Shown piece by piece: positions 1-64,000 of a DNA stretch of 64,000 bases; the stretch's first letter is position 1, and each line of letters opens with the position of its first letter. The stretch covers positions 496,001 through 560,000 of the forward strand of contig NZ_CP007055.1 of the NCBI RefSeq assembly GCF_000517625.1. The letters run 5' to 3'. The stretch comes from Halostagnicola larsenii XH-48 (GTDB taxonomy: Archaea; Halobacteriota; Halobacteria; Halobacteriales; Natrialbaceae). The position numbers and the translations under genes were made by a program. Below the pieces are notes generated by a model that was given only the letters and a program-made list of their open reading frames with translations, was not told where the DNA came from and did not search any database.

Positions 1-1430
1 AGATCTACCCGGAACCCGGTTGGGTCGAACACGACCCGATGGAGATCTGGGACGCGACCAAGAGCGTCGTCACGACGGCGCTCGGACAGGCGGGGATCAG
101 CCCCGACCAACTCGAGGCCATCGGCGTCACCAACCAGCGCGAGACGACGCTGCTCTGGGACGCCGACACCGGCAGACCCGTCCACAACGCCATCGTCTGG
201 CAAGATCGGCGCACTACCGATCGGGTCGAACAACTCGAGGCCGAGGGGATGGTCGAGGAGATCCGCGAGAAGACGGGACTCGAGGCCGACGCCTACTTCT
301 CCGCGACGAAAGCGGAGTGGCTCCTCGAGAACGCGGACCCGATCAAACTCGAGCGAAGCCGTCCGGAAGACATTCGCGACCGTGCGGCAAACGGCGAGGT
401 GCTCTTTGGCACCATCGATAGCTGGCTCATCTACAACCTCACGGGCAACCACATCACCGAGGTGACAAACGCCTCGCGGACGATGTTGTACAACATCCAC
501 GACCTCGAGTGGGACGACGACCTCCTCGCGGAATTCGGCGTTCCCCAGGAGATGCTGCCCGAGGTTCGGCCCTCGAGCGACGACCAGACCTACGGCACGA
601 CGGATCCGGACGGCTTTCTCGAGGCGGAAGTGCCGGTCGCCGGCGCGCTCGGCGACCAGCAGGCCGCCCTGTTCGGCCAGACGTGTTTCGATCCCGGCGA
701 GGCAAAGAACACCTACGGAACGGGCTCGTTCTTCCTCATGAACACCGGCGAGGAGGCCGTCGAGAGCGATCACGGCCTGCTCACGACGATCGGGTTCCAG
801 CGCTCGGGCGAACCGGTCCAGTACGCCCTCGAGGGGTCGATCTTCATCACCGGCGCGGCGATCGAGTGGCTCGAGGACGTCTCGCTCATCGACGATCCGG
901 CGGAAACCGCAGAGCTGGCCCGGAGCATCGATTCGACCGACGGCGTCTACGTCGTCCCCGCGTTTACGGGACTGGGCGCACCCCACTGGGACCAGCGTGC
1001 GCGCGGGACGATCCTCGGCATGACCCGCGGCACCCGCAAGGAACACATCGTCCGAGCGACCCTCGAGTCCATCGCCTACCAGACCCGCGATGTCGCCGAG
1101 GCGATGGAAGCCGACTCGGGAATCGAGATGACCTCGTTGAAGGTGGACGGCGGCGCAGTGAAGAACAACTACCTGTGTCAGTTGCAGGCGGACATCATCG
1201 GCTCTGAGATCTCGCGGCCGGTCGTCGACGAGACGACGGCGCTCGGTTCGGCTTACGCCGCCGGCCTCGCCGTCGGCTACTGGGACGACGTCGAGGGGCT
1301 CCGTGACAACTGGCAGGTCGACAGGCGGTTCGAGCCGGAGATGGACGGAAAGACGGCGGATGACATGTACTCACGGTGGTCCGACGCCGTCGATCGATCG
1401 CGCGACTGGGCGCGGGACGGGGAGGAGTAA
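1..1430 (+). CDS. glpK: Glycerol kinase, 5' end cut by window edge
   Basis: FGGY-family sugar kinase that phosphorylates glycerol with ATP to sn-glycerol 3-phosphate in the cytoplasm. The frame is open from base 3 (IYPEPGWVEHDP, a typical GlpK N-terminal stretch), so the internal ATG at 39 is not the start. By comparison with full-length GlpK (about 510 residues) some 35-40 N-terminal residues lie outside the window; 475 are visible. Family signatures are clear: TNQRETTLLWD, GDQQAALFGQ, EGSIFITGAAIEWL and the C-terminal VDGGAVKNNYLCQLQAD. The stop is 3 bp before the next ATG, so the two genes are almost certainly co-transcribed. Glycerol is a major haloarchaeal carbon source because halophilic algae release it. 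Confidence 0.96.
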   Translation, partial: IYPEPGWVEHDPMEIWDATKSVVTTALGQAGISPDQLEAIGVTNQRETTLLWDADTGRPVHNAIVWQDRRTTDRVEQLEAEGMVEEIREKTGLEADAYFSATKAEWLLENADPIKLERSRPEDIRDRAANGEVLFGTIDSWLIYNLTGNHITEVTNASRTMLYNIHDLEWDDDLLAEFGVPQEMLPEVRPSSDDQTYGTTDPDGFLEAEVPVAGALGDQQAALFGQTCFDPGEAKNTYGTGSFFLMNTGEEAVESDHGLLTTIGFQRSGEPVQYALEGSIFITGAAIEWLEDVSLIDDPAETAELARSIDSTDGVYVVPAFTGLGAPHWDQRARGTILGMTRGTRKEHIVRATLESIAYQTRDVAEAMEADSGIEMTSLKVDGGAVKNNYLCQLQADIIGSEISRPVVDETTALGSAYAAGLAVGYWDDVEGLRDNWQVDRRFEPEMDGKTADDMYSRWSDAVDRSRDWARDGEE

Positions 1431-1433
1431 TCT

Positions 1434-2507
1434 ATGATAGGGATGATACTTCAGGTTCCGATCGTCGACATGGAGTTCGAAGCGTTCGCCGTCCTGCTCA
1501 TCGCCGCACTCGCCGGCGGAGCGTTCGGTGCCGCGCTCGGCGCGCTCCCCTCGTTCGTCTTCACCGGCTTCGTCGTCTTCCTCGGCGAGGGTCTCGCGAT
1601 CCTCGAGCGAGCGATCGGCGGCCTCGATGTCGTTCCCTCGGGCGAACTCGCGACGGGCATCACCGGAACGATCGGGTTCGGCCCGGTCACCGGCCCCCAC
1701 ATCGCCTTCGCCGGCGGCGTCGCCGCGACCGCCTACGCCGGGAGGAAGTACCCCGAGATGGAGCCAGCCGACTGGGACTACCACTTCGGGAAGGACATCC
1801 TCTACGCGTTCGGTACCAAACCCGACATCCTCGCGGTCGGCGCGATCTTCGGCGTCCTCGGGATGCTCATCACGCGTGGACTGGACGGCGTCGGCTTCCC
1901 GACGGACAACATCGCGCTCTCGGTCGTAGCGACGGCCTTCCTGGCGCGACTCGCGTTCGGGTACCCGATCGTGGGTCGAGTCGGCGGCTCGAGCATCCTC
2001 GACATGTCGCCGTTCGAACGCGAGGAAATGCGCGTGGCCGCCGACGGCGGGACCGAGACCGACCGACTGGCGACCGAACCCTGGCTCCCCCACCAGTACG
2101 AGTGGGCCGGCGTGACCGCCATCGGGATCGTCGGCGGGCTCCTCGGGGGATTCATCTGGCTCGAGACCGGCAGTATCTTCCTGGGCTACGCGATCTCGGC
2201 GATGAGCCTGCTGTTTCTCAACCTCGGCGTCGAGAAGATTCCCGTCACCCACCACATCACGCTGCTGGGGTCGACGGGCGCGGTGATCGCGGCGGCGGCC
2301 ATCGGGAGCGATCCCATCGTGTTGCTCGTCGCCGGCGCGTTCGGCGCGATCAGCGCCCTCATCGGTGAACTGTCCCAGCGGGTGTTCTACTCGCACTCCG
2401 GGACGCACGTCGACCCGCCGGCGATGGCCATCGCCGCGTTCATGCTCGTGCTCGGGGTGCTCTATCTTGTCGGCATCCTGCCCAACGCGGGCTATCTCGC
2501 GCTCTGA
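1434..2507 (+). CDS. glpX: GlpX-type membrane protein, putative glycerol uptake facilitator
   Basis: A 357-residue integral membrane protein made of many Gly/Ala/Val-rich hydrophobic segments (for example residues 13-50, 70-100, 125-150, 225-300 and 325-355). It follows glpK after only 3 bp, with GGAGG just before the ATG. In Haloferax volcanii a membrane gene called glpX follows glpK in the glycerol operon and was proposed as a glycerol facilitator; position and character match here. It is not the bacterial GlpX (fructose-1,6-bisphosphatase II). ATGs at 1443 and 1470 are alternative starts. The transport function is inferred from context and not from a recognised transporter motif. Confidence 0.72.
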   Translation: MIGMILQVPIVDMEFEAFAVLLIAALAGGAFGAALGALPSFVFTGFVVFLGEGLAILERAIGGLDVVPSGELATGITGTIGFGPVTGPHIAFAGGVAATAYAGRKYPEMEPADWDYHFGKDILYAFGTKPDILAVGAIFGVLGMLITRGLDGVGFPTDNIALSVVATAFLARLAFGYPIVGRVGGSSILDMSPFEREEMRVAADGGTETDRLATEPWLPHQYEWAGVTAIGIVGGLLGGFIWLETGSIFLGYAISAMSLLFLNLGVEKIPVTHHITLLGSTGAVIAAAAIGSDPIVLLVAGAFGAISALIGELSQRVFYSHSGTHVDPPAMAIAAFMLVLGVLYLVGILPNAGYLAL

Positions 2508-2629
2508 CGGGATTCGGGCTTCGCTGCGGCCTCTCTTTCAGCTCTGTTGGCGGCGATTCGCTTGCGACCACTCACCTCGAGCACACCCGAACCGACTCTT
2601 TTAGGCCGTTCGACCCTCGAGTGACGGCC

Positions 2630-3310
2630 ATGACCGCCGACCCGCCGCTGGTCCTCGATATCGACGGAACGCTCACCCGCCCGGAGGGGTGGGGAATCGA
2701 TCCCCGAATCTTCGACCCGCTTCTCGAGTGGGAGGCGCCGATCGTGATCGCGACCGGGAAGGCGTTTCCCTACCCCGTCGCGCTCTGTCACTTTCTGGGC
2801 GTTCCGGAACTGGTCGTCGCCGAAAACGGCGGCGTCGTCTACACGGGCGACGACGTCTTCTTCACCGCCGACCGCGAGGCCGCCGAGGCCGTCGCCCGGG
2901 AGTACGAGGCCGCGGGCTACAGCCTCGGCTGGGGTCCCGAAGACACGGTCAACCGCTGGCGGGAAACCGAAATCGCCGTCCAGTACGACCAACCCGTCGA
3001 ACCGCTTCGAGCGATCGCGGCCGAGTACGGACTCGAGGTCGTCGATACTGGCTACGCCTACCACGTCAAAGACGCGGCACCGAACAAGGGAGACGGCGTT
3101 CGGACGATCGCCGAGCACACGAACGTCGATCTCACCGAGGCCGTCGCCGTCGGTGACTCCGAAAACGACGTCGCCACGTTCGAGGCCGTCGACCGGTCGT
3201 TCGCCGTCGCCAACGCCGACGAGGCCGCTCGAGCGGCCGCGGACGAGGTGCTCGCGGATGCTCACGCCGACGGAACGCTGGCGCTGCTCGAGCGAGTGGC
3301 GTCCGCCTGA
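2630..3310 (+). CDS. pgp: Phosphoglycolate phosphatase, archaeal HAD type
   Basis: A HAD-superfamily phosphatase (226 residues) of the archaeal phosphoglycolate phosphatase group, which hydrolyses 2-phosphoglycolate to glycolate. Motif I is near the N-terminus (LVLDIDGTL, nucleophile Asp plus acid/base Asp), motif II is IVIATGK, and the C-terminal motif with Lys and GDSENDV binds Mg2+. The cap between roughly residues 80 and 150 is of the C2 type. A GTG at 2621 would add three residues, but a TATA-like TCTTTTAG at 2596-2603 lies about 30 bp before the ATG at 2630 and favours that start with little or no leader. It could act on other small phosphate esters. Confidence 0.85.
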   Translation: MTADPPLVLDIDGTLTRPEGWGIDPRIFDPLLEWEAPIVIATGKAFPYPVALCHFLGVPELVVAENGGVVYTGDDVFFTADREAAEAVAREYEAAGYSLGWGPEDTVNRWRETEIAVQYDQPVEPLRAIAAEYGLEVVDTGYAYHVKDAAPNKGDGVRTIAEHTNVDLTEAVAVGDSENDVATFEAVDRSFAVANADEAARAAADEVLADAHADGTLALLERVASA

Positions 3311-3669
3311 ACGGCGTTTCCGTGTTCGTTGCCGCCGCCGGTCCAGAACGCACGTGAACGATCGGACAATGACGTATTGGGCCAGATTTGGACGGTAAAA
3401 TGTACGATTACCAGCGTTCGAACGGAGTACGCCGAACGTGATCGGCCCAGTTTTCCGCGCGCCACCGCTTCGCGCACCACCGCGCGCGGTGACCGCTCGA
3501 GCGCGCGGTGGAGCGTTCCTCGGCCCGGCATCGTCGGTCCACCACCACGAAACCGTTCATTGATGTTCGTGTAGAATACTGCGGTTGCCGGCGTTAGCAA
3601 GCGCTATACGGCGAAAACAATCAATCTTCATTGAATATATTCCCAACTAGCACCTTCTGAATCAAAGGG
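3311..3669. other. Non-coding stretch with a GC-rich inverted repeat
   Basis: No convincing gene is seen here. The middle holds CCACCGCGCG (3477-3486) and its complement CGCGCGGTGG (3502-3511), separated by 15 bp, plus a perfect 14-bp palindrome at 3478-3491. It could form a strong hairpin or act as a terminator for the upstream gene. From about 3560 the sequence turns AT-rich and leads into the promoter of the next gene. A minus-strand frame across it has unnatural composition. Confidence 0.4.
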
Positions 3670-3677
3670 TATATTTA
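3670..3677 (+). promoter_or_regulatory. TATA-like box for the gene at 3702
   Basis: TATATTTA centred about 28 bp before the ATG at 3702, in an AT-rich local context. With archaeal TATA-to-start spacing of about 25-27 bp this predicts a leaderless transcript and supports the first of the two adjacent ATGs. Confidence 0.55.
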
Positions 3678-3701
3678 CTCGCCATCGAGTACTTTGAGTC
3701 G

Positions 3702-4028
3702 ATGATGTGGCAAGACTTTGTGTTCATGCTTGGAAGTTCGCTTTCGATCGTTTTCCTCGCGCCAACGCTGCGCGACGTAAGCGCTCGTGTCCCGCTGGGA
3801 ACGAGCGTTCCGTCGATGCTCGTCGGCGGGACGTACGCGTTTACGTTCTCGACGCTCGGGATGACGTTTTCGGCGCTGGGGGCGATGGCGACGACGGTTA
3901 TGTGGTCGTTAATCGCGACGTATCGCTCGCCGGGCGACACCGCTCCCGTGAGAGGGTCGGTCAACAAGGTGGCGCTGTTCGCTCGAGACGCGTGGAACGC
4001 GGCGAAACACCGGCCGTTGCGTCCATAA
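3702..4028 (+). CDS. Small conserved-type membrane protein of unknown function
   Basis: A 108-residue protein I do not recognise. Residues 5-22 form one hydrophobic segment (FVFMLGSSLSIVFLAPTL) and residues 38-72 form one or two more, rich in Ser, Thr and Met. The C-terminal 35 residues are basic and hydrophilic (VNKVALFARDAWNAAKHRP), so that end probably faces the cytoplasm. A well-placed TATA-like box at 3670 and normal haloarchaeal codon use argue that it is a real, singly transcribed gene. A +1-frame ORF of similar length (3707-4057) is a shadow with Arg-rich composition. No enzymatic motif is visible. Confidence 0.65.
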   Translation: MMWQDFVFMLGSSLSIVFLAPTLRDVSARVPLGTSVPSMLVGGTYAFTFSTLGMTFSALGAMATTVMWSLIATYRSPGDTAPVRGSVNKVALFARDAWNAAKHRPLRP

Positions 4029-4163
4029 GGCGGTATCTGGTTCTCGTCGGCGTATAAGTATGGATCGGGAAGAGCCCTCAGTAGAGTGGACTCGAGCGAG
4101 AACGACTCGCACGCCTGACCGTGTCACCGCACTCCTTTTGTCTCGTCACTGCAATGCTCGCCC

Positions 4164-5141
4164 ATGAGCGATTCAGACGAGACCTTGCAGGTCTCCGACC
4201 CCGACTACCACAGCGAGAACCACACGGCCGCCCAGACGTGTGGCTGGACCGCGAACGCCCTGCGCGGGGAGGGCAAGTGCTACAAGAACATCTACTACGG
4301 GATCGAGTCCCACCGGTGTATTCAGATGACCCCCGTCGTGCGCTGTAACGAACGCTGTGTCTTTTGCTGGCGCGATCACGCCGGCCACGCCTACGAACTC
4401 GACGGCGTCGAGTGGGACGACCCCGAGGCCGTCGTCGACGCTTCGATCACCCTCCAGAAGAAGCTCCTCTCGGGCTTCGGCGGGAACGAGAAGGTCCCCG
4501 ACGAGGTGTTCGAGCAGGCGATGGAACCGCGCCACGTCGCCATCTCGCTCGACGGCGAGCCGTCATTGTATCCCTATCTGCCGGAACTCATCGAGGCGTT
4601 CCACGATCGAGACATCACCACGTTCCTCGTCTCGAACGGCACCCGCCCGGAGGTCATCCGCGAGTGCGATCCCACCCAACTGTACATCAGCGTGGACGCA
4701 CCCGAACGCCACACCTTCGATCAGGTCGTCAAAGCGATGGAAGAGGACGCCTGGGAGAAACTGCTCGAGACGATGGACGTCCTCGCCGAGAAAGACGAGA
4801 CGCGGACGGTCCTCCGAACGACGTTGATCAACGGCGAGAACATGCACAGTCCGGATCTCTACGCCGCCTACTACCAGCGGGCCGATCCGGATTTTATCGA
4901 ACTCAAAGCGTACATGCACGTCGGGCACTCTCGAGGTCGACTTGACCGCGAATCGATGCCCGACCACGAGGAAGTCGTGGCGTTCGCCGAGGACGTCAAA
5001 GAGCACATGCCGGAGTTTACGGAGTGCAAGGGCGTTCCCGCCTCGAACGTCGCCCTTCTCTCGAAGACTAAAGACACCTGGGTGCCGAAACTGAAGAAAG
5101 ACAGCGAGTTCTGGGCGGACGACCCGCTCGCGAGCGACTAA
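4164..5141 (+). CDS. taw1: 4-demethylwyosine synthase (radical SAM)
   Basis: Archaeal TYW1/Taw1 (325 residues), which makes the tricyclic 4-demethylwyosine base from N1-methylguanosine-37 of tRNA-Phe using pyruvate and SAM. The radical-SAM cluster motif is RCNERCVFCW with Cys61, Cys65 and Cys68. Three further cysteines at 26, 39 and 52 match the ligands of the second Fe-S cluster known from the methanogen enzyme. The DGEPSLYPYLPELI stretch corresponds to the SAM-binding GEP motif, and FIELKAYMHVGHSRGRL is family-typical. There is no fused flavodoxin domain, as expected in archaea. The gene stands alone between unrelated neighbours. Confidence 0.95.
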   Translation: MSDSDETLQVSDPDYHSENHTAAQTCGWTANALRGEGKCYKNIYYGIESHRCIQMTPVVRCNERCVFCWRDHAGHAYELDGVEWDDPEAVVDASITLQKKLLSGFGGNEKVPDEVFEQAMEPRHVAISLDGEPSLYPYLPELIEAFHDRDITTFLVSNGTRPEVIRECDPTQLYISVDAPERHTFDQVVKAMEEDAWEKLLETMDVLAEKDETRTVLRTTLINGENMHSPDLYAAYYQRADPDFIELKAYMHVGHSRGRLDRESMPDHEEVVAFAEDVKEHMPEFTECKGVPASNVALLSKTKDTWVPKLKKDSEFWADDPLASD

Positions 5142-5329
5142 CCGTTCCCCGCAATCTGGAGCGAGTGTGGCGGATCGGCTGTGCAACCGGGCCACCTGTG
5201 CAATCGAACCGGCTGTAACCGATTTCGAACGATAGCGTTCCGGACGGACACCAGTGAGTTTTTGCCCGTGGTGTTCCGATATGGGATACTACGAATAAAC
5301 GCTCGCAAACACCGTCTCAGTTTTGGGGA

Positions 5330-5354
5330 GCATTCCATATCCGGTATGCTTTTA
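5330..5354 (+). promoter_or_regulatory. rbkR promoter with overlapping imperfect palindrome
   Basis: The 20-bp sequence 5330-5349 (GCATTCCATA followed by TCCGGTATGC) is an imperfect palindrome with 7 of 10 arm positions matching. It abuts the TATA-like CTTTTA at 5349-5354, which is 25-30 bp before the ATG at 5379. A repressor bound there would block TBP/TFB. An inverted copy of the inner CCATATC lies at 5278-5284. Because the gene encodes an HTH-riboflavin kinase, autoregulation is the natural reading. Confidence 0.45.
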
Positions 5355-5378
5355 TGCGAACCGGTCGAATTTCAGCGC

Positions 5379-6083
5379 ATGTCACTGGCAACTGAGTCCG
5401 CCGTCGGGCACGACGAACTCGCCGTGCTCAAGCTTCTCGCCCTCGAGGGCGGACTCTTCGGCGACGTCAAAGTTTCCTGTTCTGCGATTGCCGATCGGCT
5501 CGATGCCTCGAACCAGACCGCCTCGCGTCGGCTTCAGCGACTCGAGAGCGCGGGGCTGCTCGAGCGCGAAACCGTCAGCGACGGCCAGTGGGTCGTCATC
5601 ACCGACGAGGGAGAGCGCGTGCTTCGGGCCGAGTACGAGGACTACCGTCGCGTCTTCGAGACGGGGGCAGAGGTCGAACTCGAGGGCACGATCACCAGCG
5701 GAATGGGCGAGGGACGCCACTACATCTCGCTGCCCGGCTACCAACGGCAGTTCGAGGAACGCTTGGGCTACGATCCGTTCCCGGGGACCCTCAATGTCGA
5801 CCTCCGCGAGGACAGCGTTCGACGACGGAGCGCGATGTCGTCGCTCGAGCCTGTTCCGATCGACGGCTGGGAGGACGACGACCGAACCTACGGCCCGGCG
5901 GTCTGCTATCCGGCGACCATCGAGACGGCAGACGGTGACACCTACGAGACCGCCCACACGATCGCACCCGAGCGAACGCACCACGACGACGATCAACTCG
6001 AGGTCATCGCCCCCGACAAACTCCGCGAGGAACTCGGCCTCGAGGACGACGATCACGTGACGGTGTCCGTGGGTGATCGGTGA
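5379..6083 (+). CDS. rbkR: Bifunctional HTH regulator / CTP-dependent riboflavin kinase
   Basis: A 234-residue fusion. Residues about 10-85 form a MarR-like winged helix ([32 protein letters not shown], wing near [10 protein letters not shown]). Residues about 95-234 form the archaeal DUF120/RibK fold, with [14 protein letters not shown] and PGTLNVDL, which phosphorylates riboflavin to FMN using CTP. The kinase domain identifies the product; the HTH fusion corresponds to the described archaeal regulator of riboflavin genes. The frame is open upstream to 5181, but the ATG at 5379 follows a TATA box at the right distance and begins the conserved part. Its stop overlaps the ribB start by one base (TGATG), so the pair is translationally coupled. 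Confidence 0.92.
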
Positions 6084-6775
6084 TGCGAACGGAGACCGAA
6101 CCCGGAACGGAGGGTTCCGAATCGCTCACCGAGAGCGAGTTCCGGCGGGCCCTCGAGTCGTTCCGATCGGGCGAGCCGGTCCTCGTTCACGACGCCGCGG
6201 ATCGCGAAGGCGAGACGGATCTCATCTACCACGCGGACGCCGTCACCCCCGACGCCGTCGCTCGCATGCGCAACGACGCGGGCGGACTCGTCTGCGTCGC
6301 GCTTTCGGACGACGTCGCCGACGCGTTCGACCTGCCGTTTTTCACCGACGAGGTCGACCATCCGGCGGCGGCCGATCACGAACTCGGCTACGACGAACGC
6401 TCCTCGTTCTCGTTCACCGTCAACCATCGAGACACGTACACGGGAATTACGGACAGCGATCGATCGACGACGATTCGCGCCCTTGGGGAGGCCGCCGCCG
6501 ACCCCTCGGCGACCGACTTCGCGGCGGAATTTCGCGTCCCCGGACACGTCCATCTCCTCAGGGCCGCCCCCGACCTGCTCGCACAGCGAGAGGGTCACAC
6601 CGAACTGGGTCTGGCGCTCGCGGACGCCGCCGATCTACCCCCTGCGGTCGTCGTCTGCGAGATGCTCGACGACGAAACGGGCGAGGCGTTGACTCCCGCG
6701 GACGCCCGCTCCTACGCCGACCGCTACGACTTCGCCTACCTCGAGGGTCGAGACGTGCTCGAGCGCCTCGGGTAA
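6083..6775 (+). CDS. ribB: 3,4-dihydroxy-2-butanone-4-phosphate synthase
   Basis: RibB converts ribulose 5-phosphate to 3,4-dihydroxy-2-butanone 4-phosphate and formate, supplying the four-carbon unit of riboflavin. The protein (230 residues) shows VLVHDAADREGETDLIYHADAVTP (metal- and substrate-binding acidic cluster), MRNDAGGLVCVAL, SFTVNHRDTYTGITDSDRSTTI and GHTELGLALADAADLPPAVVVCEMLDDETG. It is monofunctional, without a fused RibA. The ATG overlaps the rbkR stop; a GTG one codon earlier is less likely. Together with rbkR this is a two-gene riboflavin/FMN operon, probably controlled by RbkR at the upstream palindrome. Confidence 0.94.
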   Translation: MRTETEPGTEGSESLTESEFRRALESFRSGEPVLVHDAADREGETDLIYHADAVTPDAVARMRNDAGGLVCVALSDDVADAFDLPFFTDEVDHPAAADHELGYDERSSFSFTVNHRDTYTGITDSDRSTTIRALGEAAADPSATDFAAEFRVPGHVHLLRAAPDLLAQREGHTELGLALADAADLPPAVVVCEMLDDETGEALTPADARSYADRYDFAYLEGRDVLERLG

Positions 6776-6851
6776 GTCACCACCGTCGATCGATCGAGCA
6801 CGTCGGTCGAAACCGCGAACGTTCATTACGGAGCGTTGCGTCTGCCCGCGT

Positions 6852-7781
6852 ATGGGATTCGACGAGATGGATGTCGACACGATCTGGATGGACGGCGAGT
6901 TTGTCGACTGGGACGACGCACAGATTCACGTGCTAACCCACGGACTTCACTACGGGAGCGGCGTTTTCGAGGGGGCACGCTGTTATGACACCGAGGAGGG
7001 ACCGGCTATCTTCCGCTGGGACGAGCACTTAGAACGGCTCTATCAGTCGTGCAAGCCCTACGAGATGGAGATCGATCACTCCCGGGAGGAACTGACCGAA
7101 GCGACCGTCGAACTCATCCAGCGCCAGGATCTCTCTTCGTGTTACATTCGTCCGATCGCGTTCTACGGCTACAACTCTCTGGGTGTGAGCCCCGGCGACT
7201 GTCCGACCCGAACCGCCATCGCCGCCTGGCCGTGGGGCGCGTACCTCGGCGAAGACGCCCTCGAGAACGGCATCGAGGTGATGATCTCCTCGTGGCGAAA
7301 ACACGCCTCGAGCCAGATCCCGACGAACGCGAAGACGACGGGCCTGTACGTCAACAGCATGCTCGCCGGCGAGGAGGCGCGCCGAAACGGCTACGCCGAA
7401 GCGATCGTACTCAACAAGGAAGGCGACGTGGCGGAGGGCCCCGGCGAGAACCTGTTTATGGTCCGCGACGGCGAACTCTACACGCCCGGTCTGTCCGAAT
7501 CGATCCTCGATGGCATCACGCGCGATACCGTCATCACGCTCGCAGAAGACCTCGGCTACACAGTCCACGACACGGTCTCGATCTCCCGCGGTGAACTCAA
7601 CACTGCCGACGAACTGTTCTTTACCGGCTCCGCCGCGGAAGTGACGCCGATCCGGAAAGTCGACAACGTCGTCATCGGCGACGGCTCTCGCGGTCCGGTG
7701 ACCGAAGAACTGCAGAACAAGTTCTTCGAAGTGGTCGAACGCCGGACCGACGAGTACGACAAGTGGTTCGATTACGTGTAG
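6852..7781 (+). CDS. ilvE: Branched-chain amino acid aminotransferase
   Basis: A class IV PLP enzyme (309 residues) that transfers amino groups between glutamate and the 2-oxo acids of valine, leucine and isoleucine. Lys161 in NAKTTGLYVNS is the expected PLP-binding lysine. THGLHYGSGVFEGARCY at the N-terminus and EAIVLNKEGDVAEGPGENLFMV with LSESILDGITRDTVI further on are typical of IlvE. The length agrees with the bacterial and archaeal family (about 300). The gene appears to be monocistronic, with 70 bp to the preceding gene. A second, shorter-motif class IV enzyme lies at 28.1 kb in the pab operon; this one carries the IlvE-specific features. Confidence 0.94.
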   Translation: MGFDEMDVDTIWMDGEFVDWDDAQIHVLTHGLHYGSGVFEGARCYDTEEGPAIFRWDEHLERLYQSCKPYEMEIDHSREELTEATVELIQRQDLSSCYIRPIAFYGYNSLGVSPGDCPTRTAIAAWPWGAYLGEDALENGIEVMISSWRKHASSQIPTNAKTTGLYVNSMLAGEEARRNGYAEAIVLNKEGDVAEGPGENLFMVRDGELYTPGLSESILDGITRDTVITLAEDLGYTVHDTVSISRGELNTADELFFTGSAAEVTPIRKVDNVVIGDGSRGPVTEELQNKFFEVVERRTDEYDKWFDYV

Positions 7782-7888
7782 TCGACGCCATATGAACGAT
7801 TCTTACTGACGCTGCGAAACGGCTTGTCGACGCTGTGGGAACGATTTTTGCTCGTAGTGGGGTACCAGAAATCGCTCTGACGTCTCGA

Positions 7889-8833
7889 TCAGTCGTTCTT
7901 TTCGGGCGTTCCGTCGCCATCGACAGCGTCGGATTGCTCTTCACCGATAGCATCGCTCCCCGTCCCCTCTCGGTCGTTGACGGTTTCTTTGACCTCCGTG
8001 GCCTGTTCGCTCACCGTCTCCTTTACTTCCGAGGTTTGCTCGCTGACGGTTTCTTTGACTTCCGTAGCCTGTTCACTGACCGTCTCTTTGACTTCTGCGG
8101 TCTGTTCGCTAACGCTTTCTTTGACCTCCGAGGTTTGCTCGTTGACCGACGCTTTCATCTCCGAGACGCGCTCGTCGACGACATCGATTGGGACTCCCGC
8201 ATCCATCCGTCGGTCTTTCTCCGCGTCGCCGAATCCGGCGCTCAGGACTCGAGTAAGCGCGTCCTCGACGTCCTCGTCGAGTTCGTCGATCTGTTCGGGT
8301 TCGACTTCGACGACGAAGCCCGTCGTGATGTTCGGAGAAGTCGGTAAAAAGAGCACAACGCGACCGTCATCGGTCTCCTTGCCCGTTTTGAACGCCGTCA
8401 TTCGAAGCCCCTCCCACGTCTCGAGTTTGACCGGTTTCTGGAGCGAGTCCTGTTCGCCGAACGCCGTTTCGGCGGCCATCTTCGAGGCGTTGTAGACGAC
8501 CCGTAACACTGGGACGCGGTTCGCGATATCGTCGACGATTCGTTCGAAAAGCCCGCCGACGGTCGTCCGCATGAGATAGCCGACGGAGAACGTCAGGATG
8601 GTAAAGACGGTCAGTACGACCAGGACCCGAAGCAATCGCGCGAGTTGCTTGCGGGTCTCTTCGGCCTCGGCACTGGTGCCACCAATCAACCACTCGAGCG
8701 CCTCCGCCTCGAGAATCAGTTCGGGGACGAAGCCGGAAATAAGTCCGTAGACCCAGTAGATCGCATAGAGCGTGATGAGGATCGGCCCGAGAACGACGAG
8801 CCCACTTGCAAAATCCCGTTTCCACGAAGCCAT
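7889..8833 (-). CDS. DUF502 membrane protein with 11-residue repeat tail
   Basis: The N-terminal 210 residues match the DUF502 family. There are two transmembrane segments (about 9-38 and 66-90), a conserved loop NRVPVLRVVYNASKMAAETAF, and a cytoplasmic domain containing MTAFKTGKETDDGRVVLFLPTSPN. Residues 226-287 are five full 11-residue units plus a partial one of the form VKETVSEQATE, with hydrophobic residues spaced 4-4-3, which predicts a right-handed (hendecad) coiled coil. A disordered acidic end follows. The family has no settled function. The repeat tail is not part of the core family and looks like a lineage-specific extension built by unit duplication. The gene is alone and convergent with ilvE. 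Confidence 0.85.
   Translation of the reverse strand: MASWKRDFASGLVVLGPILITLYAIYWVYGLISGFVPELILEAEALEWLIGGTSAEAEETRKQLARLLRVLVVLTVFTILTFSVGYLMRTTVGGLFERIVDDIANRVPVLRVVYNASKMAAETAFGEQDSLQKPVKLETWEGLRMTAFKTGKETDDGRVVLFLPTSPNITTGFVVEVEPEQIDELDEDVEDALTRVLSAGFGDAEKDRRMDAGVPIDVVDERVSEMKASVNEQTSEVKESVSEQTAEVKETVSEQATEVKETVSEQTSEVKETVSEQATEVKETVNDREGTGSDAIGEEQSDAVDGDGTPEKND
7973..8158 (-). repeat. 33-bp tandem coding repeats in the DUF502 gene
   Basis: Five complete and one partial 33-bp units encode the hendecads at residues 226-287. Unit differences are mostly single codons (TSE, TAE, ATE endings), indicating growth by in-frame tandem duplication. There are no spacers, so this is not a CRISPR array. 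Confidence 0.8.
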
Positions 8834-9083
8834 GTAGTGGTTCTCACACTAAGGGATTAAGAGCGCTTCCCTTTACTGACCGGATTTGGGTGGATTCGGT
8901 ACGCAGACGCGTGGCCGACTGCTTGAGTGTGAGGTGAGCACAGTCGACAAGGTCTCGAGACGACGGTCACCCAAAACTACCCCTCGAACGCTGTCACTGA
9001 CCCCGATACACCGGGTTTCGACCACAGCGAGTCGCGACATGGAATCACCACCGGTTAAGACACGGCGGTCCCTTCCGGTGGAT

Positions 9084-9629
9084 ATGGCAATACTCGAGAC
9101 AGTCGCTATCGCGTTCTGGGTGATGTTGCCGGCCTACGTTCCGAACAACGCGGCCGTGCTGGCGGGCGGCGGACGGCCGATCGACGGCGGTCGGACGTGG
9201 GGCGACAAACGCGTTCTGGGGGACGGAAAATCCTGGCGCGGAACCGCCGCCGGCGTAATTGCAGGGCTCGCGCTGGCGGGAGTGCTCACCGCCGCCGCAT
9301 CGTCGGTTAGCACTGCGGTCGGGTTCGACCTGCCCGAGTTCACCCCGCTCGCTGCGCTCGGCCTCGCCGGCGGCGCGATGCTCGGCGACATCCTCGCCTC
9401 GTTCGCGAAACGCCGGACGGGACGCCAGCGCGGTGCGATGTTCCCCGGCGTCGATCAGCTCGATTTCGTCGTCGTCTCGCTCCCGCTGACGGCGCTGCTC
9501 GCGACGGAGTGGTTTTTCGACTGGTTCACGTGGGGCATCGTTCTCGTGATCGTCGTGCTCACTCCGGTACTCCACGTGACGACCAACATGATCGCGTACA
9601 AACTCGGCCTGAAAAACGAACCCTGGTAG
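9084..9629 (+). CDS. carS: CDP-archaeol synthase
   Basis: CarS (DUF46) transfers CMP from CTP to 2,3-di-O-geranylgeranylglycerol phosphate, giving CDP-archaeol, the activated precursor for archaeal polar lipids, in the cell membrane. The 181-residue protein has about five hydrophobic segments. It also has the conserved cytosolic loops PAYVPNNAAVLAGGGRPIDGG, the RVLGDGKSWRG stretch, the GDILASFAKRRTGRQRGAM stretch and PGVDQLDFVV, which resemble CdsA cytidylyltransferases. The frame is open to 8886, but the ATG at 9084 starts the conserved sequence and is chosen for that reason. It has no operon partners, as it is followed by a convergent gene. Confidence 0.93.
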   Translation: MAILETVAIAFWVMLPAYVPNNAAVLAGGGRPIDGGRTWGDKRVLGDGKSWRGTAAGVIAGLALAGVLTAAASSVSTAVGFDLPEFTPLAALGLAGGAMLGDILASFAKRRTGRQRGAMFPGVDQLDFVVVSLPLTALLATEWFFDWFTWGIVLVIVVLTPVLHVTTNMIAYKLGLKNEPW

Positions 9630-9664
9630 GACCGGCCGGTCGGCTGGCTTCGATTCTGCTTTTT
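9630..9664 (+). terminator. Possible carS terminator
   Basis: A perfect 12-bp palindrome GACCGGCCGGTC begins at the carS stop (9630-9641), and a run of five T residues follows at 9660-9664. The spacing is long for an intrinsic terminator, but T-rich ends are normal for archaeal termination. Confidence 0.3.
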
Positions 9665-9695
9665 GCGGGCCGAAATTCTCGAGTTGGCGCCCGGT

Positions 9696-10325
9696 TCACT
9701 CGAGCGTCGCCGGAATCTCGCTCACCGCCTCGGGCAGGTCTTCGGGTTCGGACCACCGAATAACGTGATCGCCGGCGACCTCCTCGAGCGCGGCGAGGTG
9801 GGAGGCGGCCATCCCGTTGTCGTACTTCTCGCGGCGTTTCGATTCCGAGTCGTAGACGCGCTTGAGCAACCAGAGCACGTCCCTGACGTGAGATTGCTGT
9901 CGGTAGAGAAAGCCGAGTTCCCAGACGTGGCCGCCGTCGTAATCCTCGAGCACGCCGACGACGTGAGTCGCCATTCCGGCGAGGATATCGAACGCGGGGG
10001 CCCACAGTTCCAGTTCCTCGCCGGTGAAACCGAAGTCCTCGAGCCGAAAAGCGGTCGCCGACCGGCGCTCCTCGAGGAGCGAACAGACTCGCTGTCGTCG
10101 TTCGCCCGGTCCGTCCTCGCCGCCGCGGCCGATGACCAGATACCGCCCGTCGGCGCGTCTGAGGGCGGCGAACTGCGCTCCGTGGAGACGGTTTTTCAGC
10201 CGCTCGTGCTGGGCCGGGGTGAGCGAAAGCGTCGTTCCGTCCGCCTCGAGGACCGAATCGGCGTCGACGCCCTCGAGATAGCCGTCTTCGGGGGCAGTTG
10301 GCGGGGACTCGTCAGGATTCGACAT
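9696..10325 (-). CDS. Conserved-type haloarchaeal protein of unknown function
   Basis: A 209-residue acidic soluble protein I do not recognise. It has no signal peptide or membrane segment. Residues 35-95 look like a small alpha/beta unit (SLTPAQHERLKNRL, RYLVIGRGG). Residues 108-142 carry AFDILAGMATHVVGVLEDYDGG and VWELGFLYRQQ, a pattern of hydrophobic strand, acidic turn and Glu-containing helix. That faintly recalls nucleoside deoxyribosyltransferase or TIR-like Rossmann folds, but I would not name it on this. The C-terminal half is helical and charged. It is convergent with carS and stands alone. Confidence 0.7.
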   Translation of the reverse strand: MSNPDESPPTAPEDGYLEGVDADSVLEADGTTLSLTPAQHERLKNRLHGAQFAALRRADGRYLVIGRGGEDGPGERRQRVCSLLEERRSATAFRLEDFGFTGEELELWAPAFDILAGMATHVVGVLEDYDGGHVWELGFLYRQQSHVRDVLWLLKRVYDSESKRREKYDNGMAASHLAALEEVAGDHVIRWSEPEDLPEAVSEIPATLE

Positions 10326-10389
10326 ACGCCGACAACGACCGACGAAGTAATCAATGTTCCTGTCAGTTAGATCATCGCCTACGGACTAC

Positions 10390-10466
10390 TCGAGAATCAT
10401 TTGAGGGTCACTTGAGAAACACTTGAGAATCACTTAAGAATTAATTGAGAATTACTCGAGTAACCA
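10390..10466 (+). repeat. Seven tandem 11-bp repeats, probable operator array
   Basis: Seven consecutive 11-bp units run from 10390 to 10466 with consensus TTGAGAATCAC (variants include TCGAGAATCAT, TTGAGGGTCAC, TTGAGAAACAC, TTAAGAATTAA and TTGAGAATTAC). The last unit ends 24 bp before the ATG at 10491. Eleven bp is about one helical turn, so every unit presents the same face. The array occupies the promoter region of a winged-helix regulator gene. Confidence 0.8.
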
Positions 10467-10490
10467 GTCAAATTTAGCAACCAAGTGTTT

Positions 10491-10961
10491 ATGCCGGACG
10501 AGACTGTAGTAGCCGATATGCACCCGCAAACGTCCCAACCAAACGGCGGTGGTGGCGGCGAGAACGTGGGGCCGGCGATGGAGTTCAACACGTGGAAGGC
10601 GCTCCAGAAGGCCACGGACAAAACCCGCGCAAATCTTATCGCCGACGTCATCGGGCACCCGAAGGGCGCGCCGAGCGTCGACGAACTCGATTACATGAAC
10701 CCGAGCCTCGAGAAAGACGCCATCAGAAACCACCTCAAGACCCTCCAGAGCGTGAGCGTACTCGAGGAACTCGAGATCCCGCCGGGCGAACGAACGCGCG
10801 GGTTTCCCTACAAGTTCTACCGGCTGACTGACGACGCTCGCGAGCTGTTCGACCGGAACGACCTGTTCCCGCGCGGACCATGGCGACGGCAGTACGAACG
10901 CGTCCAGAAGACCGGCGAAATCGAAGAGCTCGAGGCGATGCCGCGGCCGAGTTCGGGGTGA
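10491..10961 (+). CDS. Winged-helix DNA-binding protein behind an 11-bp repeat array
   Basis: A 156-residue protein with a Gly-rich N-terminal stretch (residues about 8-25). A winged-helix core follows at about residues 36-115: TRANLIADVIGHPKGAPSVDEL, then the recognition-helix-like SLEKDAIRNHLKTLQSVSVLEELE, then a wing GFPYKFYRLTDDARELF. It resembles ArsR/PadR-like haloarchaeal regulators; the exact family is uncertain. Starts at GTG 10485, ATG 10491 or ATG 10518 are possible. The tandem repeats directly upstream suggest that it binds and regulates its own promoter. Base composition upstream is distinctly AT-rich, unlike the neighbouring housekeeping genes. Confidence 0.78.
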   Translation: MPDETVVADMHPQTSQPNGGGGGENVGPAMEFNTWKALQKATDKTRANLIADVIGHPKGAPSVDELDYMNPSLEKDAIRNHLKTLQSVSVLEELEIPPGERTRGFPYKFYRLTDDARELFDRNDLFPRGPWRRQYERVQKTGEIEELEAMPRPSSG

Positions 10962-11030
10962 TAGGACGAGTAGACGGTTCGCTCGAGGATAGGCTAACAT
11001 CGGATTCTGCGGGAGTTTAAACTCTGCAAC

Positions 11031-11100
11031 CGACTCGAGAGTACAGAGAGCGTCATAGAACGGTTCAAATATCTTCTTCGCGACTCCCCGACAACGATAA
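11031..11100 (-). repeat. Left arm of a divergent repeat pair around a small gene
   Basis: Read on the minus strand this segment can be translated as SRRRYLNRSMTLSVLSS. The plus-strand segment at 11401-11460 reads KKRYENRSMTPSVYST. Eleven bases (CGTTCTATGAC) are identical and several codon differences are third-position changes. The two arms point away from each other and enclose the 56-codon gene at 11165. Confidence 0.5.
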
Positions 11101-11164
11101 GTACAGGGAACTCACATGCCATTAGGCCTCTTGATTTATCTCGTCGGAAGTCCAAAGACAGCAC

Positions 11165-11335
11165 ATGTCTGCCGAAGAGGACGGTCAAATAGATTTGAAT
11201 AAGATGGCTCTGGGGATTGCGTTCGGACCGCTGCTAGGGGCCGCTCTTGGACTCGCACTGGGTGATATCACGCTAGGTATTCCATTTGGTATGGTTCTCG
11301 GTATCTTTCTCGGTGTGGTGTGGGGCCTAACGTAG
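11165..11335 (+). CDS. Small glycine-rich two-helix membrane protein, 56 aa
   Basis: A 56-codon gene, short but clear. A hydrophilic start (MSAEEDGQIDLNK) is followed by two hydrophobic stretches: ALGIAFGPLLGAALGLALG (residues 15-33) and LGIPFGMVLGIFLGVVWGL (residues 37-55). They are separated by one polar turn (DIT). Small residues recur every three or four positions (glycine-zipper pattern), suggesting tight helix packing or oligomerisation. The codon use is less GC-biased than neighbouring genes. It sits between two divergent repeat arms (11031-11100 and 11401-11460), so it may be the cargo of a small mobile or repeated unit. Function unknown. Confidence 0.6.
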   Translation: MSAEEDGQIDLNKMALGIAFGPLLGAALGLALGDITLGIPFGMVLGIFLGVVWGLT

Positions 11336-11400
11336 TTGAACTACCACGCGTGAACAGTCGTTGTACTCGCATGTGTAGTGAACAAATAGTTCAGAGGAAT

Positions 11401-11460
11401 GGGGCGAAAGAAACGCTATGAGAATCGTTCTATGACACCCTCAGTATATTCAACAGTCCT
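11401..11460 (+). repeat. Right arm of the divergent repeat pair
   Basis: Plus-strand partner of 11031-11100, sharing the frame RYxNRSMTxSVxS with mostly synonymous differences (aac/aat, acg/aca, tct/tca, tcg/tca in aligned codons). This looks like descent from one coding or repeat unit and not chance. Confidence 0.5.
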
Positions 11461-11525
11461 GAAAGCACCGCCGACCGCGCCGGCCCCTTTCGATCCCACC
11501 CACCGCAGCCTCGTCCTCCCCAACC

Positions 11526-11583
11526 GCGGCGGTTCACTGAACCGCCGCCCTCGCACGGCTTCGGTGGGCCGCGAGCGGCCCAC
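11526..11583. repeat. Two strong adjacent palindromes in a GC-rich island
   Basis: 11526-11548 is a perfect inverted repeat with 11-bp arms around one base (arm GCGGCGGTTCA). 11564-11583 is a second with 9-bp arms around GA (GTGGGCCGC / GCGGCCCAC). Two such stems 15 bp apart are typical of dispersed intergenic palindromic elements or a structured RNA. They lie downstream of the esterase stop on the opposite strand, so a terminator role is also possible. Confidence 0.6.
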
Positions 11584-11681
11584 CAGCGCGCGCCACTGCG
11601 GGGTGGGAATCGTCTTTGCTATCGACGATCCCGAATCGGCTGGTGAGTGTGTGTCGTTTCTCGATCCGTTACCTCGAGCGC

Positions 11682-12698
11682 TCACTCGAGTCGCGCCCGC
11701 AGATCAGCGATCGCGTCGTCGTAGGCTTCGTGGGCGCGTTCGAAGTTCGTCGGCTCCTGTATCATTCCGAAGAAGCCGTGGATCATGTCGTCGTAGTTGT
11801 GGTAGGTGACGGGAACGCCGTCGGCCTCGAGCCGATCGGCGTAGGCGGCCCCGTCGTCCCGGAGCGGGTCGAAGCCGGCGGTGAGGATCGTCGCGGGCGG
11901 CAGTCCGGAGAGGTCGGCGGCGAGTCGGGGTGCGGCGTAGACGTTCCCCTGCTGGATGTCGTCCGCGAAGTAGTGGCCTCGAAACCACGCCATCTCGTCG
12001 GCGGTCAGGAAGTAGCCCTCGGCGTTCTCCTCGTAGGACTCTGTTTCGGTCGCGTCGCCCGTCGCGGGGTAGATCAGCAGTTGCGCCGCAATGTCGGGAC
12101 CACCGCGGTCTCGAGCGAGCAGTGCGGTTCCGGCGGCGAGATTACCCCCCGCGCTGTCGCCCGCGAGGATGATCCGGTCGCTGTCGGCCGCGATGCCGTC
12201 TCCCGCCTCGGCGGCGTCGCGGTCGCCGGTGGCGTCTTCGGCCCACTCGAGGGCGGCGTAACAGTCCCGAAGCCCGGCGGGGAACGGGTGTTCCGGCGCG
12301 AGTCGATAGTCGACGCTGACGACGGGATAGCCCGACTCCGCGGCGAGCTTTCGACAGCTTCCGTCGTGGGTGTCGATGCTGCCGACGACCCAGCCGCCGC
12401 CGTGGAAGTACAGAAGCAGCGGTCGATCGGATTGGGGGTCCTCGCTCGGCTCGTAGATCCGGATCGGAATCGCCCCGTCGGGGCCGTCGATACTGCGGTC
12501 CTCGACTGAGGGAAGTTCGATAGCCGGATCGCCGTGCTCGAGCATCGTTGCGAGTTGCTCTCGAGCCATCTCGGGTGTGACCTCGCTAAAGTCAGGTGTA
12601 TCGAGCGATTCGTATATCTCGAGAAACGCCTGTACGTCGGGATGGGGTTCGTTAGCACGAGAAGGCGGTCGGTCGCCGTCGGTGCGAGATGGTGTCAT
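11682..12698 (-). CDS. Alpha/beta-hydrolase esterase, hormone-sensitive-lipase family
   Basis: A 338-residue carboxylesterase of the HSL (family IV) type. HGGGW at residues 99-103 forms the oxyanion hole. GDSAGG carries nucleophile Ser182. Asp277 in DPLRD and His307 in MIHGF complete the triad. A cap region of about 75 residues precedes the oxyanion motif. No secretion signal is visible, so it is probably cytoplasmic and acts on short-chain esters; the natural substrate is unknown. The frame continues 46 codons upstream, but the ATG at 12698 gives the standard family length. The upstream pyrE is divergent and about 130 bp away. Confidence 0.9.
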
Positions 12699-12828
12699 CG
12701 TGCTGTATACTTCGAACCGAAACAAAAAGCTACGGTCGACGGAAATCCGTCCGCGCGAGTCGACATCGAGCCGATGCGCCCGGCCGCGTTTCACACCGCT
12801 TATTTCGTCTCGGGTCACTGCTACGAGC

Positions 12829-13353
12829 ATGACCAATCAGGACCTCATCGATTCGCTCCGCGCGGCCGATGCCGTTCGGTTCGGCGAGTTCGAACTCTCC
12901 CACGGCGGGACCAGCGAGTACTACGTCGACAAGTACCTCTTCGAGACCGACCCCGACTGTCTCGAGGCCATCGCCGAGGCGTTCGCCGACCGGCTCGCGG
13001 CCGACGACAAACTCGGCGGCGTCGCGCTCGGCGGCGTTCCGCTGGCCGCCGCGACCAGCGTCGCTGCGAGCGTTCCATACGTCATCGCGCGCAAACAGCG
13101 CAAGGATTACGGCACCGCGAATCTAGTCGAGGGCCGACTCGAGGACGGCGAGGAGGTCGTCGTCGTCGAGGACATCGTCACGACGGGAACGAGCCTCGTC
13201 GACGCCGTCGAGGCGCTCCGGGATGCGGGCGCGACGGTCGAGCGAGCGCTCGTCGTCGTCGACCGAGAGGAAGGCGGACGGGAGACCGTCGAGGACGCGG
13301 GCGTCGAGATGGAGTCGCTCGTGACCGCGAGCGAGTTGCTGGCCTCCCAGTGA
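12829..13353 (+). CDS. pyrE: Orotate phosphoribosyltransferase
   Basis: PyrE (174 residues) joins orotate and PRPP to give orotidine 5'-phosphate in pyrimidine synthesis. The PRPP-binding signature [23 protein letters not shown] is at about residues 107-129, the flexible-loop lysines are in [16 protein letters not shown], and the N-terminal [25 protein letters not shown] matches OPRT substrate binding. The ATG at 12829 is chosen because the conserved sequence starts there; the upstream frame (to 12577) overlaps the divergent esterase gene. It is monofunctional and not fused to PyrF. It is distinct from the PRTase-domain regulator GfcR at 17.2 kb. Confidence 0.94.
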
Positions 13354-13411
13354 TCGCCCGGGAGAGAACCCGCATCCTGCGATGCGATCGGTCGGCGCTG
13401 TACCATCACAA

Positions 13412-13489
13412 CGCTTTTAACCTACTCGAGACTACGCGTAATCACGATGGTAGGTGTCCGTTTTACAGGGCCGTCCGCCCGCTTTTAAC
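13412..13489 (+). promoter_or_regulatory. Repeated promoter-like decamers and a 13-codon frame before thrS
   Basis: The 10-mer CGCTTTTAAC occurs at 13412-13421 and again at 13480-13489, each resembling a haloarchaeal BRE/TATA element. The first is about 30 bp before an ATG (13447) opening a 13-codon frame, MVGVRFTGPSARF, whose stop (13486-13488) lies in the second decamer. A third TATA-like sequence (TAATTA, about 13580) precedes thrS directly. Whether the mini-frame is translated is unknown. Confidence 0.35.
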
Positions 13490-13603
13490 ACTCACCTCTC
13501 GTTCGTTGTGTCGAACTCTCTCGTCAGACGGACGACGCGTGCAGGACACCATTGGGCTTCTCGACGGAGTCCGAGTACCTAATTACGATACACAGCCACA
13601 GCC

Positions 13604-15559
13604 ATGTCAGAATCAGAGTCGGAACCAGAATCAGCGGGACAGATCACCGTCGTACTGCCGGACGGGTCGGAACTCGAGGTCGACGCCGGCGCGACGGTCG
13701 AAGACTGCGCCTACGAGATCGGCCCCGGACTCGGCCGGGATACGGTCGCCGGGAAACTCGACGGCGACCTCGTCGCCAAGGAGGAACCCGCCTACGACGG
13801 CGCGACACTCGAGATAATCACCGAGGGATCGGACGAATCCCTCCGGGTCATGCGCCACTCGGCGGCCCACTGTCTCGCACAGGCGGTCGAACGGCTCTAC
13901 GACGAGCCGAAACTCGCCATCGGCCCGCCGACGGACGATGGCTTTTACTACGACTTCGACGACCTCGCTGTCGACGAATCGGACTTAGAGGAGATCGAGG
14001 CGGAGATGGAGGCGATCGTCGACGCGGACTACGAGATCGAACGTGAGGAGGTCTCGGTCGAGGAGGCAGAAGAACGGCTGGCCGACCAGCCCTACAAACT
14101 CGAACTCCTCTCGGAACTCGCCGAGGAGGGCGAACAGGTCACCTTCTACAGCCAGGGCGAGTGGGAGGACCTCTGTGCCGGCCCGCACGTCGAATCGACG
14201 GGCGAGATCGGCGCGGTGAAACTGCTCGAGATCGCCGGCGCGTACTGGCGCGGCGACGAGGAGAACCCGATGCAGACCCGTATCTACGGAACGGCCTTCG
14301 AGGACGAGTCCGATCTCGAGGCGTATTTACAGCGCCTCGAGGAGGCCGAGGAGCGCGACCACCGCAAGATCGGTAACGAGATGAACCTGTTCTCGATTCA
14401 GGACGTGACCGGCCCCGGCCTGCCGCTGTATCACCCGCCGGGCAAGACGGTCCTTCGAGAGCTCGAATCCTTCGTCGAGGACCTGAACGAAGATGCGGGC
14501 TACGACTACGTCGAGACGCCCCACGTCTTCAAGACGGACCTCTGGCACCGTTCGGGCCACTACGAGAACTACGAGGACGACATGTTCATCTTCGACGTCG
14601 GCGACGACGAGTTCGGCCTGAAGCCGATGAACTGTCCCGGTCACGCCGCGATCTTCCAGGATCAGTCCTGGAGCTACCGCGACATGCCGATTCGGTACGC
14701 GGAGAACGGGAAGGTGTATCGAAAGGAACAACGGGGCGAACTCTCGGGACTCTCGCGGGTCTGGGCCTTTACTATCGACGACGGCCACCTGTTCGTCAAA
14801 CCCGAAGGGATCGAACACGAGGTCGAGACGATCATCGACATGATCACGGACGTCCTCGAGACGTTCGACCTCGAGTACGAAATGGCGCTCGCGACCCGAC
14901 CCGAAAAGAGCGTCGGCAGCGACGAAATCTGGGAGAAAGCCGAATCACAGCTCCGGTCGGTACTCGAGCATCGAAACCTCGAGTACGACGTCGAAGAGGG
15001 CGACGGTGCGTTCTACGGACCGAAAATCGACTTCGCGTTCGAGGACGCCATCGGGCGTCACTGGGACGGGCCGACGGTCCAGCTCGACTTCAACATGCCC
15101 GAGCGGTTCGACCTCTCCTACGTCGGCGAGGACAACGAGGAACACCGCCCGGTCATGATCCACCGCGCGCTGTACGGCTCGTACGAACGGTTCTTCATGA
15201 TGCTCATCGAGCACTACGAGGGCAACTTCCCGCTCTGGCTCGCCCCCGAACAGGTTCGCGTGCTCCCGATTTCGGACTCGAATCTCGGCTACGCCCACCG
15301 CGTCGCAAACGAGTTCGATGACTTCCGCGTCGAAGTCGACGGCCGGGACTCGACGCTCGAGCGGAAGATCCGCGCGGCCCACGACGACCGGGTCCCCTAC
15401 CAGATCATCGTCGGCGACAACGAGGAAGACGACGGAAACATCTCGGTTCGCGACCGCTTCGAGGACCAGGAGTACGACGTCGAAACCGACGCGTTCAGGG
15501 CGCACCTCGAGGACGAACGCGACGAGAAACGGACCGAACCAGACTTCCTGCGGGACTGA
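13604..15559 (+). CDS. thrS: Threonyl-tRNA synthetase, bacterial-type architecture
   Basis: Class II synthetase (651 residues) charging tRNA-Thr. The order of domains is: acidic tail (1-12), TGS domain (about 13-75), N2 editing domain (about 80-240, with [15 protein letters not shown] and a downstream [12 protein letters not shown] metal-site motif), catalytic core (about 270-540, with [19 protein letters not shown] and [24 protein letters not shown]), and anticodon-binding domain (about 545-645). The N2 domain with HxxxH is of the bacterial/eukaryal kind. Many other archaea instead have an unrelated DTD-like editing domain, so this gene reflects the bacterial-type ThrRS known in haloarchaea. 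The start is clear; upstream lies a 250-bp leader with repeated promoter-like elements. Confidence 0.96.
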
Positions 15560-15565
15560 TCGCGG

Positions 15566-16192
15566 TTAGTCGGCGGTCGATACCTTTTCTTCTCGGTTTC
15601 CGGTGAGGGCACGAACTGTCCGGACGCCGACGAACCGTGGCACTCGGTCGGCGTAGTCCGCGTAGGAGTCACCGTACTGCTCGTACAGCCAGGGTTCCTC
15701 GGCGAAGGGAAGCGCGAGCCACCAGCCGAGGTAGACCGCACAGATGGGAGTTACCAGCGTCGAGTTCGCCAGCAGCGCGAACCCGACCGTCGCGGCGATG
15801 TAGCCCACGTACTGCGGATTTCTCGAGTACCGGTACCAGCCGCCGGTTCGCAACTCGCCTTCGAGTCCCTTCGTTTCCTCGACGCCGAGGTCCAAACCGG
15901 ACGCGATGGCGATGGCGTAGCCCCCGACGAACAGCGTCGCACCGGCGGCGAGCGACGGCGCTCGAGCCAACCCGAGGCTGTTCCAATCTAGGTACACGAC
16001 GACGAGGACGACCACGTTGAGCGCGTGCGAGAGCCCCCAGTGGGCGTAGTACCGCCAGTCCCGGTCACCGGGCGGCCAGTAGTCGGCGACGCCGAGCGCG
16101 CTGGCGAGGATGCCGGCGAGGTTGGCGACCGCGAGGCCGAGACCGACCGCGAACGCCATCGAGGCCGGTGTTTGTATCTCGAGTATCGTCAT
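15566..16192 (-). CDS. ICMT/PEMT-like membrane methyltransferase family protein
   Basis: A 208-residue integral membrane protein with about five hydrophobic segments (about 10-35, 50-72, 78-100, 125-145 and 150-168). It carries the motif RTGGWYRYSRNPQYVGYI followed by EEPWLYEQYGDSYADYADRVPRFV. This pair (RNPxY and a C-terminal E..L...YG..Y..Y...VPRF) is the SAM-binding signature of isoprenylcysteine carboxyl methyltransferase and phospholipid methyltransferase-like proteins. The substrate in haloarchaea is unknown. The gene is convergent with thrS (6 bp apart) and divergent from the HTH gene at 16337. Confidence 0.82.
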   Translation of the reverse strand: MTILEIQTPASMAFAVGLGLAVANLAGILASALGVADYWPPGDRDWRYYAHWGLSHALNVVVLVVVYLDWNSLGLARAPSLAAGATLFVGGYAIAIASGLDLGVEETKGLEGELRTGGWYRYSRNPQYVGYIAATVGFALLANSTLVTPICAVYLGWWLALPFAEEPWLYEQYGDSYADYADRVPRFVGVRTVRALTGNREEKVSTAD

Positions 16193-16297
16193 CGAATCCC
16201 CTCGGGTGGTCGTTCGATCGCTGTCGAGTGGAGCAGATTCATATCTTCCCGTCGCCGCGCGAGCGCCCTGAGAATTCTCGCGGTTCTACTAGTCAAC

Positions 16298-16304
16298 TTA
16301 TAAG
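16298..16304 (+). promoter_or_regulatory. TATA-like box for the HTH-10 gene
   Basis: TTATAAG (within CAACTTATAAGTGACC) lies about 33-39 bp before the ATG at 16337. It supports that ATG over the in-frame one at 16304, which would lie in the promoter itself. Confidence 0.5.
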
Positions 16305-16336
16305 TGACCCGTGAGCGCATCGTCGAACGACGGTCG

Positions 16337-17041
16337 ATGAAATACCTCGACGTGCACCTCTCACAACCTGACTGGATGCTACACCCGATGCAGCGGTTCA
16401 TCCGCGAGACGGATGCGGTCCGCTACGAGGAGCTTCGAACGTGGAACATCGCGGGTCGCGACGACGGCCTCGAGTACGAATTGTTCTACGCCGAAGCCGA
16501 CCGCGGCCCCTACGAAGCGGCGATTGAAGCAGTCGACTCGGTTCGCTGGTACGATCTGACCCCGATCGACGACGACTCGTTTTACGTCTACATTTGTCAG
16601 GAGACCCGCGAGGAGGACGTACGCTGGCGCGAAGCGTTCGCCGCGCTCGATCTCGTCGTCGTGCCGCCGGTTTCCTACGATGCCGAGGCCGCGTTCTACA
16701 TGACGATCGTCGGAGCCGGCGAGGACCTGCGGACGATGCTCGAGGGGCTCCCCGACGAGATCGACGTCACCGTTCGGGCGATTGGGGAGTACGACCGTCG
16801 GCACGCGCCCCTCGGCGGCGACCTCACCGAGCGCCAACTCGAGGCCGTCGCGGTCGCGGCCGACGTCGGCTACTTCGAAATTCCCCGTGAATCCGGCGTC
16901 GACGCCGTCGCCGCTGAACTGAACTGCGCCTCGAGTACGGCCGCAACGCTCCTCCAGAAAGCACAGGCGAGCGTCATGCGACGACTCGTTCGCCGACGCG
17001 GGGAGGGCGTTCGCGGTGACCTCGGTCGAAACGGCGGCTAA
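16337..17041 (+). CDS. Bat-type (HTH-10) transcriptional regulator
   Basis: A 234-residue protein with an N-terminal sensory-like region (about 1-150, with strand-rich segments such as YVYICQETREEDVRWREAF). The C-terminal HTH-10 domain reads LTERQLEAVAVAADVGYFEIPRESGVDAVAAELNCASSTAATLLQKAQASVMRRLV. This domain order is that of the large haloarchaeal Bat-like family (bacterioopsin activator type), although no PAS or GAF domain is present. The ligand and target genes are unknown. A divergent methyltransferase-like gene lies about 145 bp upstream and is a reasonable target. Confidence in the family is high and in the role low. Confidence 0.86.
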   Translation: MKYLDVHLSQPDWMLHPMQRFIRETDAVRYEELRTWNIAGRDDGLEYELFYAEADRGPYEAAIEAVDSVRWYDLTPIDDDSFYVYICQETREEDVRWREAFAALDLVVVPPVSYDAEAAFYMTIVGAGEDLRTMLEGLPDEIDVTVRAIGEYDRRHAPLGGDLTERQLEAVAVAADVGYFEIPRESGVDAVAAELNCASSTAATLLQKAQASVMRRLVRRRGEGVRGDLGRNGG

Positions 17042-17163
17042 CGATCCGGTTCCGGACGGTCGAACACAGGTCGAACCGATCGGACGTTCCGGACCATATT
17101 CGTGGTCACTCAACCGCGTACTGTGATCGAAATACCCATGTTTGCGGAATCGTGCATATCTGC

Positions 17164-17880
17164 ATGAACAGAGCTGAGAAAGCCGCCCTGCAGTTGCGCG
17201 CCGTCGACGTGTTGTGTATGCTCAAGGAAACCCGCACCTACGACGAACTCGAGGCCAAGACCGGCCTACCCGCGGGCGACTTGAACCGATACGTTAACGG
17301 ACACGTGCTTCCGGGAACCGACCGCGCTCGAGCGGTCGTCGAGGATCTGGGCAAGGAGGCCCTCGCCGAGGAACTCGAGGCGCGGATTCGCGTGGATGGC
17401 GAGGGATACGTCGACAACTCCGACGTGGTCTTCGACCAGCCGTTTTTGAACCTCGCCGCGCCGGTCGTCGCCGACAGCTTCGGTTTCGATCGACCTGACG
17501 TCGTCCTGACGGCGGCCACTGACGGCATCACGCTCGCGGCGTCGCTCGCGAGCTACTACGGAACGCGGTGTGCCTACGCGAAGAAACGCAAGGAGACGGC
17601 CGTCGAGGAGTTCATCGAAGCCCGCGAACGCCTCGATTCGGGCATCGAGATCACCTACTACCTCCCCGAATCGTCGATCAACGAGGGCGAGTCGGTGCTG
17701 GTCGTCGACGACCTCATCCGATCGGGCGAGACCCAGGAACTGCTGCTCGACATCGTCGAAACCGCGGGTGCGGACGTGGCCGGCGTCTTCGCGCTGATCG
17801 CGGCGGGAGACGACGGGATCGGACGAGCACGCGGGCGGACCGATTCGGTCGTCGACGCGCTCACCACCGTGCAGGCGTGA
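17164..17880 (+). CDS. gfcR: Sugar-metabolism regulator GfcR (HTH plus PRTase-like domain)
   Basis: A 238-residue protein with an N-terminal helix-turn-helix (about residues 10-55, TYDELEAKTGLPAGDLNRYVNGHVLPG) and a phosphoribosyltransferase-like domain (about 85-220). The latter keeps the PRPP-loop pattern VLVVDDLIRSGETQELLLDIV. In Haloferax, GfcR activates genes for glucose and fructose degradation and was previously misannotated as a PyrE-like protein. The PRTase fold probably senses a metabolite instead of doing catalysis. The ATG at 17164 begins the conserved sequence; an in-frame ATG four codons earlier is possible. No target gene is adjacent. Confidence 0.88.
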   Translation: MNRAEKAALQLRAVDVLCMLKETRTYDELEAKTGLPAGDLNRYVNGHVLPGTDRARAVVEDLGKEALAEELEARIRVDGEGYVDNSDVVFDQPFLNLAAPVVADSFGFDRPDVVLTAATDGITLAASLASYYGTRCAYAKKRKETAVEEFIEARERLDSGIEITYYLPESSINEGESVLVVDDLIRSGETQELLLDIVETAGADVAGVFALIAAGDDGIGRARGRTDSVVDALTTVQA

Positions 17881-17981
17881 GGAGACCTGATCGGGTATCG
17901 CTCGAGCGTGCCGTCTGGGGAGAACTAACATGATGAATCATTAGGTTTATGTGGTTCCCCGCGGACTGTCGAGGTACGACA

Positions 17982-18434
17982 ATGACGAAGACAGTTATCC
18001 TCGGCGTGATCGGCTCCGACGCACACGTCGTCGGCATTACGATCCTCGAGCAGGCGCTGAACGCTGCCGGATTCGACGTTATCAATCTCGGCGTCCAGAG
18101 CTCCCAGCAGGAGTTCGTCGACGCCGCGACGGATCACGATGCCGAAGCTGTACTCGTCTCGTCGCTGTACGGGCACGCCGAGCAGGACTGTCAGGGCTTT
18201 CACGAACGGGTCGCCGACGCGGACCTCGAGGACGTGACGACCTACATCGGGGGCAACCTCTCGGTCGGACAGACCGACTTCGAGGAGACCAAAGAGAAAT
18301 TTCAAAAGATGGGGTTCGACCGCGTCTTCAACTCCGAAACGGATCCGGAGGAGGCGATCGAGGCGCTGCGTGCGGATCTCGATATTCGACCGCCCGAATC
18401 CGAACGCGAGTCGTCGCGAACCGTTTCGGTCTAG
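17982..18434 (+). CDS. mamA: Methylaspartate (glutamate) mutase small subunit, B12-binding
   Basis: The sigma subunit of adenosylcobalamin-dependent glutamate mutase (150 residues), which converts glutamate to 3-methylaspartate with the large epsilon subunit. The cobalamin-binding motif DxHxxG is present (GSDAHVVGITILEQAL, residues about 10-25), followed by GVQSSQQEFVDAA and the SSLYGHAEQDC segment. In haloarchaea this reaction opens the methylaspartate cycle for acetyl-CoA assimilation. The large subunit and methylaspartate ammonia-lyase are not adjacent: the next gene is a convergent uspA. The partner must lie elsewhere. The first in-frame ATG-like start at 17949 is less likely than 17982. 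Confidence 0.9.
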   Translation: MTKTVILGVIGSDAHVVGITILEQALNAAGFDVINLGVQSSQQEFVDAATDHDAEAVLVSSLYGHAEQDCQGFHERVADADLEDVTTYIGGNLSVGQTDFEETKEKFQKMGFDRVFNSETDPEEAIEALRADLDIRPPESERESSRTVSV

Positions 18435-18507
18435 GCCACCGCATGGCCCGGAATCCGTGCTCGCGCTGATACCTTCCGCTCTTTCCTATCACCTTATTCC
18501 CTACCGA

Positions 18508-18942
18508 TCATCGGACGATCGTAATGGGGACTGGCGACCGCCGCGCGACGGTTTCGGCGACGCTTCCAAGCAGGATTCGACTCGCGCCGGTCCGACCGTG
18601 GCTGCCGACGACGATCTGGTCGATCTCGTGTTCTTCGACGTAGTCGACGATCGACCGCGAGATACCGCCGATGACGTGATCCGTGTCGATCTCCACGCCG
18701 CGTTCGGCGGCGAGTTCGGTCGCGTTCTCGAGGATCTGTTCGGCCTGCTGTTCGTGGCGCTGGTAGATCTGTTCGTAGTTGGCCATCACGCCGCCGTCGA
18801 CTCCAGTCGCTGCGTAGAAATCCCCCGGATCGAGCACGTGTAGCGCCGTAATCTCGGCGTCGGGGAACTCATCGACCGCGAATTCGAGGGCGTCGATCGA
18901 GCGATCCGAGTCGTCAACCGGGACGACGATTCGTTTGGACAT
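18508..18942 (-). CDS. Universal stress protein, UspA family
   Basis: A 144-residue single-domain Usp with the Rossmann-like start KRIVVPVDDSDRSIDALEFAV and the ATP-binding end GSHGRTGASRILLGSVAETVARRSPVPITIVR (G-2x-G-9x-G-S/T pattern). ATP binding, and thus an UspFG-like type, is likely. The role is general stress or energy sensing and the partner is unknown. The frame runs open to 19335, but the upstream part is basic and repetitive in character and is the shadow of the L15e region; the ATG at 18942 is the family start. It is convergent with mamA. Confidence 0.9.
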   Translation of the reverse strand: MSKRIVVPVDDSDRSIDALEFAVDEFPDAEITALHVLDPGDFYAATGVDGGVMANYEQIYQRHEQQAEQILENATELAAERGVEIDTDHVIGGISRSIVDYVEEHEIDQIVVGSHGRTGASRILLGSVAETVARRSPVPITIVR

Positions 18943-19127
18943 ACGCGAAACGACGGACGGGACCAAAATAAGTGTCCGCCTGATTTCCCGGCCGCTGGGT
19001 GAATTCGGAACGCGGTCGCGCGATTCGCCACGCTTCGATATCGCTTGCGTGTCGCGCCCGGAACTGGTGTCGTCACTCGAGACGAGAACGTCGACAGTAG
19101 TAACCCGCGGAAAAAGCGCCGCCTCAG

Positions 19128-19718
19128 TTACTTTGCGCCGCCACGACCGCCGTTGTTCGACGGACGGACCTTCTCTGCGCCCTTGCCGCGGGTGTTGAGG
19201 CCGCGGTTCGAGGAGCCTGCGTTGGTGAGACCGCGGAACGCGCGGTTCGTGTGGTCGTCGTCGCAGATCCAACTGAGGTCGTCGTCGTTCTCGATCGCCG
19301 GGTGGTTCGGATCGACGAGGATCACTTCGAACCACTTCTGGCTGCCGTCTTCCCCGACCCAGTAGCTGTTGAGCACCCGCATGTTGGGGTACTTTCGGGA
19401 GACGCGCTCTTCACCCATCCGCTGGATGTTCTTGCGTCGACCGATCCGGTTGACGCCCTGGCGTTTCGTTCGTCGGCCAGCCTTGTGTCGCTGCTTTCGG
19501 GCCGTTCCCTTGCGGACGGAAACGCGTGCGAGGACGATCCCCTGTTTGGCCTTGTAGCCGAGTTCGCGCGCCTTGTCCAGTCGCGTTGGGCGCTCGATTC
19601 GCTCGATTGCGCCCTGCTCGCGCCAGTCCTGTTTTCGCTGCCACTGCAGTTCGCCGAGCTTTCCGTCGCCCGGGTTCTTCCATGCCTCCTTGATGTGGGA
19701 GTAGAAGCTTCGTGCCAT
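19128..19718 (-). CDS. rpl15e: 50S ribosomal protein L15e
   Basis: Archaeal/eukaryal-type ribosomal protein eL15 (196 residues, the normal length), a component of the large subunit that binds 23S rRNA. Typical segments are MARSFYSHIKEAWKNP, RPTRLDKARELGYKAKQGIVLARVSVRKGTARKQRHKAG and the C-terminal SSNRGLNTRGKGAEKVRPS. The protein is strongly basic, which stands out in this acidic proteome. It lies between uspA and ftsZ1 on the same strand, with about 190 bp to the uspA start and about 220 bp to the ftsZ1 stop, so it probably has its own promoter; a TATA-like TATAAG (read on the minus strand as CTTATA) is present near 19874. Confidence 0.96.
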   Translation of the reverse strand: MARSFYSHIKEAWKNPGDGKLGELQWQRKQDWREQGAIERIERPTRLDKARELGYKAKQGIVLARVSVRKGTARKQRHKAGRRTKRQGVNRIGRRKNIQRMGEERVSRKYPNMRVLNSYWVGEDGSQKWFEVILVDPNHPAIENDDDLSWICDDDHTNRAFRGLTNAGSSNRGLNTRGKGAEKVRPSNNGGRGGAK

Positions 19719-19939
19719 TGTGTTTTGCTGCGGGCGTTTCCTGGTTCAGAACTCGAGAGGATCTCTCGCGTTCCACATTCCGACCTGTGACTTCCGACCT
19801 GTGACGTGTGTCGAACAGGTGCCCGCTGTCGCCCGCGGACCAGCGAGTCGTCTGCAACTATCCAACTTGCGAGTATAAGGGCTTCGAAGCGTCACGCCTC
19901 GAGTCGTGGGTTCGAACCACACGGCCCGCGCTCGGAGAA

Positions 19940-21079
19940 TCAGTCGACGAAGTCGATGTCTTCTTCCTCTGCGCCCTGTGGCTGGACGGCCTCGCCGTCC
20001 GGTCGACCGTAGATCTGCGGCGATTCGACGCCGGTCACGACGATCATAGTTCGCATGCTACCCTCGAGGCTCTCGTCGATCGAGGTCCCCCAGATGATGC
20101 GCGCGTCGGGATCGATCCGATCGTAGATCTCCTCGACGACGCCTTCTGCTTCTTCGATCGACATATCGTTGCCGCCGGTGACGTTGACGAGCGCGGAGCT
20201 CGCCCCGGAAATGTCGACGTCGAGCAGCGGCGAGCGCAGCGCGGTCTTGACCGAGTCCTCGGCCTTGGCTTCGGAGTCGGCCTCGCCGAGGCCGATCATC
20301 GCAACGCCGCCCCGTTCCATCACGGTGCGAACGTCGGCGAAGTCCAGGTTGACGAGTCCGGGTTTCGTGATGAGTTCCGTGATTCCCTTGACCGAGCGCA
20401 TCAGGACCTCGTCGCTAACCTTGAACGCCTGTTTAACCGGCAGTTTGCCGACCGAATCGAGCAGGCGGTCGTTGGGAACGACGATGACCGTATCAGAAAC
20501 GTCGCGAAGCCGCTCGAGGCCCGCCTCGGCGTTCGTTCGCCGAACCTCGCCTTCCGCGGTGAACGGCGTCGTGACGATCGAAATCGTGAGCGCGCCGGAT
20601 TCGCGAGCCGCCTTCGCGACGACGGGGGCCGAGCCGGTTCCCGTTCCGCCGCCCAGTCCCGCCGTGACGAACACCATGTCGGAGCCGTCGATCGCGTCGT
20701 AGATGTCCTGTTGGCTCTCGAGGGCAGCCTCTTCGCCGACCTGCGGGAGCGAGCCGGCTCCGCGGCCGCCGGTCTTTTGCTCGCCCATCAGGATCTTCGT
20801 ATCGGCTTCGATTTCGACGAGGTGCTGGACGTCGGTGTTCGCCGCGACCAGTTTCGCACCGTGGATTCCCTCTTCCCCCATCCGATTGACGGTGTTTCCG
20901 CCAGCGCCGCCACAGCCGACGACTGTAATATCAGTCTGGAGATCGTCGAGTACGTCGAGTAGTTCGTCGTCGGTCATCGTCCCCGAAGTATTGCCGTCGA
21001 CGGGCTCGGCCTCATCGGGGAGATGATCAGGCTCCCCATCCTCGGCCTCGTCGATAGCATCGTCGATTATAGAGTCCAT
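19940..21079 (-). CDS. ftsZ1: Cell division protein FtsZ, FtsZ1 type
   Basis: Tubulin-superfamily GTPase (379 residues) that polymerises at mid-cell. The N-terminal acidic tail [21 protein letters not shown] resembles FtsZ1 and not FtsZ2. GTP-binding elements are [13 protein letters not shown] (about 55-67) and the tubulin signature [10 protein letters not shown] at 141-150; the T7-loop region is in the middle ([11 protein letters not shown]). In Haloferax FtsZ1 positions the ring and recruits FtsZ2 and SepF. The C-terminus ends in a short acidic stretch (EEEDIDFVD). The start codon lies inside a perfect 9-bp inverted repeat, a possible control site. It is followed on the same strand by L15e. 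Confidence 0.95.
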
Positions 21080-21114
21080 CCTTGCCCTTGACTTAAGGAT
21101 GGAGCATAATTACC
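21075..21114 (-). promoter_or_regulatory. ftsZ1 promoter with perfect inverted repeat across the start codon
   Basis: TCCATCCTT (21075-21083) and AAGGATGGA (21095-21103) are perfect 9-bp inverted arms 11 bp apart. The ftsZ1 ATG is 21079-21077 on the minus strand, inside one arm. An AT-rich TATA-like stretch (GTAATTATG on the minus strand, about 21106-21114) lies just upstream, so the repeat would cover the transcription start. It could act as an operator or as an mRNA hairpin hiding the start. Confidence 0.5.
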
Positions 21115-21193
21115 TTTCCCCTACACGTCAGCCGAATGTCTGACGCGGTAATACCCGCTTACGTGTTGGTTTCTTGATCGAGAAACTGCGGTC

Positions 21194-22702
21194 TCAGTCG
21201 AGCTGTAAGCAGATCTTACCGTCGCCGTGATCGATTGACACCGGAAACCGACGTGTTCGATCAGTGCGAACCTCTTCGGGATTGATAGCTTTTCCGTCGA
21301 CGGTCACCGACGAGCCGTTCGCGAGCGCGCCGAACTTGGGTCCTTCCGGCACGCCCGCCTCGGCGGCGAGCGCCGGATCGAACGCGCGCTCCTCGGCGAC
21401 GACCGCGTCGTCCTCGAGTCGGACCCGATCGTACTTCTCCTCGAGAACGTCGGCGAGCGATTCGACCAGCGCCGGCGGCACTCCCTCAGACGGGACGGCC
21501 GCGGTCGACCCGACTCGGCTGCCTCCGTTCTCGGTCGCGAACGCGACGGTGGCCGCCTCCACGCAGCGTCGGACGCGCTCGGGATCGATACTTTCTGCGG
21601 TATCGAGCAACTCCGCGGGGAGATCGACGATCGAGAACGCCTCGCCGTCCGCGTCGTCGTCTCCGCTGCCGTCCCCGCTGCTGTCCTCGAGCGACACTCG
21701 CCTGTCGCCGAACCTGATTCCCTCCTCGACGGAGCCGAGTGCCGACTCGATCGCTCGGACGAGTTCGAGCGGCCGGTCGCCGACTTCCCTGAGCCACGTT
21801 TCGCTGACGATTTCGTAGTCCAGATCGTCGATAACCCGCTCGATCGTCGGCCACGTTCCCTCGAGGATGGCCAGTTCGGCCCCGCTGGCTTCGAATGCGG
21901 CCTCGATCACGTCGCGGTGTTCGTCAGGGTCGCCCATGGCCTCGAGCGCCCACTCCGAGGCGATGTGGCCGACGGCCCACGGGGTTTGCTCGACGATGCG
22001 CTGGTAGCGCGGGACGTAGTGGTTGCCGCCGAAGCCGACGACCTGTCGCTCGCGGTGGGGCGTGACACAGCCGTCTCCCGCCGTTCCGTCTTCCGCCGTA
22101 GAGCGGTCGGCCGCGCCGAGTTCGAGGATCGATTGAGCGACGGCGCGGGCTCCGTCGGGGTCGTTCCACTGGGTTTCGTCGCTGCCGAGTTCGACGAACA
22201 GCGACGGGCAGCCGACCGCCGTCGGCCCGTGATGGGTACACTCCATTCCAACGTCGTACTCCGCCGGAGCGTACGTCTCGAACGCCTCGAGCAACCGAGC
22301 CAGCGCATTCGGTGCGGCCGCAGCCAGTGCGTCGCGCTCGCCGCCGTACTCGGCCGGCCCGAAGTTCCCCGTGAAGTGCCCCGTCAGCAGCGACCCGGTA
22401 TCGCCGGCGTGGCGCGAGGCGAACACAAGCAGGTCGGGTTCGTCGGTGAAGATCTCCGCGGGCCGCTCGAGGTCGATGTGTAGTTCGTCGAACGAGCGCA
22501 GTTCGAATCCGTCGGTCCGGTAGTAGGTGCCGCCGCCGTTTGCGTCCGGCCGCGACTCGTCTTCGAGGACCTCCCAGTCCCGTTCTTCGCGAAGAAACGA
22601 ACAGATGTGGGTCGACGCGACGTCGGCCCGACTTTCGACGATGGCGATCACGCCACTCAGTCGGGCGTCGTCGATTGAATACGTGACGCTTTCGGGTAGC
22701 AC
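21194..22702 (-). CDS. dtdA: D-aminoacyl-tRNA deacylase, archaeal GEK1/DTD2 type
   Basis: A 502-residue Zn-dependent DtdA that removes D-amino acids from mischarged tRNA. The first 270 residues match the family: LRSFDELHIDLERP, LLVFASRHAG, LTGHFTGNFGPAEYGG, YDVGMECTHHGPTAVGCPSLFVELGSDETQWNDPDGARAVAQSILEL and VVGFGGNHYVPR. The remaining 230 residues are a second, acidic part (including an Asp/Gly-rich linker around 340-355) that is longer than the minimal enzyme; haloarchaeal versions commonly carry such an extension. The N-terminal start is uncertain, since GVIAIVESRAD resembles the usual N-terminus and begins about 16 residues in. It is followed at 43 bp by a CaCA exchanger on the same strand. 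Confidence 0.9.
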   Translation of the reverse strand: MLPESVTYSIDDARLSGVIAIVESRADVASTHICSFLREERDWEVLEDESRPDANGGGTYYRTDGFELRSFDELHIDLERPAEIFTDEPDLLVFASRHAGDTGSLLTGHFTGNFGPAEYGGERDALAAAAPNALARLLEAFETYAPAEYDVGMECTHHGPTAVGCPSLFVELGSDETQWNDPDGARAVAQSILELGAADRSTAEDGTAGDGCVTPHRERQVVGFGGNHYVPRYQRIVEQTPWAVGHIASEWALEAMGDPDEHRDVIEAAFEASGAELAILEGTWPTIERVIDDLDYEIVSETWLREVGDRPLELVRAIESALGSVEEGIRFGDRRVSLEDSSGDGSGDDDADGEAFSIVDLPAELLDTAESIDPERVRRCVEAATVAFATENGGSRVGSTAAVPSEGVPPALVESLADVLEEKYDRVRLEDDAVVAEERAFDPALAAEAGVPEGPKFGALANGSSVTVDGKAINPEEVRTDRTRRFPVSIDHGDGKICLQLD

Positions 22703-22744
22703 GCTCGAGCGGCCAGCCGACCCGAAATCACTGCGGCCGGAAGT

Positions 22745-23695
22745 TCACTGCGCCAAGAAGTAGACGAACCCGGCGTATCCGGCGACGAGCGCGATCCCGT
22801 CGAGTCTCGTCAGCGTCCGTCCGTAGCGCATCATCGCGACTAACACGAGGGTGAAGACGATGAGTGCGGGAAACTCGAACTGGATCGTACTCGTCGCGAT
22901 CTGGATCGGGGTGATGAGCGCAACGATGCCGAGGACGGCCAACACGTTGTAGATGTTCGACCCGACGACGTTGCCGATCGCGAACTCGGTCTCGCCTCGA
23001 GCCGCGCCGATCGCCGAGGCCGCAAGCTCGGGGAGGGAGGTTCCGACGGCGAGCACCGTCAGCGCGATGAACAGCTCCGAGAATCCGAACTCCCGCAGGA
23101 GCTCCGTCCCGCCCTCGACGAGCCACCGCGACCCGACGACGAGCGCGATCAGGCCGACGAGGACGAACGCGATATCGGTGAGCGCGATCCCGTCGCCTGC
23201 GGCGGGCTTGTCGCCCATCGACGCTGAATCGGCGTTCGTCGAATAGACGAGATAGGCGGTAAAGCCGGCGAGGACTACGACGAAGAGCGCTCCCTCGAGC
23301 CGGCTGATGACTCCGTCCAGTCCGACGCCGACGAGCAAGACGGCGGCCAGGACCATGAACGGGACGTGTCGCTTCATCGCGATCTCGCTGACCGAAAGTG
23401 GCTTGATCAGAGCGGAGACGCCCAAAACCAGCCCGATGTTCGCGATATTCGACCCGAGGACGGTGCCGAGCCCGATGTCGGTCGAGTCGTCGAACACGCC
23501 GGTGATCGCCACGAAGAGTTCGGGGGCGGTGGTCGCGAACGCGATGACTGTCACGCCGACCGTCGCGGCCCGGAGGCCGATTCCGAGCGCGAGCCGCCCC
23601 GCGCCAGCGACGAGCAGCTCCGCACCCGCATACAGGGCGACGATACCGGCGGCGAGCAAGGCGAGGGGGACGAGAAGCTCCGAACCGGCGAGCAT
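22745..23695 (-). CDS. Sodium/calcium exchanger, CaCA family
   Basis: A 316-residue cation/Ca2+ antiporter with about ten transmembrane segments in two inverted halves. Each half holds the alpha repeat: VTVIAFATTAPELFVAITG with GTVLGSNIANIGLVLG in the first, and LTVLAVGTSLPELAASAIG with GNVVGSNIYNVLAVLG in the second. Acidic residues in the PE motifs coordinate the ion. A short charged loop (residues about 150-165, NADSASMGDKPAAGDG) joins the halves. The ATG at 23695 gives the family length; the longer frame upstream (to 23842) is basic and non-conserved. The probable role is Ca2+ extrusion driven by Na+ in a high-salt cell. Confidence 0.92.
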   Translation of the reverse strand: MLAGSELLVPLALLAAGIVALYAGAELLVAGAGRLALGIGLRAATVGVTVIAFATTAPELFVAITGVFDDSTDIGLGTVLGSNIANIGLVLGVSALIKPLSVSEIAMKRHVPFMVLAAVLLVGVGLDGVISRLEGALFVVVLAGFTAYLVYSTNADSASMGDKPAAGDGIALTDIAFVLVGLIALVVGSRWLVEGGTELLREFGFSELFIALTVLAVGTSLPELAASAIGAARGETEFAIGNVVGSNIYNVLAVLGIVALITPIQIATSTIQFEFPALIVFTLVLVAMMRYGRTLTRLDGIALVAGYAGFVYFLAQ

Positions 23696-23864
23696 GGCAC
23701 CGGCTACTCGAGAACGGGGCATAAGCCGTCCGAAATGTATCGTCCGAACCGGGCGTCTTCTCGAGGGCAGCGACGACGCCCGACGAACACGCCGCTCACA
23801 CGGCGATGAACAGGCAGGATACATCGAGACGGTTCCACGCACGAACGCGTCGAAGTCACACCGG

Positions 23865-23870
23865 TTATAT
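23865..23870 (+). promoter_or_regulatory. TATA-like box for aroE
   Basis: TTATAT about 25 bp before the ATG at 23893. It predicts a leaderless aroE transcript and rules out the upstream in-frame starts. Confidence 0.5.
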
Positions 23871-23892
23871 TCCCGCCGTCACGAGCGTTGGT

Positions 23893-24693
23893 ATGCACGT
23901 CTTCGGTCTCATCGGCAATCCGGTCGGTCACTCGCTCTCGCCGCCAATGCACGAGGCGGCCTACGACGAACTCGGCCTCGAGGGACGGTACGTCACGTTC
24001 GAACCCGATCCAGACGACCTCGGATCCGCGCTCGAGGGTGCGGACGCACTCGGCGTTCGCGGGCTGAACGTAACGATCCCGTTCAAACAGGACGTCCTCG
24101 AACTCGTCGAGCCGGATGACCTCGCGAGCCGCATCAGGGCCGTCAACACGATCGACTTCTCCGGATCGACGCCGACGGGTCACAACACCGACGCGGTCGG
24201 CGCGATCAGGGCGCTTCGGGATCACGAGATCGCCCTCGAGGACGCTCGAGCGGTGGTCGTCGGTGCCGGCGGAGCCGGACGCGCGATCGCCTTCGGGCTG
24301 GCCGATGCCGGTGCGACCGTCGACATCGCGAACCGCACGGAGTCGACCGCCCACGAGCTGGCCGATTCGGTGTCGGGCGCGACGGGTCACGGCCTCGAGT
24401 CGCTCGACGACTTGCTCTCGACGGCCGACGTGGTGATCAACGCGACGAGCGTCGGGATGGAATCCGACGAGACGCCGATCCCGGCCGACGCGCTCCACGG
24501 CGAGTTGACGGTCATGGACGCGGTCTATCGCCCGCTCGAGACGAAGCTGCTTCGCGATGCCGGGGCGGTCGGGGCGACGACGGTAGACGGCGCGTGGATG
24601 CTGCTCTACCAGGGCGTCGAAGCGCTCGAGATCTGGACCGGCGAGGACGCTCCCGTCGCGGCGATGAACGAGGCGCTTCGAGGACGGCTGTAG
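23893..24693 (+). CDS. aroE: Shikimate dehydrogenase
   Basis: NADPH-dependent AroE (266 residues) reducing 3-dehydroshikimate to shikimate in the chorismate pathway. The N-terminal substrate-binding domain has [21 protein letters not shown] and [14 protein letters not shown] (catalytic Lys), then [20 protein letters not shown] (conserved Asp). The cofactor domain has the dinucleotide motif [16 protein letters not shown] and [11 protein letters not shown]. The length is normal. Chorismate made through this enzyme would feed the pabB-pabA-pabC operon 1 kb downstream, but the two are separated by an unrelated gene and may not be co-regulated. Confidence 0.95.
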
Positions 24694-24720
24694 GCAGGCG
24701 GTTCTCTCTGGATCGAACGG

Positions 24721-24728
24721 GTTTAAGT
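24721..24728 (+). promoter_or_regulatory. TATA-like box for the HHH protein gene
   Basis: GTTTAAGT about 26-32 bp before the ATG at 24753 supports this start over the earlier in-frame starts inside aroE. Confidence 0.45.
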
Positions 24729-24752
24729 GAGCGAATCAACAATGTTCGGTTA

Positions 24753-25562
24753 ATGGGAATCCTTCAGAAGCTCAAGTCGCTGCTCGGTTTCGGTGGCTCG
24801 GGATCCGAGTCGTCCCGCTCTCGAGATGTCGGGGTCACTATCGAACGCGAACGAACCCAGAACGACGCGGACGAGGCCCCCGAGGATCCCGCGGCGGCCG
24901 GCACGTCGGCCTCTAGTTCGACCGACTCGATGACCCAGTCGCCGGATTCGGCCGACGAAGCGGCTGAACCGGCCGAAGCGACCGGCCCGACGGATGACGA
25001 CGCGACACCGACGACCGAAAAGACGCCCGAACAGGGTGATCGAGCGCCGTCACCGCCGTCCGATGCCGGCGACGAATCGGGTTCCGACGTTGACAGCGAG
25101 TCCGCATCAGATGTTGAAGACGAACCGGACATCGGCGGTGACGACGAGGCCGACGAAACCGACGACGCCGCTGCGGCCGGCACGTCGGCCTCTAGTTCGA
25201 CCGACTCGATGACCCAGTCGCCGGATTCGGCCGACGAAGCGGCCGAACCGGCCGAGGCGACCGGCCCGACAGGTGAGGACGCGACACCGACGGCCGATAA
25301 GACGCCGTCGGAAGGTGAGCCAACCGGCGATGCCGAAACCGATACCGACGACGAGGCGACGGAAGACACGGAGCCAGCGGTCGACGGCGAGCCGACCGAC
25401 TCGATCAAGGGGATCGGGCCGGCCTACGCGGAGCGACTCAGCGACGCGGGAGTCGACACCGTCGAGCAGCTCGCGGCCGCCGACGCGGCCGAACTGGCCG
25501 ACGAGACGGAGATTTCGGAGACACGTTTGCAGGGCTGGATCGACAGAGCACAGGTTCGGTAG
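24753..25562 (+). CDS. Helix-hairpin-helix protein with long acidic linker and internal duplication
   Basis: A 269-residue protein. The N-terminus MGILQKLKSLLGFGG is a possible amphipathic or membrane-associated helix. Residues about 25-215 are a disordered Asp/Glu/Ser/Thr/Pro-rich linker. Residues about 217-269 form a helix-hairpin-helix domain (DSIKGIGPAYAERLSDAGVDTVEQLAAADAAELA) of the kind that binds DNA non-specifically or mediates contacts. The linker holds two almost identical 34-residue copies (about 48-81 and 141-174) produced by a recent in-frame duplication. Function unknown; the layout suggests a tethered nucleic-acid-binding protein. Neighbours aroE and pabB give no clear clue. 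Confidence 0.82.
   Translation: MGILQKLKSLLGFGGSGSESSRSRDVGVTIERERTQNDADEAPEDPAAAGTSASSSTDSMTQSPDSADEAAEPAEATGPTDDDATPTTEKTPEQGDRAPSPPSDAGDESGSDVDSESASDVEDEPDIGGDDEADETDDAAAAGTSASSSTDSMTQSPDSADEAAEPAEATGPTGEDATPTADKTPSEGEPTGDAETDTDDEATEDTEPAVDGEPTDSIKGIGPAYAERLSDAGVDTVEQLAAADAAELADETEISETRLQGWIDRAQVR
24894..25271 (+). repeat. Pair of about 98-bp direct repeats inside the HHH gene
   Basis: Copies at 24894-24991 and 25173-25270 are offset by 279 bp (93 codons) and differ at only about two bases, both synonymous. Divergence rises sharply just after the copies. This is a recent in-frame duplication or gene conversion. Confidence 0.85.
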
Positions 25563-25672
25563 CCGTTCTACGGCGTCGCTCTTTCTTTCCCGGCCGACCG
25601 ATCCGTGTGGATTTTCTCGGCGGGTCGCCGCGAACCGCAAGATGATTAGTTTGGAGACACCTCTCTGCTCGT

Positions 25673-27328
25673 ATGACCGAGCCGCGGGTCGTGACCTCTC
25701 TCGAGTCCGTTCGAGACGCCGTCAGAGCCGCGGAAACTTCCCCAGGGAGCGCGTCGGGAGACGCCCGTCACATCCGCGTTCCGATCGAAGTTCGCGTTCC
25801 CGTGGAGGACCCCTTTCTGGCGTACCGACGAGCACGCGACGGAGCCGGTGGCGCGTTTCTCGAGACGACCGGCGGCCAGCCGGGCTGGGGCTACTTCGGC
25901 GTCGATCCGATCGATCGACTCACCGTTCGTTCCGACGCCGTCGCTCGCGAGGACGATCGATCACATTCGCCCGCACTCGCGGCTCTCGAGGGGCTGCTCG
26001 AGGGTGACCGACTCGTTCGCGGCGACTGTTCCGTTCCCTATCCCTGCGGAGCGATCGGGTGGCTCTCCTACGACATCGCCAGAGAACTCGAAAAGCTCCC
26101 CGAATCCGCCGTCGACGACAGGCAGTTACCGCGACTCGAGGTTGCGGTCTACGACCGCCTCGCCGCTTGGGAGGAACCCGCCGAGGGTGAACGAGAACTA
26201 CGCGTGACCGCCTGTCCGCGGATCGGCTGCGGAGACGATACCGATTCGGATCGGCGGACGGACTCGAGTGCGACACCAGTCACGGACGCCGCAATCGAGG
26301 CCGCCTACGAGCGCGGTCGAGCGCGTGCGCTAGAACTTGCGCGAAAGGCGCTCGAGGTTGCACGAGATGTGCCTGAGGGCGAGGTCGACCCCGTCGTCCC
26401 GCCCGTCTCGGCGTCGGCGGTGACCTTCGAGAGCGATTGCGGACGCGACGCCTTCGCCGACCGGGTGCGACGGGTCAAGCGGTACGTTCGCGACGGTGAG
26501 ACGTTTCAGGCGAACATCTCACAGCGACTCACCGCGCCGGCCGCGGTCCACCCCGTCGCGGCGTACGACGCGCTCCGGGACGTGAACCCGGCACCGTACT
26601 CCTGCCTGCTCGAGTTCCGGGCCGCTGATCTGGTGAGCGCGAGCCCGGAACTGCTGCTCGAGCGCGAGGGCTCGTTCGTCCGAACGGAACCCATCGCCGG
26701 CACCCGTCCGCGCGGCGAGACCGCAGACGAAGACCGGGCTCTCGAGACGGACATCCTCACCGACGAGAAAGAACGCGCCGAGCACGCGATGTTAGTCGAT
26801 CTCGAGCGAAACGACCTCGGGAAGGTATGTGCCTACGGCTCCGTCGATGTCGCCGAGTACCGCCGCGTGGATCGCTACGCCGAAGTCATGCACCTCGTCT
26901 CCGATGTCACCGGCCGACTTCGGGAGGGCGAAACCCTCGCGGACGCGATCGCGGCGGTCTTTCCCGGCGGCACGATCACCGGCGCGCCAAAGCCCCGGAC
27001 GATGGCGATCATCGACGAACTCGAGGCGACCCGACGCGGCCCCTACACGGGAAGCGTCGGTATCTTCGGCTTCGACGGGCGCGCCACGCTGAACATCGTG
27101 ATTCGGACCCTCGTTCGCCACGGCGACGAGTATCACCTGCGGGTCGGGGCGGGAATCGTCGAGGATTCGGTTCCCGACCAAGAGTACGACGAAACGCTCG
27201 ACAAAGCTCGAGCGCTGGTGACCGCCGTCGACGAGGCGCTCGGCGAACGAGCCGAACTTGAAGTCGAGGGGGAGCCTGAAGCAGAGGGGGGCACTGAAGC
27301 CGACGCAGGCGGTGAGCGAAATGCGTAA
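25673..27328 (+). CDS. pabB: Aminodeoxychorismate/anthranilate synthase component I, PabB-like
   Basis: A chorismate-utilising enzyme (551 residues). With PabA ammonia it would make 4-amino-4-deoxychorismate, the precursor of p-aminobenzoate. The C-terminal catalytic domain shows [83 protein letters not shown] and [14 protein letters not shown]. The motif at 340-344 is PIAGT, the form usual in anthranilate synthase (TrpE), while E. coli-type PabB has PIKGT. The assignment to PabB rests on the operon with pabA and a pabC-like gene. An acidic C-terminal tail follows. Its stop lies inside the pabA start region (8-bp overlap). Confidence 0.82.
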
Positions 27329-28052
27329 GCGAACGACGATTCTGGTCGTGGACAACTACGATTCGTTCGCCTACAACCTCGTCCAGTACGTCGGCGAAGT
27401 CGCCGACGAGGTCGTCGTCCGGCGAAACGACGAGATCGACCTCGAGGGCGTCTCGGATCTCGACCCGACCGGCATCGTCGTCTCGCCGGGGCCGGGAACG
27501 CCGGCGGAGGCGGGGATCTCGATCCCGCTGTTCGCGGAGACGACGTACCCGATCCTCGGGGTCTGTTTGGGCCATCAAGCGCTCTGTGCGGCCAACGGCG
27601 CGCCGGTCGTCCACGCGCCCGAAGTCGTCCACGGGAAACCGTCGCTCCTCACCCACGACGGCGCGGGAATCTTCGCGGGCGTGCCCGACCCCGTTCAAGT
27701 CGGCCGATACCACTCCCTCGCCGTCGAACGCGACGCGCTCCCCACCCCGCTCGAGGCGGTCGCCCGAACGGCCGACGAGCGCGCGGTGTTGATGGCCGTT
27801 CGCCACCGCGAGCGCCCGCACGTCGGCGTGCAGTTCCACCCCGAAAGCATCCTCACTCGAGCGCCCGCCGCTGAGACACCCAACGCGCGGACCGCCCCTG
27901 AAACACCCGACGAACGGACCGCCGCCGAGGCGATCGCCGGACGACCCGGCGCGGGCGAGGACGGCGCTCGAGGGGAATCCATCTCGCTTTCGGTCGGCAA
28001 ACGCCTGGTTCGAAACTTCTGTGGGCTGGCAACCGAGTACGATTCTAGGTAA
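27321..28052 (+). CDS. pabA: Glutamine amidotransferase component II, PabA-like
   Basis: A class I glutamine amidotransferase (243 residues) supplying ammonia to PabB. It shows [17 protein letters not shown], the oxyanion motif SPGPGTP, the nucleophile elbow GVCLGHQAL (Cys about 79) and the His/Glu pair in [11 protein letters not shown]. An unusual hydrophilic insertion of about 45 residues ([21 protein letters not shown] and onward) separates FHPES from the final helix [11 protein letters not shown]. The ATG overlaps the pabB end (ATGCGTAA), indicating translational coupling. Sequence alone cannot separate PabA from TrpG; the neighbours favour the pab reading. Confidence 0.86.
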
Positions 28053-28060
28053 CAGAGATC

Positions 28061-29026
28061 ATGTCCGAACACCCAGACGGTACCGACTCTCGAGCCGATA
28101 CCGACAGCGCCGACTCTACAGGCGTCGATGCCAACGACGCCTCCCCGTCCAACGAACTGCGCTATCACGTCGACGGCGAACTCGTCCCCGCGTCTCGAGC
28201 GACCGTTCGCGTCGACGATCGGGGCTTTCGCTACGGCGACGCCGCCTTCGAGACGCTGCGGGCCTACGGCGGGACGATCTTCGAGTGGGACGCACACGCG
28301 GCCCGTCTCGAGGCGACCTGCGACGCGCTCGAGTTGACTCACGGGCTCTCGCGGGCGGATCTGCTGTCGCGGATCGACGAGACGCTTTCGGCCAACGACC
28401 TCTCGGACGCCTACGTCAGGCTGTCGATCACCCGCGGCGTTCAGCCGGGGAAGCTCACGCCCGACCCCGACGTCGACCCGACGGTCGTCGTCTACGTCGG
28501 GTCGCTTCCGCGGGGCGGCCTCGAGGGCAACCCCGTCTGGGACGGTCCTGCGGCCCTCGAGACGGTCGACACCCGGCGAATTCCCAACGATGCTGTGCCC
28601 GCTTCGGCGAAGACGCACAACTACCTCAACGGGATTCTGGCGCGTCAGGAACTCGAGAGCGGCGACGAGGCGCTCCTCTGTGACGGCGAGGGATACGCCG
28701 CCGAAGGGGCGACGAGCAACGTCTTTTTCGTCGAGGACGGCGCGCTGTACACGCCCGCGACCGACGGCCCCGTTCTCCCCGGAATCACCCGTCGAGTCGT
28801 TCTCGAGTGCGCCGCCGACGCCGGCATCCCCGTCGAGGAGGGCCGATATCGACCCGAACGACTCCGGGACGCGGATCGCGTTTTCCTGACGAACACGACG
28901 TGGGAACTGCGCCCCGTCGCCTCGGTCGACGGCGTCGCGATCGAGAGAGACGATCGGGTGGACGACGACCCGCTCGAGACACTCTCGAGGATGTACGACG
29001 AGCGCGTCGAGGATCGGTGTTACTGA
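28061..29026 (+). CDS. pabC: Class IV aminotransferase, aminodeoxychorismate lyase-like
   Basis: A 321-residue PLP enzyme of the D-aminotransferase/IlvE/PabC fold. The conserved part begins at about residue 33 (LRYHVDGELVPASRATVRVDDRGFRYGDAAFETLRAYGG) after an acidic disordered tail. SAKTHNYLNGILARQE has the PLP lysine, and EGATSNVFFVEDGALYTPATDGPVLPGITRRVVLE is family-typical. As third gene of the operon, 8 bp after pabA, it is expected to release pyruvate from aminodeoxychorismate to give p-aminobenzoate. An amino-acid aminotransferase activity cannot be excluded from sequence. The N-terminal extension of about 30 residues is longer than usual. Confidence 0.84.
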   Translation: MSEHPDGTDSRADTDSADSTGVDANDASPSNELRYHVDGELVPASRATVRVDDRGFRYGDAAFETLRAYGGTIFEWDAHAARLEATCDALELTHGLSRADLLSRIDETLSANDLSDAYVRLSITRGVQPGKLTPDPDVDPTVVVYVGSLPRGGLEGNPVWDGPAALETVDTRRIPNDAVPASAKTHNYLNGILARQELESGDEALLCDGEGYAAEGATSNVFFVEDGALYTPATDGPVLPGITRRVVLECAADAGIPVEEGRYRPERLRDADRVFLTNTTWELRPVASVDGVAIERDDRVDDDPLETLSRMYDERVEDRCY

Positions 29027-29104
29027 CGGACGAGCGTTCGTTCGATCGATTCTGTTGATTCCGTCTCCCACTGAGCGTTCGAATCGCGCTCTCGCAGCTG
29101 ATGC

Positions 29105-30202
29105 CTACTTTTCGAGATCGACGGCTGCCGGCGTTTCGAGTACCTCTCGTTCGCTGTCGGAACACTCGAGGACGAACTCGGAGCCAAAGGCCGTCGCCGG
29201 CGTCTGTGCTCCCGCTGGAACGCCGCCATCGAGAACACGCTTTGCGGCCTCGACGGCCGATTTTGCGGTTAGTGCGTAGGGATTCGGCGTTCGGATTCGA
29301 GCTCTGACGATCCGCTCGCCGTCGCCGACTTCGCCCCAGACGACGGTTTCGCCCGTCTTGAGGGCGGACTCGCCGGGGCCGTCGATCAGCGCGTCGATCG
29401 CCGGCCGCGCCAGTTTCTGGACCGGGCGACTCTCGAGCAGCCAGCCGATCGACTCGAGGGCGGCCATTGCGGAGCCGGCCCACGAGGGCATCGCGGCGTA
29501 CACCTCGACGTTCTCGATGCCGGTCGTCTGCGCGGCGGTGACCACGTCTCCGAGCGGGATCGCGACCGCGTGTTCGGGGCCGTCGCCGAAGTCGATCGTT
29601 CGGCTTCGAAAGCCGAGCGGTACTCGAACGAGGGCCCCGTTTTTGCGGACGACATTGGTGGTTCCGGCCCCGCTGAAGAGCGTCTTTGCCGTTCCTCGCG
29701 ACACGTCGGCCGGGGTGGGTATCCCGCGGCGCGAGTCCATCCCCTGCACGCCGATCGCGAGTCGGTCCGCGGTCGGAAGCTGGTCGGCCAGAAACGCGGC
29801 CAGACAGTCCGACGGGACCACGTCGAAGCCGACCCCCGGAAGCAGGGTGACGCCGGCATCTCGAGCGCGGACGTCCCGGCGTCGAATCCGCTCGAACACG
29901 CGAAACTCACCGGTGATGTCCAGATAATCCGTTTCCGTCTCGAGACACGCCTCAACCAGCGGCTCTGCGGTCTCGACGAACGGACCCGCGCAGTTCAGGA
30001 CGGCGTCGAACTCGGCGAGATGGGACGGGATATCGTCCTCGAGAGAAAACGTCCGGGCCTCGAGGCCGTGCTCGCGGGCCTGTGCAGTGACTTTCCTCCC
30101 GTCCCGTCCGGCGACCGTCGGCGACTGGCCGCGCGAGACGGCTTCATCGACGATCAGGCGACCCGTGTAGCCGTACGACCCGTAGACGAGAAGCCGCTCC
30201 AT
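29105..30202 (-). CDS. Saccharopine dehydrogenase-like NAD(P)-binding protein
   Basis: A 365-residue protein of the saccharopine dehydrogenase-like/trans-acting enoyl reductase group. It has an N-terminal Rossmann motif VYGSYGYTGRLIVDEAVSRGQSPTVAGRD, then FDAVLNCAGPFVETAEPLVEACLETETDYLDITGEFRVFE and GVTLLPGVGFDVVPSDCLAAFLA, which are hallmarks of that group and not of true lysine-pathway enzymes. The C-terminal half is an alpha/beta domain with hydrophobic patches (SWAGSAMAALESIGWLL). The substrate is unknown, possibly a lipid or isoprenoid intermediate. A GTG start two codons earlier (30208) is possible. It is convergent with pabC. Confidence 0.85.
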   Translation of the reverse strand: MERLLVYGSYGYTGRLIVDEAVSRGQSPTVAGRDGRKVTAQAREHGLEARTFSLEDDIPSHLAEFDAVLNCAGPFVETAEPLVEACLETETDYLDITGEFRVFERIRRRDVRARDAGVTLLPGVGFDVVPSDCLAAFLADQLPTADRLAIGVQGMDSRRGIPTPADVSRGTAKTLFSGAGTTNVVRKNGALVRVPLGFRSRTIDFGDGPEHAVAIPLGDVVTAAQTTGIENVEVYAAMPSWAGSAMAALESIGWLLESRPVQKLARPAIDALIDGPGESALKTGETVVWGEVGDGERIVRARIRTPNPYALTAKSAVEAAKRVLDGGVPAGAQTPATAFGSEFVLECSDSEREVLETPAAVDLEK

Positions 30203-30249
30203 AGACACTCCCTCGAGGCGGAGTCGGGTAAAGCTACGTCAGACGCGTG

Positions 30250-30786
30250 CTACTCGGTTTCATATTCGAGGTCGCGGTCTCCGTACCGATCGTCCGCTGG
30301 GCTGTCCTCGCCAACGCGACCGGTGGAATCGCTTCCGGATCCGCGTCGCTGCTCTAGGTCTTCGAGCGTTTCCGTCTCGAGCAGTCGCTCGAGTTTGCGT
30401 TCGAACTGTTCGTCGGTCAACTCGCCCGCGGCGTATCGGGCGCGAAGCGTCTCGAGGGCCTCGCGGTTGTTCGGCTCCGTCGTCCCGCTGGGACGGCGGT
30501 CCGTCTCTTCGGTGGCGGCGTCCGTACTCGAGTCTGACTCCTCGCCCCACCACTCGTCCCAGGACTCGTCTCCCCACCAGTCGTCCCACCACTCTTGTTT
30601 GTCCGTTTCGTCGCCGAACACCAGTGCGACCAGCGGAATAACGACGATGTATCCGACTAACAGGACCGCGAGCCAGAGGTTACCACCGATCCCCGACAAC
30701 ATGAGCGCGAGCCACAGGCCGGTGACGATCATCGAGGTGATCTCCGTGATGTTCTCACGGACTCGCGTCGCCGGATCGTCACTCAT
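30250..30786 (-). CDS. SHOCT-domain membrane protein with Trp-rich acidic linker
   Basis: A 178-residue protein. Residues 14-57 hold two transmembrane segments (SMIVTGLWLALMLSGIGGN and LAVLLVGYIVVIPLVALVF). A remarkable linker follows at about 65-83 (WWDDWWGDESWDEWWGEE). After a disordered stretch, residues about 108-143 form a SHOCT motif (ALETLRARYAAGELTDEQFERKLERLLETETLE), a short C-terminal domain found on many prokaryotic membrane proteins and thought to mediate oligomerisation. The function is unknown. It lies about 50 bp from the saccharopine-dehydrogenase-like gene on the same strand, so co-transcription is possible. Confidence 0.82.
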   Translation of the reverse strand: MSDDPATRVRENITEITSMIVTGLWLALMLSGIGGNLWLAVLLVGYIVVIPLVALVFGDETDKQEWWDDWWGDESWDEWWGEESDSSTDAATEETDRRPSGTTEPNNREALETLRARYAAGELTDEQFERKLERLLETETLEDLEQRRGSGSDSTGRVGEDSPADDRYGDRDLEYETE

Positions 30787-30863
30787 GAGTGATACTCCAC
30801 GGGCGACGATGAAAGATGTTTCTTCCGAGCGAGTCGACTGAACGGCAGGACGAGTGATCCGAG

Positions 30864-33038
30864 TTAGGCGAGCGTCTCGCCGAGTATCTCGACTGTGGCC
30901 TCCTCGACGGCGTCGCGTTCGCCGACGAGGTACTCGACGTGGCCGTCGCGGCCGCCGACGGCCGAGACGCCGGCGTCGGGAACGCGCTCGGCGAGTTCGC
31001 TGGCGAGCTCGCGGACGTCGAGCGTTTCGGTCGCGCGGACGTGTAGTTCGTCGTCGCCGACGCCGAGCGTGACGAACGGCGGATCGGCTCGCGTTCGTTC
31101 GCGACGGTGGAGCGCGTCGAGCAGGAGCGTCGTCGTCGGGAAGTTATATCGGTGAGTGAACGAGCCGGTGTCCAGAATCGACACCGTCACGTCGCCGACG
31201 CCGCGGACGGCGCAGTTCTCCGAGGCCGCCTCGAGTTCGGTCTCGAGTTTGTCGCGGAACTGTTCGGAGACGTGGGCCGCCAGATCGCCGTCGTCGTCGA
31301 ACAGCAGGTCGGTCACGAGTTCGCGTTTGTCCTTGTAGGACTGGTAGAACGCCTCGAGGGCGACGGCTTCGCGGCGCTCGGCGAGAGTTTCCTCGTCGTA
31401 GCCCGCGTCTGTCGCCAGTTCGAGGTAGGACTCGGGAACGTCCTCCCAGTAGCTCACCGCCGGGAGGTGCTCGAGATCGCCGCGAACGTCGTCGTTGACG
31501 GCGGCGGCGACGTTCGCACCCAGTGCGGTCGACGTGAGATCGGAGACGTCGGCACCGGTCAGCGACGGTGCGACTGCCAGCGAGACGGCGTCGGTGATCT
31601 CTTCGTCGGCGCGGCTGTCGTCGATAACGATCGACTCGGTGTCGTACAGCGAGAGGAGATCGTAGCCGTTGGCCGACTCGGCGGTCGCGCCAGCGTCGAC
31701 CAGGATCACGAGCGGCAGTTGCTCGCCGTGGCGGTCGCGAGCTTCGAGCATCGAGGTGACGTCGTCGGTCGCCGCGTCCATGTCGTAGACGCGACCCTCG
31801 AGCGGTCGCCGCTCGAAGTAGTGATAGACCGCGTCGTCGCGGGTGTGTTTGTCTTCGATCAGCGGCAACACGGCGCGCTCGATGGCTGCGCCGGCGATGT
31901 AGCCGTCTGCGGTCGCCTGGTGGCGGACGACGATCGGTCGCGACTCCATCACCGCTCGGCGGATCTGCGTCGCGGCCTCGAAGAGTTCGTCCTCGACCGC
32001 CGACACCGCGTCGTGGTCGTCGATGAGTTCGAGGACCGACGGACGCGCTTCCTGCTCGATCGCTTCCTCGAGTCGCTCGAGGACGGTCGCCCGCTCGTCG
32101 TCGGTCAGGATCTCGAGCGCCTCCGTCTCGATCTGGAGGTCGCCGTGGTGGCGCTCGACTTCGCCCTCGAGGGCGACGACATCGTCGAGGTCCACGTCGG
32201 GGTAAGCGCGCACGCCCGCTTCCTCGAATGCGGCACACTCGACGGTCGCCGTCTCGTCGCTGAGTTCGAAGACGGTCGGACCGGACGTCTGTCGGATGCC
32301 GGTGATCTCGCCCTCGAGGCGAACGATACTACCGACCTGAGAGTCGATGTCGCCGACCGTCGTTCGGTTCAACGACGGTTCGGTTCCGAACTCGAAGTCG
32401 GAGTCCTGGTCGGTGTCGGTCGTCGAAGCATCGTGTTCGACTTCACTGGCGGATTCGGTCGCTTCCGGTGAGGCGGTTGTTTCTGGCGAATCAGTCGTCT
32501 CCGCGGCGCTCGAGTCCGTCTCGCTCGAGTCGGTCGCCGTCGACCCGCTGCCGTTGGCGACGACTTCGGAACTCGAATCGGTTGACGACGCCGCGGACTC
32601 GGTCTGGTCGGGCGAATCGTCCGCGTCGGCGGCGGACTCGTCCGTGTCCTCTTCGAACTCCTCGGGACGGAGTTCGTCGTCGGCGGTTTCGATCAGTCGG
32701 CCGCGGAAGTCGCGGTCGTCCTGTCTGATCGACCAGCCGAGGTCGATGTTTCCGTTGTCTCGGACGTCGAGAACCTGGACGTAGACGCTGTCTCCAGGTT
32801 CCCAGTCGAGACTCTCGAGTCGCTGGTCGAGTTCGCTTCTGTGCAACAGTCCGGTGACGTGATCGCCGACATCGACGAAGACGCCGAAGTCAGCGTACCC
32901 GTCGACGGTACCCCGGTAAAACCGACCGGGCGAGAGCTGTGAGGCGGAGGTGCCTTCGAACTCGAAGGCGACATCCTCCTCGTGGACCTCACAGACCAAG
33001 CCGTCTACGGGCTTGTCGCAGATGATACAGTTACCCAT
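30864..33038 (-). CDS. DHH/RecJ-like protein with Zn, S1 and OB domains; catalytic motifs eroded
   Basis: A 724-residue multidomain protein. Zinc knuckle: Cys4, Cys7, Cys16, His19. S1 RNA-binding domain: about 36-105 (YRGTVDGYADFGVFVDVGDHVTGLLH). Acidic disordered linker: about 120-220. OB fold: about 228-312. DHH-like core: about 350-560. C-terminal DHHA1-like region: about 595-724. In the core the usual H-x-D-x-D-G is HQATADG (373-379), and the DHH motif itself reads VIDDSRADEE (471-480), so canonical metal ligands are missing. It is related to haloarchaeal RecJ-like paralogues reported in complexes with RNase J. It may be a structural or regulatory subunit, or bind metals differently. Confidence 0.85.
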   Translation of the reverse strand: MGNCIICDKPVDGLVCEVHEEDVAFEFEGTSASQLSPGRFYRGTVDGYADFGVFVDVGDHVTGLLHRSELDQRLESLDWEPGDSVYVQVLDVRDNGNIDLGWSIRQDDRDFRGRLIETADDELRPEEFEEDTDESAADADDSPDQTESAASSTDSSSEVVANGSGSTATDSSETDSSAAETTDSPETTASPEATESASEVEHDASTTDTDQDSDFEFGTEPSLNRTTVGDIDSQVGSIVRLEGEITGIRQTSGPTVFELSDETATVECAAFEEAGVRAYPDVDLDDVVALEGEVERHHGDLQIETEALEILTDDERATVLERLEEAIEQEARPSVLELIDDHDAVSAVEDELFEAATQIRRAVMESRPIVVRHQATADGYIAGAAIERAVLPLIEDKHTRDDAVYHYFERRPLEGRVYDMDAATDDVTSMLEARDRHGEQLPLVILVDAGATAESANGYDLLSLYDTESIVIDDSRADEEITDAVSLAVAPSLTGADVSDLTSTALGANVAAAVNDDVRGDLEHLPAVSYWEDVPESYLELATDAGYDEETLAERREAVALEAFYQSYKDKRELVTDLLFDDDGDLAAHVSEQFRDKLETELEAASENCAVRGVGDVTVSILDTGSFTHRYNFPTTTLLLDALHRRERTRADPPFVTLGVGDDELHVRATETLDVRELASELAERVPDAGVSAVGGRDGHVEYLVGERDAVEEATVEILGETLA

Positions 33039-33217
33039 CTACTCGCAACAAGCAGGTTCGGCCTAAAACTGTTGTCGAAATGCGTCCGCGACGCCCGTGG
33101 ACGCGACCACGCTCTTTCTCCGCCGAATATCGCAATTTCGCGGGCTCTCTACCCGACATTCGAAACTGGCGCCCGATCCGGTCTCGAGCGGGTGCCTCCG
33201 TCTCGATGACCGTCGGT

Positions 33218-33481
33218 TTACTCGAAAACCGGCGAGTTTTCTTCGAGTTCCTCGAGGTCGCCGACGAGGCTCCGAACCTGTTCCGGAAAGAGCGAGACCT
33301 GGACTTCGTTGCCGTCGTCGTCCTCGAGAACGAGTTTGACGCGCTTGTCGCCGAACTCCCTCGCTTCCGCGGATTCGACTTCGAAGAGTTTGACGGTCGC
33401 AGACTTGTTCGCCGCGCCGACGTTCTTGATCGACCCCTCGTTTAACTCTACCATGAACTCCTCGAGATTCAGCGTGAGCAT
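33218..33481 (-). CDS. Small acidic haloarchaeal protein of unknown function
   Basis: An 87-residue soluble acidic protein. MLTLNLEEFMVELNEGSIKNVGAA is followed by a beta-rich part (SATVKLFEVESAEAREFG and KRVKLVLEDDDGNEVQVSLFPEQVRSLVGDLEELE) that could form a small PH- or OB-like barrel. I do not recognise a family. The ATG at 33481 is preferred; an upstream in-frame extension to 33568 has different composition and overlaps the divergent promoter region. It lies about 180 bp upstream of the DHH-protein gene on the same strand, and the two may be co-transcribed. Confidence 0.7.
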   Translation of the reverse strand: MLTLNLEEFMVELNEGSIKNVGAANKSATVKLFEVESAEAREFGDKRVKLVLEDDDGNEVQVSLFPEQVRSLVGDLEELEENSPVFE

Positions 33482-33640
33482 GGTCGGGCTACGGGCGCGG
33501 GGTAAAAAATGCCACGGCATCGCGCCCGTGAATTGGGGAGATTCACCGGGCGGTCGAACGCCAGCCATGGGGCTGAACCGGGCGGGCGTTCGGCCGCCTC
33601 CTCCGGTTTTAAGTTATCGTCAGACAATAGCCCGAACGCT

Positions 33641-34369
33641 ATGCAAGTCACCTGGCACGGCCATTCGACGTGGCACGTCACCGTTGGGGAGACGGACCTG
33701 CTGATCGATCCGTTCTTCGACAATCCGAAGACCGACCTCGAGCCCGCCGACCTCGAGACGCCGGACTACGTGCTGTTGACGCACGGGCACGCGGACCACA
33801 TCGCGGATGCCGGTGCGTTTTCGGACGCGACGCTCGTGGCGACGCCGGAACTGGTGTCCTATGCCGAAGACGAGTTCGGCTTCGAGGACGCGGTCGGCGG
33901 GATGGGGATGAACATCGGCGGCACCGTCGAGTGCGGCGACGCCTACGTGACGATGCACCGGGCGGACCACACCAACGGCGTGATGACCGACTACGAGTAC
34001 GACGTGGGGATGCCCGGTGGCTTCATCATCTCCGATACGACGCCAACGCAGGTCAGCGACGAGGAGTCGACGACGTTCTACCACGCGGGCGATACCGGTC
34101 TCATGACCGAGATGCGCGACGTGATCGGACCGCACCTCGAGCCCGACGCAGCGGCCCTTCCGATCGGCGATCACTTCACGATGGGGCCGTGGCAGGCTGC
34201 AATCGCCGTCGATTGGCTCGACATCGATCACGCCTTCCCGCAGCACTACGATACGTTCCCGCCGATCGAGCAGGACCCCGAGGACTTTGCCAGCGAGGTC
34301 GCCGCGACCGGAAGCGACGCCGAGGTCCACGCGCTCGAGGCCGACGAGCCGTTCGAACTGAACCCGTAG
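33641..34369 (+). CDS. Metal-dependent hydrolase, UPF0173-type metallo-beta-lactamase fold
   Basis: A 242-residue MBL-fold protein of the UPF0173 (YtkL/MJ1163-like) group. The N-terminus [11 protein letters not shown] is typical, as are LIDPFFDNP, the metal motif [14 protein letters not shown] (HxHxDH), [17 protein letters not shown] and [11 protein letters not shown]. There is no signal peptide. The physiological substrate of the family is unresolved. A TATA-like GTTTTAAGT about 28-36 bp before the ATG at 33641 supports this start over the 44-codon upstream extension. It is divergent from the 87-residue gene. Confidence 0.9.
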
Positions 34370-34486
34370 CGCGTATCGATCGCACGCAAGAGCCGGTCTC
34401 GCCGCGCCGATTTCCGACCCTGCGCCGAACGTGTTCGATGGGCGAGGATAACGTTTACACGCCCGGCTGTTGTCCGTCCCAGTGAG

Positions 34487-34882
34487 ATGTCCAAGACAGT
34501 AACCACGACGTCCGAGGAAGGCTTTAGCGCGACGAACGAAATCCGCGACTTCGAGACGACCATCGACTCGACCGGCGAGGACGCGCCGGACACCCTCGAG
34601 AGCCTGTTAGCTGCCTACGGCTCGTGTTACGTGCCCGCGCTCCGCGTCGCCGGGCAACAACGCGGCGTCGACGACATGGGCCGTGTCGAAATTCAGACGA
34701 ACGGCGAGTTGAACGACGACGACAAACTCGAGTCGATCCAGTTCGATATTCGAGTCGAGGCGACGGTCGACGACGATACCGCCGAGGACGTACTCGACCG
34801 CGCGGACCAGCTCTGTAAGGTTCACGACGCGCTCAAGAGCGACCTCCACGCGGATCGATCGCTCGAGGGCGACGCGTTCTAG
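34487..34882 (+). CDS. OsmC/Ohr-family peroxide-reducing protein
   Basis: A 131-residue OsmC-like protein. The two redox cysteines of the family are present: Cys47 in YGSCYVPALRVA and Cys110 in DQLCKVHDALKSDL. The expected role is thiol-dependent reduction of organic hydroperoxides in the cytoplasm. The N-terminal portion (FSATNEIRDFETTIDSTGEDAPDTLESLLAAYGSC) forms the dimer-building strands. The length is near the family norm of about 140. It stands alone between two metallo-beta-lactamase-fold genes, with a TATA-like GTTTACA about 30 bp upstream of the start. Confidence 0.88.
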   Translation: MSKTVTTTSEEGFSATNEIRDFETTIDSTGEDAPDTLESLLAAYGSCYVPALRVAGQQRGVDDMGRVEIQTNGELNDDDKLESIQFDIRVEATVDDDTAEDVLDRADQLCKVHDALKSDLHADRSLEGDAF

Positions 34883-34954
34883 GCGGGTTCAACGCCGTTT
34901 CATCGGTTTCTCGAGGCCCGAAACGACCATAGCTATCCGCACCGTTAGCCCGGT

Positions 34955-35905
34955 ATGATCGATCGGAGACGGCTGTTGCTCGTCGTCGCCGTGGCCGCGA
35001 TGCTCGTCCTCGCAGGCTGTGCTACTGCCCCCGAGTTGAGCGACGAGCCCTCGCCGTCCACGTCGACCGTCGACGGCGAACTCGAGCTCCACCACATCGA
35101 CGTCGGACAGGCCGACGCCACGCTGCTGGTGACGCCCGAGAACGAGACGATCCTGATCGATTCCGGCGACTGGCGATCCGACGGGTCGGCGGTCATCGAC
35201 TACCTCGAGTCACAGGATATCGACCGGATCGACCATCTGGTGGCGACGCACGCCCACGCCGATCACATCGGCGGCCACGCGGCGGTTATCGACCACTTCG
35301 AGGAGCACGGCGACGGCGTCGGTGCGGCCTACGATTCGGGCGTCGCACACACGAGTCAGACCTACGAGAACTACCTCGACGCGGTCGAGAGCCACGACGT
35401 ACGGTTGTTCGAAGTCGCGGCGGGAGACCAGATCCCGCTCGAGGACGGGCAGGTGAACGCCACGGTCTTGAACCCGCCCGCGGGCGAGTCGGGAACCGGC
35501 CTCCACGAAAACAGCGTGAGCCTCTCGCTCGAGTTCGGCGAGTTCTCCTACCTCACGACCGGCGACGCCGAAGGGGAGACCGAAGAACGGCTGGTCGAGG
35601 AGTGGAGCGACCGCCTCGAGATCGACGTCTATCAGGCGGGCCACCACGGGTCGTCCACCTCCTCGACAGGTCCGAAACTCGACGCATCGACGCCGGAAAT
35701 CGCTATCATCTCGAGCGCGCAGGCGTCCCAATACGACCATCCGAGTGCCGACGTTCTCGAGTCTTTCGACGACCGCAGGATCGAAACCTACTGGACCGCG
35801 GTCCACGGCGACGTGGTCGTGAGGACCGACGGCGAGTCGAGTTTCGTCTCCACCGAGCGCGAGGCCACGACCGATCCAGACGACCTGATCGAACTCAAAG
35901 AATAA
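34955..35905 (+). CDS. Secreted lipoprotein with ComEC-like metallo-beta-lactamase domain
   Basis: A 316-residue exported MBL-fold hydrolase. A lipoprotein signal ends in the lipobox LAGC (Cys22) after MIDRRRLLLVVAVAAMLV, and a Ser/Thr/Pro spacer follows. The enzyme domain begins at about 43 (ELELHHIDVGQADATLLVTPENETILIDSG), with metal motif THAHADHIGGH (His99, His101, Asp103, His104) and later GDAEGE and AGHHGSSTSS. This set matches the C-terminal domain of ComEC/Rec2, here freed from the membrane channel, and may act as a surface nuclease or phosphodiesterase. The DUF3006 gene 112 bp downstream is a frequent partner of such enzymes. Confidence 0.88.
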   Translation: MIDRRRLLLVVAVAAMLVLAGCATAPELSDEPSPSTSTVDGELELHHIDVGQADATLLVTPENETILIDSGDWRSDGSAVIDYLESQDIDRIDHLVATHAHADHIGGHAAVIDHFEEHGDGVGAAYDSGVAHTSQTYENYLDAVESHDVRLFEVAAGDQIPLEDGQVNATVLNPPAGESGTGLHENSVSLSLEFGEFSYLTTGDAEGETEERLVEEWSDRLEIDVYQAGHHGSSTSSTGPKLDASTPEIAIISSAQASQYDHPSADVLESFDDRRIETYWTAVHGDVVVRTDGESSFVSTEREATTDPDDLIELKE

Positions 35906-36017
35906 TGCGCGCAAACAGCCCCATCGCTCAGAAGCGCCAACACGAAACTGACCGCCCAGAAGTGCCAGGACGACTGACTGACCGTCGGTTGATGTCACTG
36001 GAGGTTCGATAGCCGGT

Positions 36018-36290
36018 ATGTCCGCTACCTACACGGCCGTCCTCGATCGGATCGTCGACGGTGAAACGGCGGTGTTGCTCCTCGAGGAAGACGAATCGGT
36101 GCGCGAAGAGCGGACCGTCCCTGTCGCGGACCTCCCCGAGGCGGGCAGACACGAGGGTGCGGTCTTCGAACTCGAGGTGACCGAGGACTCGATCCTCGAG
36201 GCGACTTACCGGCCCGATGCCGAACGCGAGCGACGGGAGCGTATGCAGGACCGGTTCGACGACCTCTCCGAGCGACTTTCCGACGAATAG
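36018..36290 (+). CDS. DUF3006 domain protein
   Basis: A 90-residue protein matching DUF3006. The N-terminal beta-rich part (YTAVLDRIVDGETAVLLLEEDESVREERTVPVADLPEAGRHEGAVFELEV) is the domain. The C-terminal helix is highly charged (DAERERRERMQDRFDDLSERLSDE). It has no signal sequence, so it is cytoplasmic unless exported with a partner. In bacteria DUF3006 genes often follow ComEC-like MBL genes, as here, which suggests that the pair works together. The molecular function is not established. Confidence 0.82.
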   Translation: MSATYTAVLDRIVDGETAVLLLEEDESVREERTVPVADLPEAGRHEGAVFELEVTEDSILEATYRPDAERERRERMQDRFDDLSERLSDE

Positions 36291-36376
36291 CCGAATAGTG
36301 GTGGACCGCTGTCGTCTAAATCGCCGGTTTCGGCGAGAAGGGGCAGTTTCAAGCCGATCCTCGAGACAGTCCACGT

Positions 36377-36877
36377 ATGATACGCTCGTTCGACGGAACG
36401 GAGCCACAGATCGCGGAATCGGCCTACGTGGACGACGCGGCGGTCGTCATCGGCGACGTGGTTATCGAACCGGACGCCAGCGTCTGGCCGAACACGACCC
36501 TTCGCGGCGATCACGGCACCATCGTCGTCGGCGAGGGTGCGAACGTCCAGGACAACGCGGTGCTCCACGAGGACGCTGAACTCGAGCCCTACTCGACGGT
36601 CGGCCACAGCGCCATCGTCCACGACGCGACGGTCGCCGAGCGCGCGCTCGTCGGGATGAACGCGGTCGTTCTGGACGGATCGCACGTCGGCGAGCGGGCC
36701 GTCGTGGCTGCGGGCAGCGTCGTCACGGAGGGGACGGAGATCCCGCCGGCGACGCTCGTCGCGGGAGCGCCCGCCGAGGCGAAAACGAAGATCGAGGATG
36801 ATCGACTCGCCGAGACGGCCGATCGGTACGTTTCACTCTCGAGAGAACACGCCGAACGCAGCGAACGGTTGGACTGA
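36377..36877 (+). CDS. Gamma-carbonic anhydrase-like hexapeptide-repeat protein
   Basis: A 166-residue left-handed beta-helix protein with repeated [IV]-G-x4 hexapeptides (VVIGDVVIEPDASVWPNTTLRGD, IVVGEGANVQDNAVLHED). The three metal-binding histidines expected of the gamma-CA fold are in place: AVLH, VGHSAIVH. The RGD near the first turn is also conserved (structural Arg/Asp). It would form a trimer with metal at the interfaces and interconvert CO2 and bicarbonate, or act as a related transferase. The C-terminal helix (DRLAETADRYVSLSREHAER) is typical of the YrdA/CaiE-like subgroup. Confidence 0.88.
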   Translation: MIRSFDGTEPQIAESAYVDDAAVVIGDVVIEPDASVWPNTTLRGDHGTIVVGEGANVQDNAVLHEDAELEPYSTVGHSAIVHDATVAERALVGMNAVVLDGSHVGERAVVAAGSVVTEGTEIPPATLVAGAPAEAKTKIEDDRLAETADRYVSLSREHAERSERLD

Positions 36878-36915
36878 TCGCCATTCAAACCGGATCGTGA
36901 GCCGGCATCGATGCG

Positions 36916-36938
36916 GTCAGCGGATCTGCCAGCCGCTG
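36916..36938. repeat. Distal copy of a 23-bp near-identical direct repeat
   Basis: Matches 37670-37692 at 21 of 23 positions in the same orientation (shared core GATCTGCCAGCCGC). The other copy is the 3' end of the SDR gene, including its stop codon. The two copies bracket the low-GC lipoprotein gene and could mark the ends of an inserted segment. Confidence 0.5.
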
Positions 36939-37039
36939 AGTCTGTCACAGAGCAGACTCATCAATAGATGTCCGAATTCGGCACGTATTGTGGCGATACG
37001 ATGGTCTTTCTCGCCTGGGAATACAGTTGGTGGCACTCG

Positions 37040-37507
37040 CTACTCGTAACCCCACTCCGCTCGGTCGTAGCACCCGCCCCACCCATACTCGCCGCGCTGA
37101 CTTTCTGTGTCTTTCAGCCACGAGTCCGCACAGAACGGCGTGAGAACGACCACGTATACCTGTTTGTCGTATCGAAAATAGATACCCGAAATGTGCTTCG
37201 AGTCGTGATCGGACCGGTCGTACCACGGAAGATCCGCAAGCACCTGTGCGACCGTCTCGTACTCGCGTTCGGTTACTTCCACCTCTGCCGCGCTGCTCGT
37301 TGCATCGGCTGCCTCGCGGAGTCCATCCTGCACCGGCTCGACATTTCGAATCCGCTCGTCCGTAGCGTTGACAACCGTCGCGTTTTCCGGCTCCGTAGTC
37401 AGTAGTATTTCCAGGAGTCCACCATTGGTGCCGGGATCAGTGAGACAGCCAGCAACAGCCGGAATCGCGACACATCCGACTGTCCCAAGAAACTGTCGCC
37501 GGTTCAT
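37040..37507 (-). CDS. Tat-type lipoprotein of unknown function
   Basis: A 155-residue exported protein. MNRRQFLGTVGCVAIPAVAGC has the twin-arginine motif (RRQFLG) and a lipobox (AVAGC), so a folded, lipid-anchored surface protein is predicted. The mature part is alpha/beta with several cysteines (CADSW, GGCYD) and aromatic strands (ISGIYFRYDKQVYVVVLTPF), and belongs to no family I know. The ATG at 37507 is used because it places the RR motif at the N-terminus. Local GC is far below the surroundings (43% in 37141-37200), suggesting acquisition from outside. It lies between two near-identical 23-bp direct repeats. Confidence 0.75.
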   Translation of the reverse strand: MNRRQFLGTVGCVAIPAVAGCLTDPGTNGGLLEILLTTEPENATVVNATDERIRNVEPVQDGLREAADATSSAAEVEVTEREYETVAQVLADLPWYDRSDHDSKHISGIYFRYDKQVYVVVLTPFCADSWLKDTESQRGEYGWGGCYDRAEWGYE

Positions 37508-37669
37508 ATAGGGAGACAAACCTTCGCGCCCACATACTTATTTTGATTGACAGATATGGTTGCCGTAACGCAACTCGCGCGCCTATGAATCGACCGACTC
37601 CTCGGAGACGTGGCTGGAATCAATACCGGAGAAAACGTCTATGACGCCCTAACCGCTGCTTACGTGGAG

Positions 37670-37692
37670 GTCAGCAGATCTGCCAGCCGCCG
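37670..37692. repeat. Proximal copy of the 23-bp direct repeat at the SDR gene 3' end
   Basis: Covers the last codons and stop of the SDR gene (C-terminal GGWQIC). Its partner is 36916-36938. Gene 3' ends are common integration sites, because insertion there leaves the gene intact. Confidence 0.5.
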
Positions 37693-38453
37693 TCGACGTG
37701 GAGCAGTTCACCCGCGATGTAGGCGGCGTCGTCGCTCGCCAGGAAGAGGTAGGCTCCGGCGACGTCTTCGGGCGTTCCGGCCCGGCCAAGCGGAACCGGC
37801 TTGAGCAACTCGTCGTTTTCCGCCTGCTCTCGAGCGCGTTCGCTCCAGCCGTCGGTGAACTCGGTCGCGATCTGGCCCGGTGCGACGCCGTTGACCCTGA
37901 TCCCCGCTTCGGCGTACTCGAGGGCGCTTCCGCGGGTGATCATCCGAATCGAGCCCTTGCTCGAGTCGTATTGGACCTGCCCGAACTGGGCGAGGTTCGA
38001 ACTGATCGACGCGGTGTTGATGATCGCGCCGGGATCGTCCCGGTCGATCATGTCCTCGGCGGCGACCTGCGTGCCGAAAAACGCGCCCCGCGAGTTGACC
38101 GCGTGGATGCGGTCGAACTCCTCGGGAGTCACCTCGGCCATTGGCTTCGGGATCTGAAGGCCCGCGTTGTTGATCATCACGTCGACGCCGCCGCGCTCTC
38201 GCGCCGCGGCGACGAGCGACTCGAGGTCCTCGCGGTCGGTGACATCAGTCTCGACGTAGACGCCGGTTCCGGGGCCGTCCTCGAGCAGTTCGTCCGTCGG
38301 AGTGTCGCCGTCCTTCGGCTCCCGATCGATGTCGCCGTTTACGACCGTCGCGCCGCACTCGCCGAACCGACGCGCGATCTCGCGGCCGATCCCCGAACTG
38401 GCACCCGTGATGACGACCGTCGAATCTTCGTAGTCGTAGCGTGGACTGGCCAT
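37671..38453 (-). CDS. Short-chain dehydrogenase/reductase, glucose-dehydrogenase-like
   Basis: A classical SDR (260 residues). It has the cofactor motif TGASSGIGREIARRFGECGA, then NNAG in VDVMINNAGLQIP, catalytic Ser in NTASISSN, Tyr-x3-Lys in VQYDSSKG, and PG in RVNGVAPGQIATEF. The end HVDGGWQIC is typical of the glucose 1-dehydrogenase/3-oxoacyl reductase subgroup. The residues GDIDRE after the second strand point to NAD over NADP. The substrate is unknown. The ATG at 38453 is the standard start. The extreme 3' end forms one copy of a direct repeat that may be an integration site. Confidence 0.9.
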   Translation of the reverse strand: MASPRYDYEDSTVVITGASSGIGREIARRFGECGATVVNGDIDREPKDGDTPTDELLEDGPGTGVYVETDVTDREDLESLVAAARERGGVDVMINNAGLQIPKPMAEVTPEEFDRIHAVNSRGAFFGTQVAAEDMIDRDDPGAIINTASISSNLAQFGQVQYDSSKGSIRMITRGSALEYAEAGIRVNGVAPGQIATEFTDGWSERAREQAENDELLKPVPLGRAGTPEDVAGAYLFLASDDAAYIAGELLHVDGGWQIC

Positions 38454-38658
38454 ACTAGATAGTGACACACAGGGGCTATAAATCACGGTGTGCCGTCTCG
38501 AGCCCGGAAGGTGGAAACGAAAGGCGGCCTGCGGTCGAACCGATTTGTTCACATTTCGCGCTCGAGTCCGAGCAGACCTGTGAAACGGCGGACGACAGAC
38601 AGGTCCGCTCCCCTTTCGTCAAGTTGATAGCGCGAGAGTCCGTCACGTCGACCTGACT

Positions 38659-39702
38659 ATGTCGTCTCTCCCCGCGACGACCGTTTCTCCGTCGGCCGGT
38701 GCGCTCGACTCGAGCGCCGCCCTCGCGACCGCGACTCCGGCGTCGATCGCGTCGACGATCACGGACCTTTCGCAGACGACGGTCGTCGGATCGCTCACGG
38801 TCGTTAATCTCCTCGCGTGGGCGTCGATCGGTATCTTCGCGCTGGCGTTCGTTCTCGAGTGGCGCGGCGAGATCGTTCCGGCCCGGAACGTCGCCGCGGC
38901 GGCCTGGGCGCTTTTCGGCTGCTTCTGGTTGCTGATGGCACCGCACTACTACTACGAGATACAGAGTCCGCTGCAGACGTTCCTCTCGATCGCTGCGCTT
39001 CCGCTGTGTTCCTACACCGCCTATCTCCTCATCAACGGTCGGACGTCGTTACTGATCCTCTCGAAGGCGGTCGCGATCATGGGGCTGATCTATCTCCCCG
39101 CGGAGACGATTCCGTTCGTCCGCCGGTGGCTGATCGAGACGACCGCCGCACAGACCCACTACGGGATGGAACTGCTCGGGTACAGTCCGGGGATCATCGA
39201 GGGGAGCGCCGGCTACGAGAGCAAGTTCGGTTTCGACCCCGACGAAACCGTCACGGGTCGAACGACCTACATCGTCATGGCCTGTACGGGCCTCGGTAGC
39301 ATGGCGATTTTCGGCGGCCTCATCGGGGCCGTGAAAGCGCCGCTCAAGCGCAAGGCCGCGGCCTTCGCCGTCGCCATCGGCGTCATCTGGTTTCTCAACC
39401 TGATCCGGAACGTCTTCATCGGACTCGCCTCGCCGTGGGGCTGGTTCCAGTACGACCCGATCGTCCACGTCCTGACGACGTACCTGGGCGCGGAGGCGGA
39501 TCGCGTCTCCTATCTCGTCGCGCACAACTATATCTCCCAGTTCGGATCGGTCGTCGCACTCCTGGCGATCGCCTACCTCCTCATCAGGGTCCTCCCCGAG
39601 ATCCTCGAGCCGCTCGAGGAGGTGCTCTTTATCCTCTCGGGGACCGAGTACGACCTCGAGGAGGCCGTCGACGTAGAAACCCCCGCAGATGGTGACGACT
39701 GA
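38659..39702 (+). CDS. artA: Archaeosortase A
   Basis: Membrane transpeptidase-like enzyme (347 residues, about eight transmembrane segments) that processes PGF-CTERM surface proteins, including the S-layer glycoprotein, in concert with lipid attachment. The family active-site residues are Cys209 in ACTGLGSM, Arg250 in FLNLIRNVFIG and His289 in SYLVAHNYISQFG, arranged as in exosortases. The first 45 residues are a Ser/Thr/Ala-rich extension before the first hydrophobic helix. The end (EYDLEEAVDVETPADGDD) is cytoplasmic and acidic. The next gene overlaps it by 14 bp. No PGF-CTERM substrate is encoded in this window. Confidence 0.93.
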   Translation: MSSLPATTVSPSAGALDSSAALATATPASIASTITDLSQTTVVGSLTVVNLLAWASIGIFALAFVLEWRGEIVPARNVAAAAWALFGCFWLLMAPHYYYEIQSPLQTFLSIAALPLCSYTAYLLINGRTSLLILSKAVAIMGLIYLPAETIPFVRRWLIETTAAQTHYGMELLGYSPGIIEGSAGYESKFGFDPDETVTGRTTYIVMACTGLGSMAIFGGLIGAVKAPLKRKAAAFAVAIGVIWFLNLIRNVFIGLASPWGWFQYDPIVHVLTTYLGAEADRVSYLVAHNYISQFGSVVALLAIAYLLIRVLPEILEPLEEVLFILSGTEYDLEEAVDVETPADGDD

Positions 39703-40390
39703 ATTCACCCTCGCCTCGCGGTCGGTGTACCTTTCGGACGCGGACGCGCTCGTCCTCGCGGATCTCCACCTCGGCAAAGGCGCTGCCTCGAGCGTCGACG
39801 CACCGCTCGAGGCGGGCGAGGACAGCGTCTCTCGTCTGGACCGCCGACTCGCGGCGTGTGACCCATCGACGGTCGTGATCGCGGGCGATCTGTTGGATTC
39901 CTTCGACGGGGTTCCACGCGGCGTCGAGTCCGATTTGGGCGAAATCCGTGATATCGTCGCGGGGGTCGGGGCGTCGCTCGTCGTGACCCCCGGGAACCAC
40001 GACACGATGCTCAGGGAAATTTACGACGGCACCGCACCCGAGGAGTACCGACTCGCGGACGGCGAGACGGTGGTCTGTCACGGCCACGACGCGCCCGAAT
40101 CGACCGCCGAACGGTACATTATCGGGCACGATCATCCTGCGATCTCGATCGACGGGCGGAAACTGCCCTGTTTCCTCTACGGTCCCGGCGCGTACGACGG
40201 AGCGGACGTGCTCGTCTGTCCGGCGTTCACCCGACTCGCCCGCGGTGCGACGGTAAACGGCATGCGCGGGCGGCACTTTCAGTCGCCGCTGGTTCCTGAC
40301 AGCGACGGCTTTCATCCCGCCGTCCGCGACGAGGCGGGCGCTGAGACGCTCTGGTTCCCGCCGCTCGGGGAGTGTCGTCAGCTCCTGTAA
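39689..40390 (+). CDS. Metallophosphoesterase, archaeal SbcD-related family
   Basis: A 233-residue calcineurin-like phosphoesterase. The five-motif core reads: D-x-H in LVLADLHLGKG, GDLLDSF, GNHDTM, HGHD and IIGHDHPAISI. It belongs to the small archaeal family often annotated as phosphoesterase/SbcD-related (MJ0037-like), often found near helicase or recombination genes. Here it overlaps artA by 14 bp. Two-metal hydrolysis of a phosphodiester or phosphomonoester is expected but the substrate is unknown. The ATG at 39689 follows artA so tightly that translational coupling is likely. Confidence 0.86.
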   Translation: MVTTEFTLASRSVYLSDADALVLADLHLGKGAASSVDAPLEAGEDSVSRLDRRLAACDPSTVVIAGDLLDSFDGVPRGVESDLGEIRDIVAGVGASLVVTPGNHDTMLREIYDGTAPEEYRLADGETVVCHGHDAPESTAERYIIGHDHPAISIDGRKLPCFLYGPGAYDGADVLVCPAFTRLARGATVNGMRGRHFQSPLVPDSDGFHPAVRDEAGAETLWFPPLGECRQLL

Positions 40391-40450
40391 CGGCGATTGC
40401 ATTCGTCTGCAGGGAACCGTGTTAACTCCCGGTTCGGGGTGGGACTGGCC

Positions 40451-41329
40451 ATGTCGGAGCACGAACCGACATTCGACTTCACGAGGCGGGAAGCCATGGT
40501 CGCCGGCGGGACGTTCCTCGGAGCGAGCGTCGTGGCGCGGCGGGCGATGGCCTCGAGCGAGGAGTTCTCGCTCCAGGACGTCGAGGAAGCCGAATTAGAC
40601 GAACAGGGATTACAGTACTTCACGATCGCGCAGGGCGAGATGGTCCACGACCTGGCGGGGCGGATCTATCCGTCCGACGATAACGGCCCGGGCGCGAAGG
40701 AGGTGGGCGTCGTTTTCTTCATCGATCGACAGATGAATCAGGATTGGGGCCAGGGCGATCGCTGGTACATGGAAGGGCCGTTCGCCGGTATCGATCCGCC
40801 GGAGCCGTTCGACGAGGACCCTGATGAGGGCGATGGCGACGAGGACGCCGACGCTCAGGCGGAAGACGTCCAGGTCGAGTGGGCCCAACAGGAGCCGGCC
40901 GAGACCCAGGGCTGGCAGTACGCGATGACGCCCGCTGAGGCTTATTCGTACTCGCTGACGGCTATCGAGGAGTACTGCCAAGCGGAGTACGACGAGAGCT
41001 TCGTCGACCTCGACGGCGACCAGCAAGACGAGGTGGTCGGAGCCCTCGAGGAAGACGAGATCGACACCTTCGAGGCGATCGACCCGAGCGCGTTCTTTCT
41101 GCTCTTGCGCGAGAACACGCTCGAGGGAATGTTCGCCGATCCGATGTACGGCGGCAACCAGGAGATGGTCGGCTGGCGGCTGAAAAACTTCCCCGGTACG
41201 CCCGGCGCGCTTGGAAGTTTTCGGAGCGAGATACAGAACGAGGAGTACATCGAAATCGACGAACCTCGAAGCATCGGCGACGACGTCGAAGAGATGGGAC
41301 TCGATGCCGACGGTGATATGGAGGAGTGA
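40451..41329 (+). CDS. Tat-exported gluconate 2-dehydrogenase subunit 3 family protein
   Basis: A 292-residue small subunit. A twin-arginine signal (TRREAMVAGGTFLGASVVA, residues about 11-29) directs export of the folded complex. The mature part matches subunit 3 of membrane-bound gluconate dehydrogenases (QYFTIAQGEMVHDLAGRIYPSDDNGPGAKEVGVVFFIDRQM near residue 55, and ENTLEGMFADPMYGGNQEMVGWRLKNFPG near 220). An acidic insert (DEDPDEGDGDEDADAQAED) is haloarchaeal. In the bacterial complex this subunit carries the signal peptide and pulls the FAD subunit along. The GMC subunit gene follows after 105 bp. Confidence 0.87.
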   Translation: MSEHEPTFDFTRREAMVAGGTFLGASVVARRAMASSEEFSLQDVEEAELDEQGLQYFTIAQGEMVHDLAGRIYPSDDNGPGAKEVGVVFFIDRQMNQDWGQGDRWYMEGPFAGIDPPEPFDEDPDEGDGDEDADAQAEDVQVEWAQQEPAETQGWQYAMTPAEAYSYSLTAIEEYCQAEYDESFVDLDGDQQDEVVGALEEDEIDTFEAIDPSAFFLLLRENTLEGMFADPMYGGNQEMVGWRLKNFPGTPGALGSFRSEIQNEEYIEIDEPRSIGDDVEEMGLDADGDMEE

Positions 41330-41434
41330 GAGAGCTGGAAACTGCTCGAGAGACGGAATGTACGCACCAACGGGACCATCCGAGCGGCATAGAGCACTGA
41401 GAGACAGCGCAACTGGGTACGAAAACACGATACA

Positions 41435-43204
41435 ATGGTAGAAGAACTCGATCCCGTCGACGTGGTCACCGTCGGCGTGGGCTGGACCGGCGGCATAATC
41501 GCGAAAGAACTTGCACAGGCGGACTACGAGGTGGTCGGCTTAGAGCGAGGGGGCGACGTGGAGACCGAGGATTTCCTGACGGCACACGACGAACTGGGCT
41601 ACGCGCTGCGATACAAGTTGATGCAGGACCTCTCGCGGGAGACGATCACCTTTCGACACGAACCGGAAGATACGGCGCTCCCGATGCGCCGGTACGGCGC
41701 GTTCCTCCCCGGGACTGGCGTGGGCGGTGCCGGCGTCCACTGGAACGGCGTCACCTGGCGATTCCTCCCCTACGACTTCGAGATCGAATCGCGGACGATC
41801 GGCGAGTACGGCGAGGAAGCGATTCCCGAGGAGATGCACCTCCAAGACTGGGGGATCAGCTACGAGGAACTCGAGCCCTACTTCGACGAGTTCGAACGAA
41901 TGGCCGGCATCTCCGGCGCCGCCGGCAACATCGACGGTGAGATTCAAGACGAGGGAAACCCCTACGAGGGGCCGCGTTCGCGGGACTATCCGCTCCCGCC
42001 GATGATGGAGACGCCGGCGCTCGAGGTGTTTCGCGAGGGAGCCGAGGCGGCCGGGTACGAGCCGTTCATGCAACCGTCGGCGAACCTCTCGGAACCGTAC
42101 GAGAACACGGATGGCGTCCAATTGGGTGCCTGCGAGTACTGCGGGTACTGCGAGCGGTTCGGCTGCGAGTGGGGGGCAAAATCGTCTCCGATCATCACGG
42201 TGCTCCCCGTCGCAGAAGAGACCGGGAACTTCGAGCTTCGAACCCACTCGAACGTGACCCAACTCCTCTACGACGAGGACGAACGGGAGGTCACCGGCGT
42301 TCGGTACGTCGACACGCAGACGAATACGGTCTATCACCAGCCCGCCGATGTAGTCGCGTTGACGGCGTACGTTCTGAACAACGTTCGATTGCTGTTGCTC
42401 TCGGAAATCGACGAGCCGTACGATCCGGAGACCGGCGAGGGCGTCGTCGGAAAGAACTACTGCTACCAGAACTTCGGCGGGCAAGCGACCGGGTTCTTCG
42501 ACGACGAAGAGTGGAATCTGTACATGGGTGCTGGCGCACTCGGGGTCGCGTTCGACGACATCAACGGCGACAACTTCGATCACGAGGAACTCAACTTCCT
42601 TCACGGCGGATCCGTCTCGCTCAGCCAGACCGGAGAGCGTCCGATCGCCAACAATCCCGTTTCAGAGGACACCCCCTCGTGGGGATCGGAGTTCAAAGAA
42701 GAGAGCCTCGAGTACAACCACAGTTCGCTCTCCATCTCGTGTCAGGGGGCCGTGTTGCCGTACCAGGACAACTACCTCGACCTCGATCCGAACTACACGG
42801 ACGACTACGGGCAGCCACTGTTGCGAATGACCTTCGATTGGCACGATCAGGATTACGCGCTCTCTGCGTACGCGGCTGACGTCTGCGAGGAAGTGATGCA
42901 GGAGATGGGCGCGGACACCGTCGAAGCGAGCGACGGACTCGAGGGGAGTTTCGACATCACCCCCTACCAGTCGACGCACAATACCGGCGGGGCGATCATG
43001 GGTACAGATCCCGACGAGTCGGTCGTAAACAACTATCTACAGGCCTGGCAGGCGCACAATCTCTTTATCCCCGGCGCGTCGGCGTTTCCGCACAACAGCG
43101 GGTACAACCCGACCGGAACGGTAGGGGCGCTCGCCTACCGCGCCGCGGAGGGAATCGAGGACTACCTCGAGAGTCCGGCACTGCTGGCGGAGCCAGAAAC
43201 GTAG
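41435..43204 (+). CDS. GMC oxidoreductase, gluconate 2-dehydrogenase-like FAD subunit
   Basis: A 589-residue FAD-dependent alcohol/sugar-acid dehydrogenase subunit. The FAD-binding start is DVVTVGVGWTGGIIAKELAQADYEVVGLERG. GTGVGGAGVHWNG binds FAD. The active-site His is in STHNTGGAIMGT, with NSGYNPTGTVGALAYRAAEG at the C-terminus. A Cys cluster CEYCGYCERFGC (residues about 229-240) may bind a metal or Fe-S group, as in other gluconate-dehydrogenase-type proteins. It has no signal peptide of its own, so it probably leaves the cell bound to the Tat-targeted partner encoded just upstream. No cytochrome subunit is adjacent, leaving the electron acceptor open. The substrate could be an alditol or aldonate. 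Confidence 0.9.
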   Translation: MVEELDPVDVVTVGVGWTGGIIAKELAQADYEVVGLERGGDVETEDFLTAHDELGYALRYKLMQDLSRETITFRHEPEDTALPMRRYGAFLPGTGVGGAGVHWNGVTWRFLPYDFEIESRTIGEYGEEAIPEEMHLQDWGISYEELEPYFDEFERMAGISGAAGNIDGEIQDEGNPYEGPRSRDYPLPPMMETPALEVFREGAEAAGYEPFMQPSANLSEPYENTDGVQLGACEYCGYCERFGCEWGAKSSPIITVLPVAEETGNFELRTHSNVTQLLYDEDEREVTGVRYVDTQTNTVYHQPADVVALTAYVLNNVRLLLLSEIDEPYDPETGEGVVGKNYCYQNFGGQATGFFDDEEWNLYMGAGALGVAFDDINGDNFDHEELNFLHGGSVSLSQTGERPIANNPVSEDTPSWGSEFKEESLEYNHSSLSISCQGAVLPYQDNYLDLDPNYTDDYGQPLLRMTFDWHDQDYALSAYAADVCEEVMQEMGADTVEASDGLEGSFDITPYQSTHNTGGAIMGTDPDESVVNNYLQAWQAHNLFIPGASAFPHNSGYNPTGTVGALAYRAAEGIEDYLESPALLAEPET

Positions 43205-43292
43205 TCCCGCCCGTTCGCCGAAAAATGCCAAACCGGATGCGTCGTCAGCGACGACGGTCCATTGCCGGATCGGTCGTCTCTCGAGATTCGAA

Positions 43293-43874
43293 TCAGTTTG
43301 TCGAATCGGTTTCTGACCGCTCGTCTTTCAATGACGGCTCGTCTTCGGTCGTTATCTTTTCGACCTTCTCTTCGACAGTCTCGTCTACTTTTTCTTCGAC
43401 CGTTTCATCCACCGTTTCGACGACCTTCTCGTCGACCGTTTGATCGACGGTTTCTTCGACCTTTTCCTCGACAGTCTCGTCAACCTTCTCTTCGACCGTT
43501 TCGTCGACTTTCTCGTCGACGGTCTCGTCTACGGTTTGGTCGACCTTTTGATCGACCTTCTCGTCGACCGTCTCTTCGACCTCTTCCGTTCGGGGGCGTC
43601 GATCGACGCGCTCGTTGACCGTCTCGAGTTTGTCGATAACCTCGTCGACCTCTCGAGTGAGCGTGTCTTCGACGTTCTGGGTAACCTCCGCGGTCATCCA
43701 TTCGGGATCGAACCGGGCCATCTTCCAGACGACGTGGATGACGTAGGAGATCAACACGCCGAGACCGAACGCGACGCCCACCTCCGTCCCGATGATGTTG
43801 ATCAGTGCGATCGAAATGAAGATCATCACGCCGTAGGCGAGGTCGACCAGAAAATCGACCCGGGACGGGTTCAC
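43293..43874 (-). CDS. Membrane protein with Val-acidic tetrad-repeat tail
   Basis: A 193-residue protein. Residues 5-50 contain two transmembrane segments ([22 protein letters not shown] and [18 protein letters not shown]). Residues 51-97 form a mixed helix ([26 protein letters not shown]). Residues 98-172 are a nearly pure four-residue repeat of the form V-[DE]-[EQ]-[TK]. The tail ends in polar residues. The start is GTG at 43874, directly after an in-frame stop. A helical rod with valine every fourth residue is predicted, possibly oligomeric. No family or function is known; compare the DUF502 protein at 7.9 kb, which carries 4-4-3 repeats. Confidence 0.75.
43359..43583 (-). repeat. Tetrad-coding tandem repeat
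   Basis: About eighteen 12-bp units encode the V-x-x-x repeats at residues 98-172. Units VDET and VEEK alternate, with higher-order copies (EKVDETVE), showing growth by in-frame duplication. Confidence 0.8.
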
Positions 43875-44083
43875 GCGTTACCACCGTGCATCGAAAATCC
43901 GCGTATCATATTCAAGGAAATACCTCTTATCGCTAGTTGTCCCTCGAGCGGTTAATAGTCATGCGTTCGCTGGCGTCGGCAGGAGGGGATCGGTATTCAC
44001 CAACCGCCTTCGCGCCGCCGACTCAACCCGCCCGATAGTTTCGACACGCCCACGTATTTCAGCCAGGCACCCGTCGTCGAGGT

Positions 44084-44878
44084 ATGGTCGACGCGAACGT
44101 TCAGTTGATAGAGCGCGGCACGATCACGACCGACGCCAACAACATCCTCGAGGGCCACACGCTCGGGTCGGCGGCCGATCCCGACCCCGAGACGGTGATG
44201 GTCGACGGCCCGGTGTACAACCTCGTCATCGAGCATCCGGCGGGGACGATCCTCTGGGATACGGGCTCGCACCCTGACGCGGATTCGGGCCACTGGCCCG
44301 CCGAACTGTACGAGGCCTTCGAGCACACCGGATTGCGCCCGCTCGAGGACGACCTCGCGGCGGCCGGATTTGCCGTCGACGACATCGACTACGTGATTCA
44401 GACGCACTTACACCTCGATCACGCCGGCGGGCTCTACGCCTTCGAGGGGACCGACACGCCGATTTTCGTCCACGAACGCGAGTTGAAGTTCGCCTACTAC
44501 AGCGCCAAAACGGATGCGGGAGACGACGCCTACCTCACCGGTGACTTCGACCGAGACCTCAACTGGCGAATCGTTCACCGCGAGCGCGAACAGCGCTTTG
44601 CCGACCTCGAGTTCCTCCACCTTCCCGGGCACACGCCCGGTTTGCTCGGCGTTCGACTCGACCTTGAGGGCGTCGGTACCGTGATCCTCGCGGGCGATCA
44701 GGCCTACACCCGAGAAAACTACGACGACGGTCGTCCCATGGGCGGCGAACTCCTCTGGAGCAAACGCGCCTGGACCGAGAGCCGGCGGTTCCTCGAGGAC
44801 GAGCAGCGCCGAAGCGACGCGATCGTCCTCTGTGGACACGACGAGCGCGACCTCGAGACGATTCGTACCGAACTCTGA
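44084..44878 (+). CDS. Metallo-beta-lactamase-fold lactonase family protein
   Basis: A 264-residue MBL-fold enzyme similar in layout to AHL lactonases (AiiA-like). It has NLVIEHPAGTILWDTGSHPD, the metal motif THLHLDHAGGLYAF, the second-shell FLHLPGHTPGLLGVRL, ILAGDQAYTRENY and a C-terminal CGHDERDLE. There is no signal peptide. It would hydrolyse a lactone or similar ester; a quorum-quenching role in haloarchaea is unproven, so the name is kept to the family. It stands alone: about 210 bp separates it from the divergent gene upstream, and it is convergent with the next MBL gene (18 bp between stops). Confidence 0.85.
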   Translation: MVDANVQLIERGTITTDANNILEGHTLGSAADPDPETVMVDGPVYNLVIEHPAGTILWDTGSHPDADSGHWPAELYEAFEHTGLRPLEDDLAAAGFAVDDIDYVIQTHLHLDHAGGLYAFEGTDTPIFVHERELKFAYYSAKTDAGDDAYLTGDFDRDLNWRIVHREREQRFADLEFLHLPGHTPGLLGVRLDLEGVGTVILAGDQAYTRENYDDGRPMGGELLWSKRAWTESRRFLEDEQRRSDAIVLCGHDERDLETIRTEL

Positions 44879-44896
44879 TCCACCGGCTCGTATCGG

Positions 44897-45877
44897 TTAG
44901 TTCGTCCCCGCCGTCGACACCACCGACTCGAGGTCGACATCGCCGGCGGTGAGCCGATACTCGCCGTCGTCGACCGCAGCCACCCCTTCGTGGACGAGGT
45001 GGTCGAGGTGTGCGAACGCCTCGCCGGGGCCGTGGACGATGTGAATCCCCTCGAGTTCGCCGAAGAGTTCGGCGCTGACGGTCCAGGGGTCGGCAGGACC
45101 GTGTTCCTCGAGGACGGCGATGACGCGCTCCGTTCGTTCGCGGTGGTGATCGATGATCGTCAGCGCCCGCTCGGTCGGCTTTTCGATCGGATCGCGGTGG
45201 CCGGGCCAGACGCGGTCGTAGTCCCGGTCGGCGAGCGACCGGAGCGTCTCGAGGTACGTTTCGAGCGGTCGCTCGACGCGAACGTCCGCCCCGCCGACGT
45301 TGGGCGTGTAGACCGGAAGGATCACGTCGCCGACGAAGGCCTCGTCGCGGCCCGCGATTTCGAAACAACACAGCCCCAGCGCGTGGCCGGGCGCGTGAAC
45401 CGTCTCGAGGGTATGCCCGCCGACCTCGAGGGTGTCGCCGTCTTCGATCGGCGTCACGGTCGGGTGCGTTTCGTTCAATCCGGTGACCGCCTCGACGACG
45501 CCCAGCAGCTCCTCGCGTTTCGACGCGGGGATTCCCCACGTCTGGAGGTACTCCCGGCGGCGCTCGTCAAGCGCGGCGGTCGCCTCGTCGTCGCCTTCGA
45601 CGATCGGCGCGTCGGCTTCGTGGACGTAGACGGTCGCGTCGCTTTCGGCCTGCACTTCGCCCGCGAGTCCGGCGTGATCGGTGTGAAAGTGCGTGAGCAC
45701 GATATCGTCGACGTCCGAGAACTCGTAGCCGTACTCGGCTAATCCCTCCCGGAGGTCCTCGCGAACCTCGGTCGTCGCGATACCCGTGTCGACGAGCGCG
45801 AGGTCGTCCCCGTCGTGTAAGACGTAGGCGTTGTTCTCCCCCTCGAACTCGTCGTTCCCCAGCGTGATTCGATCCAT
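44897..45877 (-). CDS. Metallo-beta-lactamase hydrolase with C-terminal winged helix (LACTB2-like)
   Basis: A 326-residue MBL-fold protein. ENNAYVLHDGDDLALVDTGIATTEVREDL opens the fold, and the metal motif is LTHFHTDHAGLAGEV. Then come HAPGHALGLCCFEI, FVGDVILP and VWPGHRDPI. The last 80 residues (AVLEEHGPADPWTVSAELFGELEGIHIVHGPGEAFAHLDHLVHEGVAAV) form the winged-helix domain seen in LACTB2 and glyoxalase II-like hydrolases. It is probably a thioesterase or an RNA- or CoA-linked hydrolase. The ATG at 45877 is chosen; the upstream frame to 46417 overlaps gatB and is not coding. Confidence 0.86.
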   Translation of the reverse strand: MDRITLGNDEFEGENNAYVLHDGDDLALVDTGIATTEVREDLREGLAEYGYEFSDVDDIVLTHFHTDHAGLAGEVQAESDATVYVHEADAPIVEGDDEATAALDERRREYLQTWGIPASKREELLGVVEAVTGLNETHPTVTPIEDGDTLEVGGHTLETVHAPGHALGLCCFEIAGRDEAFVGDVILPVYTPNVGGADVRVERPLETYLETLRSLADRDYDRVWPGHRDPIEKPTERALTIIDHHRERTERVIAVLEEHGPADPWTVSAELFGELEGIHIVHGPGEAFAHLDHLVHEGVAAVDDGEYRLTAGDVDLESVVSTAGTN

Positions 45878-46017
45878 GATTCCAAGACACACAGTCCCGG
45901 CTATTAACCGACGCGATTGCGGAACTGGGGTTCCGCGAACTCGGGAATCGACCGGTCGGCAGGACACGATCTCCCCTCGGAAAAACAGATCTCGCAGCCT
46001 CGAGATTCGCTCCCGAA

Positions 46018-47502
46018 TTAGTCCTCGAGTTCTGCGCGCAACAGCTGATTCACGTCGCCCGGATCGGCGCTGCCGCCGGTCTTTTGCATGACCTGCCCGA
46101 CGAGGAAGTTGATCGCGCCGTCGTCGCCGCTCTCGTAGTCCGCGACGGCGTCGGGGTTCTCTTCGATAGCCTCGACGACGGCAGACTGCACCTCGTCGTC
46201 GTCGGTCTTGCCGAGTCCCGCCTCCTCGACGATCGTATCCGGATCCTTCCCCTCGTCGAGCATGTCTCGAAGTACCGTCTCGCGGGCGTTTTTCGCCGTG
46301 ATCTCGTCTTCGGCGACGAGTTCGACGAGTCGGGTAACCTCCTCGAGTCGATCCGCGATGTCCGTGATTTCCATGTCGCGATAGTTCAGTTCGCCGAGCA
46401 GGTTGTCCGCGACCCACGTCGCCGCCAGATCGGGGTCGAACTCGCCGGCGACCGACTCGTAGAAGTCCGCGACCTGCTTGGTCGAGGTGAGCTTCGAGGC
46501 CGCCTCCTCGCTCAGTCCGTATTCGGACTGGAACCGCTCGCGTCGAGCGGTCGGCAGTTCGGGGATCGAAATCTCGTCCTTCCAGTGAGAGACCCGAAGC
46601 GGGGGGAGATCGGCCTCTTCGAAGTATCGGTAGTCCTTTTCCTCCTCCTTCGAGCGCATCGAGACCGTAATTCCGCGGCTCTCGTCCCAGTGGCGGGTCT
46701 CTTGCTCGACCACGCGGCCGCGCTCGATGGCGTTTTTCTGTCGGGTCTCCTCGTAGGCTAAGGCTTTCTCCGCGCCCTTGTGACTCGAGATGTTCTTGAC
46801 CTCCGTCCGGTTTGCGGCCTCGAGCGCGTCGACGCCGATTTCGCCGTTCTCGTCGGCCGCCTCGCCCTCGATGATCGAGAGGTTGGCGTCGATTCGCAGG
46901 CTGCCGTCCCGGCCCGCGTCGAAGACGCCGAGGTACTCGAGCACTTCCTCGAGTTCGGCGAGGAAGGCCCGCACTTCCGAGGCGCTTCTGAAGTCGGGTG
47001 CCGTGACGATTTCCATGAGCGGCGTGCCCGCCCGGTTGTAGTCAACCAGGGTGTAGTCCGCGCTGTCGATGCTGCCGCCGACGTGCTGGAGGCTGCCGGG
47101 GTCTTCCTCGAGGTGTGCGCGTTCGATGCGGACGTCCCGGCGCTCGCCTTCGACCGCGATCTCGAGTTCGCCCTCCTGACAGATCGGCTCGTCGTACTGG
47201 GTGATCTGGAAGTTCTTCGGCAGGTCAGGGTAGTAGTAGTTCTTCCGGTGAAAGCGGGTCTCCTCGGGGATGTCGGCGTCGATGGCTTTCCCGATCTTGA
47301 CCGCGGCCTCGACGGCTCCCTCGTTCAGCACCGGCAACGCGCCGGGGAGTCCGAGACAGACGGGACAGACGTTCTCGTTGGGGTCGTCGGCCGGCTCGGT
47401 CGAACAGCGACAGAAGATCTTCGTGTCGGTTTCCAGCTGGACGTGGACCTCGAGGCCGATGACGGTGACGAGGTCGCCCCGCTGGACGGTCTGGGCAGTC
47501 AT
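46018..47502 (-). CDS. gatB: Asp-tRNA(Asn)/Glu-tRNA(Gln) amidotransferase subunit B
   Basis: GatB (494 residues) binds mischarged Asp-tRNA-Asn or Glu-tRNA-Gln, activates the carboxylate and uses ammonia from GatA. The N-terminal cradle has IGLEVHVQLETDTKIFCRCST, CPVCLGLPGALPVLN (Zn-binding Cys), FHRKNYYYPDLPKNFQITQYDEPIC, RAHLEEDPGSLQH and DYNRAGTPLMEIVT. The tail and YqeY domain begin near residue 340 (ITAKNARETVLRDMLDEGKDP). The gatA and gatC genes are not adjacent. The length equals the bacterial and archaeal norm. It is followed by the MBL/winged-helix gene on the same strand about 140 bp downstream. Confidence 0.95.
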   Translation of the reverse strand: MTAQTVQRGDLVTVIGLEVHVQLETDTKIFCRCSTEPADDPNENVCPVCLGLPGALPVLNEGAVEAAVKIGKAIDADIPEETRFHRKNYYYPDLPKNFQITQYDEPICQEGELEIAVEGERRDVRIERAHLEEDPGSLQHVGGSIDSADYTLVDYNRAGTPLMEIVTAPDFRSASEVRAFLAELEEVLEYLGVFDAGRDGSLRIDANLSIIEGEAADENGEIGVDALEAANRTEVKNISSHKGAEKALAYEETRQKNAIERGRVVEQETRHWDESRGITVSMRSKEEEKDYRYFEEADLPPLRVSHWKDEISIPELPTARRERFQSEYGLSEEAASKLTSTKQVADFYESVAGEFDPDLAATWVADNLLGELNYRDMEITDIADRLEEVTRLVELVAEDEITAKNARETVLRDMLDEGKDPDTIVEEAGLGKTDDDEVQSAVVEAIEENPDAVADYESGDDGAINFLVGQVMQKTGGSADPGDVNQLLRAELED

Positions 47503-47560
47503 TGCTCCTCGATTCGACCCGGCGGGGGTAAAGCGTAACGGGATCTGGACGGCGGTTTTC

Positions 47561-49636
47561 CTATCGCGCTTGCTCGAGTTCCTTGAGCGCGCCGGGATTC
47601 TCGATACTGTCCATGTCGCCGAGTTCCTCGCCCGCGTAGGTCGCCTCGATGGCTCGGCGGATGATCTTCCCCGACTGGGTTTTGGGGAATTCGTCGACGA
47701 AGCGGATCTCTCTGGGTCGGAAGGGCTTCCCGAGTTCGTCGCCGACCTGCTCGCGAAGCCGGTCGCGCAACTCGTCGCTCTCCGCCACGCCGTCGCCGAC
47801 GATGACGTACGCGACGACGGCGGTCCCGGTCGTCTCGTCGGGGACGCCCACCGCGGCGGCCTGGGTGACTGCCTCGTGGTCGATCAACGCGCCTTCGACT
47901 TCGGCCGGGCCGACCTTCCGCCCGGCCACGTTCAGCGCGTCGTCGGCCCGGCCGTGGAGGAACCAGAAACCGTCCGCGTCCACCTGCGCCCAGTCGCCGT
48001 GGTTCCACAGCGGCGGGTCCGCGAACGTCGACCAGTACTCCTCGAGATACCGGTCGTCGCCCGACCAGAGCGATTTGGTCATCGAGGGACAGGAGTCTCG
48101 AGCGACGAGGAAGCCGCGTTCGTGGTCGTCTCTGACCGACTCGCCCATGGCGTCGACGATGTCGATGTCCATCCCGAGTCCAGGTCCGCCGAGCGTGCAA
48201 GGTTTCAGGGGCTCGGTCGGCATCGGCATCAGAAAACAGCCGCAGATTTCGGTGCCCCCGGAGATGTTGATGATCGGGCACTCGCCGCCGCCGACGTTAT
48301 CGTAGAACCAGCGCCAGGATTCGGGGTCCCACGGCTCGCCCGTCGACCCCAGAATTCGCAGCGAGGAGAGATCGTGGCCCTCGAACCAGTCGTCGTCTCC
48401 GGCTCCGACGGAGCCGGATGGCTCGTCAGACGTAGTCTGACGTTCGCCGTGCTTTCGCAGTGCGCGAATCGCGGTCGGTGAGATGCCAAAGTGGGTGATC
48501 TCGTGCCGGTCGATCAGCTCCCAGAACCGATCCGGGTTCGGGTAGTCGGGCGCGCCCTCGTACATGAAGACGGTGCCACCGAAGGTGTGGACGCCGATCA
48601 GCGACCACGGCCCCATCATCCAGCCGATGTCAGAGACCCAGAAGAATCGGTCGGCGGGCTCGAGATCGAACCCGAAGTGCAGTTCCTTCGCACACTGCAC
48701 CTGGACGCCCGCGTGGGTGTGGACGATTCCCTTCGGCGTCCCCGTCGTTCCCGAGGAGTACAGCAACATCGACTCCCGACCCGACTCGAGCGATTTCGTC
48801 TCGTACTCGTCGCTCGCGGTCTCGACGGCGTCGACCCACCACTCGTCGCGCTCGTCGGTCCACGGAATCTCGTGTTCTGCCTTCGGATCGCTCGAGCCGA
48901 GGCGGTCGAAGACGATCGTCCGCTCGACGTGGCCGACCTGCTCGATCGCCGCGTCGGCAGTGGACTTGAGAAAGACCGGCTTCCCCCGCCTGAGAAAGCC
49001 GTCGCCGGTGAACAGGAACGAACACGCGGCGTCGTCGATTCGCGTCGCGACGGCGTCGACGCCGAACCCGGAGAAGATCGGCACCGCGATCGCGCCGACC
49101 TTGAAACAACCGTAGAGGATCGGTACGACCTCCGGCACCATCGGCATGTACAGGCCGACGGTGTCGTCCGTCTCGATTCCGCGCTCCTCGAGTGCGTTGG
49201 CGACCTGATTCGCCCGCCGCCGGAGTTCCTGATAGGTCATCTGCCGGCATTCACCGTCTTCGCCCTCCCAGATCGTCGCGACCCGATTTCGGGCGGGTTC
49301 GCCGACCGCCGCGTGGCGGTCGACCGTGTTGTGCGCGATATTTAGTTCGCCGCCCGGATACCACTCCGTGAACTGCGGGCCGTCGCTGTCGTCTCTTACC
49401 TCGTCGTAGGGGTCGAAAAACTCGATCTCGAGGTAGTCGACGAGTTCGTCCCAGAACCAGTCGACGCCGCTTTCCTCGACCCCCTCGAGGTCGGTTGTCG
49501 TCCGTTCGACCAACTCGTCGTAGTCGTCGATTCCGTACGTCTGCATAAATTCGTAGACGTTCGTGGACTCGACGAACTCCTGGCTGGGTTCGTGGACGAC
49601 GTCGTCGACGTCCTCGAGGGCGGGTTCCTCTGGCAT
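47561..49636 (-). CDS. AMP-forming acyl-CoA synthetase, acetyl/propionyl-CoA synthetase-like
   Basis: A 691-residue ANL-superfamily enzyme. The adenylation motif is MLLYSSGTTGTPKGIVHTHAG, followed by ISGGTEICGCFLMP (A5-like), GHGDWAQ-type hinge residues (WNHGDWAQVDADGFWFLHGRADDALNVAGRKVGPAEVE) and the catalytic Lys in EFPKTQSGKIIRRAI. The N-terminal about 110 residues match the ACAS-N region (WYPGGELNIAHNTVDRH), which marks acetyl-CoA synthetase relatives over fatty-acyl ligases. An insert near 410-425 is hydrophilic. The substrate could be acetate, propionate or another short acid. A GTG start two codons upstream is possible. It is followed on the same strand by gatB after about 60 bp. Confidence 0.88.
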   Translation of the reverse strand: MPEEPALEDVDDVVHEPSQEFVESTNVYEFMQTYGIDDYDELVERTTTDLEGVEESGVDWFWDELVDYLEIEFFDPYDEVRDDSDGPQFTEWYPGGELNIAHNTVDRHAAVGEPARNRVATIWEGEDGECRQMTYQELRRRANQVANALEERGIETDDTVGLYMPMVPEVVPILYGCFKVGAIAVPIFSGFGVDAVATRIDDAACSFLFTGDGFLRRGKPVFLKSTADAAIEQVGHVERTIVFDRLGSSDPKAEHEIPWTDERDEWWVDAVETASDEYETKSLESGRESMLLYSSGTTGTPKGIVHTHAGVQVQCAKELHFGFDLEPADRFFWVSDIGWMMGPWSLIGVHTFGGTVFMYEGAPDYPNPDRFWELIDRHEITHFGISPTAIRALRKHGERQTTSDEPSGSVGAGDDDWFEGHDLSSLRILGSTGEPWDPESWRWFYDNVGGGECPIINISGGTEICGCFLMPMPTEPLKPCTLGGPGLGMDIDIVDAMGESVRDDHERGFLVARDSCPSMTKSLWSGDDRYLEEYWSTFADPPLWNHGDWAQVDADGFWFLHGRADDALNVAGRKVGPAEVEGALIDHEAVTQAAAVGVPDETTGTAVVAYVIVGDGVAESDELRDRLREQVGDELGKPFRPREIRFVDEFPKTQSGKIIRRAIEATYAGEELGDMDSIENPGALKELEQAR

Positions 49637-49803
49637 AGTCACTCGAACATACGAGTCATGTTATCATCAAACTGGAGGTCGCCTCGAAGCTCGGCTACTA
49701 CGAGACGCCCCGGCAGTGACTGCCTGCGTCGCGTACGGACGCTGGTGTGGTCCGTTCGACAAGGATTCAGAAGTCGGTAAACTCGGATCTATCCCTCAGG
49801 AAT

Positions 49804-49986
49804 TCAGGTGGTCGCGAGAAATCGCAGAATAATCGTCGAAGCAATGAAAAAACTCGTGACTGCAATCACAACCAGTACGACACCGGCCCAACCGTCCAAA
49901 AGAATCGCACCGAAGAATCCTATCGTAACGGAGAATACTGAGAGTAACAGTAGGTGTGTGTTCTCATCCATCCATCCATCAGACAT
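49804..49986 (-). CDS. Small two-helix membrane protein
   Basis: A 60-residue protein starting MSDGWMDENTH. Two hydrophobic helices (LLLLSVFSVTIGFFGAILL and GVVLVVIAVTSFFIASTIIL) are joined by DGWA. It resembles the small membrane proteins common in haloarchaea and has no known function. Starts at 50106 or at the internal Met of MDENTH (49971) are alternatives; 49986 is preferred because the longer version adds non-conserved sequence rich in Arg and Pro. It lies 155 bp upstream of the acyl-CoA synthetase start on the same strand, and about 200 bp from the divergent coiled-coil gene. Confidence 0.55.
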   Translation of the reverse strand: MSDGWMDENTHLLLLSVFSVTIGFFGAILLDGWAGVVLVVIAVTSFFIASTIILRFLATT

Positions 49987-50183
49987 GGCGGATATTCCTA
50001 TTGGTTGCCGGATATAGTTATACCCGATCAGGGCAGGGGAGTGGCGAGGAAGCAAGTCTTCCTGTATCCGGATAGCGAATCCGAGTGCAAAACGCGCCCG
50101 GTCCACGCGCGTTCGCGCTAATTAACAGAAACAATATCATTGTCTGACGTACGTTTATGTGTCCGGACCAACCGCTAGTTGGT

Positions 50184-50519
50184 ATGTCGAAAAACCGCGT
50201 CGAGAAGCTGGAATCGACGGTTGCGGAACTCGAGTCGACGGTCGAAGGGCTCACCGAAGAACTGGTCGAATCGAAAGAGCGGATCCGAATCCTCGAAGCC
50301 GAACTGGACACGGAGACCCCGACGCGAGCGGCTTCGAGACGCTCGAGTCGATCGGACGAGTCGTCGGCGTCGGAGATGATCGACGCCGAAGCCGAAGCCG
50401 AGGCCGACACCGACGCTAGCTCGAGTCAGGCGACCGAAGCCGACCTCGAGGAGGAGACGGCCGATTCGAGCGAGGACGAAGCGGAAGACTCAGGGACCGA
50501 CGACATTATTGTCGCATAA
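50184..50519 (+). CDS. Short coiled-coil protein upstream of smc
   Basis: A 111-residue acidic protein. Residues 1-40 form a heptad coiled coil (KNRVEKLESTVAELESTVEGLTEELVESKERIRILEAEL) that probably dimerises. Residues 41-111 are disordered and rich in Ser, Glu, Asp and Ala, ending in the hydrophobic tetrad IIVA. The gene sits 123 bp ahead of smc on the same strand, a position seen for similar proteins in haloarchaea, and may modulate or bind the SMC complex. This role is inferred from position. The ATG at 50184 is preferred over 50157 because the earlier codons have no coiled-coil character. Confidence 0.72.
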   Translation: MSKNRVEKLESTVAELESTVEGLTEELVESKERIRILEAELDTETPTRAASRRSSRSDESSASEMIDAEAEAEADTDASSSQATEADLEEETADSSEDEAEDSGTDDIIVA

Positions 50520-50642
50520 CAGCAGATTCCCGCGACCGTTCGCGTGCTGTAATCACGTGACCGATCGTTCATGCGATCGACCGCCGGACAGTCACGGGGC
50601 CGGTCGCCGGGAGCGGTCAACTGATGGAGGTCTCACAAGACG

Positions 50643-53600
50643 ATGTATATCAAGGCGCTCGTTCTGGACGGTTTCAAGAGCTTCGGCCGCAAGACGAAAA
50701 TTCCGTTTTACGAGGACTTTACGGTTATCACCGGCCCGAACGGCTCCGGGAAATCGAACATCATCGACGCCGTCCTCTTCGCGCTGGGGCTCGCTCGGAC
50801 CCGCGGCATCCGCGCCGAGAAGCTCACCGATCTGATCTACAATCCCGGCCACGAGGACGGCGACAACAGCGGCGGCCCGCGCGAGGCGACCGTCGAAGTC
50901 GTCCTCGACAACTCCGACGGCACCCTCGAGCGCTCGCAGGTGGTCAACGCGGCGGGCAGCGACGACGTCGGCGACTGCGAGGAGGTTCGCATCCGCCGGC
51001 GCGTCAAGGAAACCGAGGACAACTACTACTCCTACTACTATCTGAACGACCGCTCGGTCAACCTCTCGGATATTCAGGACTTACTCGCACAGGCCGGCGT
51101 CACCCCGGAAGGGTACAACGTCGTCATGCAGGGCGACGTGACCGAGATCATCAACATGACCCCCTACAACCGGCGGGGGATCATCGACGAGATCGCCGGC
51201 GTCGCCGAGTTCGACGCGAAAAAGGAAGACGCCTTCGAGGAACTCGAGGTCGTCCAGGAGCGGATCGACGAGGCCGAACTTCGGATCGAGGAAAAACGCG
51301 AACGATTGTCCCAACTCGAGGACGAGCGCCAGACCGCCCTGCGATACCGACGGCTCCGCCGCGAGAAAGAGGAGTACGAGGGCTACCGGAAGGCCAGCGA
51401 ACTCGAGGAGAAACGCGAGGAACTCGAGAACGTTCAGGACCGGGTCGAGGGGCTCGAGGACGACCTCGAGGATCTCCAGCGCGAACTGGACGAACGGCAG
51501 GGGAAAGTCGTCCGCCTGCAGGAGGATCTCGAGGATTTGAACGCCGAAATCGAGCGCAAGGGCGAAGACGAGCAGCTGCGCATCAAAAGCGAGATTGAGG
51601 AGGTCAAAGGCGACATCTCCCGGCTCGAGGACAAGATCGAATCCAGCGAGGAGCAGATCGAGTCGGCCGAATCCGATCGGCGCGAGGCGTTCGTCCAGAT
51701 CGACCGCAAACAGGAGCAAGTCGAGGACTTAACGAGCGAGATGCGCGAGCACAAACTCGAGAAGGCCTCCATCAAATCCGAGATTCAAGAACGCGAGACG
51801 GAACGCGAGGAGCTACAGGCCGAGATCGACGCTGTCGACACGGAGTACGACGAGGTCAAGGCCGAATTACAGGAGCGAAAGGAAACCCTCGAGGAGGAAA
51901 AAACCGAGAAGAACGACCTCCAGCGCGAGCAGGATCGCCTGCTCGACGAGGCGCGTCGGCGCTCGAACGCCATCAGCGAGAAAGAGGAGACGATCGAGGA
52001 GACCGAAGTCGAACTCCCCGAACTCGAGAGCCAGCGCTCGGACCTCGAACGCGAACTCGAGAAGGCCGAAAAGAATCGCCAGAGCATCGAGGGCGTCGTC
52101 GACGACCTCAAAGGCGAGAAACGCCGCCTACAGGACGACTTAGACGACTTAGACGACGACATTCAGGCCAAGCAGGCCGAGTACGCAGAGCTCGAGGCCA
52201 ACGCGGGAGAAAGCGGCGACTCGTCGTTCGGACGCGCCGTCACGACGATTCTCAATTCGGGGATCGACGGCTTACACGGGGCGGTCGCCCAGTTAGGGAC
52301 GGTGCCGGGCGAGTACGCAACGGCCTGTGAAACCGCCGCAGGTGGTCGGCTCGCGAACGTCGTCGTCGACGACGACGTGATCGGCCAGCAGTGTATCGAG
52401 TACCTCAAATCGCGCAACGCCGGCCGGGCGACGTTCCTCCCGATCACGAAGATGCGCGAGCGAAACCTGCCGAGCGCGCCCTCGGATCCGGGAATCGTCG
52501 GCTTCGCGTACAACCTCGTCGACTTCGACGACCAGTACGCCGGCATCTTCTCGTACGTCCTCGGCGACACGCTCGTCGTCGAGGATATCGAGACGGCTCG
52601 CTCGTACATGGGCGACTACCGGATGGTCACCCTCGACGGCGACCTCGTCGAGAAAAGCGGCGCGATGACCGGCGGCTCCCGAAAAGGATCGCGATACTCC
52701 TTCTCCGGCGGCGGCAAGGGCCAACTCGAGCGCGTCGCAAAGGAGATCACCGAGTTGCAGGACGAACGCGAATCGGTTCGTGAGGAGCTTCGCGGCGTCG
52801 AGGATCGACTCGACGACGCGCGAGACCGCCAGACGGACGCCAACGACGAAGTGCGGTCGATCGAGTCGAAACTCGAGGGCATCGAGGAGAGCCGGGAGGA
52901 TCTCGAGGACGACATCGACCGCCTCGAGGACGAACTCGAGGAGCTACGCGAGGAGCGCGAGTCCGTCGATGAGCGGATGACCGAGATTTCGGGCGACATC
53001 GAGGACCAACAGGCCGAGATCGCGGAGATCGAGTCCGATATCGACGAACTCGAGGCCGAACTCGCGGACTCGAAGATTCCGGAACTCACGGCGCAGATCG
53101 ACGACCTCGACGAGGAGATCGACGAGCGCGAGGACAAGATCGACGACCTCGACGGGAAGCTCAACGAACTCGAACTCGAGAAGCAGTACGCAGAAGACGC
53201 GATCGAGGACCTCCACGACGACATCGAGACGGCCCAGAACCGCAAGGCCGAACACGAGGAGAAGATCGAGTCGTTCGAGGAGTCCATCGAGGACAAACGC
53301 GACGTCCTCGCGGACAAACGCGAGGCGGTCGAGGAACTCGAAGAGGAGTTGACCGAACTCAAAGAAGACCGCCGCGAACTCAAAGAGGAACTCGGCGAGG
53401 CCAAGACGGCCCGCGATCAACAGCAAGATCGGGTCAACACCGTCGAGAGCAAACTCGAGGATAACCGCGAGCGGGCCGGGGACCTCGAGTGGGAACTCGA
53501 AGCGCTCGAAGAGGAGGTCGGCGACTACGATCCCGAAGACGTTCCGGACCACGAGACCGTCCTCGAGATGATCGACCTGCTCGAGGCGGACATGGAAGCC

Positions 53601-54215
53601 CTAGAGCCCGTGAACATGCTCGCGATCGACGAGTACGACGAGGTTCGGACCGATCTCGAGAACATCGAGGAGGGCAGGAACACGCTGGTCGAGGAGGCGG
53701 ATGGCATCCGCGAGCGGATCGACCAGTACGAATCCCAGAAGAAACAGACGTTCATGGACGCCTACGAGTCGATCGCCGAGCACTTCACGGACATCTTCGA
53801 GAAGCTCTCGGAGGGGACCGGCTCGTTGCACCTCGAGAACGAGGAGGACCCGTTCGAGGACGGGCTGACGATGAAGGCCCAGCCGGGCGACAAGCCGATC
53901 CAGCGTCTGGACGCGATGTCCGGCGGGGAGAAGTCCTTGACCGCGCTCGCCTTTATCTTCGCGATCCAGCGACACAACCCCGCGCCGTTCTACGCGCTCG
54001 ACGAGATCGACGCCTTCCTCGACGCGGTCAACGCAGAACGCGTCGGCCAGATGGTCGACGAACTCGCGGGCGACGCCCAGTTCGTCGTCGTCTCCCACCG
54101 TTCTGCGATGCTCGATCGCTCCGAGCGGGCGATCGGGGTGACGATGCAACAGAACAACGTGAGCGCGGTGACGGGCATCGACTTGAACAGTGAGGAGGTG
54201 CCGGCGGATGACTGA
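50643..54215 (+). CDS. smc: Chromosome segregation ATPase SMC
   Basis: A full-length SMC (1190 residues) that entraps DNA and extrudes loops for chromosome organisation. Walker A is GPNGSGKSN (residues 31-39). Two long coiled-coil arms (about 170-510 and 650-1000) flank the hinge (about 522-640, with DGLHGAVAQLGTVPGEYATACETAAGGRLANVVV). The C-terminal head holds the ABC signature MSGGEKSLTALAFIFAIQ (about 1091) and Walker B FYALDEIDAFLD (about 1117). The composition of the arms is extremely Glu/Asp/Arg-rich, as in other halophile SMCs. scpA overlaps the stop by 8 bp, giving coupled synthesis of the kleisin. GGAGG lies 10-14 bp upstream of the ATG. Confidence 0.97.
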   Translation: MYIKALVLDGFKSFGRKTKIPFYEDFTVITGPNGSGKSNIIDAVLFALGLARTRGIRAEKLTDLIYNPGHEDGDNSGGPREATVEVVLDNSDGTLERSQVVNAAGSDDVGDCEEVRIRRRVKETEDNYYSYYYLNDRSVNLSDIQDLLAQAGVTPEGYNVVMQGDVTEIINMTPYNRRGIIDEIAGVAEFDAKKEDAFEELEVVQERIDEAELRIEEKRERLSQLEDERQTALRYRRLRREKEEYEGYRKASELEEKREELENVQDRVEGLEDDLEDLQRELDERQGKVVRLQEDLEDLNAEIERKGEDEQLRIKSEIEEVKGDISRLEDKIESSEEQIESAESDRREAFVQIDRKQEQVEDLTSEMREHKLEKASIKSEIQERETEREELQAEIDAVDTEYDEVKAELQERKETLEEEKTEKNDLQREQDRLLDEARRRSNAISEKEETIEETEVELPELESQRSDLERELEKAEKNRQSIEGVVDDLKGEKRRLQDDLDDLDDDIQAKQAEYAELEANAGESGDSSFGRAVTTILNSGIDGLHGAVAQLGTVPGEYATACETAAGGRLANVVVDDDVIGQQCIEYLKSRNAGRATFLPITKMRERNLPSAPSDPGIVGFAYNLVDFDDQYAGIFSYVLGDTLVVEDIETARSYMGDYRMVTLDGDLVEKSGAMTGGSRKGSRYSFSGGGKGQLERVAKEITELQDERESVREELRGVEDRLDDARDRQTDANDEVRSIESKLEGIEESREDLEDDIDRLEDELEELREERESVDERMTEISGDIEDQQAEIAEIESDIDELEAELADSKIPELTAQIDDLDEEIDEREDKIDDLDGKLNELELEKQYAEDAIEDLHDDIETAQNRKAEHEEKIESFEESIEDKRDVLADKREAVEELEEELTELKEDRRELKEELGEAKTARDQQQDRVNTVESKLEDNRERAGDLEWELEALEEEVGDYDPEDVPDHETVLEMIDLLEADMEALEPVNMLAIDEYDEVRTDLENIEEGRNTLVEEADGIRERIDQYESQKKQTFMDAYESIAEHFTDIFEKLSEGTGSLHLENEEDPFEDGLTMKAQPGDKPIQRLDAMSGGEKSLTALAFIFAIQRHNPAPFYALDEIDAFLDAVNAERVGQMVDELAGDAQFVVVSHRSAMLDRSERAIGVTMQQNNVSAVTGIDLNSEEVPADD

Positions 54216-55242
54216 CGGCGAGGGGCCGAACGAGCGTGAGTCCGAAGCCAAATCCGACTCCGCCGACGATTCGTCCGATGACGACATTCCGCTGCAGATC
54301 GCGGGTCACGAAGACCGCGACCGCTCGAGCGACCCCGGGGACGACGTTTTTTCGTTCAGCGAGGACCCATCGGATGGAGCGTCCTCAGCGGAGAGCGCCG
54401 CAGCCGATGGGTCGGCTCAGACTATCGCTGCGTCGGCGGGCGAGGATGAGGAGGAAGTCGAGCCCGTCGAACTGCTTGTCCAGCTCGCCAAGGACGGAGA
54501 GATCGACCCGTGGGACATCGATATCGTCGCGGTGACCGACAAGTTCCTCGAGGTGTTAGACGAGGCGGACCTGCGAACCTCGGGCCGGGCGCTGTTCTAC
54601 GCGAGCGTTCTCCTGCGGATGAAAAGCGACGAACTGTTCGCGCCCGACGAGCCCGAAGAGGAGGAGCTCCCGCCGTGGGAGGCCCCATTCGCCGACGAGG
54701 GGCCCGTCGAGGACCACGAACCCGGCTTCGACCCCATCGAGAGCCTCGAGGCCGAGATGGACCGTCGCCTCGAGCGCAAATCCGCCCGCGGCAAGCCGGA
54801 GACCCTCGACGAACTGGTTCGCGAACTCCGTGATGCGGAACGCGGTACCTGGTGGAAAGAATCCCGAAGCTACGACACCAGCGACTCGCCGAGCGGCTAC
54901 GGTCGGGGAATGCAGGAGCTGAGCTACCACTCGGGTGACGACTTCCGCGTCGACGATGAGCCGACAGCGGACGACGTGACCAACACCACCCACGAGGAGG
55001 ACATCGAAGCGGTGATCGAGGACGTCGAAAGCGTGCTCGAGACCCAGTACGAAAACGGCCGGGAGGAAGTGCTCTACGCCGAGATCGACGAGACCGGCGG
55101 CTCTCGAGTCATGACCTACCTCGCACTGCTGTTTCTGGCCCACCGCGGGGCCGTGGTTCTCGAGCAGGACGAACTGTTCGGCGACCTCTGGATTCAGCGC
55201 GCTGGCGTCGAAGCCGAGCCGAGCGAAGCGATCGCGGATTAA
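54208..55242 (+). CDS. scpA: Segregation and condensation protein A (kleisin)
   Basis: ScpA (344 residues) bridges SMC heads. The first 85 residues are a disordered acidic extension. The N-terminal kleisin domain begins EVEPVELLVQLAKDGEIDPWDIDIVAVTDKFLEVLDEADLRTSGRALFYASVLLRMKSDELF, a textbook ScpA signature. The middle is a linker, and the C-terminal winged helix (VMTYLALLFLAHRGAVVLEQDELFGDLWIQRA) binds the SMC cap. The ATG lies within the smc stop region (ATGACTGA), so the two are translationally coupled. No scpB is adjacent, which is usual in haloarchaea. Confidence 0.94.
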   Translation: MTDGEGPNERESEAKSDSADDSSDDDIPLQIAGHEDRDRSSDPGDDVFSFSEDPSDGASSAESAAADGSAQTIAASAGEDEEEVEPVELLVQLAKDGEIDPWDIDIVAVTDKFLEVLDEADLRTSGRALFYASVLLRMKSDELFAPDEPEEEELPPWEAPFADEGPVEDHEPGFDPIESLEAEMDRRLERKSARGKPETLDELVRELRDAERGTWWKESRSYDTSDSPSGYGRGMQELSYHSGDDFRVDDEPTADDVTNTTHEEDIEAVIEDVESVLETQYENGREEVLYAEIDETGGSRVMTYLALLFLAHRGAVVLEQDELFGDLWIQRAGVEAEPSEAIAD

Positions 55243-55592
55243 CCGTGTCACGTAGCTGTTGTGAGGGAGTCGGCTACGATAGAATGTTGGAATTTTGAAT
55301 GGTGAATACAGGTATGACGTTTTTCACTAGTGACTGTTATCGGGAGATGATCTGCAATAACCTGCACGCGACTGAAGCTACCTCGAGTGAGACTAAAGCA
55401 CCATACAAGCCCTGAAACGCGTGTTATGGAGGGGTTTGAAAGCGAGTGCCGGTCAAGAAGGCAAACTGGCCAGATGATGTCTGCACAAAGATACCAAAAC
55501 CATCCAAATATCAGTCACATCTAATCATCCTCTTATGATATTCAAACATCATAAATATTAATAATATCAAGTTACTGGGTCCCATTCGGGAT
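55243..55592. other. AT-rich intergenic region with promoter and possible operator
   Basis: No gene seen. Composition drops well below the genomic norm. The last 60 bp hold ATGAT (55535-55539) and its complement ATCAT (55548-55552), then a TATA-like ATAAATATT (55551-55559), with TGATAT/ATATCA as outer arms. The spacing to the ATG at 55593 is about 35-40 bp. This is a plausible repressor-controlled promoter for the GntP permease gene. Confidence 0.45.
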
Positions 55593-57002
55593 ATGTTGAG
55601 TATGCCGCTCCAGGTAGTCGACTTCGCGCATAGTCCGTTGATAACGTTTCTTATTGGCCTCCTCACTGTCGTGGCGTTATTGGTGTGGTTGGATCTCCCT
55701 GCCTTTATCGGCTTGATACTCTCGGCATTTACTGTTGGCGTAGTCAATACGATCTTCGTCGACGATTTTGCTCCGGCAGATGCTGGTTCACAGGTTGCGA
55801 CTGCGTTCGGGGACAACATGGCGGGCATCGGGATTCCCATCTTGATGGCGGCTGTCATCGGGAAGTCGATGCTCGAAAGCGGGGCTGCACAACGCATCAT
55901 CCGGGGGTTTCAGAACGTCCTCGGGAAGGAGAACTCAGACGTATCGCTGTTAGGGAGTAGCTCCTTCCTTGCAATTCCCGTCTTCTTCGATAGCGTCTTT
56001 TACCTGATCGCGCCCCTCGCACGATCGATGCGCGCCCGCCTGGGGCGTGATTACACGCTGTTCATCGTCGTCGTCGGGGCGGGTGCAGCGACGGCGCACG
56101 TATTCGTTCCCCCGACGCCGGGTCCGTTAGCTGTCTCCGCAGAATTGGGTACTGATCTGGGTACGACGATCGCCCTCGGGATCGCGACTGCGATCCCCGT
56201 GCTCTTCGTGGGACTTCTCTACGGGCGGTGGATCAACGCCCGATTGGATATTCCGCTCCGGGACACGATGTCGACGACGACCGAGGAACTCGAAGAGGTT
56301 GCAAACAAATCGACTAGCAACCTCCCGGGCATACTCGAGTCGTCCGCTCCGGTTCTCCTCGCAGTCGTCCTCATCGCTTCGTTGACGGTTGTCGATGGCT
56401 TCCAGGAAGCGATTCCAGCGCTCGGAACCATCGAGCCGGTTGCCGTCTTCCTTGGGAATAAGAACGTCGCGCTCACGGTCGCTGCGATCGCGGCGGCGTA
56501 CACCTTCATGCGGCAAAACGACCTGTCCCGCAGCGAGTGGTCCGATGAACTCACGGAAGCGCTCAAAAGCGGCGGAAACATCGCAGCGATCACCGCTGCC
56601 GGTGGTGCCTTCGGTGCACTCCTCGCGGCTTCCGGTATCGGGGACTACCTTGCGAACGGACTGGAGGGCATCGGGATCGGCCTCTTGATCACCGCCTGGT
56701 TGATCGCCGCGATCGTTCGCATCGCACAGGGATCGGCGACGGCCGCAATGTTGACCGCAGCCGGCATTATGGCACCGCTTACGGGGCAGCTACAGGTCCA
56801 CCCGGCCTACATGGTGATGGTCATCGGTGCCGGTGCTAACATCTTCTCGTGGTACAACGACTCCGGCTTCTGGCTGGTGAAAGAAATCGGCGGGCTCACG
56901 CAGGTAGAGACGCTCAAAACGTGGACCGTCTTGACAACATTAATATCCGTGTCTGGGTTGTTGATCTCGCTAATCCTGTCGACGCTCGTCCCCCTCGCAT
57001 AA
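55593..57002 (+). CDS. GntP-family permease
   Basis: A 469-residue gluconate:H+ symporter-family transporter with about 12 membrane segments. It has GDNMAGIGIPILMAAVIGKSMLESGAAQRI, the FVPPTPGPLAVS loop, AAGGAFGALLAASGI and the GSATAAMLTAAGIMAPL motif near residue 390, all GntP signatures. It could carry gluconate or another sugar acid or hydroxy acid. Codon use is more AT-tolerant than in flanking smc/scpA and the upstream region is AT-rich, which suggests recent acquisition. It is isolated from other genes and is convergent with DoxX. The GMC dehydrogenase pair at 40-43 kb would be a speculative functional partner. Confidence 0.88.
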   Translation: MLSMPLQVVDFAHSPLITFLIGLLTVVALLVWLDLPAFIGLILSAFTVGVVNTIFVDDFAPADAGSQVATAFGDNMAGIGIPILMAAVIGKSMLESGAAQRIIRGFQNVLGKENSDVSLLGSSSFLAIPVFFDSVFYLIAPLARSMRARLGRDYTLFIVVVGAGAATAHVFVPPTPGPLAVSAELGTDLGTTIALGIATAIPVLFVGLLYGRWINARLDIPLRDTMSTTTEELEEVANKSTSNLPGILESSAPVLLAVVLIASLTVVDGFQEAIPALGTIEPVAVFLGNKNVALTVAAIAAAYTFMRQNDLSRSEWSDELTEALKSGGNIAAITAAGGAFGALLAASGIGDYLANGLEGIGIGLLITAWLIAAIVRIAQGSATAAMLTAAGIMAPLTGQLQVHPAYMVMVIGAGANIFSWYNDSGFWLVKEIGGLTQVETLKTWTVLTTLISVSGLLISLILSTLVPLA

Positions 57003-57164
57003 CGTCCGTGAGACGCTTTTCGATACCGCACGGAGTCACCGCGCCATACCGGCGGGGCTACGTGCGGTGGCGCGCGCTTGCTCGTGGATTCTGGGTATCT
57101 TCCCCAGCGATCCATTTGCGGGAGTAGTGAACAGGTAAGCCACTACAAAAAGACTAAATAAATT

Positions 57165-57557
57165 CTAGTCGTCTCGATTCGCCGCCTCGAGCAGCATGAC
57201 CGCTCCTCCAAGCAAAGCGACGTTTTTCAGGAAGTTGATCTTGTTCGCCTGGCGCTGCTCGCCCTCCATGGTCCAGAAGTCGTGGATCGACGGCGTCGTC
57301 CCGAGGAAGAAGACGATGAGCGCGCCGGCCGAGGCCCGTGGGAACTTCCAGAGCAGGATTCCCAGGTTCGCCACGAACAGCATGCCGGTGACGAACGGTA
57401 CGAGGAGGTCCGGGACCGGAACGCCCTTCTCTCGAGCGGCCGCGACACGCTTGTCGTTGTTTTTGAAGCCGTCGATCGCCATATACGCGAGGATGCCGCC
57501 GTAGAGCGCTCTTCCGAGGGTCGACGGCGGCTCGCTCGAGCGGGTGGAATCGGCCAT
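57165..57557 (-). CDS. DoxX-like membrane protein
   Basis: A 130-residue DoxX-family protein with three or four membrane helices: GRALYGGILAYMAIDGF, LLVPFVTGMLFVANLGILLW, ASAGALIVFFLGTTPSIHDFW and FLKNVALLGGAVMLLEAA. The HDFW motif after the third helix and the FLKN pattern are typical. The family is linked to redox or thiosulfate:quinone-type functions in a few cases only. Its ATG directly follows the TAA of the BNR-protein gene, so the two form an operon read from the divergent promoter at 58.6 kb. Confidence 0.86.
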   Translation of the reverse strand: MADSTRSSEPPSTLGRALYGGILAYMAIDGFKNNDKRVAAAREKGVPVPDLLVPFVTGMLFVANLGILLWKFPRASAGALIVFFLGTTPSIHDFWTMEGEQRQANKINFLKNVALLGGAVMLLEAANRDD

Positions 57558-58604
57558 TTAGATCACCTCGAGGCGGCTGACGTTCGCCTCGACGCGGCCG
57601 ACCGTGTGGTACTCGCCGGTGTCGTCCCGGCGCATGAGTCGGCCCTCCACGTCGTCGCGCTGGTCGGGCACGTCGAACAGGCCCGAGCCGCAGATAACGT
57701 CGCCGTCGTAGACGTCCCAGGTTTCGACAATCTCGTGTGGTTCGCCGGGGTACGGAACTCGATCGAAATCCCGTCCGAAGTTCGTCGACTCGAACAGCGC
57801 CGCCTCGTGGTCGTCCTCGACCCAGGCCGGCGGGGCCTCCTCCCCGCCGCAGAAGAAGACGGTGCCGTCGTGGACGAACACGCACCTGATGTAGGAGAAG
57901 TCGTTCCCGGTGTCCAGACGCGTCCAGGTGTCGCCGGCGTCGGTCGTCCGGTAGAGCCCGCCCGCGCCGACCGCGTGGCCGAGTCCGAGATTCTCGAGTT
58001 CGTGGTCCAGATACCCCGTCGTCGCGAGCCAGACGTCTTCGGAGATCGGGAGGATCTGGTGAACGTCGTCGACGATGGCATCCCGTCGATCGTGCCAGGT
58101 CTGGCCCCCGTCGTTGCTCAGATGGATGCCGCCGGCCTCGACGCCGGCGATCAACCGCTCCGGACGGCCGGGGACGGCCTCGAGCGCCCGCAGTCGTGCG
58201 TAGTGGGGATCGATGGGTGACTCCCAGTGACCTCGAGACGGCAAGTCGCGAAAGCCCGTCAGTTCGGTCCACGTCCCCCCGTCGTCGACCGAGCGATAGA
58301 GGTACGGATCGTTCGTCCCCGCGTAGAGCGCTCCGTCGGCCGTCGCCAGAATCGACCACACCTCGCTTTCGCCGGCGTGCCAGAAGCGATCACCCAGCGG
58401 GACCTCGAGGTCTTCCCACGTCGTCCCGCCGTCGCGTGAGCGATACGCGCCAGTCGAGGACGCGACGAAGACGCCCTCGGCGTGGTCCCACGATTTCACG
58501 GCCGTGACCACGTCGCACTCGAGCACCCGCTCTGGTTCCCCGCGGTCGAACGGGAGGTCGTCGACCCGAAACAGGCCGTCGTCTGTACCGATCAATACTG
58601 ACAT
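57558..58604 (-). CDS. BNR/Asp-box repeat beta-propeller protein (sialidase-like)
   Basis: A 348-residue beta-propeller. At least four Asp-box motifs S/T-x-D-G-G-x-T-W are seen: SRDGGTTW, SVDDGGTW, SNDGGQTW and TTDAGDTW, spaced about 50-70 residues. It lacks a signal peptide and the catalytic FRIP/Arg triad of sialidases is not visible, so a binding, sensor or lactonase-like role is more likely than sialidase activity. The stop abuts the DoxX ATG (TAAATG). The promoter shows a perfect inverted repeat GTTTTAC-N6-GTAAAAC just upstream of a TATA-like box, the same motif as in front of the amidohydrolase gene. Confidence 0.82.
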   Translation of the reverse strand: MSVLIGTDDGLFRVDDLPFDRGEPERVLECDVVTAVKSWDHAEGVFVASSTGAYRSRDGGTTWEDLEVPLGDRFWHAGESEVWSILATADGALYAGTNDPYLYRSVDDGGTWTELTGFRDLPSRGHWESPIDPHYARLRALEAVPGRPERLIAGVEAGGIHLSNDGGQTWHDRRDAIVDDVHQILPISEDVWLATTGYLDHELENLGLGHAVGAGGLYRTTDAGDTWTRLDTGNDFSYIRCVFVHDGTVFFCGGEEAPPAWVEDDHEAALFESTNFGRDFDRVPYPGEPHEIVETWDVYDGDVICGSGLFDVPDQRDDVEGRLMRRDDTGEYHTVGRVEANVSRLEVI

Positions 58605-58610
58605 ATATCG

Positions 58611-58629
58611 TGTGTGGGATAGACACACA
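58611..58629. promoter_or_regulatory. Inverted repeat TGTGTG-N7-CACACA in the BNR/TatD intergenic region
   Basis: Perfect 6-bp arms separated by 7 bp, 7 bp upstream of the BNR start on the minus strand. It partly overlaps the predicted transcription start, so it may be a second control element or an mRNA feature. Confidence 0.35.
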
Positions 58630-58635
58630 AATAAA

Positions 58636-58655
58636 GTTTTACCAGCCCGTAAAAC
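58636..58655. promoter_or_regulatory. Shared operator motif, copy 1: GTTTTAC-N6-GTAAAAC
   Basis: Perfect 7-bp inverted repeat (arms 58636-58642 and 58649-58655) immediately upstream of a minus-strand TATA-like CTTTATTTG for the BNR gene. The core TTTAC-N6-GTAAA recurs at 62222-62237 between the amidohydrolase and TetR genes, in the same position relative to a TATA-like box. Confidence 0.6.
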
Positions 58656-58747
58656 ACTACGTGCCGGCGGTCGAAAGTATACGCGACGAAACGGTGCTCG
58701 CTCGAGTAGCCGCTGGCCGCACTCGAGCGATAGACTCGACGAGCGAC

Positions 58748-58875
58748 GATCCGACGAACCGGCCGTCAGGCCTGACGAACCGACCGTCCAGCACAGGATT
58801 CCATGACACCGCAGATCCGACGAAACAACCGCCCATACCACCCATGACACCACCAGACCCGACGAAGCGACCGAC
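58748..58875 (+). repeat. Four degenerate repeats around the TatD-like gene start
   Basis: Units near 58748, 58771, 58814 and 58856 share the pattern CCGACGAAnCrrCCG. In the frame of the TatD-like gene they read DPTNRP, LTNRP, DPTKQP and DPTKRP. Two and a half units lie upstream of the chosen ATG (58844), so the true start may be further upstream. Confidence 0.5.
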
Positions 58876-59845
58876 CGACGCGACGCATCTCGAGGAGGGA
58901 CCAGACCTCCCGACGGAACTGCTCAACCTCCCCTGGATCGACGTCCACAACCACGCGCACACGCTCTCGTGGGAGGACAGGGAGCGTTACGCGCTCTCCG
59001 GGTGCGAGTCGATGGTGATGGTCGCCTCCGGCTACCACTGGACGCCCTACAAGCCCGTCAGGGCCAGCGACGTCCGCTTTCTCTGGGACGACGCGGTGAA
59101 CCGGCGGGCGGCCATCGAGCGCGGTCACTTCTTCGAGGCGAACCTCGGACTGGGCATCCACACGGGTGTTCGCATCGAGAATCCCGACGAACTGCTCGAG
59201 GCGATGGCCGACTACTGCGATCTCGAGGAGGTCGTCGCCGTCGGCGAAACGGGCGTGACGCCCGCCCAGCACGTCGAGGCGTGGGACGTGGCCGAACAGC
59301 GCGCCGTCGTGCAGGCCCAGATGGAACTCGCGGACGCCCACGACCTCCCGGTGCTCTTGCACACCCCGAATCAGTCCGGCGATTCGAGCCGAACCTACCG
59401 GTCCGGCATCGGCGTTCCGGGCTACGAGAAGAATACGGAACTGAGTACGGAGCCGGTTCTCGAGGGCGATAATCCGGCGCTCGAGGCCGTCAAACTCGAC
59501 GTGCAGGCGATGCATGGCGCGGGAATCGACGACGACCGCGTGGTCGCCTCGCACGCGGATCGAAACAACACCGACTACCTGATGGAGAACACGGACTGCT
59601 ACCTGAGCTACACCATCGGCCACTCGTGGCTGATCGGCGTCGACGCCGCGGACGTCGCCGATATGATCGACGAGTACGGCCCCGATCGGATCATGATCGA
59701 CACCGATTGCGCGAACGTGCTCCGGACGGATCCGTTCGCGCTGAAGCGAGCGATCTTCGAACTCTACCGGTACGGCATCGACGAGGACGCGATCCGCAAA
59801 GTCGTGCTGGAGAACCCGCGCGACGTGTTCGGTATCGGCGGCTGA
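58844..59845 (+). CDS. TatD-family metal-dependent hydrolase
   Basis: A 333-residue TIM-barrel amidohydrolase-superfamily protein related to TatD. The metal motif is IDVHNHAHT after PWID. VVAVGETGVTPAQHVEAWDVAEQRAVVQAQMELADAHDLPVLLHTPN contains the conserved E-x-G and His, and VVASHADRNNTDYLMENTDCYLSY and IMIDTDCAN supply the later His and Asp. True TatD is a DNase; this longer paralogue more probably acts on a small molecule. Start choice is uncertain: an in-frame GTG at 58661 would include upstream DPT[NK]xP repeats. It is divergent from the BNR-DoxX operon and convergent with FAH, which makes it part of the catabolic island. Confidence 0.8.
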   Translation: MTPPDPTKRPTDATHLEEGPDLPTELLNLPWIDVHNHAHTLSWEDRERYALSGCESMVMVASGYHWTPYKPVRASDVRFLWDDAVNRRAAIERGHFFEANLGLGIHTGVRIENPDELLEAMADYCDLEEVVAVGETGVTPAQHVEAWDVAEQRAVVQAQMELADAHDLPVLLHTPNQSGDSSRTYRSGIGVPGYEKNTELSTEPVLEGDNPALEAVKLDVQAMHGAGIDDDRVVASHADRNNTDYLMENTDCYLSYTIGHSWLIGVDAADVADMIDEYGPDRIMIDTDCANVLRTDPFALKRAIFELYRYGIDEDAIRKVVLENPRDVFGIGG

Positions 59846-59866
59846 GGCTCGGTATCGGCAGCTGAA
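59829..59866 (+). repeat. 20-bp tandem duplication at the TatD gene end
   Basis: TCGGTATCGGCGGCTGAG (59829-59846) recurs with two changes at 59849-59866, duplicating the last codons and stop. The period is 20 bp, as in the duplication at 62954-62993. Confidence 0.7.
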
Positions 59867-59897
59867 GAAGTTAGTATCCCGAATCCGGGAATCCCCG

Positions 59898-60785
59898 CTA
59901 CAGATACGCGCAGGTGTTCGTCAGTTCGCCGACCTCCTCGATACCGATGGTTACGCTGTCTCCCTCCTCGAGCAACACCGGCGGCTCCCGGTAGACGCCC
60001 ACCCCCGGCGGCGTGCCGGTGAAGACCAGATCGCCCGGCTCGAGCGTGAACGCCTGACTGCAAAACGAAACCAGTTCGTCGATGCCGAAGATGAGGTTCC
60101 CGGTCGTCGACTCCTGCAGTCGCTCGCCGTTTACCTCGGCCCAGATCTCGAGGTCGTGGGGATCGTTGACCTCGTCGGTCGTCACGAGGTCCGGACCGAT
60201 CGGCGCGAACGTATCGAGGCTCTTCCCGCGGACCCACTGGCCGTCGCCGTGCTGGAGGTCCCGCGCCGACACATCGTTGCCGACCAGATAACCCGCGACG
60301 TGCTCGAGCGCTTCGTCCGCGCTAACTCGACGCGCTTCGCGCCCGATCACGGCGACGAGTTCCGCCTCGTAGTCGACCTTTTCGGTGAGATCCGGATCCC
60401 AGGAGACGGTGCTCTCGGGCCCCGTAACCGCCGTCGGGAACTTCGAGAAGAGGACCGGCTCGTCCGGGATCGGGTTGTCCCCCTCCTCGGCGTGATCGCG
60501 GTAGTTGAGCCCGACGCAGACGACCTTGTTCGGGTCGCTAATCGGCTCGAGTCGCGTCACTTCGTCGGCGTCGTACGCGCCCGTTCCCGTCTCCGTTGCG
60601 TACTCGAGGGCGAGTTCGGCCTTCCGTCGCCACCGCCAGTCGGCGAGGAGGTCTGTCGTCGCTCGAGGTATCCCGATGCCGGCGCTCGAGCCCGCTTCGG
60701 AGAGGCTGATGACGGTCCCGTCGGTCGTCGATACGCCACACCACGGTTGGCTCGCATCCGTCGTTCGATATTGTCCGATTCGCAT
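59898..60785 (-). CDS. Fumarylacetoacetate hydrolase (FAH) family protein
   Basis: A 295-residue FAH-superfamily enzyme. It has CVGLNYRDHAEE, VLFSKFPTAVTGPESTVSWD, the metal/substrate motif VDYEAELVAVIGREARRVS, GYLVGNDVSARDLQH, KSLDTFAPIGPDLVT and the closing VFTGTPPGVG. The family includes fumarylpyruvate hydrolases, 2-keto-3-deoxy-acid dehydratases and oxaloacetate decarboxylases, so the exact reaction is open. It is 43 bp after the amidohydrolase gene on the same strand, so the two form an operon under the shared operator. It is likely to act on a keto-acid produced in the same pathway. Confidence 0.86.
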   Translation of the reverse strand: MRIGQYRTTDASQPWCGVSTTDGTVISLSEAGSSAGIGIPRATTDLLADWRWRRKAELALEYATETGTGAYDADEVTRLEPISDPNKVVCVGLNYRDHAEEGDNPIPDEPVLFSKFPTAVTGPESTVSWDPDLTEKVDYEAELVAVIGREARRVSADEALEHVAGYLVGNDVSARDLQHGDGQWVRGKSLDTFAPIGPDLVTTDEVNDPHDLEIWAEVNGERLQESTTGNLIFGIDELVSFCSQAFTLEPGDLVFTGTPPGVGVYREPPVLLEEGDSVTIGIEEVGELTNTCAYL

Positions 60786-60828
60786 ATGTGGGTTTCTGTG
60801 ATTGATATTCGAATTCGGCCCGCAAGCG

Positions 60829-62187
60829 TTACAGATCCAGCCCCGCCTCGTCGATCAAGCGCCGACCGGACTCCACGAATCGATCGAACTCCTCGTGTAC
60901 GAGGGGATTGCGCAGTTCGCCGTCGCGTTTGACCGGTTCGCCGTCGACCAGCACCGTATCGATGTGAGACGGGTCCGACTGGAAGACGACGGTCTGGATC
61001 GGCGAGTGAGACGGCGCGGTCGTGAAGTCATCAGTTCTGATCGTGACGATATCGGCCCGCTTGCCGGGCGTGAGCGTCCCGATCTCGTCTTCCATGCCCA
61101 GCGCCTTCGCGCCTTCGATGGTCGCCATCTCGAGGGTGTCCCGACAGGTCAATCGCACGCTGGTGACCTCCTCGTCGCTCTCGAGGATCTTCTGGTTGTC
61201 AAGCATCCGCTGGACTTGCAGGCCCACTCGCATCTGCGCGCCCATGTCGCCGCTGATGTCCGAACAGACGTCGACGCCCCAAGTCGGCTGCCCGCCAGCT
61301 TCCAGAACCTTCCCCGTCACCGGGATCCCGTGGGCCATCTGCATCTCGACCTCCGGGGTCGCCGAGAAGGAGACGCCCTGCTCGACGGCGTGGTCGATGT
61401 CCTCCTGTGAGAAGTGGTTTGCGTGGGCAATGTTCACGTCGGGGCCGAGCATGTCCGAAATCGCGCCGAAACCCTGGTAGTCCTCGCCGTAGATCGAGGA
61501 GGGCCAGCACGCGGCGCCCATGTGAATCGTCGCGACGACGCCGAGTTCACGCGCGAGCTCGAGGTCGCTCCGGGCGACCTCCTCGGTGGTGAAGTCGGGA
61601 CCGCGAAGCGCAAGCCCGAGCGAGAGCAGGTCGTCGTCCACGATCTTTTCGTCGCGAAGCTTTCGGACGGCCTCGTCCGGATGGCCCTCCGTGCTGTCGA
61701 ACCACCACGTCGCCGCGTCGTTGCCCGGCGGCCCGTACGCGTACAGCGTCCGCAGTCCGGCGTCTTTCAACCCGTCGACGGCGCGTTCGGCGTGTTCGGG
61801 CGTGTTGATCGCGTGCGACCAGTCGAGCGCCGTCGTCGTCCCCGTGTGAAGTTTCTCGAGCGCCCCGAAGAGGTTCCCGAGGTACATGTCTTCGGGCTGG
61901 TAGAGCCCGGCGATGTTCCCCAGCATATCGTCGAAGTAGTCGCCCATCAGCGACCAGTCGCCGGCGATCCCCCGCACCTGGGTCTGCCAGAGGTGAATGT
62001 GCGAATCGACGAACCCCGGGATGACGATGCGGTCCGTCGCGTCGATCACGTCCGCGTTCGACGCGCTCAACCCGTGCCCGATATCGACGATTTCTCCCTC
62101 CTCGATCAGTACGTCCGCGTCCTCGAGCGTCCCGATCTCCGGGTCGAGCGATACCACCGTCCCGTTCTGGATTATTGTTCGTGACAT
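60829..62187 (-). CDS. Amidohydrolase, TrzA/SsnA-like deaminase family
   Basis: A 452-residue cytosine-deaminase-like amidohydrolase. Metal ligands: VIPGFVDSHIHLW (HxH), VATIHMG, IAHANHFS and DVCSDISGD (Asp). The N-terminal beta part (IIQNGTVVSLDPEIGTLEDADVLIEEGEIVDIG) and the closing TPGKRADIVTIRTDDF are family-typical. The Glu/His arrangement suggests an Atz/Trz or guanine-deaminase-like reaction, or hydrolysis of an N-C bond, but the substrate is unknown. The ATG at 62187 is selected; the frame extends to 62457 with non-conserved sequence. A TATA-like TTTTTATCC sits 25-35 bp upstream, with TTTAC-N6-GTAAA directly beyond it. First gene of the amidohydrolase-FAH operon. Confidence 0.88.
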   Translation of the reverse strand: MSRTIIQNGTVVSLDPEIGTLEDADVLIEEGEIVDIGHGLSASNADVIDATDRIVIPGFVDSHIHLWQTQVRGIAGDWSLMGDYFDDMLGNIAGLYQPEDMYLGNLFGALEKLHTGTTTALDWSHAINTPEHAERAVDGLKDAGLRTLYAYGPPGNDAATWWFDSTEGHPDEAVRKLRDEKIVDDDLLSLGLALRGPDFTTEEVARSDLELARELGVVATIHMGAACWPSSIYGEDYQGFGAISDMLGPDVNIAHANHFSQEDIDHAVEQGVSFSATPEVEMQMAHGIPVTGKVLEAGGQPTWGVDVCSDISGDMGAQMRVGLQVQRMLDNQKILESDEEVTSVRLTCRDTLEMATIEGAKALGMEDEIGTLTPGKRADIVTIRTDDFTTAPSHSPIQTVVFQSDPSHIDTVLVDGEPVKRDGELRNPLVHEEFDRFVESGRRLIDEAGLDL

Positions 62188-62221
62188 GTGCACATGGCTA
62201 GTCTTACCACGAGGATAAAAA

Positions 62222-62238
62222 TTTACTGTACGGTAAAC
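62222..62238. promoter_or_regulatory. Shared operator motif, copy 2: TTTAC-N6-GTAAAC
   Basis: Inverted repeat TTTAC (62222-62226), six bases, GTAAAC (62233-62238) in the 114-bp region between divergent amidohydrolase and TetR genes. It directly precedes a minus-strand TATA-like TTTTTATCC. It matches the arm sequence and spacing of copy 1 at 58636-58655. The TetR gene has its own TATA-like ATTATATGG (62271-62279). Confidence 0.65.
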
Positions 62239-62301
62239 CTCGCCAGTACCGTGTGCTCCTCGAGCAATCGAATTATATGGCGTTCTCACCAGAGTACGCG
62301 T

Positions 62302-62916
62302 ATGAGCGAGTCCGACGGGAAGGTTTCCGCCAAGGACACCGAAGCGGTGATCATGGAGGCGACCTTCCGTGCGCTGAGCAAGCACGGGTACTCGGATCTG
62401 CGAATGCGCGATATCGGCGAGGAGATGGAGCTGACCCGGCAGGTCATCCACTACCACTACGACGGGAAATACGACCTGCTCTCGTCGTTTTTAGAGTACG
62501 TCATCGACCAGTACGAAGGCAGCGTCGAGGTGGAGGCGGACGCGGACCTCCGGACGGAACTCGACGCTCGCATCGACCAGTGTCTGTTCGGCCCGGAGTT
62601 CGGCGAGTTCACCCACTGGGACCGCATGAAAGTGTACCACGAACTCTACGCCCAGGCCCAGAACGACGACCAACACCGGGAGATTTTCAACGAACACTAC
62701 GAGCGACTCCGCGGAAGCGTCGTCGAGGTCATCGAGGAGGGGATCGAACAGGGCGTCTTTCGCGATGTCGACGCTCGGCAGATGGGCCAACTCATCACCG
62801 ACGTCATCCACGCCGCGCGCGGGCGACGAATCTCGCTGGGTCACGAGGACGCCCCCGAACAGGCCCGCCGAGCCATCGACGAGTTCGTTCTCGACTCGCT
62901 CGAGATCGAGGACTGA
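62302..62916 (+). CDS. TetR/AcrR-family transcriptional regulator
   Basis: A 204-residue regulator. The N-terminal HTH is EAVIMEATFRALSKHGYSDLRMRDIGEEMELTRQVIHYHYDGKYDLLSSFLEYVIDQYEGSVE, a textbook TetR helix-turn-helix with the usual F/YxxKxxLL (YDGKYDLLSSF). The ligand-binding domain is about residues 75-204. TetR proteins bind 15-20-bp inverted repeats, which fits the TTTAC-N6-GTAAA motif in the same intergenic region. It is divergent from the amidohydrolase-FAH operon and probably controls it, itself and the BNR-DoxX/TatD genes 4 kb away. Confidence 0.92.
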   Translation: MSESDGKVSAKDTEAVIMEATFRALSKHGYSDLRMRDIGEEMELTRQVIHYHYDGKYDLLSSFLEYVIDQYEGSVEVEADADLRTELDARIDQCLFGPEFGEFTHWDRMKVYHELYAQAQNDDQHREIFNEHYERLRGSVVEVIEEGIEQGVFRDVDARQMGQLITDVIHAARGRRISLGHEDAPEQARRAIDEFVLDSLEIED

Positions 62917-62953
62917 GCGGGAACTCGAGGGCCTGGTATCGGGGAAAACGACG

Positions 62954-63004
62954 ATTCTTCGAGGGAGATCGTTATTCTTCGAGGGAGATCGTTATTCTTC
63001 GAGG
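62954..63004. repeat. 20-bp tandem duplication at the hydrolase gene 3' end
   Basis: The 20-bp unit ATTCTTCGAGGGAGATCGTT occurs at 62954-62973 and 62974-62993, and a third partial copy (11 bp) runs into the last codons of the alpha/beta-hydrolase gene. The duplication adds non-coding copies after the stop. Confidence 0.8.
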
Positions 63005-63930
63005 TGGGGAAGCTCCGCGGCGAGGTACTCGACGAACTTCTCGGGATGCTCGGCGTGGGGCAACAGCGTCGAGTAGTCGATGACGACCAGGTCCAGATCG
63101 GCCGCTTCGGCGAGATCGCGCCCGTCGCGCAGGGGCACGAGTTCCGCGTCTCGGCCCCAAACGAGCGTCGTCGGCGTCTCGAGGGCGGCGAGTTCCGTCT
63201 GGAGGTCGAACGACGGATCCGGATCGAGCGTCCCCGCCGCGAAGGAGCCGGGCGCGTACCGCGCGCCGGGCTGATGGGCGCTCTGCCAGCCGTAGGACAC
63301 CTGCTGTTCGTCGATGTTCGCCGAATCGTAGTAGCCGTCGCGGTCGTAGAAGTACCGGATCGACGGCTTGCTCGAGAGGAGGGTAAAAAGCGTCGTGCCG
63401 ACGACCGGCGTTCGAAACAGCGTCCGGAGCCACGGCCGCTCGGTTCCAGTTTCTGCCGTCGGACAGATGAGCACCAATCGCTCGAAATCGGCGTCGTCGG
63501 CCGCGTCGGCCGCGAACGAGCCGGTCAGTGACGACGCGACGACGATAGGTGACTCGGTCACGTCGGCTGCGAACTCGCGGATGAAATCGGCGTACAGCCG
63601 GGCCGAATACTCCAGCGGCGGCCGATCGGATCGGCCGAACCCGGGGAGGTCCACGGCGATCACGTGGTAGTTCTCCGCGAGTCGCTCGAAAATCGGCTCG
63701 AACTCGTTGGTGCTCCCGGCCGCGTGAATGCCGTGACAGAGGAGCATATCCGGCGCGTTCGGATCGCCCGCGACCGTATAGGAGATATCCATCCCCCGCC
63801 ACCGGTAGGTGCGTTCGACGCCCGGAAGCGGATTCTCGAGCTCGCCCGCCCGTCGCCTGAGCAGGCGGTTTCCGAGGACGGCTGCGCCAGCGGTTCCCAG
63901 CGCTCCGGCGAGTGCTGTTCGAAGCTTCAT
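62992..63930 (-). CDS. Alpha/beta hydrolase
   Basis: A 312-residue alpha/beta-hydrolase-fold protein. A hydrophobic N-terminus (LRTALAGALGTAGAAVLGNRLL) may be a signal anchor. The fold shows LLCHGIHAAGSTNEFEP (oxyanion loop), YHVIAVDLPGFGRSDRPPLEYSARLYADFI and the nucleophile elbow VVASSLTGSFAA. The elbow is A-x-S-x-T, not the usual G-x-S-x-G. Asp is in VWGRDAELVP and His in LLPHAEHPEKF. The ATG at 63930 is favoured over an earlier one 10 codons upstream. Esterase, epoxide hydrolase or haloperoxidase-like activity cannot be told apart. It is convergent with the TetR gene, not obviously part of its operon. Confidence 0.82.
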   Translation of the reverse strand: MKLRTALAGALGTAGAAVLGNRLLRRRAGELENPLPGVERTYRWRGMDISYTVAGDPNAPDMLLCHGIHAAGSTNEFEPIFERLAENYHVIAVDLPGFGRSDRPPLEYSARLYADFIREFAADVTESPIVVASSLTGSFAADAADDADFERLVLICPTAETGTERPWLRTLFRTPVVGTTLFTLLSSKPSIRYFYDRDGYYDSANIDEQQVSYGWQSAHQPGARYAPGSFAAGTLDPDPSFDLQTELAALETPTTLVWGRDAELVPLRDGRDLAEAADLDLVVIDYSTLLPHAEHPEKFVEYLAAELPHLEE

Positions 63931-64000
63931 AGCCAGCAATTCGTCGTCGATGCCCTTCAACTTGCGGCCGTCGATGGGGCCGTCTCTGGCGCAGCGCTCG

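What the first reader, a model, noticed from the sequence alone, without database searches (positions are those of the whole stretch)
10390..10491. Seven helical-phase 11-bp repeats in the promoter of a winged-helix gene
Seen directly: seven contiguous 11-bp units (consensus TTGAGAATCAC) ending 24 bp before the ATG of a winged-helix protein. An 11-bp period places each unit on nearly the same face of the helix, which suits cooperative polymer-like binding. The array replaces the space where a TATA box and BRE would be expected. Inference: an autoregulated switch or a nucleating filament (silencer). I know of no archaeal regulator described with such an array.
Basis: partly seen in the sequence, partly recalled or inferred. 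Interest (0 to 1): 0.72.

Follow-up and report, generated by a model that had tools for sequence, protein, structure and literature searches.

The report
Expanded operator array in a haloarchaeal promoter
In the salt-loving archaeon Halostagnicola, seven head-to-tail 11-letter DNA repeats between two divergent genes look like an enlarged version of a regulatory docking site that many related archaea carry as one to five 12-letter copies, and that the small DNA-binding protein encoded next to it probably uses to control itself and its enzyme-like neighbour.

Summary
The array is real: seven 11-bp units at 10390-10466, far beyond chance (0 of 5000 shuffles) and found nowhere else in the genome. 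A TATA element (TTTATG, 10488-10493) lies downstream of the array, exactly 30 bp before the likely start codon at 10518; TTTA[T/A] sits at -30 in 64 of 89 homologues. So the array lies upstream of the core promoter and replaces nothing. Homologues in other genera carry 12-bp direct repeats of a related unit at the same distance from the gene (lag 12: z=40 over 60 loci). Four Halostagnicola species carry 7, 9, 9 and 8 units of 11 bp. Where the divergent partner is present, the intergenic length is 115+11n (192, 203, 214 bp). That partner, conserved in 102 of 122 loci, has a nucleoside-deoxyribosyltransferase-like fold. Recognition-helix Asn71 tends to go with period 11 and Arg/Gly with 12 (Fisher p=0.0002, but only about 1-4 origins). 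Best explanation: a cooperative operator array for the encoded winged-helix protein, regulating itself and the partner. Binding was not tested. New variant of a known kind.

The parts
10390..10466 (.). Array of seven contiguous 11-bp direct repeats (consensus TTGAGAAtCAC on the + strand)
10468..10478 (.). Degenerate possible eighth unit (TCAAATTTAGC), one base out of register; aligned with TTGCATTCAGC of L002
   Evidence: by eye
10479..10493 (+). Core promoter block AACCAAGTGTTTATG of the winged-helix gene; TATA-like TTTATG at 10488-10493, position -30
   Evidence: TTTA[T/A] at -30 in 64 of 89 homologues
10518..10961 (+).
   Evidence: homologous to PDB 3U1D
10728..10730 (+). Codon of Asn71 in the predicted recognition helix (residues 66-78), Arg or Gly in most homologues
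10348..10354 (-). TATA-like element (TTGATTA) of the divergent partner gene, about -23 to -29 from its ATG
   Evidence: similar sequence in L002 and L004; by eye
9696..10325 (-). Divergent partner gene (209 aa), nucleoside-2-deoxyribosyltransferase-like fold with invariant Glu136 in WELG

Best explanation
The seven repeats are an enlarged operator for the small winged-helix protein encoded just downstream. The ancestral operator, seen in many other haloarchaeal genera, has one to five 12-bp direct repeats (unit about AGTTGTGGAACT) starting about 64 bp upstream of the start codon, between the TATA boxes of two divergent genes. In Halostagnicola the unit became 11 bp (about ACTTGAGAAAC) and the array grew, by whole units, to 7-9 copies towards the partner gene. 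Most likely the protein occupies neighbouring units cooperatively, each recognition helix reading one major groove about one turn from the next, and so sets the output of both its own promoter and that of the partner. More units would give a steeper or tighter switch. Shown: the repeats, their conserved position, the conserved gene pair, whole-unit copy-number differences. Inferred: direct binding, cooperativity, and the sign of regulation (I favour repression; a position upstream of the BRE would also suit activation).
For: Lag-11 repeats in all four Halostagnicola species that have the gene (z=46). Lag-12 repeats in partner-to-TATA intergenic regions of other genera (z=40.6, 26 of 60 loci; also 24 and 36). 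Repeat units start at fixed places relative to the start codon (-64/-65, -76/-77, -89, -101 for 12 bp; -64, -75, -86... for 11 bp). Two or more contiguous anchored units in 37 of 86 homologues against 1 of 430 shuffles. Divergent partner present at 102 of 122 loci. ATG-to-ATG distances 192, 203 and 214 bp, i.e. whole 11-bp steps. Two-unit pattern found only at this locus in the genome apart from weak 3-mismatch hits, as for a dedicated regulator. More distant clades of the same protein carry different, clade-specific upstream words. Asn71 in the recognition helix goes with period 11, Arg/Gly with period 12 (Fisher p=0.0002); L053, with Arg inside the mainly Asn clade, has period 12.
Against: No binding data. 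34 of 86 other homologues have no unit at the anchored place by the family matrix; some of these have misassigned starts or rearranged upstream regions. The Asn/Arg association has only about 1-4 independent origins, and the independent-pairs test cannot reach significance. Between L002 and L003 the array differs at about 22 of 99 positions, more than the flanks and more than third codon positions (10 of 147), with no clear protection of core columns; however, L003 has lost the partner. The units lie upstream of the BRE, so repression would need polymerisation or contact with TBP/TFB.
Confidence: 0.62

Rival explanations
1. The repeats are sites of a different regulator, or an upstream activating sequence for a general factor, and the winged-helix gene is only one of its targets.
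For: The position just upstream of BRE/TATA is usual for archaeal activators (own knowledge). No direct proof that the encoded protein binds.
Against: The array is unique in the genome, which does not suit a regulator with other targets. Unit type follows the clade of the encoded protein.
Confidence: 0.2
2. Only the proximal one to three units are a working operator; the rest is a minisatellite expansion by slippage that is neutral or nearly so.
For: Copy number differs by whole units between species (7, 8, 9). Unit sequences drift fast (about 22 of 99 positions between L002 and L003). One unit in L002 and L003 is badly degenerate (TCTTAGG...).
Against: 7-9 units are kept in all four species of the genus that have the gene. 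The 11-bp register is kept with no indel between L002 and L003 despite many substitutions (weak evidence, since indels are rare).
Confidence: 0.25
3. The array nucleates an extended protein-DNA filament that silences or organises the region, or acts as a centromere-like site, as TubR does on tubC.
For: TubR is also a small winged-helix protein that represses its own operon through direct repeats and forms filaments (PMC5016525). Contiguous units about one turn apart suit side-by-side packing.
Against: No partition motor next to it; the partner is deoxyribosyltransferase-like. The locus lies on a 2.8-Mb contig among housekeeping genes. Most homologues have only one to three units.
Confidence: 0.1

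Closest known systems
TubR on tubC (type III plasmid partition), PMC5016525
   Same: Small winged-helix protein; direct repeats upstream of its own operon; repression through the repeats; helical or filament assembly
   Different: Here no tubulin-like motor; chromosomal contig; divergent enzyme-like partner; no binding or filament data
ParR on parC (type II partition, plasmid R1), PMC5016525
   Same: Ten direct repeats around an autoregulated promoter, one dimer per repeat
   Different: ParR is ribbon-helix-helix; no ParM-like gene here
SSV1 F55 operators, PMC5569661
   Same: Archaeal regulator binding tandem direct repeats at promoters, its own included
   Different: Ribbon-helix-helix fold; two repeats per site that overlap BRE/TSS; viral
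Stf76 / ORF80 of Sulfolobus plasmids, PMC4027180
   Same: Archaeal winged-helix protein (Stf76); sub-sites about one helical turn (11 bp) apart in its own promoter; cooperativity reported
   Different: Two sites 60 bp apart, not a contiguous array; no partner gene of this kind
PDB 3U1D, winged-helix protein of Halomicrobium mukohataei
   Same: Same protein family (profile E=2.6e-25; TM about 0.73)
   Different: Uncharacterised; no operator known
Retron-Eco1 effector (8QBK) and nucleoside 2-deoxyribosyltransferases
   Same: Top fold matches of the partner protein (E=4.6e-4 for 8QBK; 1S2D and 7O62 follow)
   Different: No reverse transcriptase recognised next to it and ncRNA not searched for; activity unknown; TM about 0.4-0.45 only

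Membership tests
Winged-helix family of PDB 3U1D (ArsR/GntR-like) | Sequence and fold similarity over the whole domain | tested here: met
   Profile E=2.6e-25; Foldseek TM 0.73, E=1.8e-7
Autoregulated direct-repeat operator | Repeats at a conserved position upstream of the regulator's own gene | tested here: met
Autoregulated direct-repeat operator | Direct, cooperative binding by the encoded protein | not testable with these tools
   Indirect support only
Autoregulated direct-repeat operator | Recognition-helix changes track operator changes in independent lineages | tested here: inconclusive
   Fisher p=0.0002, but about 1-4 origins
TubRC/ParRC-type partition locus | Motor NTPase (TubZ/ParM/ParA) encoded with the DNA-binding protein | tested here: not met
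   Divergent neighbour is deoxyribosyltransferase-like; flanking reading frames (Pfam) show no motor gene
TubRC/ParRC-type partition locus | Tandem direct repeats upstream of the gene of a small DNA-binding protein | tested here: met
Type II-A retron (NDT + WH genes) | Reverse transcriptase and ncRNA next to the NDT/WH genes | tested here: not met
   No reverse transcriptase recognised among the immediate neighbours; PADLOC finds nothing for the two proteins; RNA families not searched
Neutral minisatellite | Copy number free to vary, no conserved position or unit outside the species | tested here: not met
   Copy number does vary (7-9), but position and a related unit are conserved across genera

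The most novel reading that the evidence does not exclude
In this haloarchaeal family the period of an operator array is set by the regulator: an Arg-to-Asn change in the recognition helix goes with a one-base shortening of the unit (12 to 11 bp) and, in Halostagnicola, with growth of a short operator into a 7-9-unit polymer platform that jointly switches the regulator and a deoxyribosyltransferase-like effector.
Probability: 0.2. Interest if true: 0.68.

Novelty: new variant of a known kind. Interest (0 to 1): 0.5.

Why it matters
Few archaeal regulators have mapped multi-site operators. This family offers natural variants of array length (one to nine units), unit period (11 or 12 bp) and recognition-helix sequence across many species, so it could test directly how repeat number and spacing set cooperativity in front of a TBP/TFB promoter. 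It also points to an undescribed but widespread haloarchaeal gene pair: a winged-helix regulator and a divergent deoxyribosyltransferase-like protein whose closest solved fold match is the effector of an anti-phage retron.

Tried and rejected
Strict same-face phasing as the conserved property: rejected, because other genera use 12 bp. Other copies of the array in the genome: none beyond weak matches; the L163 and L167 matches are inside reading frames. Palindromic unit: only weak (p=0.05 for the 12-bp unit, 0.12 for the 11-bp unit). An unconstrained motif search gave a diffuse motif, so a seeded fit was used, which makes that matrix not fully independent of my eye. Pfam, NCBIfam, PHROGs and PADLOC gave no confident name for either protein. 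Phage records: no match to the winged-helix protein. Known archaeal regulators: papers on CsmR (Lrp/AsnC-like, semi-palindromic site) and others do not describe this family in the passages read.

Full report
Check of the observation. The sequence at 10390-10466 is seven contiguous 11-bp units, also found by Tandem Repeats Finder (period 11, score 76). In the 162-bp intergenic region the lag-11 match count is 21, with echoes at 22 and 33; in 5000 dinucleotide-preserving shuffles the highest count at any lag was 9. A 22-base two-unit pattern with up to 3 mismatches hits only the array in the whole genome. A degenerate version adds three weak 3-mismatch hits, of which those in L163 and L167 lie inside reading frames.

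Promoter anatomy. The next ATG, 10518, is 30 bp downstream of that element. In 89 non-redundant homologues, TTTA[T/A] begins exactly 30 bp before the chosen start in 64. The starts were chosen partly by a TATA-like score, but within a wide -34 to -18 range, so the sharp peak at -30 is informative. Most Haloferax volcanii coding transcripts are leaderless, and TTWT has been proposed as the haloarchaeal TATA motif (PMC4983044). The likely start is therefore 10518, and the array occupies about -128 to -52, upstream of a normal core promoter.

The gene pair. The gene to the left (9696-10325, minus strand) is divergent. A homologue lies upstream in 102 of 122 loci, including distant subfamilies of the winged-helix protein. 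AlphaFold gives pLDDT 84. The best fold matches are the retron-Eco1 effector (E=4.6e-4), with nucleoside 2-deoxyribosyltransferases further down. TM-scores are only 0.4-0.45 by query length, so this is a fold-level statement. Glu136 in WELG is invariant in the alignment and resembles the deoxyribosyltransferase catalytic Glu (own knowledge, not tested). The winged-helix protein belongs with PDB 3U1D; its model has a recognition helix at residues 66-78.

The repeats across relatives. The four Halostagnicola species with the gene all show lag 11 (z=46), with 7, 9, 9 and 8 units in L001, L002, L003 and L004. Where the partner is present, the ATG-to-ATG distance is 192, 214 and 203 bp, whole 11-bp steps. 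A fifth Halostagnicola genome (G002) has only a distant homologue. In 60 partner-to-TATA regions from other genera the dominant lag is 12 (z=40.6, 26 loci), then 24 and 36; lag 11 is weaker (z=6). A fitted unit (about TAGTTGTGGAACTA) starts at -64/-65, -76/-77, -89 and -101. Two or more contiguous anchored units occur in 37 of 86 homologues outside the genus against 1 of 430 shuffles; the maximum is five. The Halostagnicola unit aligns with it by position: ACTTGAGAAAC against AGTTGTGGAACT.

Protein and operator together. Halostagnicola and a few others have Asn at residue 71 (IRNHL); most have Arg, one clade Gly. Asn loci mostly favour lag 11 and Arg/Gly loci lag 12 (Fisher p=0.0002). The tree needs only 3-4 changes of this trait and does not rule out one origin, so the association is suggestive, not proven; L053, with Arg inside the mainly Asn clade, has period 12. 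More distant clades carry different upstream words shared within the clade. All this is what autoregulation predicts.

Evolution of the array. Between L002 and L003 (winged-helix gene coding differences 1, 0 and 10 at the three codon positions) the array differs at about 22 of 99 positions with no indel, and core columns are not clearly protected. L003 has lost the partner, which may relax constraint. Some distal units may therefore be of little use; this is the main rival.

Mechanism. I favour cooperative occupation of neighbouring units by the winged-helix protein, controlling both divergent promoters, with repression more likely than activation. Binding, cooperativity and sign are inferred. 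Known parallels in working are TubR/tubC, ParR/parC, SSV1 F55 and Stf76/ORF80. Membership in the partition systems fails for want of a motor gene. Type II-A retrons also pair an NDT-like protein with a winged-helix protein (gene abbreviations; the type assignment is own knowledge); no reverse transcriptase was recognised among the immediate neighbours, and the resemblance is only a lead.

Noticed in passing
62954-63004: Two and a half perfect 20-bp tandem copies (ATTCTTCGAGGGAGATCGTT) between a TetR-like gene and the 3' end of a convergent alpha/beta-hydrolase gene; the last partial copy overlaps the hydrolase stop region.
   Followed up: partly
7974-8155: 33/66-bp tandem repeats inside a reading frame (7889-8833, minus strand) encoding a C-terminal SEQTxEVKETV repeat.
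   Followed up: no
43360-43586: 12-bp-period repeats in a reading frame (43293-43874, minus strand) encoding an acidic EKVDETVEE repeat tail.
   Followed up: no
L091 (G000:C3:276828-277181): A paralogue of the winged-helix gene in the same genome has a different upstream motif (GGTAAACTACTTG-like), shared with homologues L026-L029 of other genera.
   Followed up: partly
L003, upstream of the gene: Halostagnicola sp. A56 keeps the winged-helix gene and the array but has no recognisable partner gene upstream.
   Followed up: partly
L095-L116 upstream regions: A distant subfamily (MSRPDA...) has its own conserved upstream words (CACCTAACGGTACGGAAA, TTCACCGAAATGGTTA) and the same kind of divergent partner.
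   Followed up: no
L022 and L112 upstream regions: 12-bp GATCNGGNNACC-like repeats upstream of L022, a more distant homologue; L112 has related but weaker repeats.
   Followed up: no
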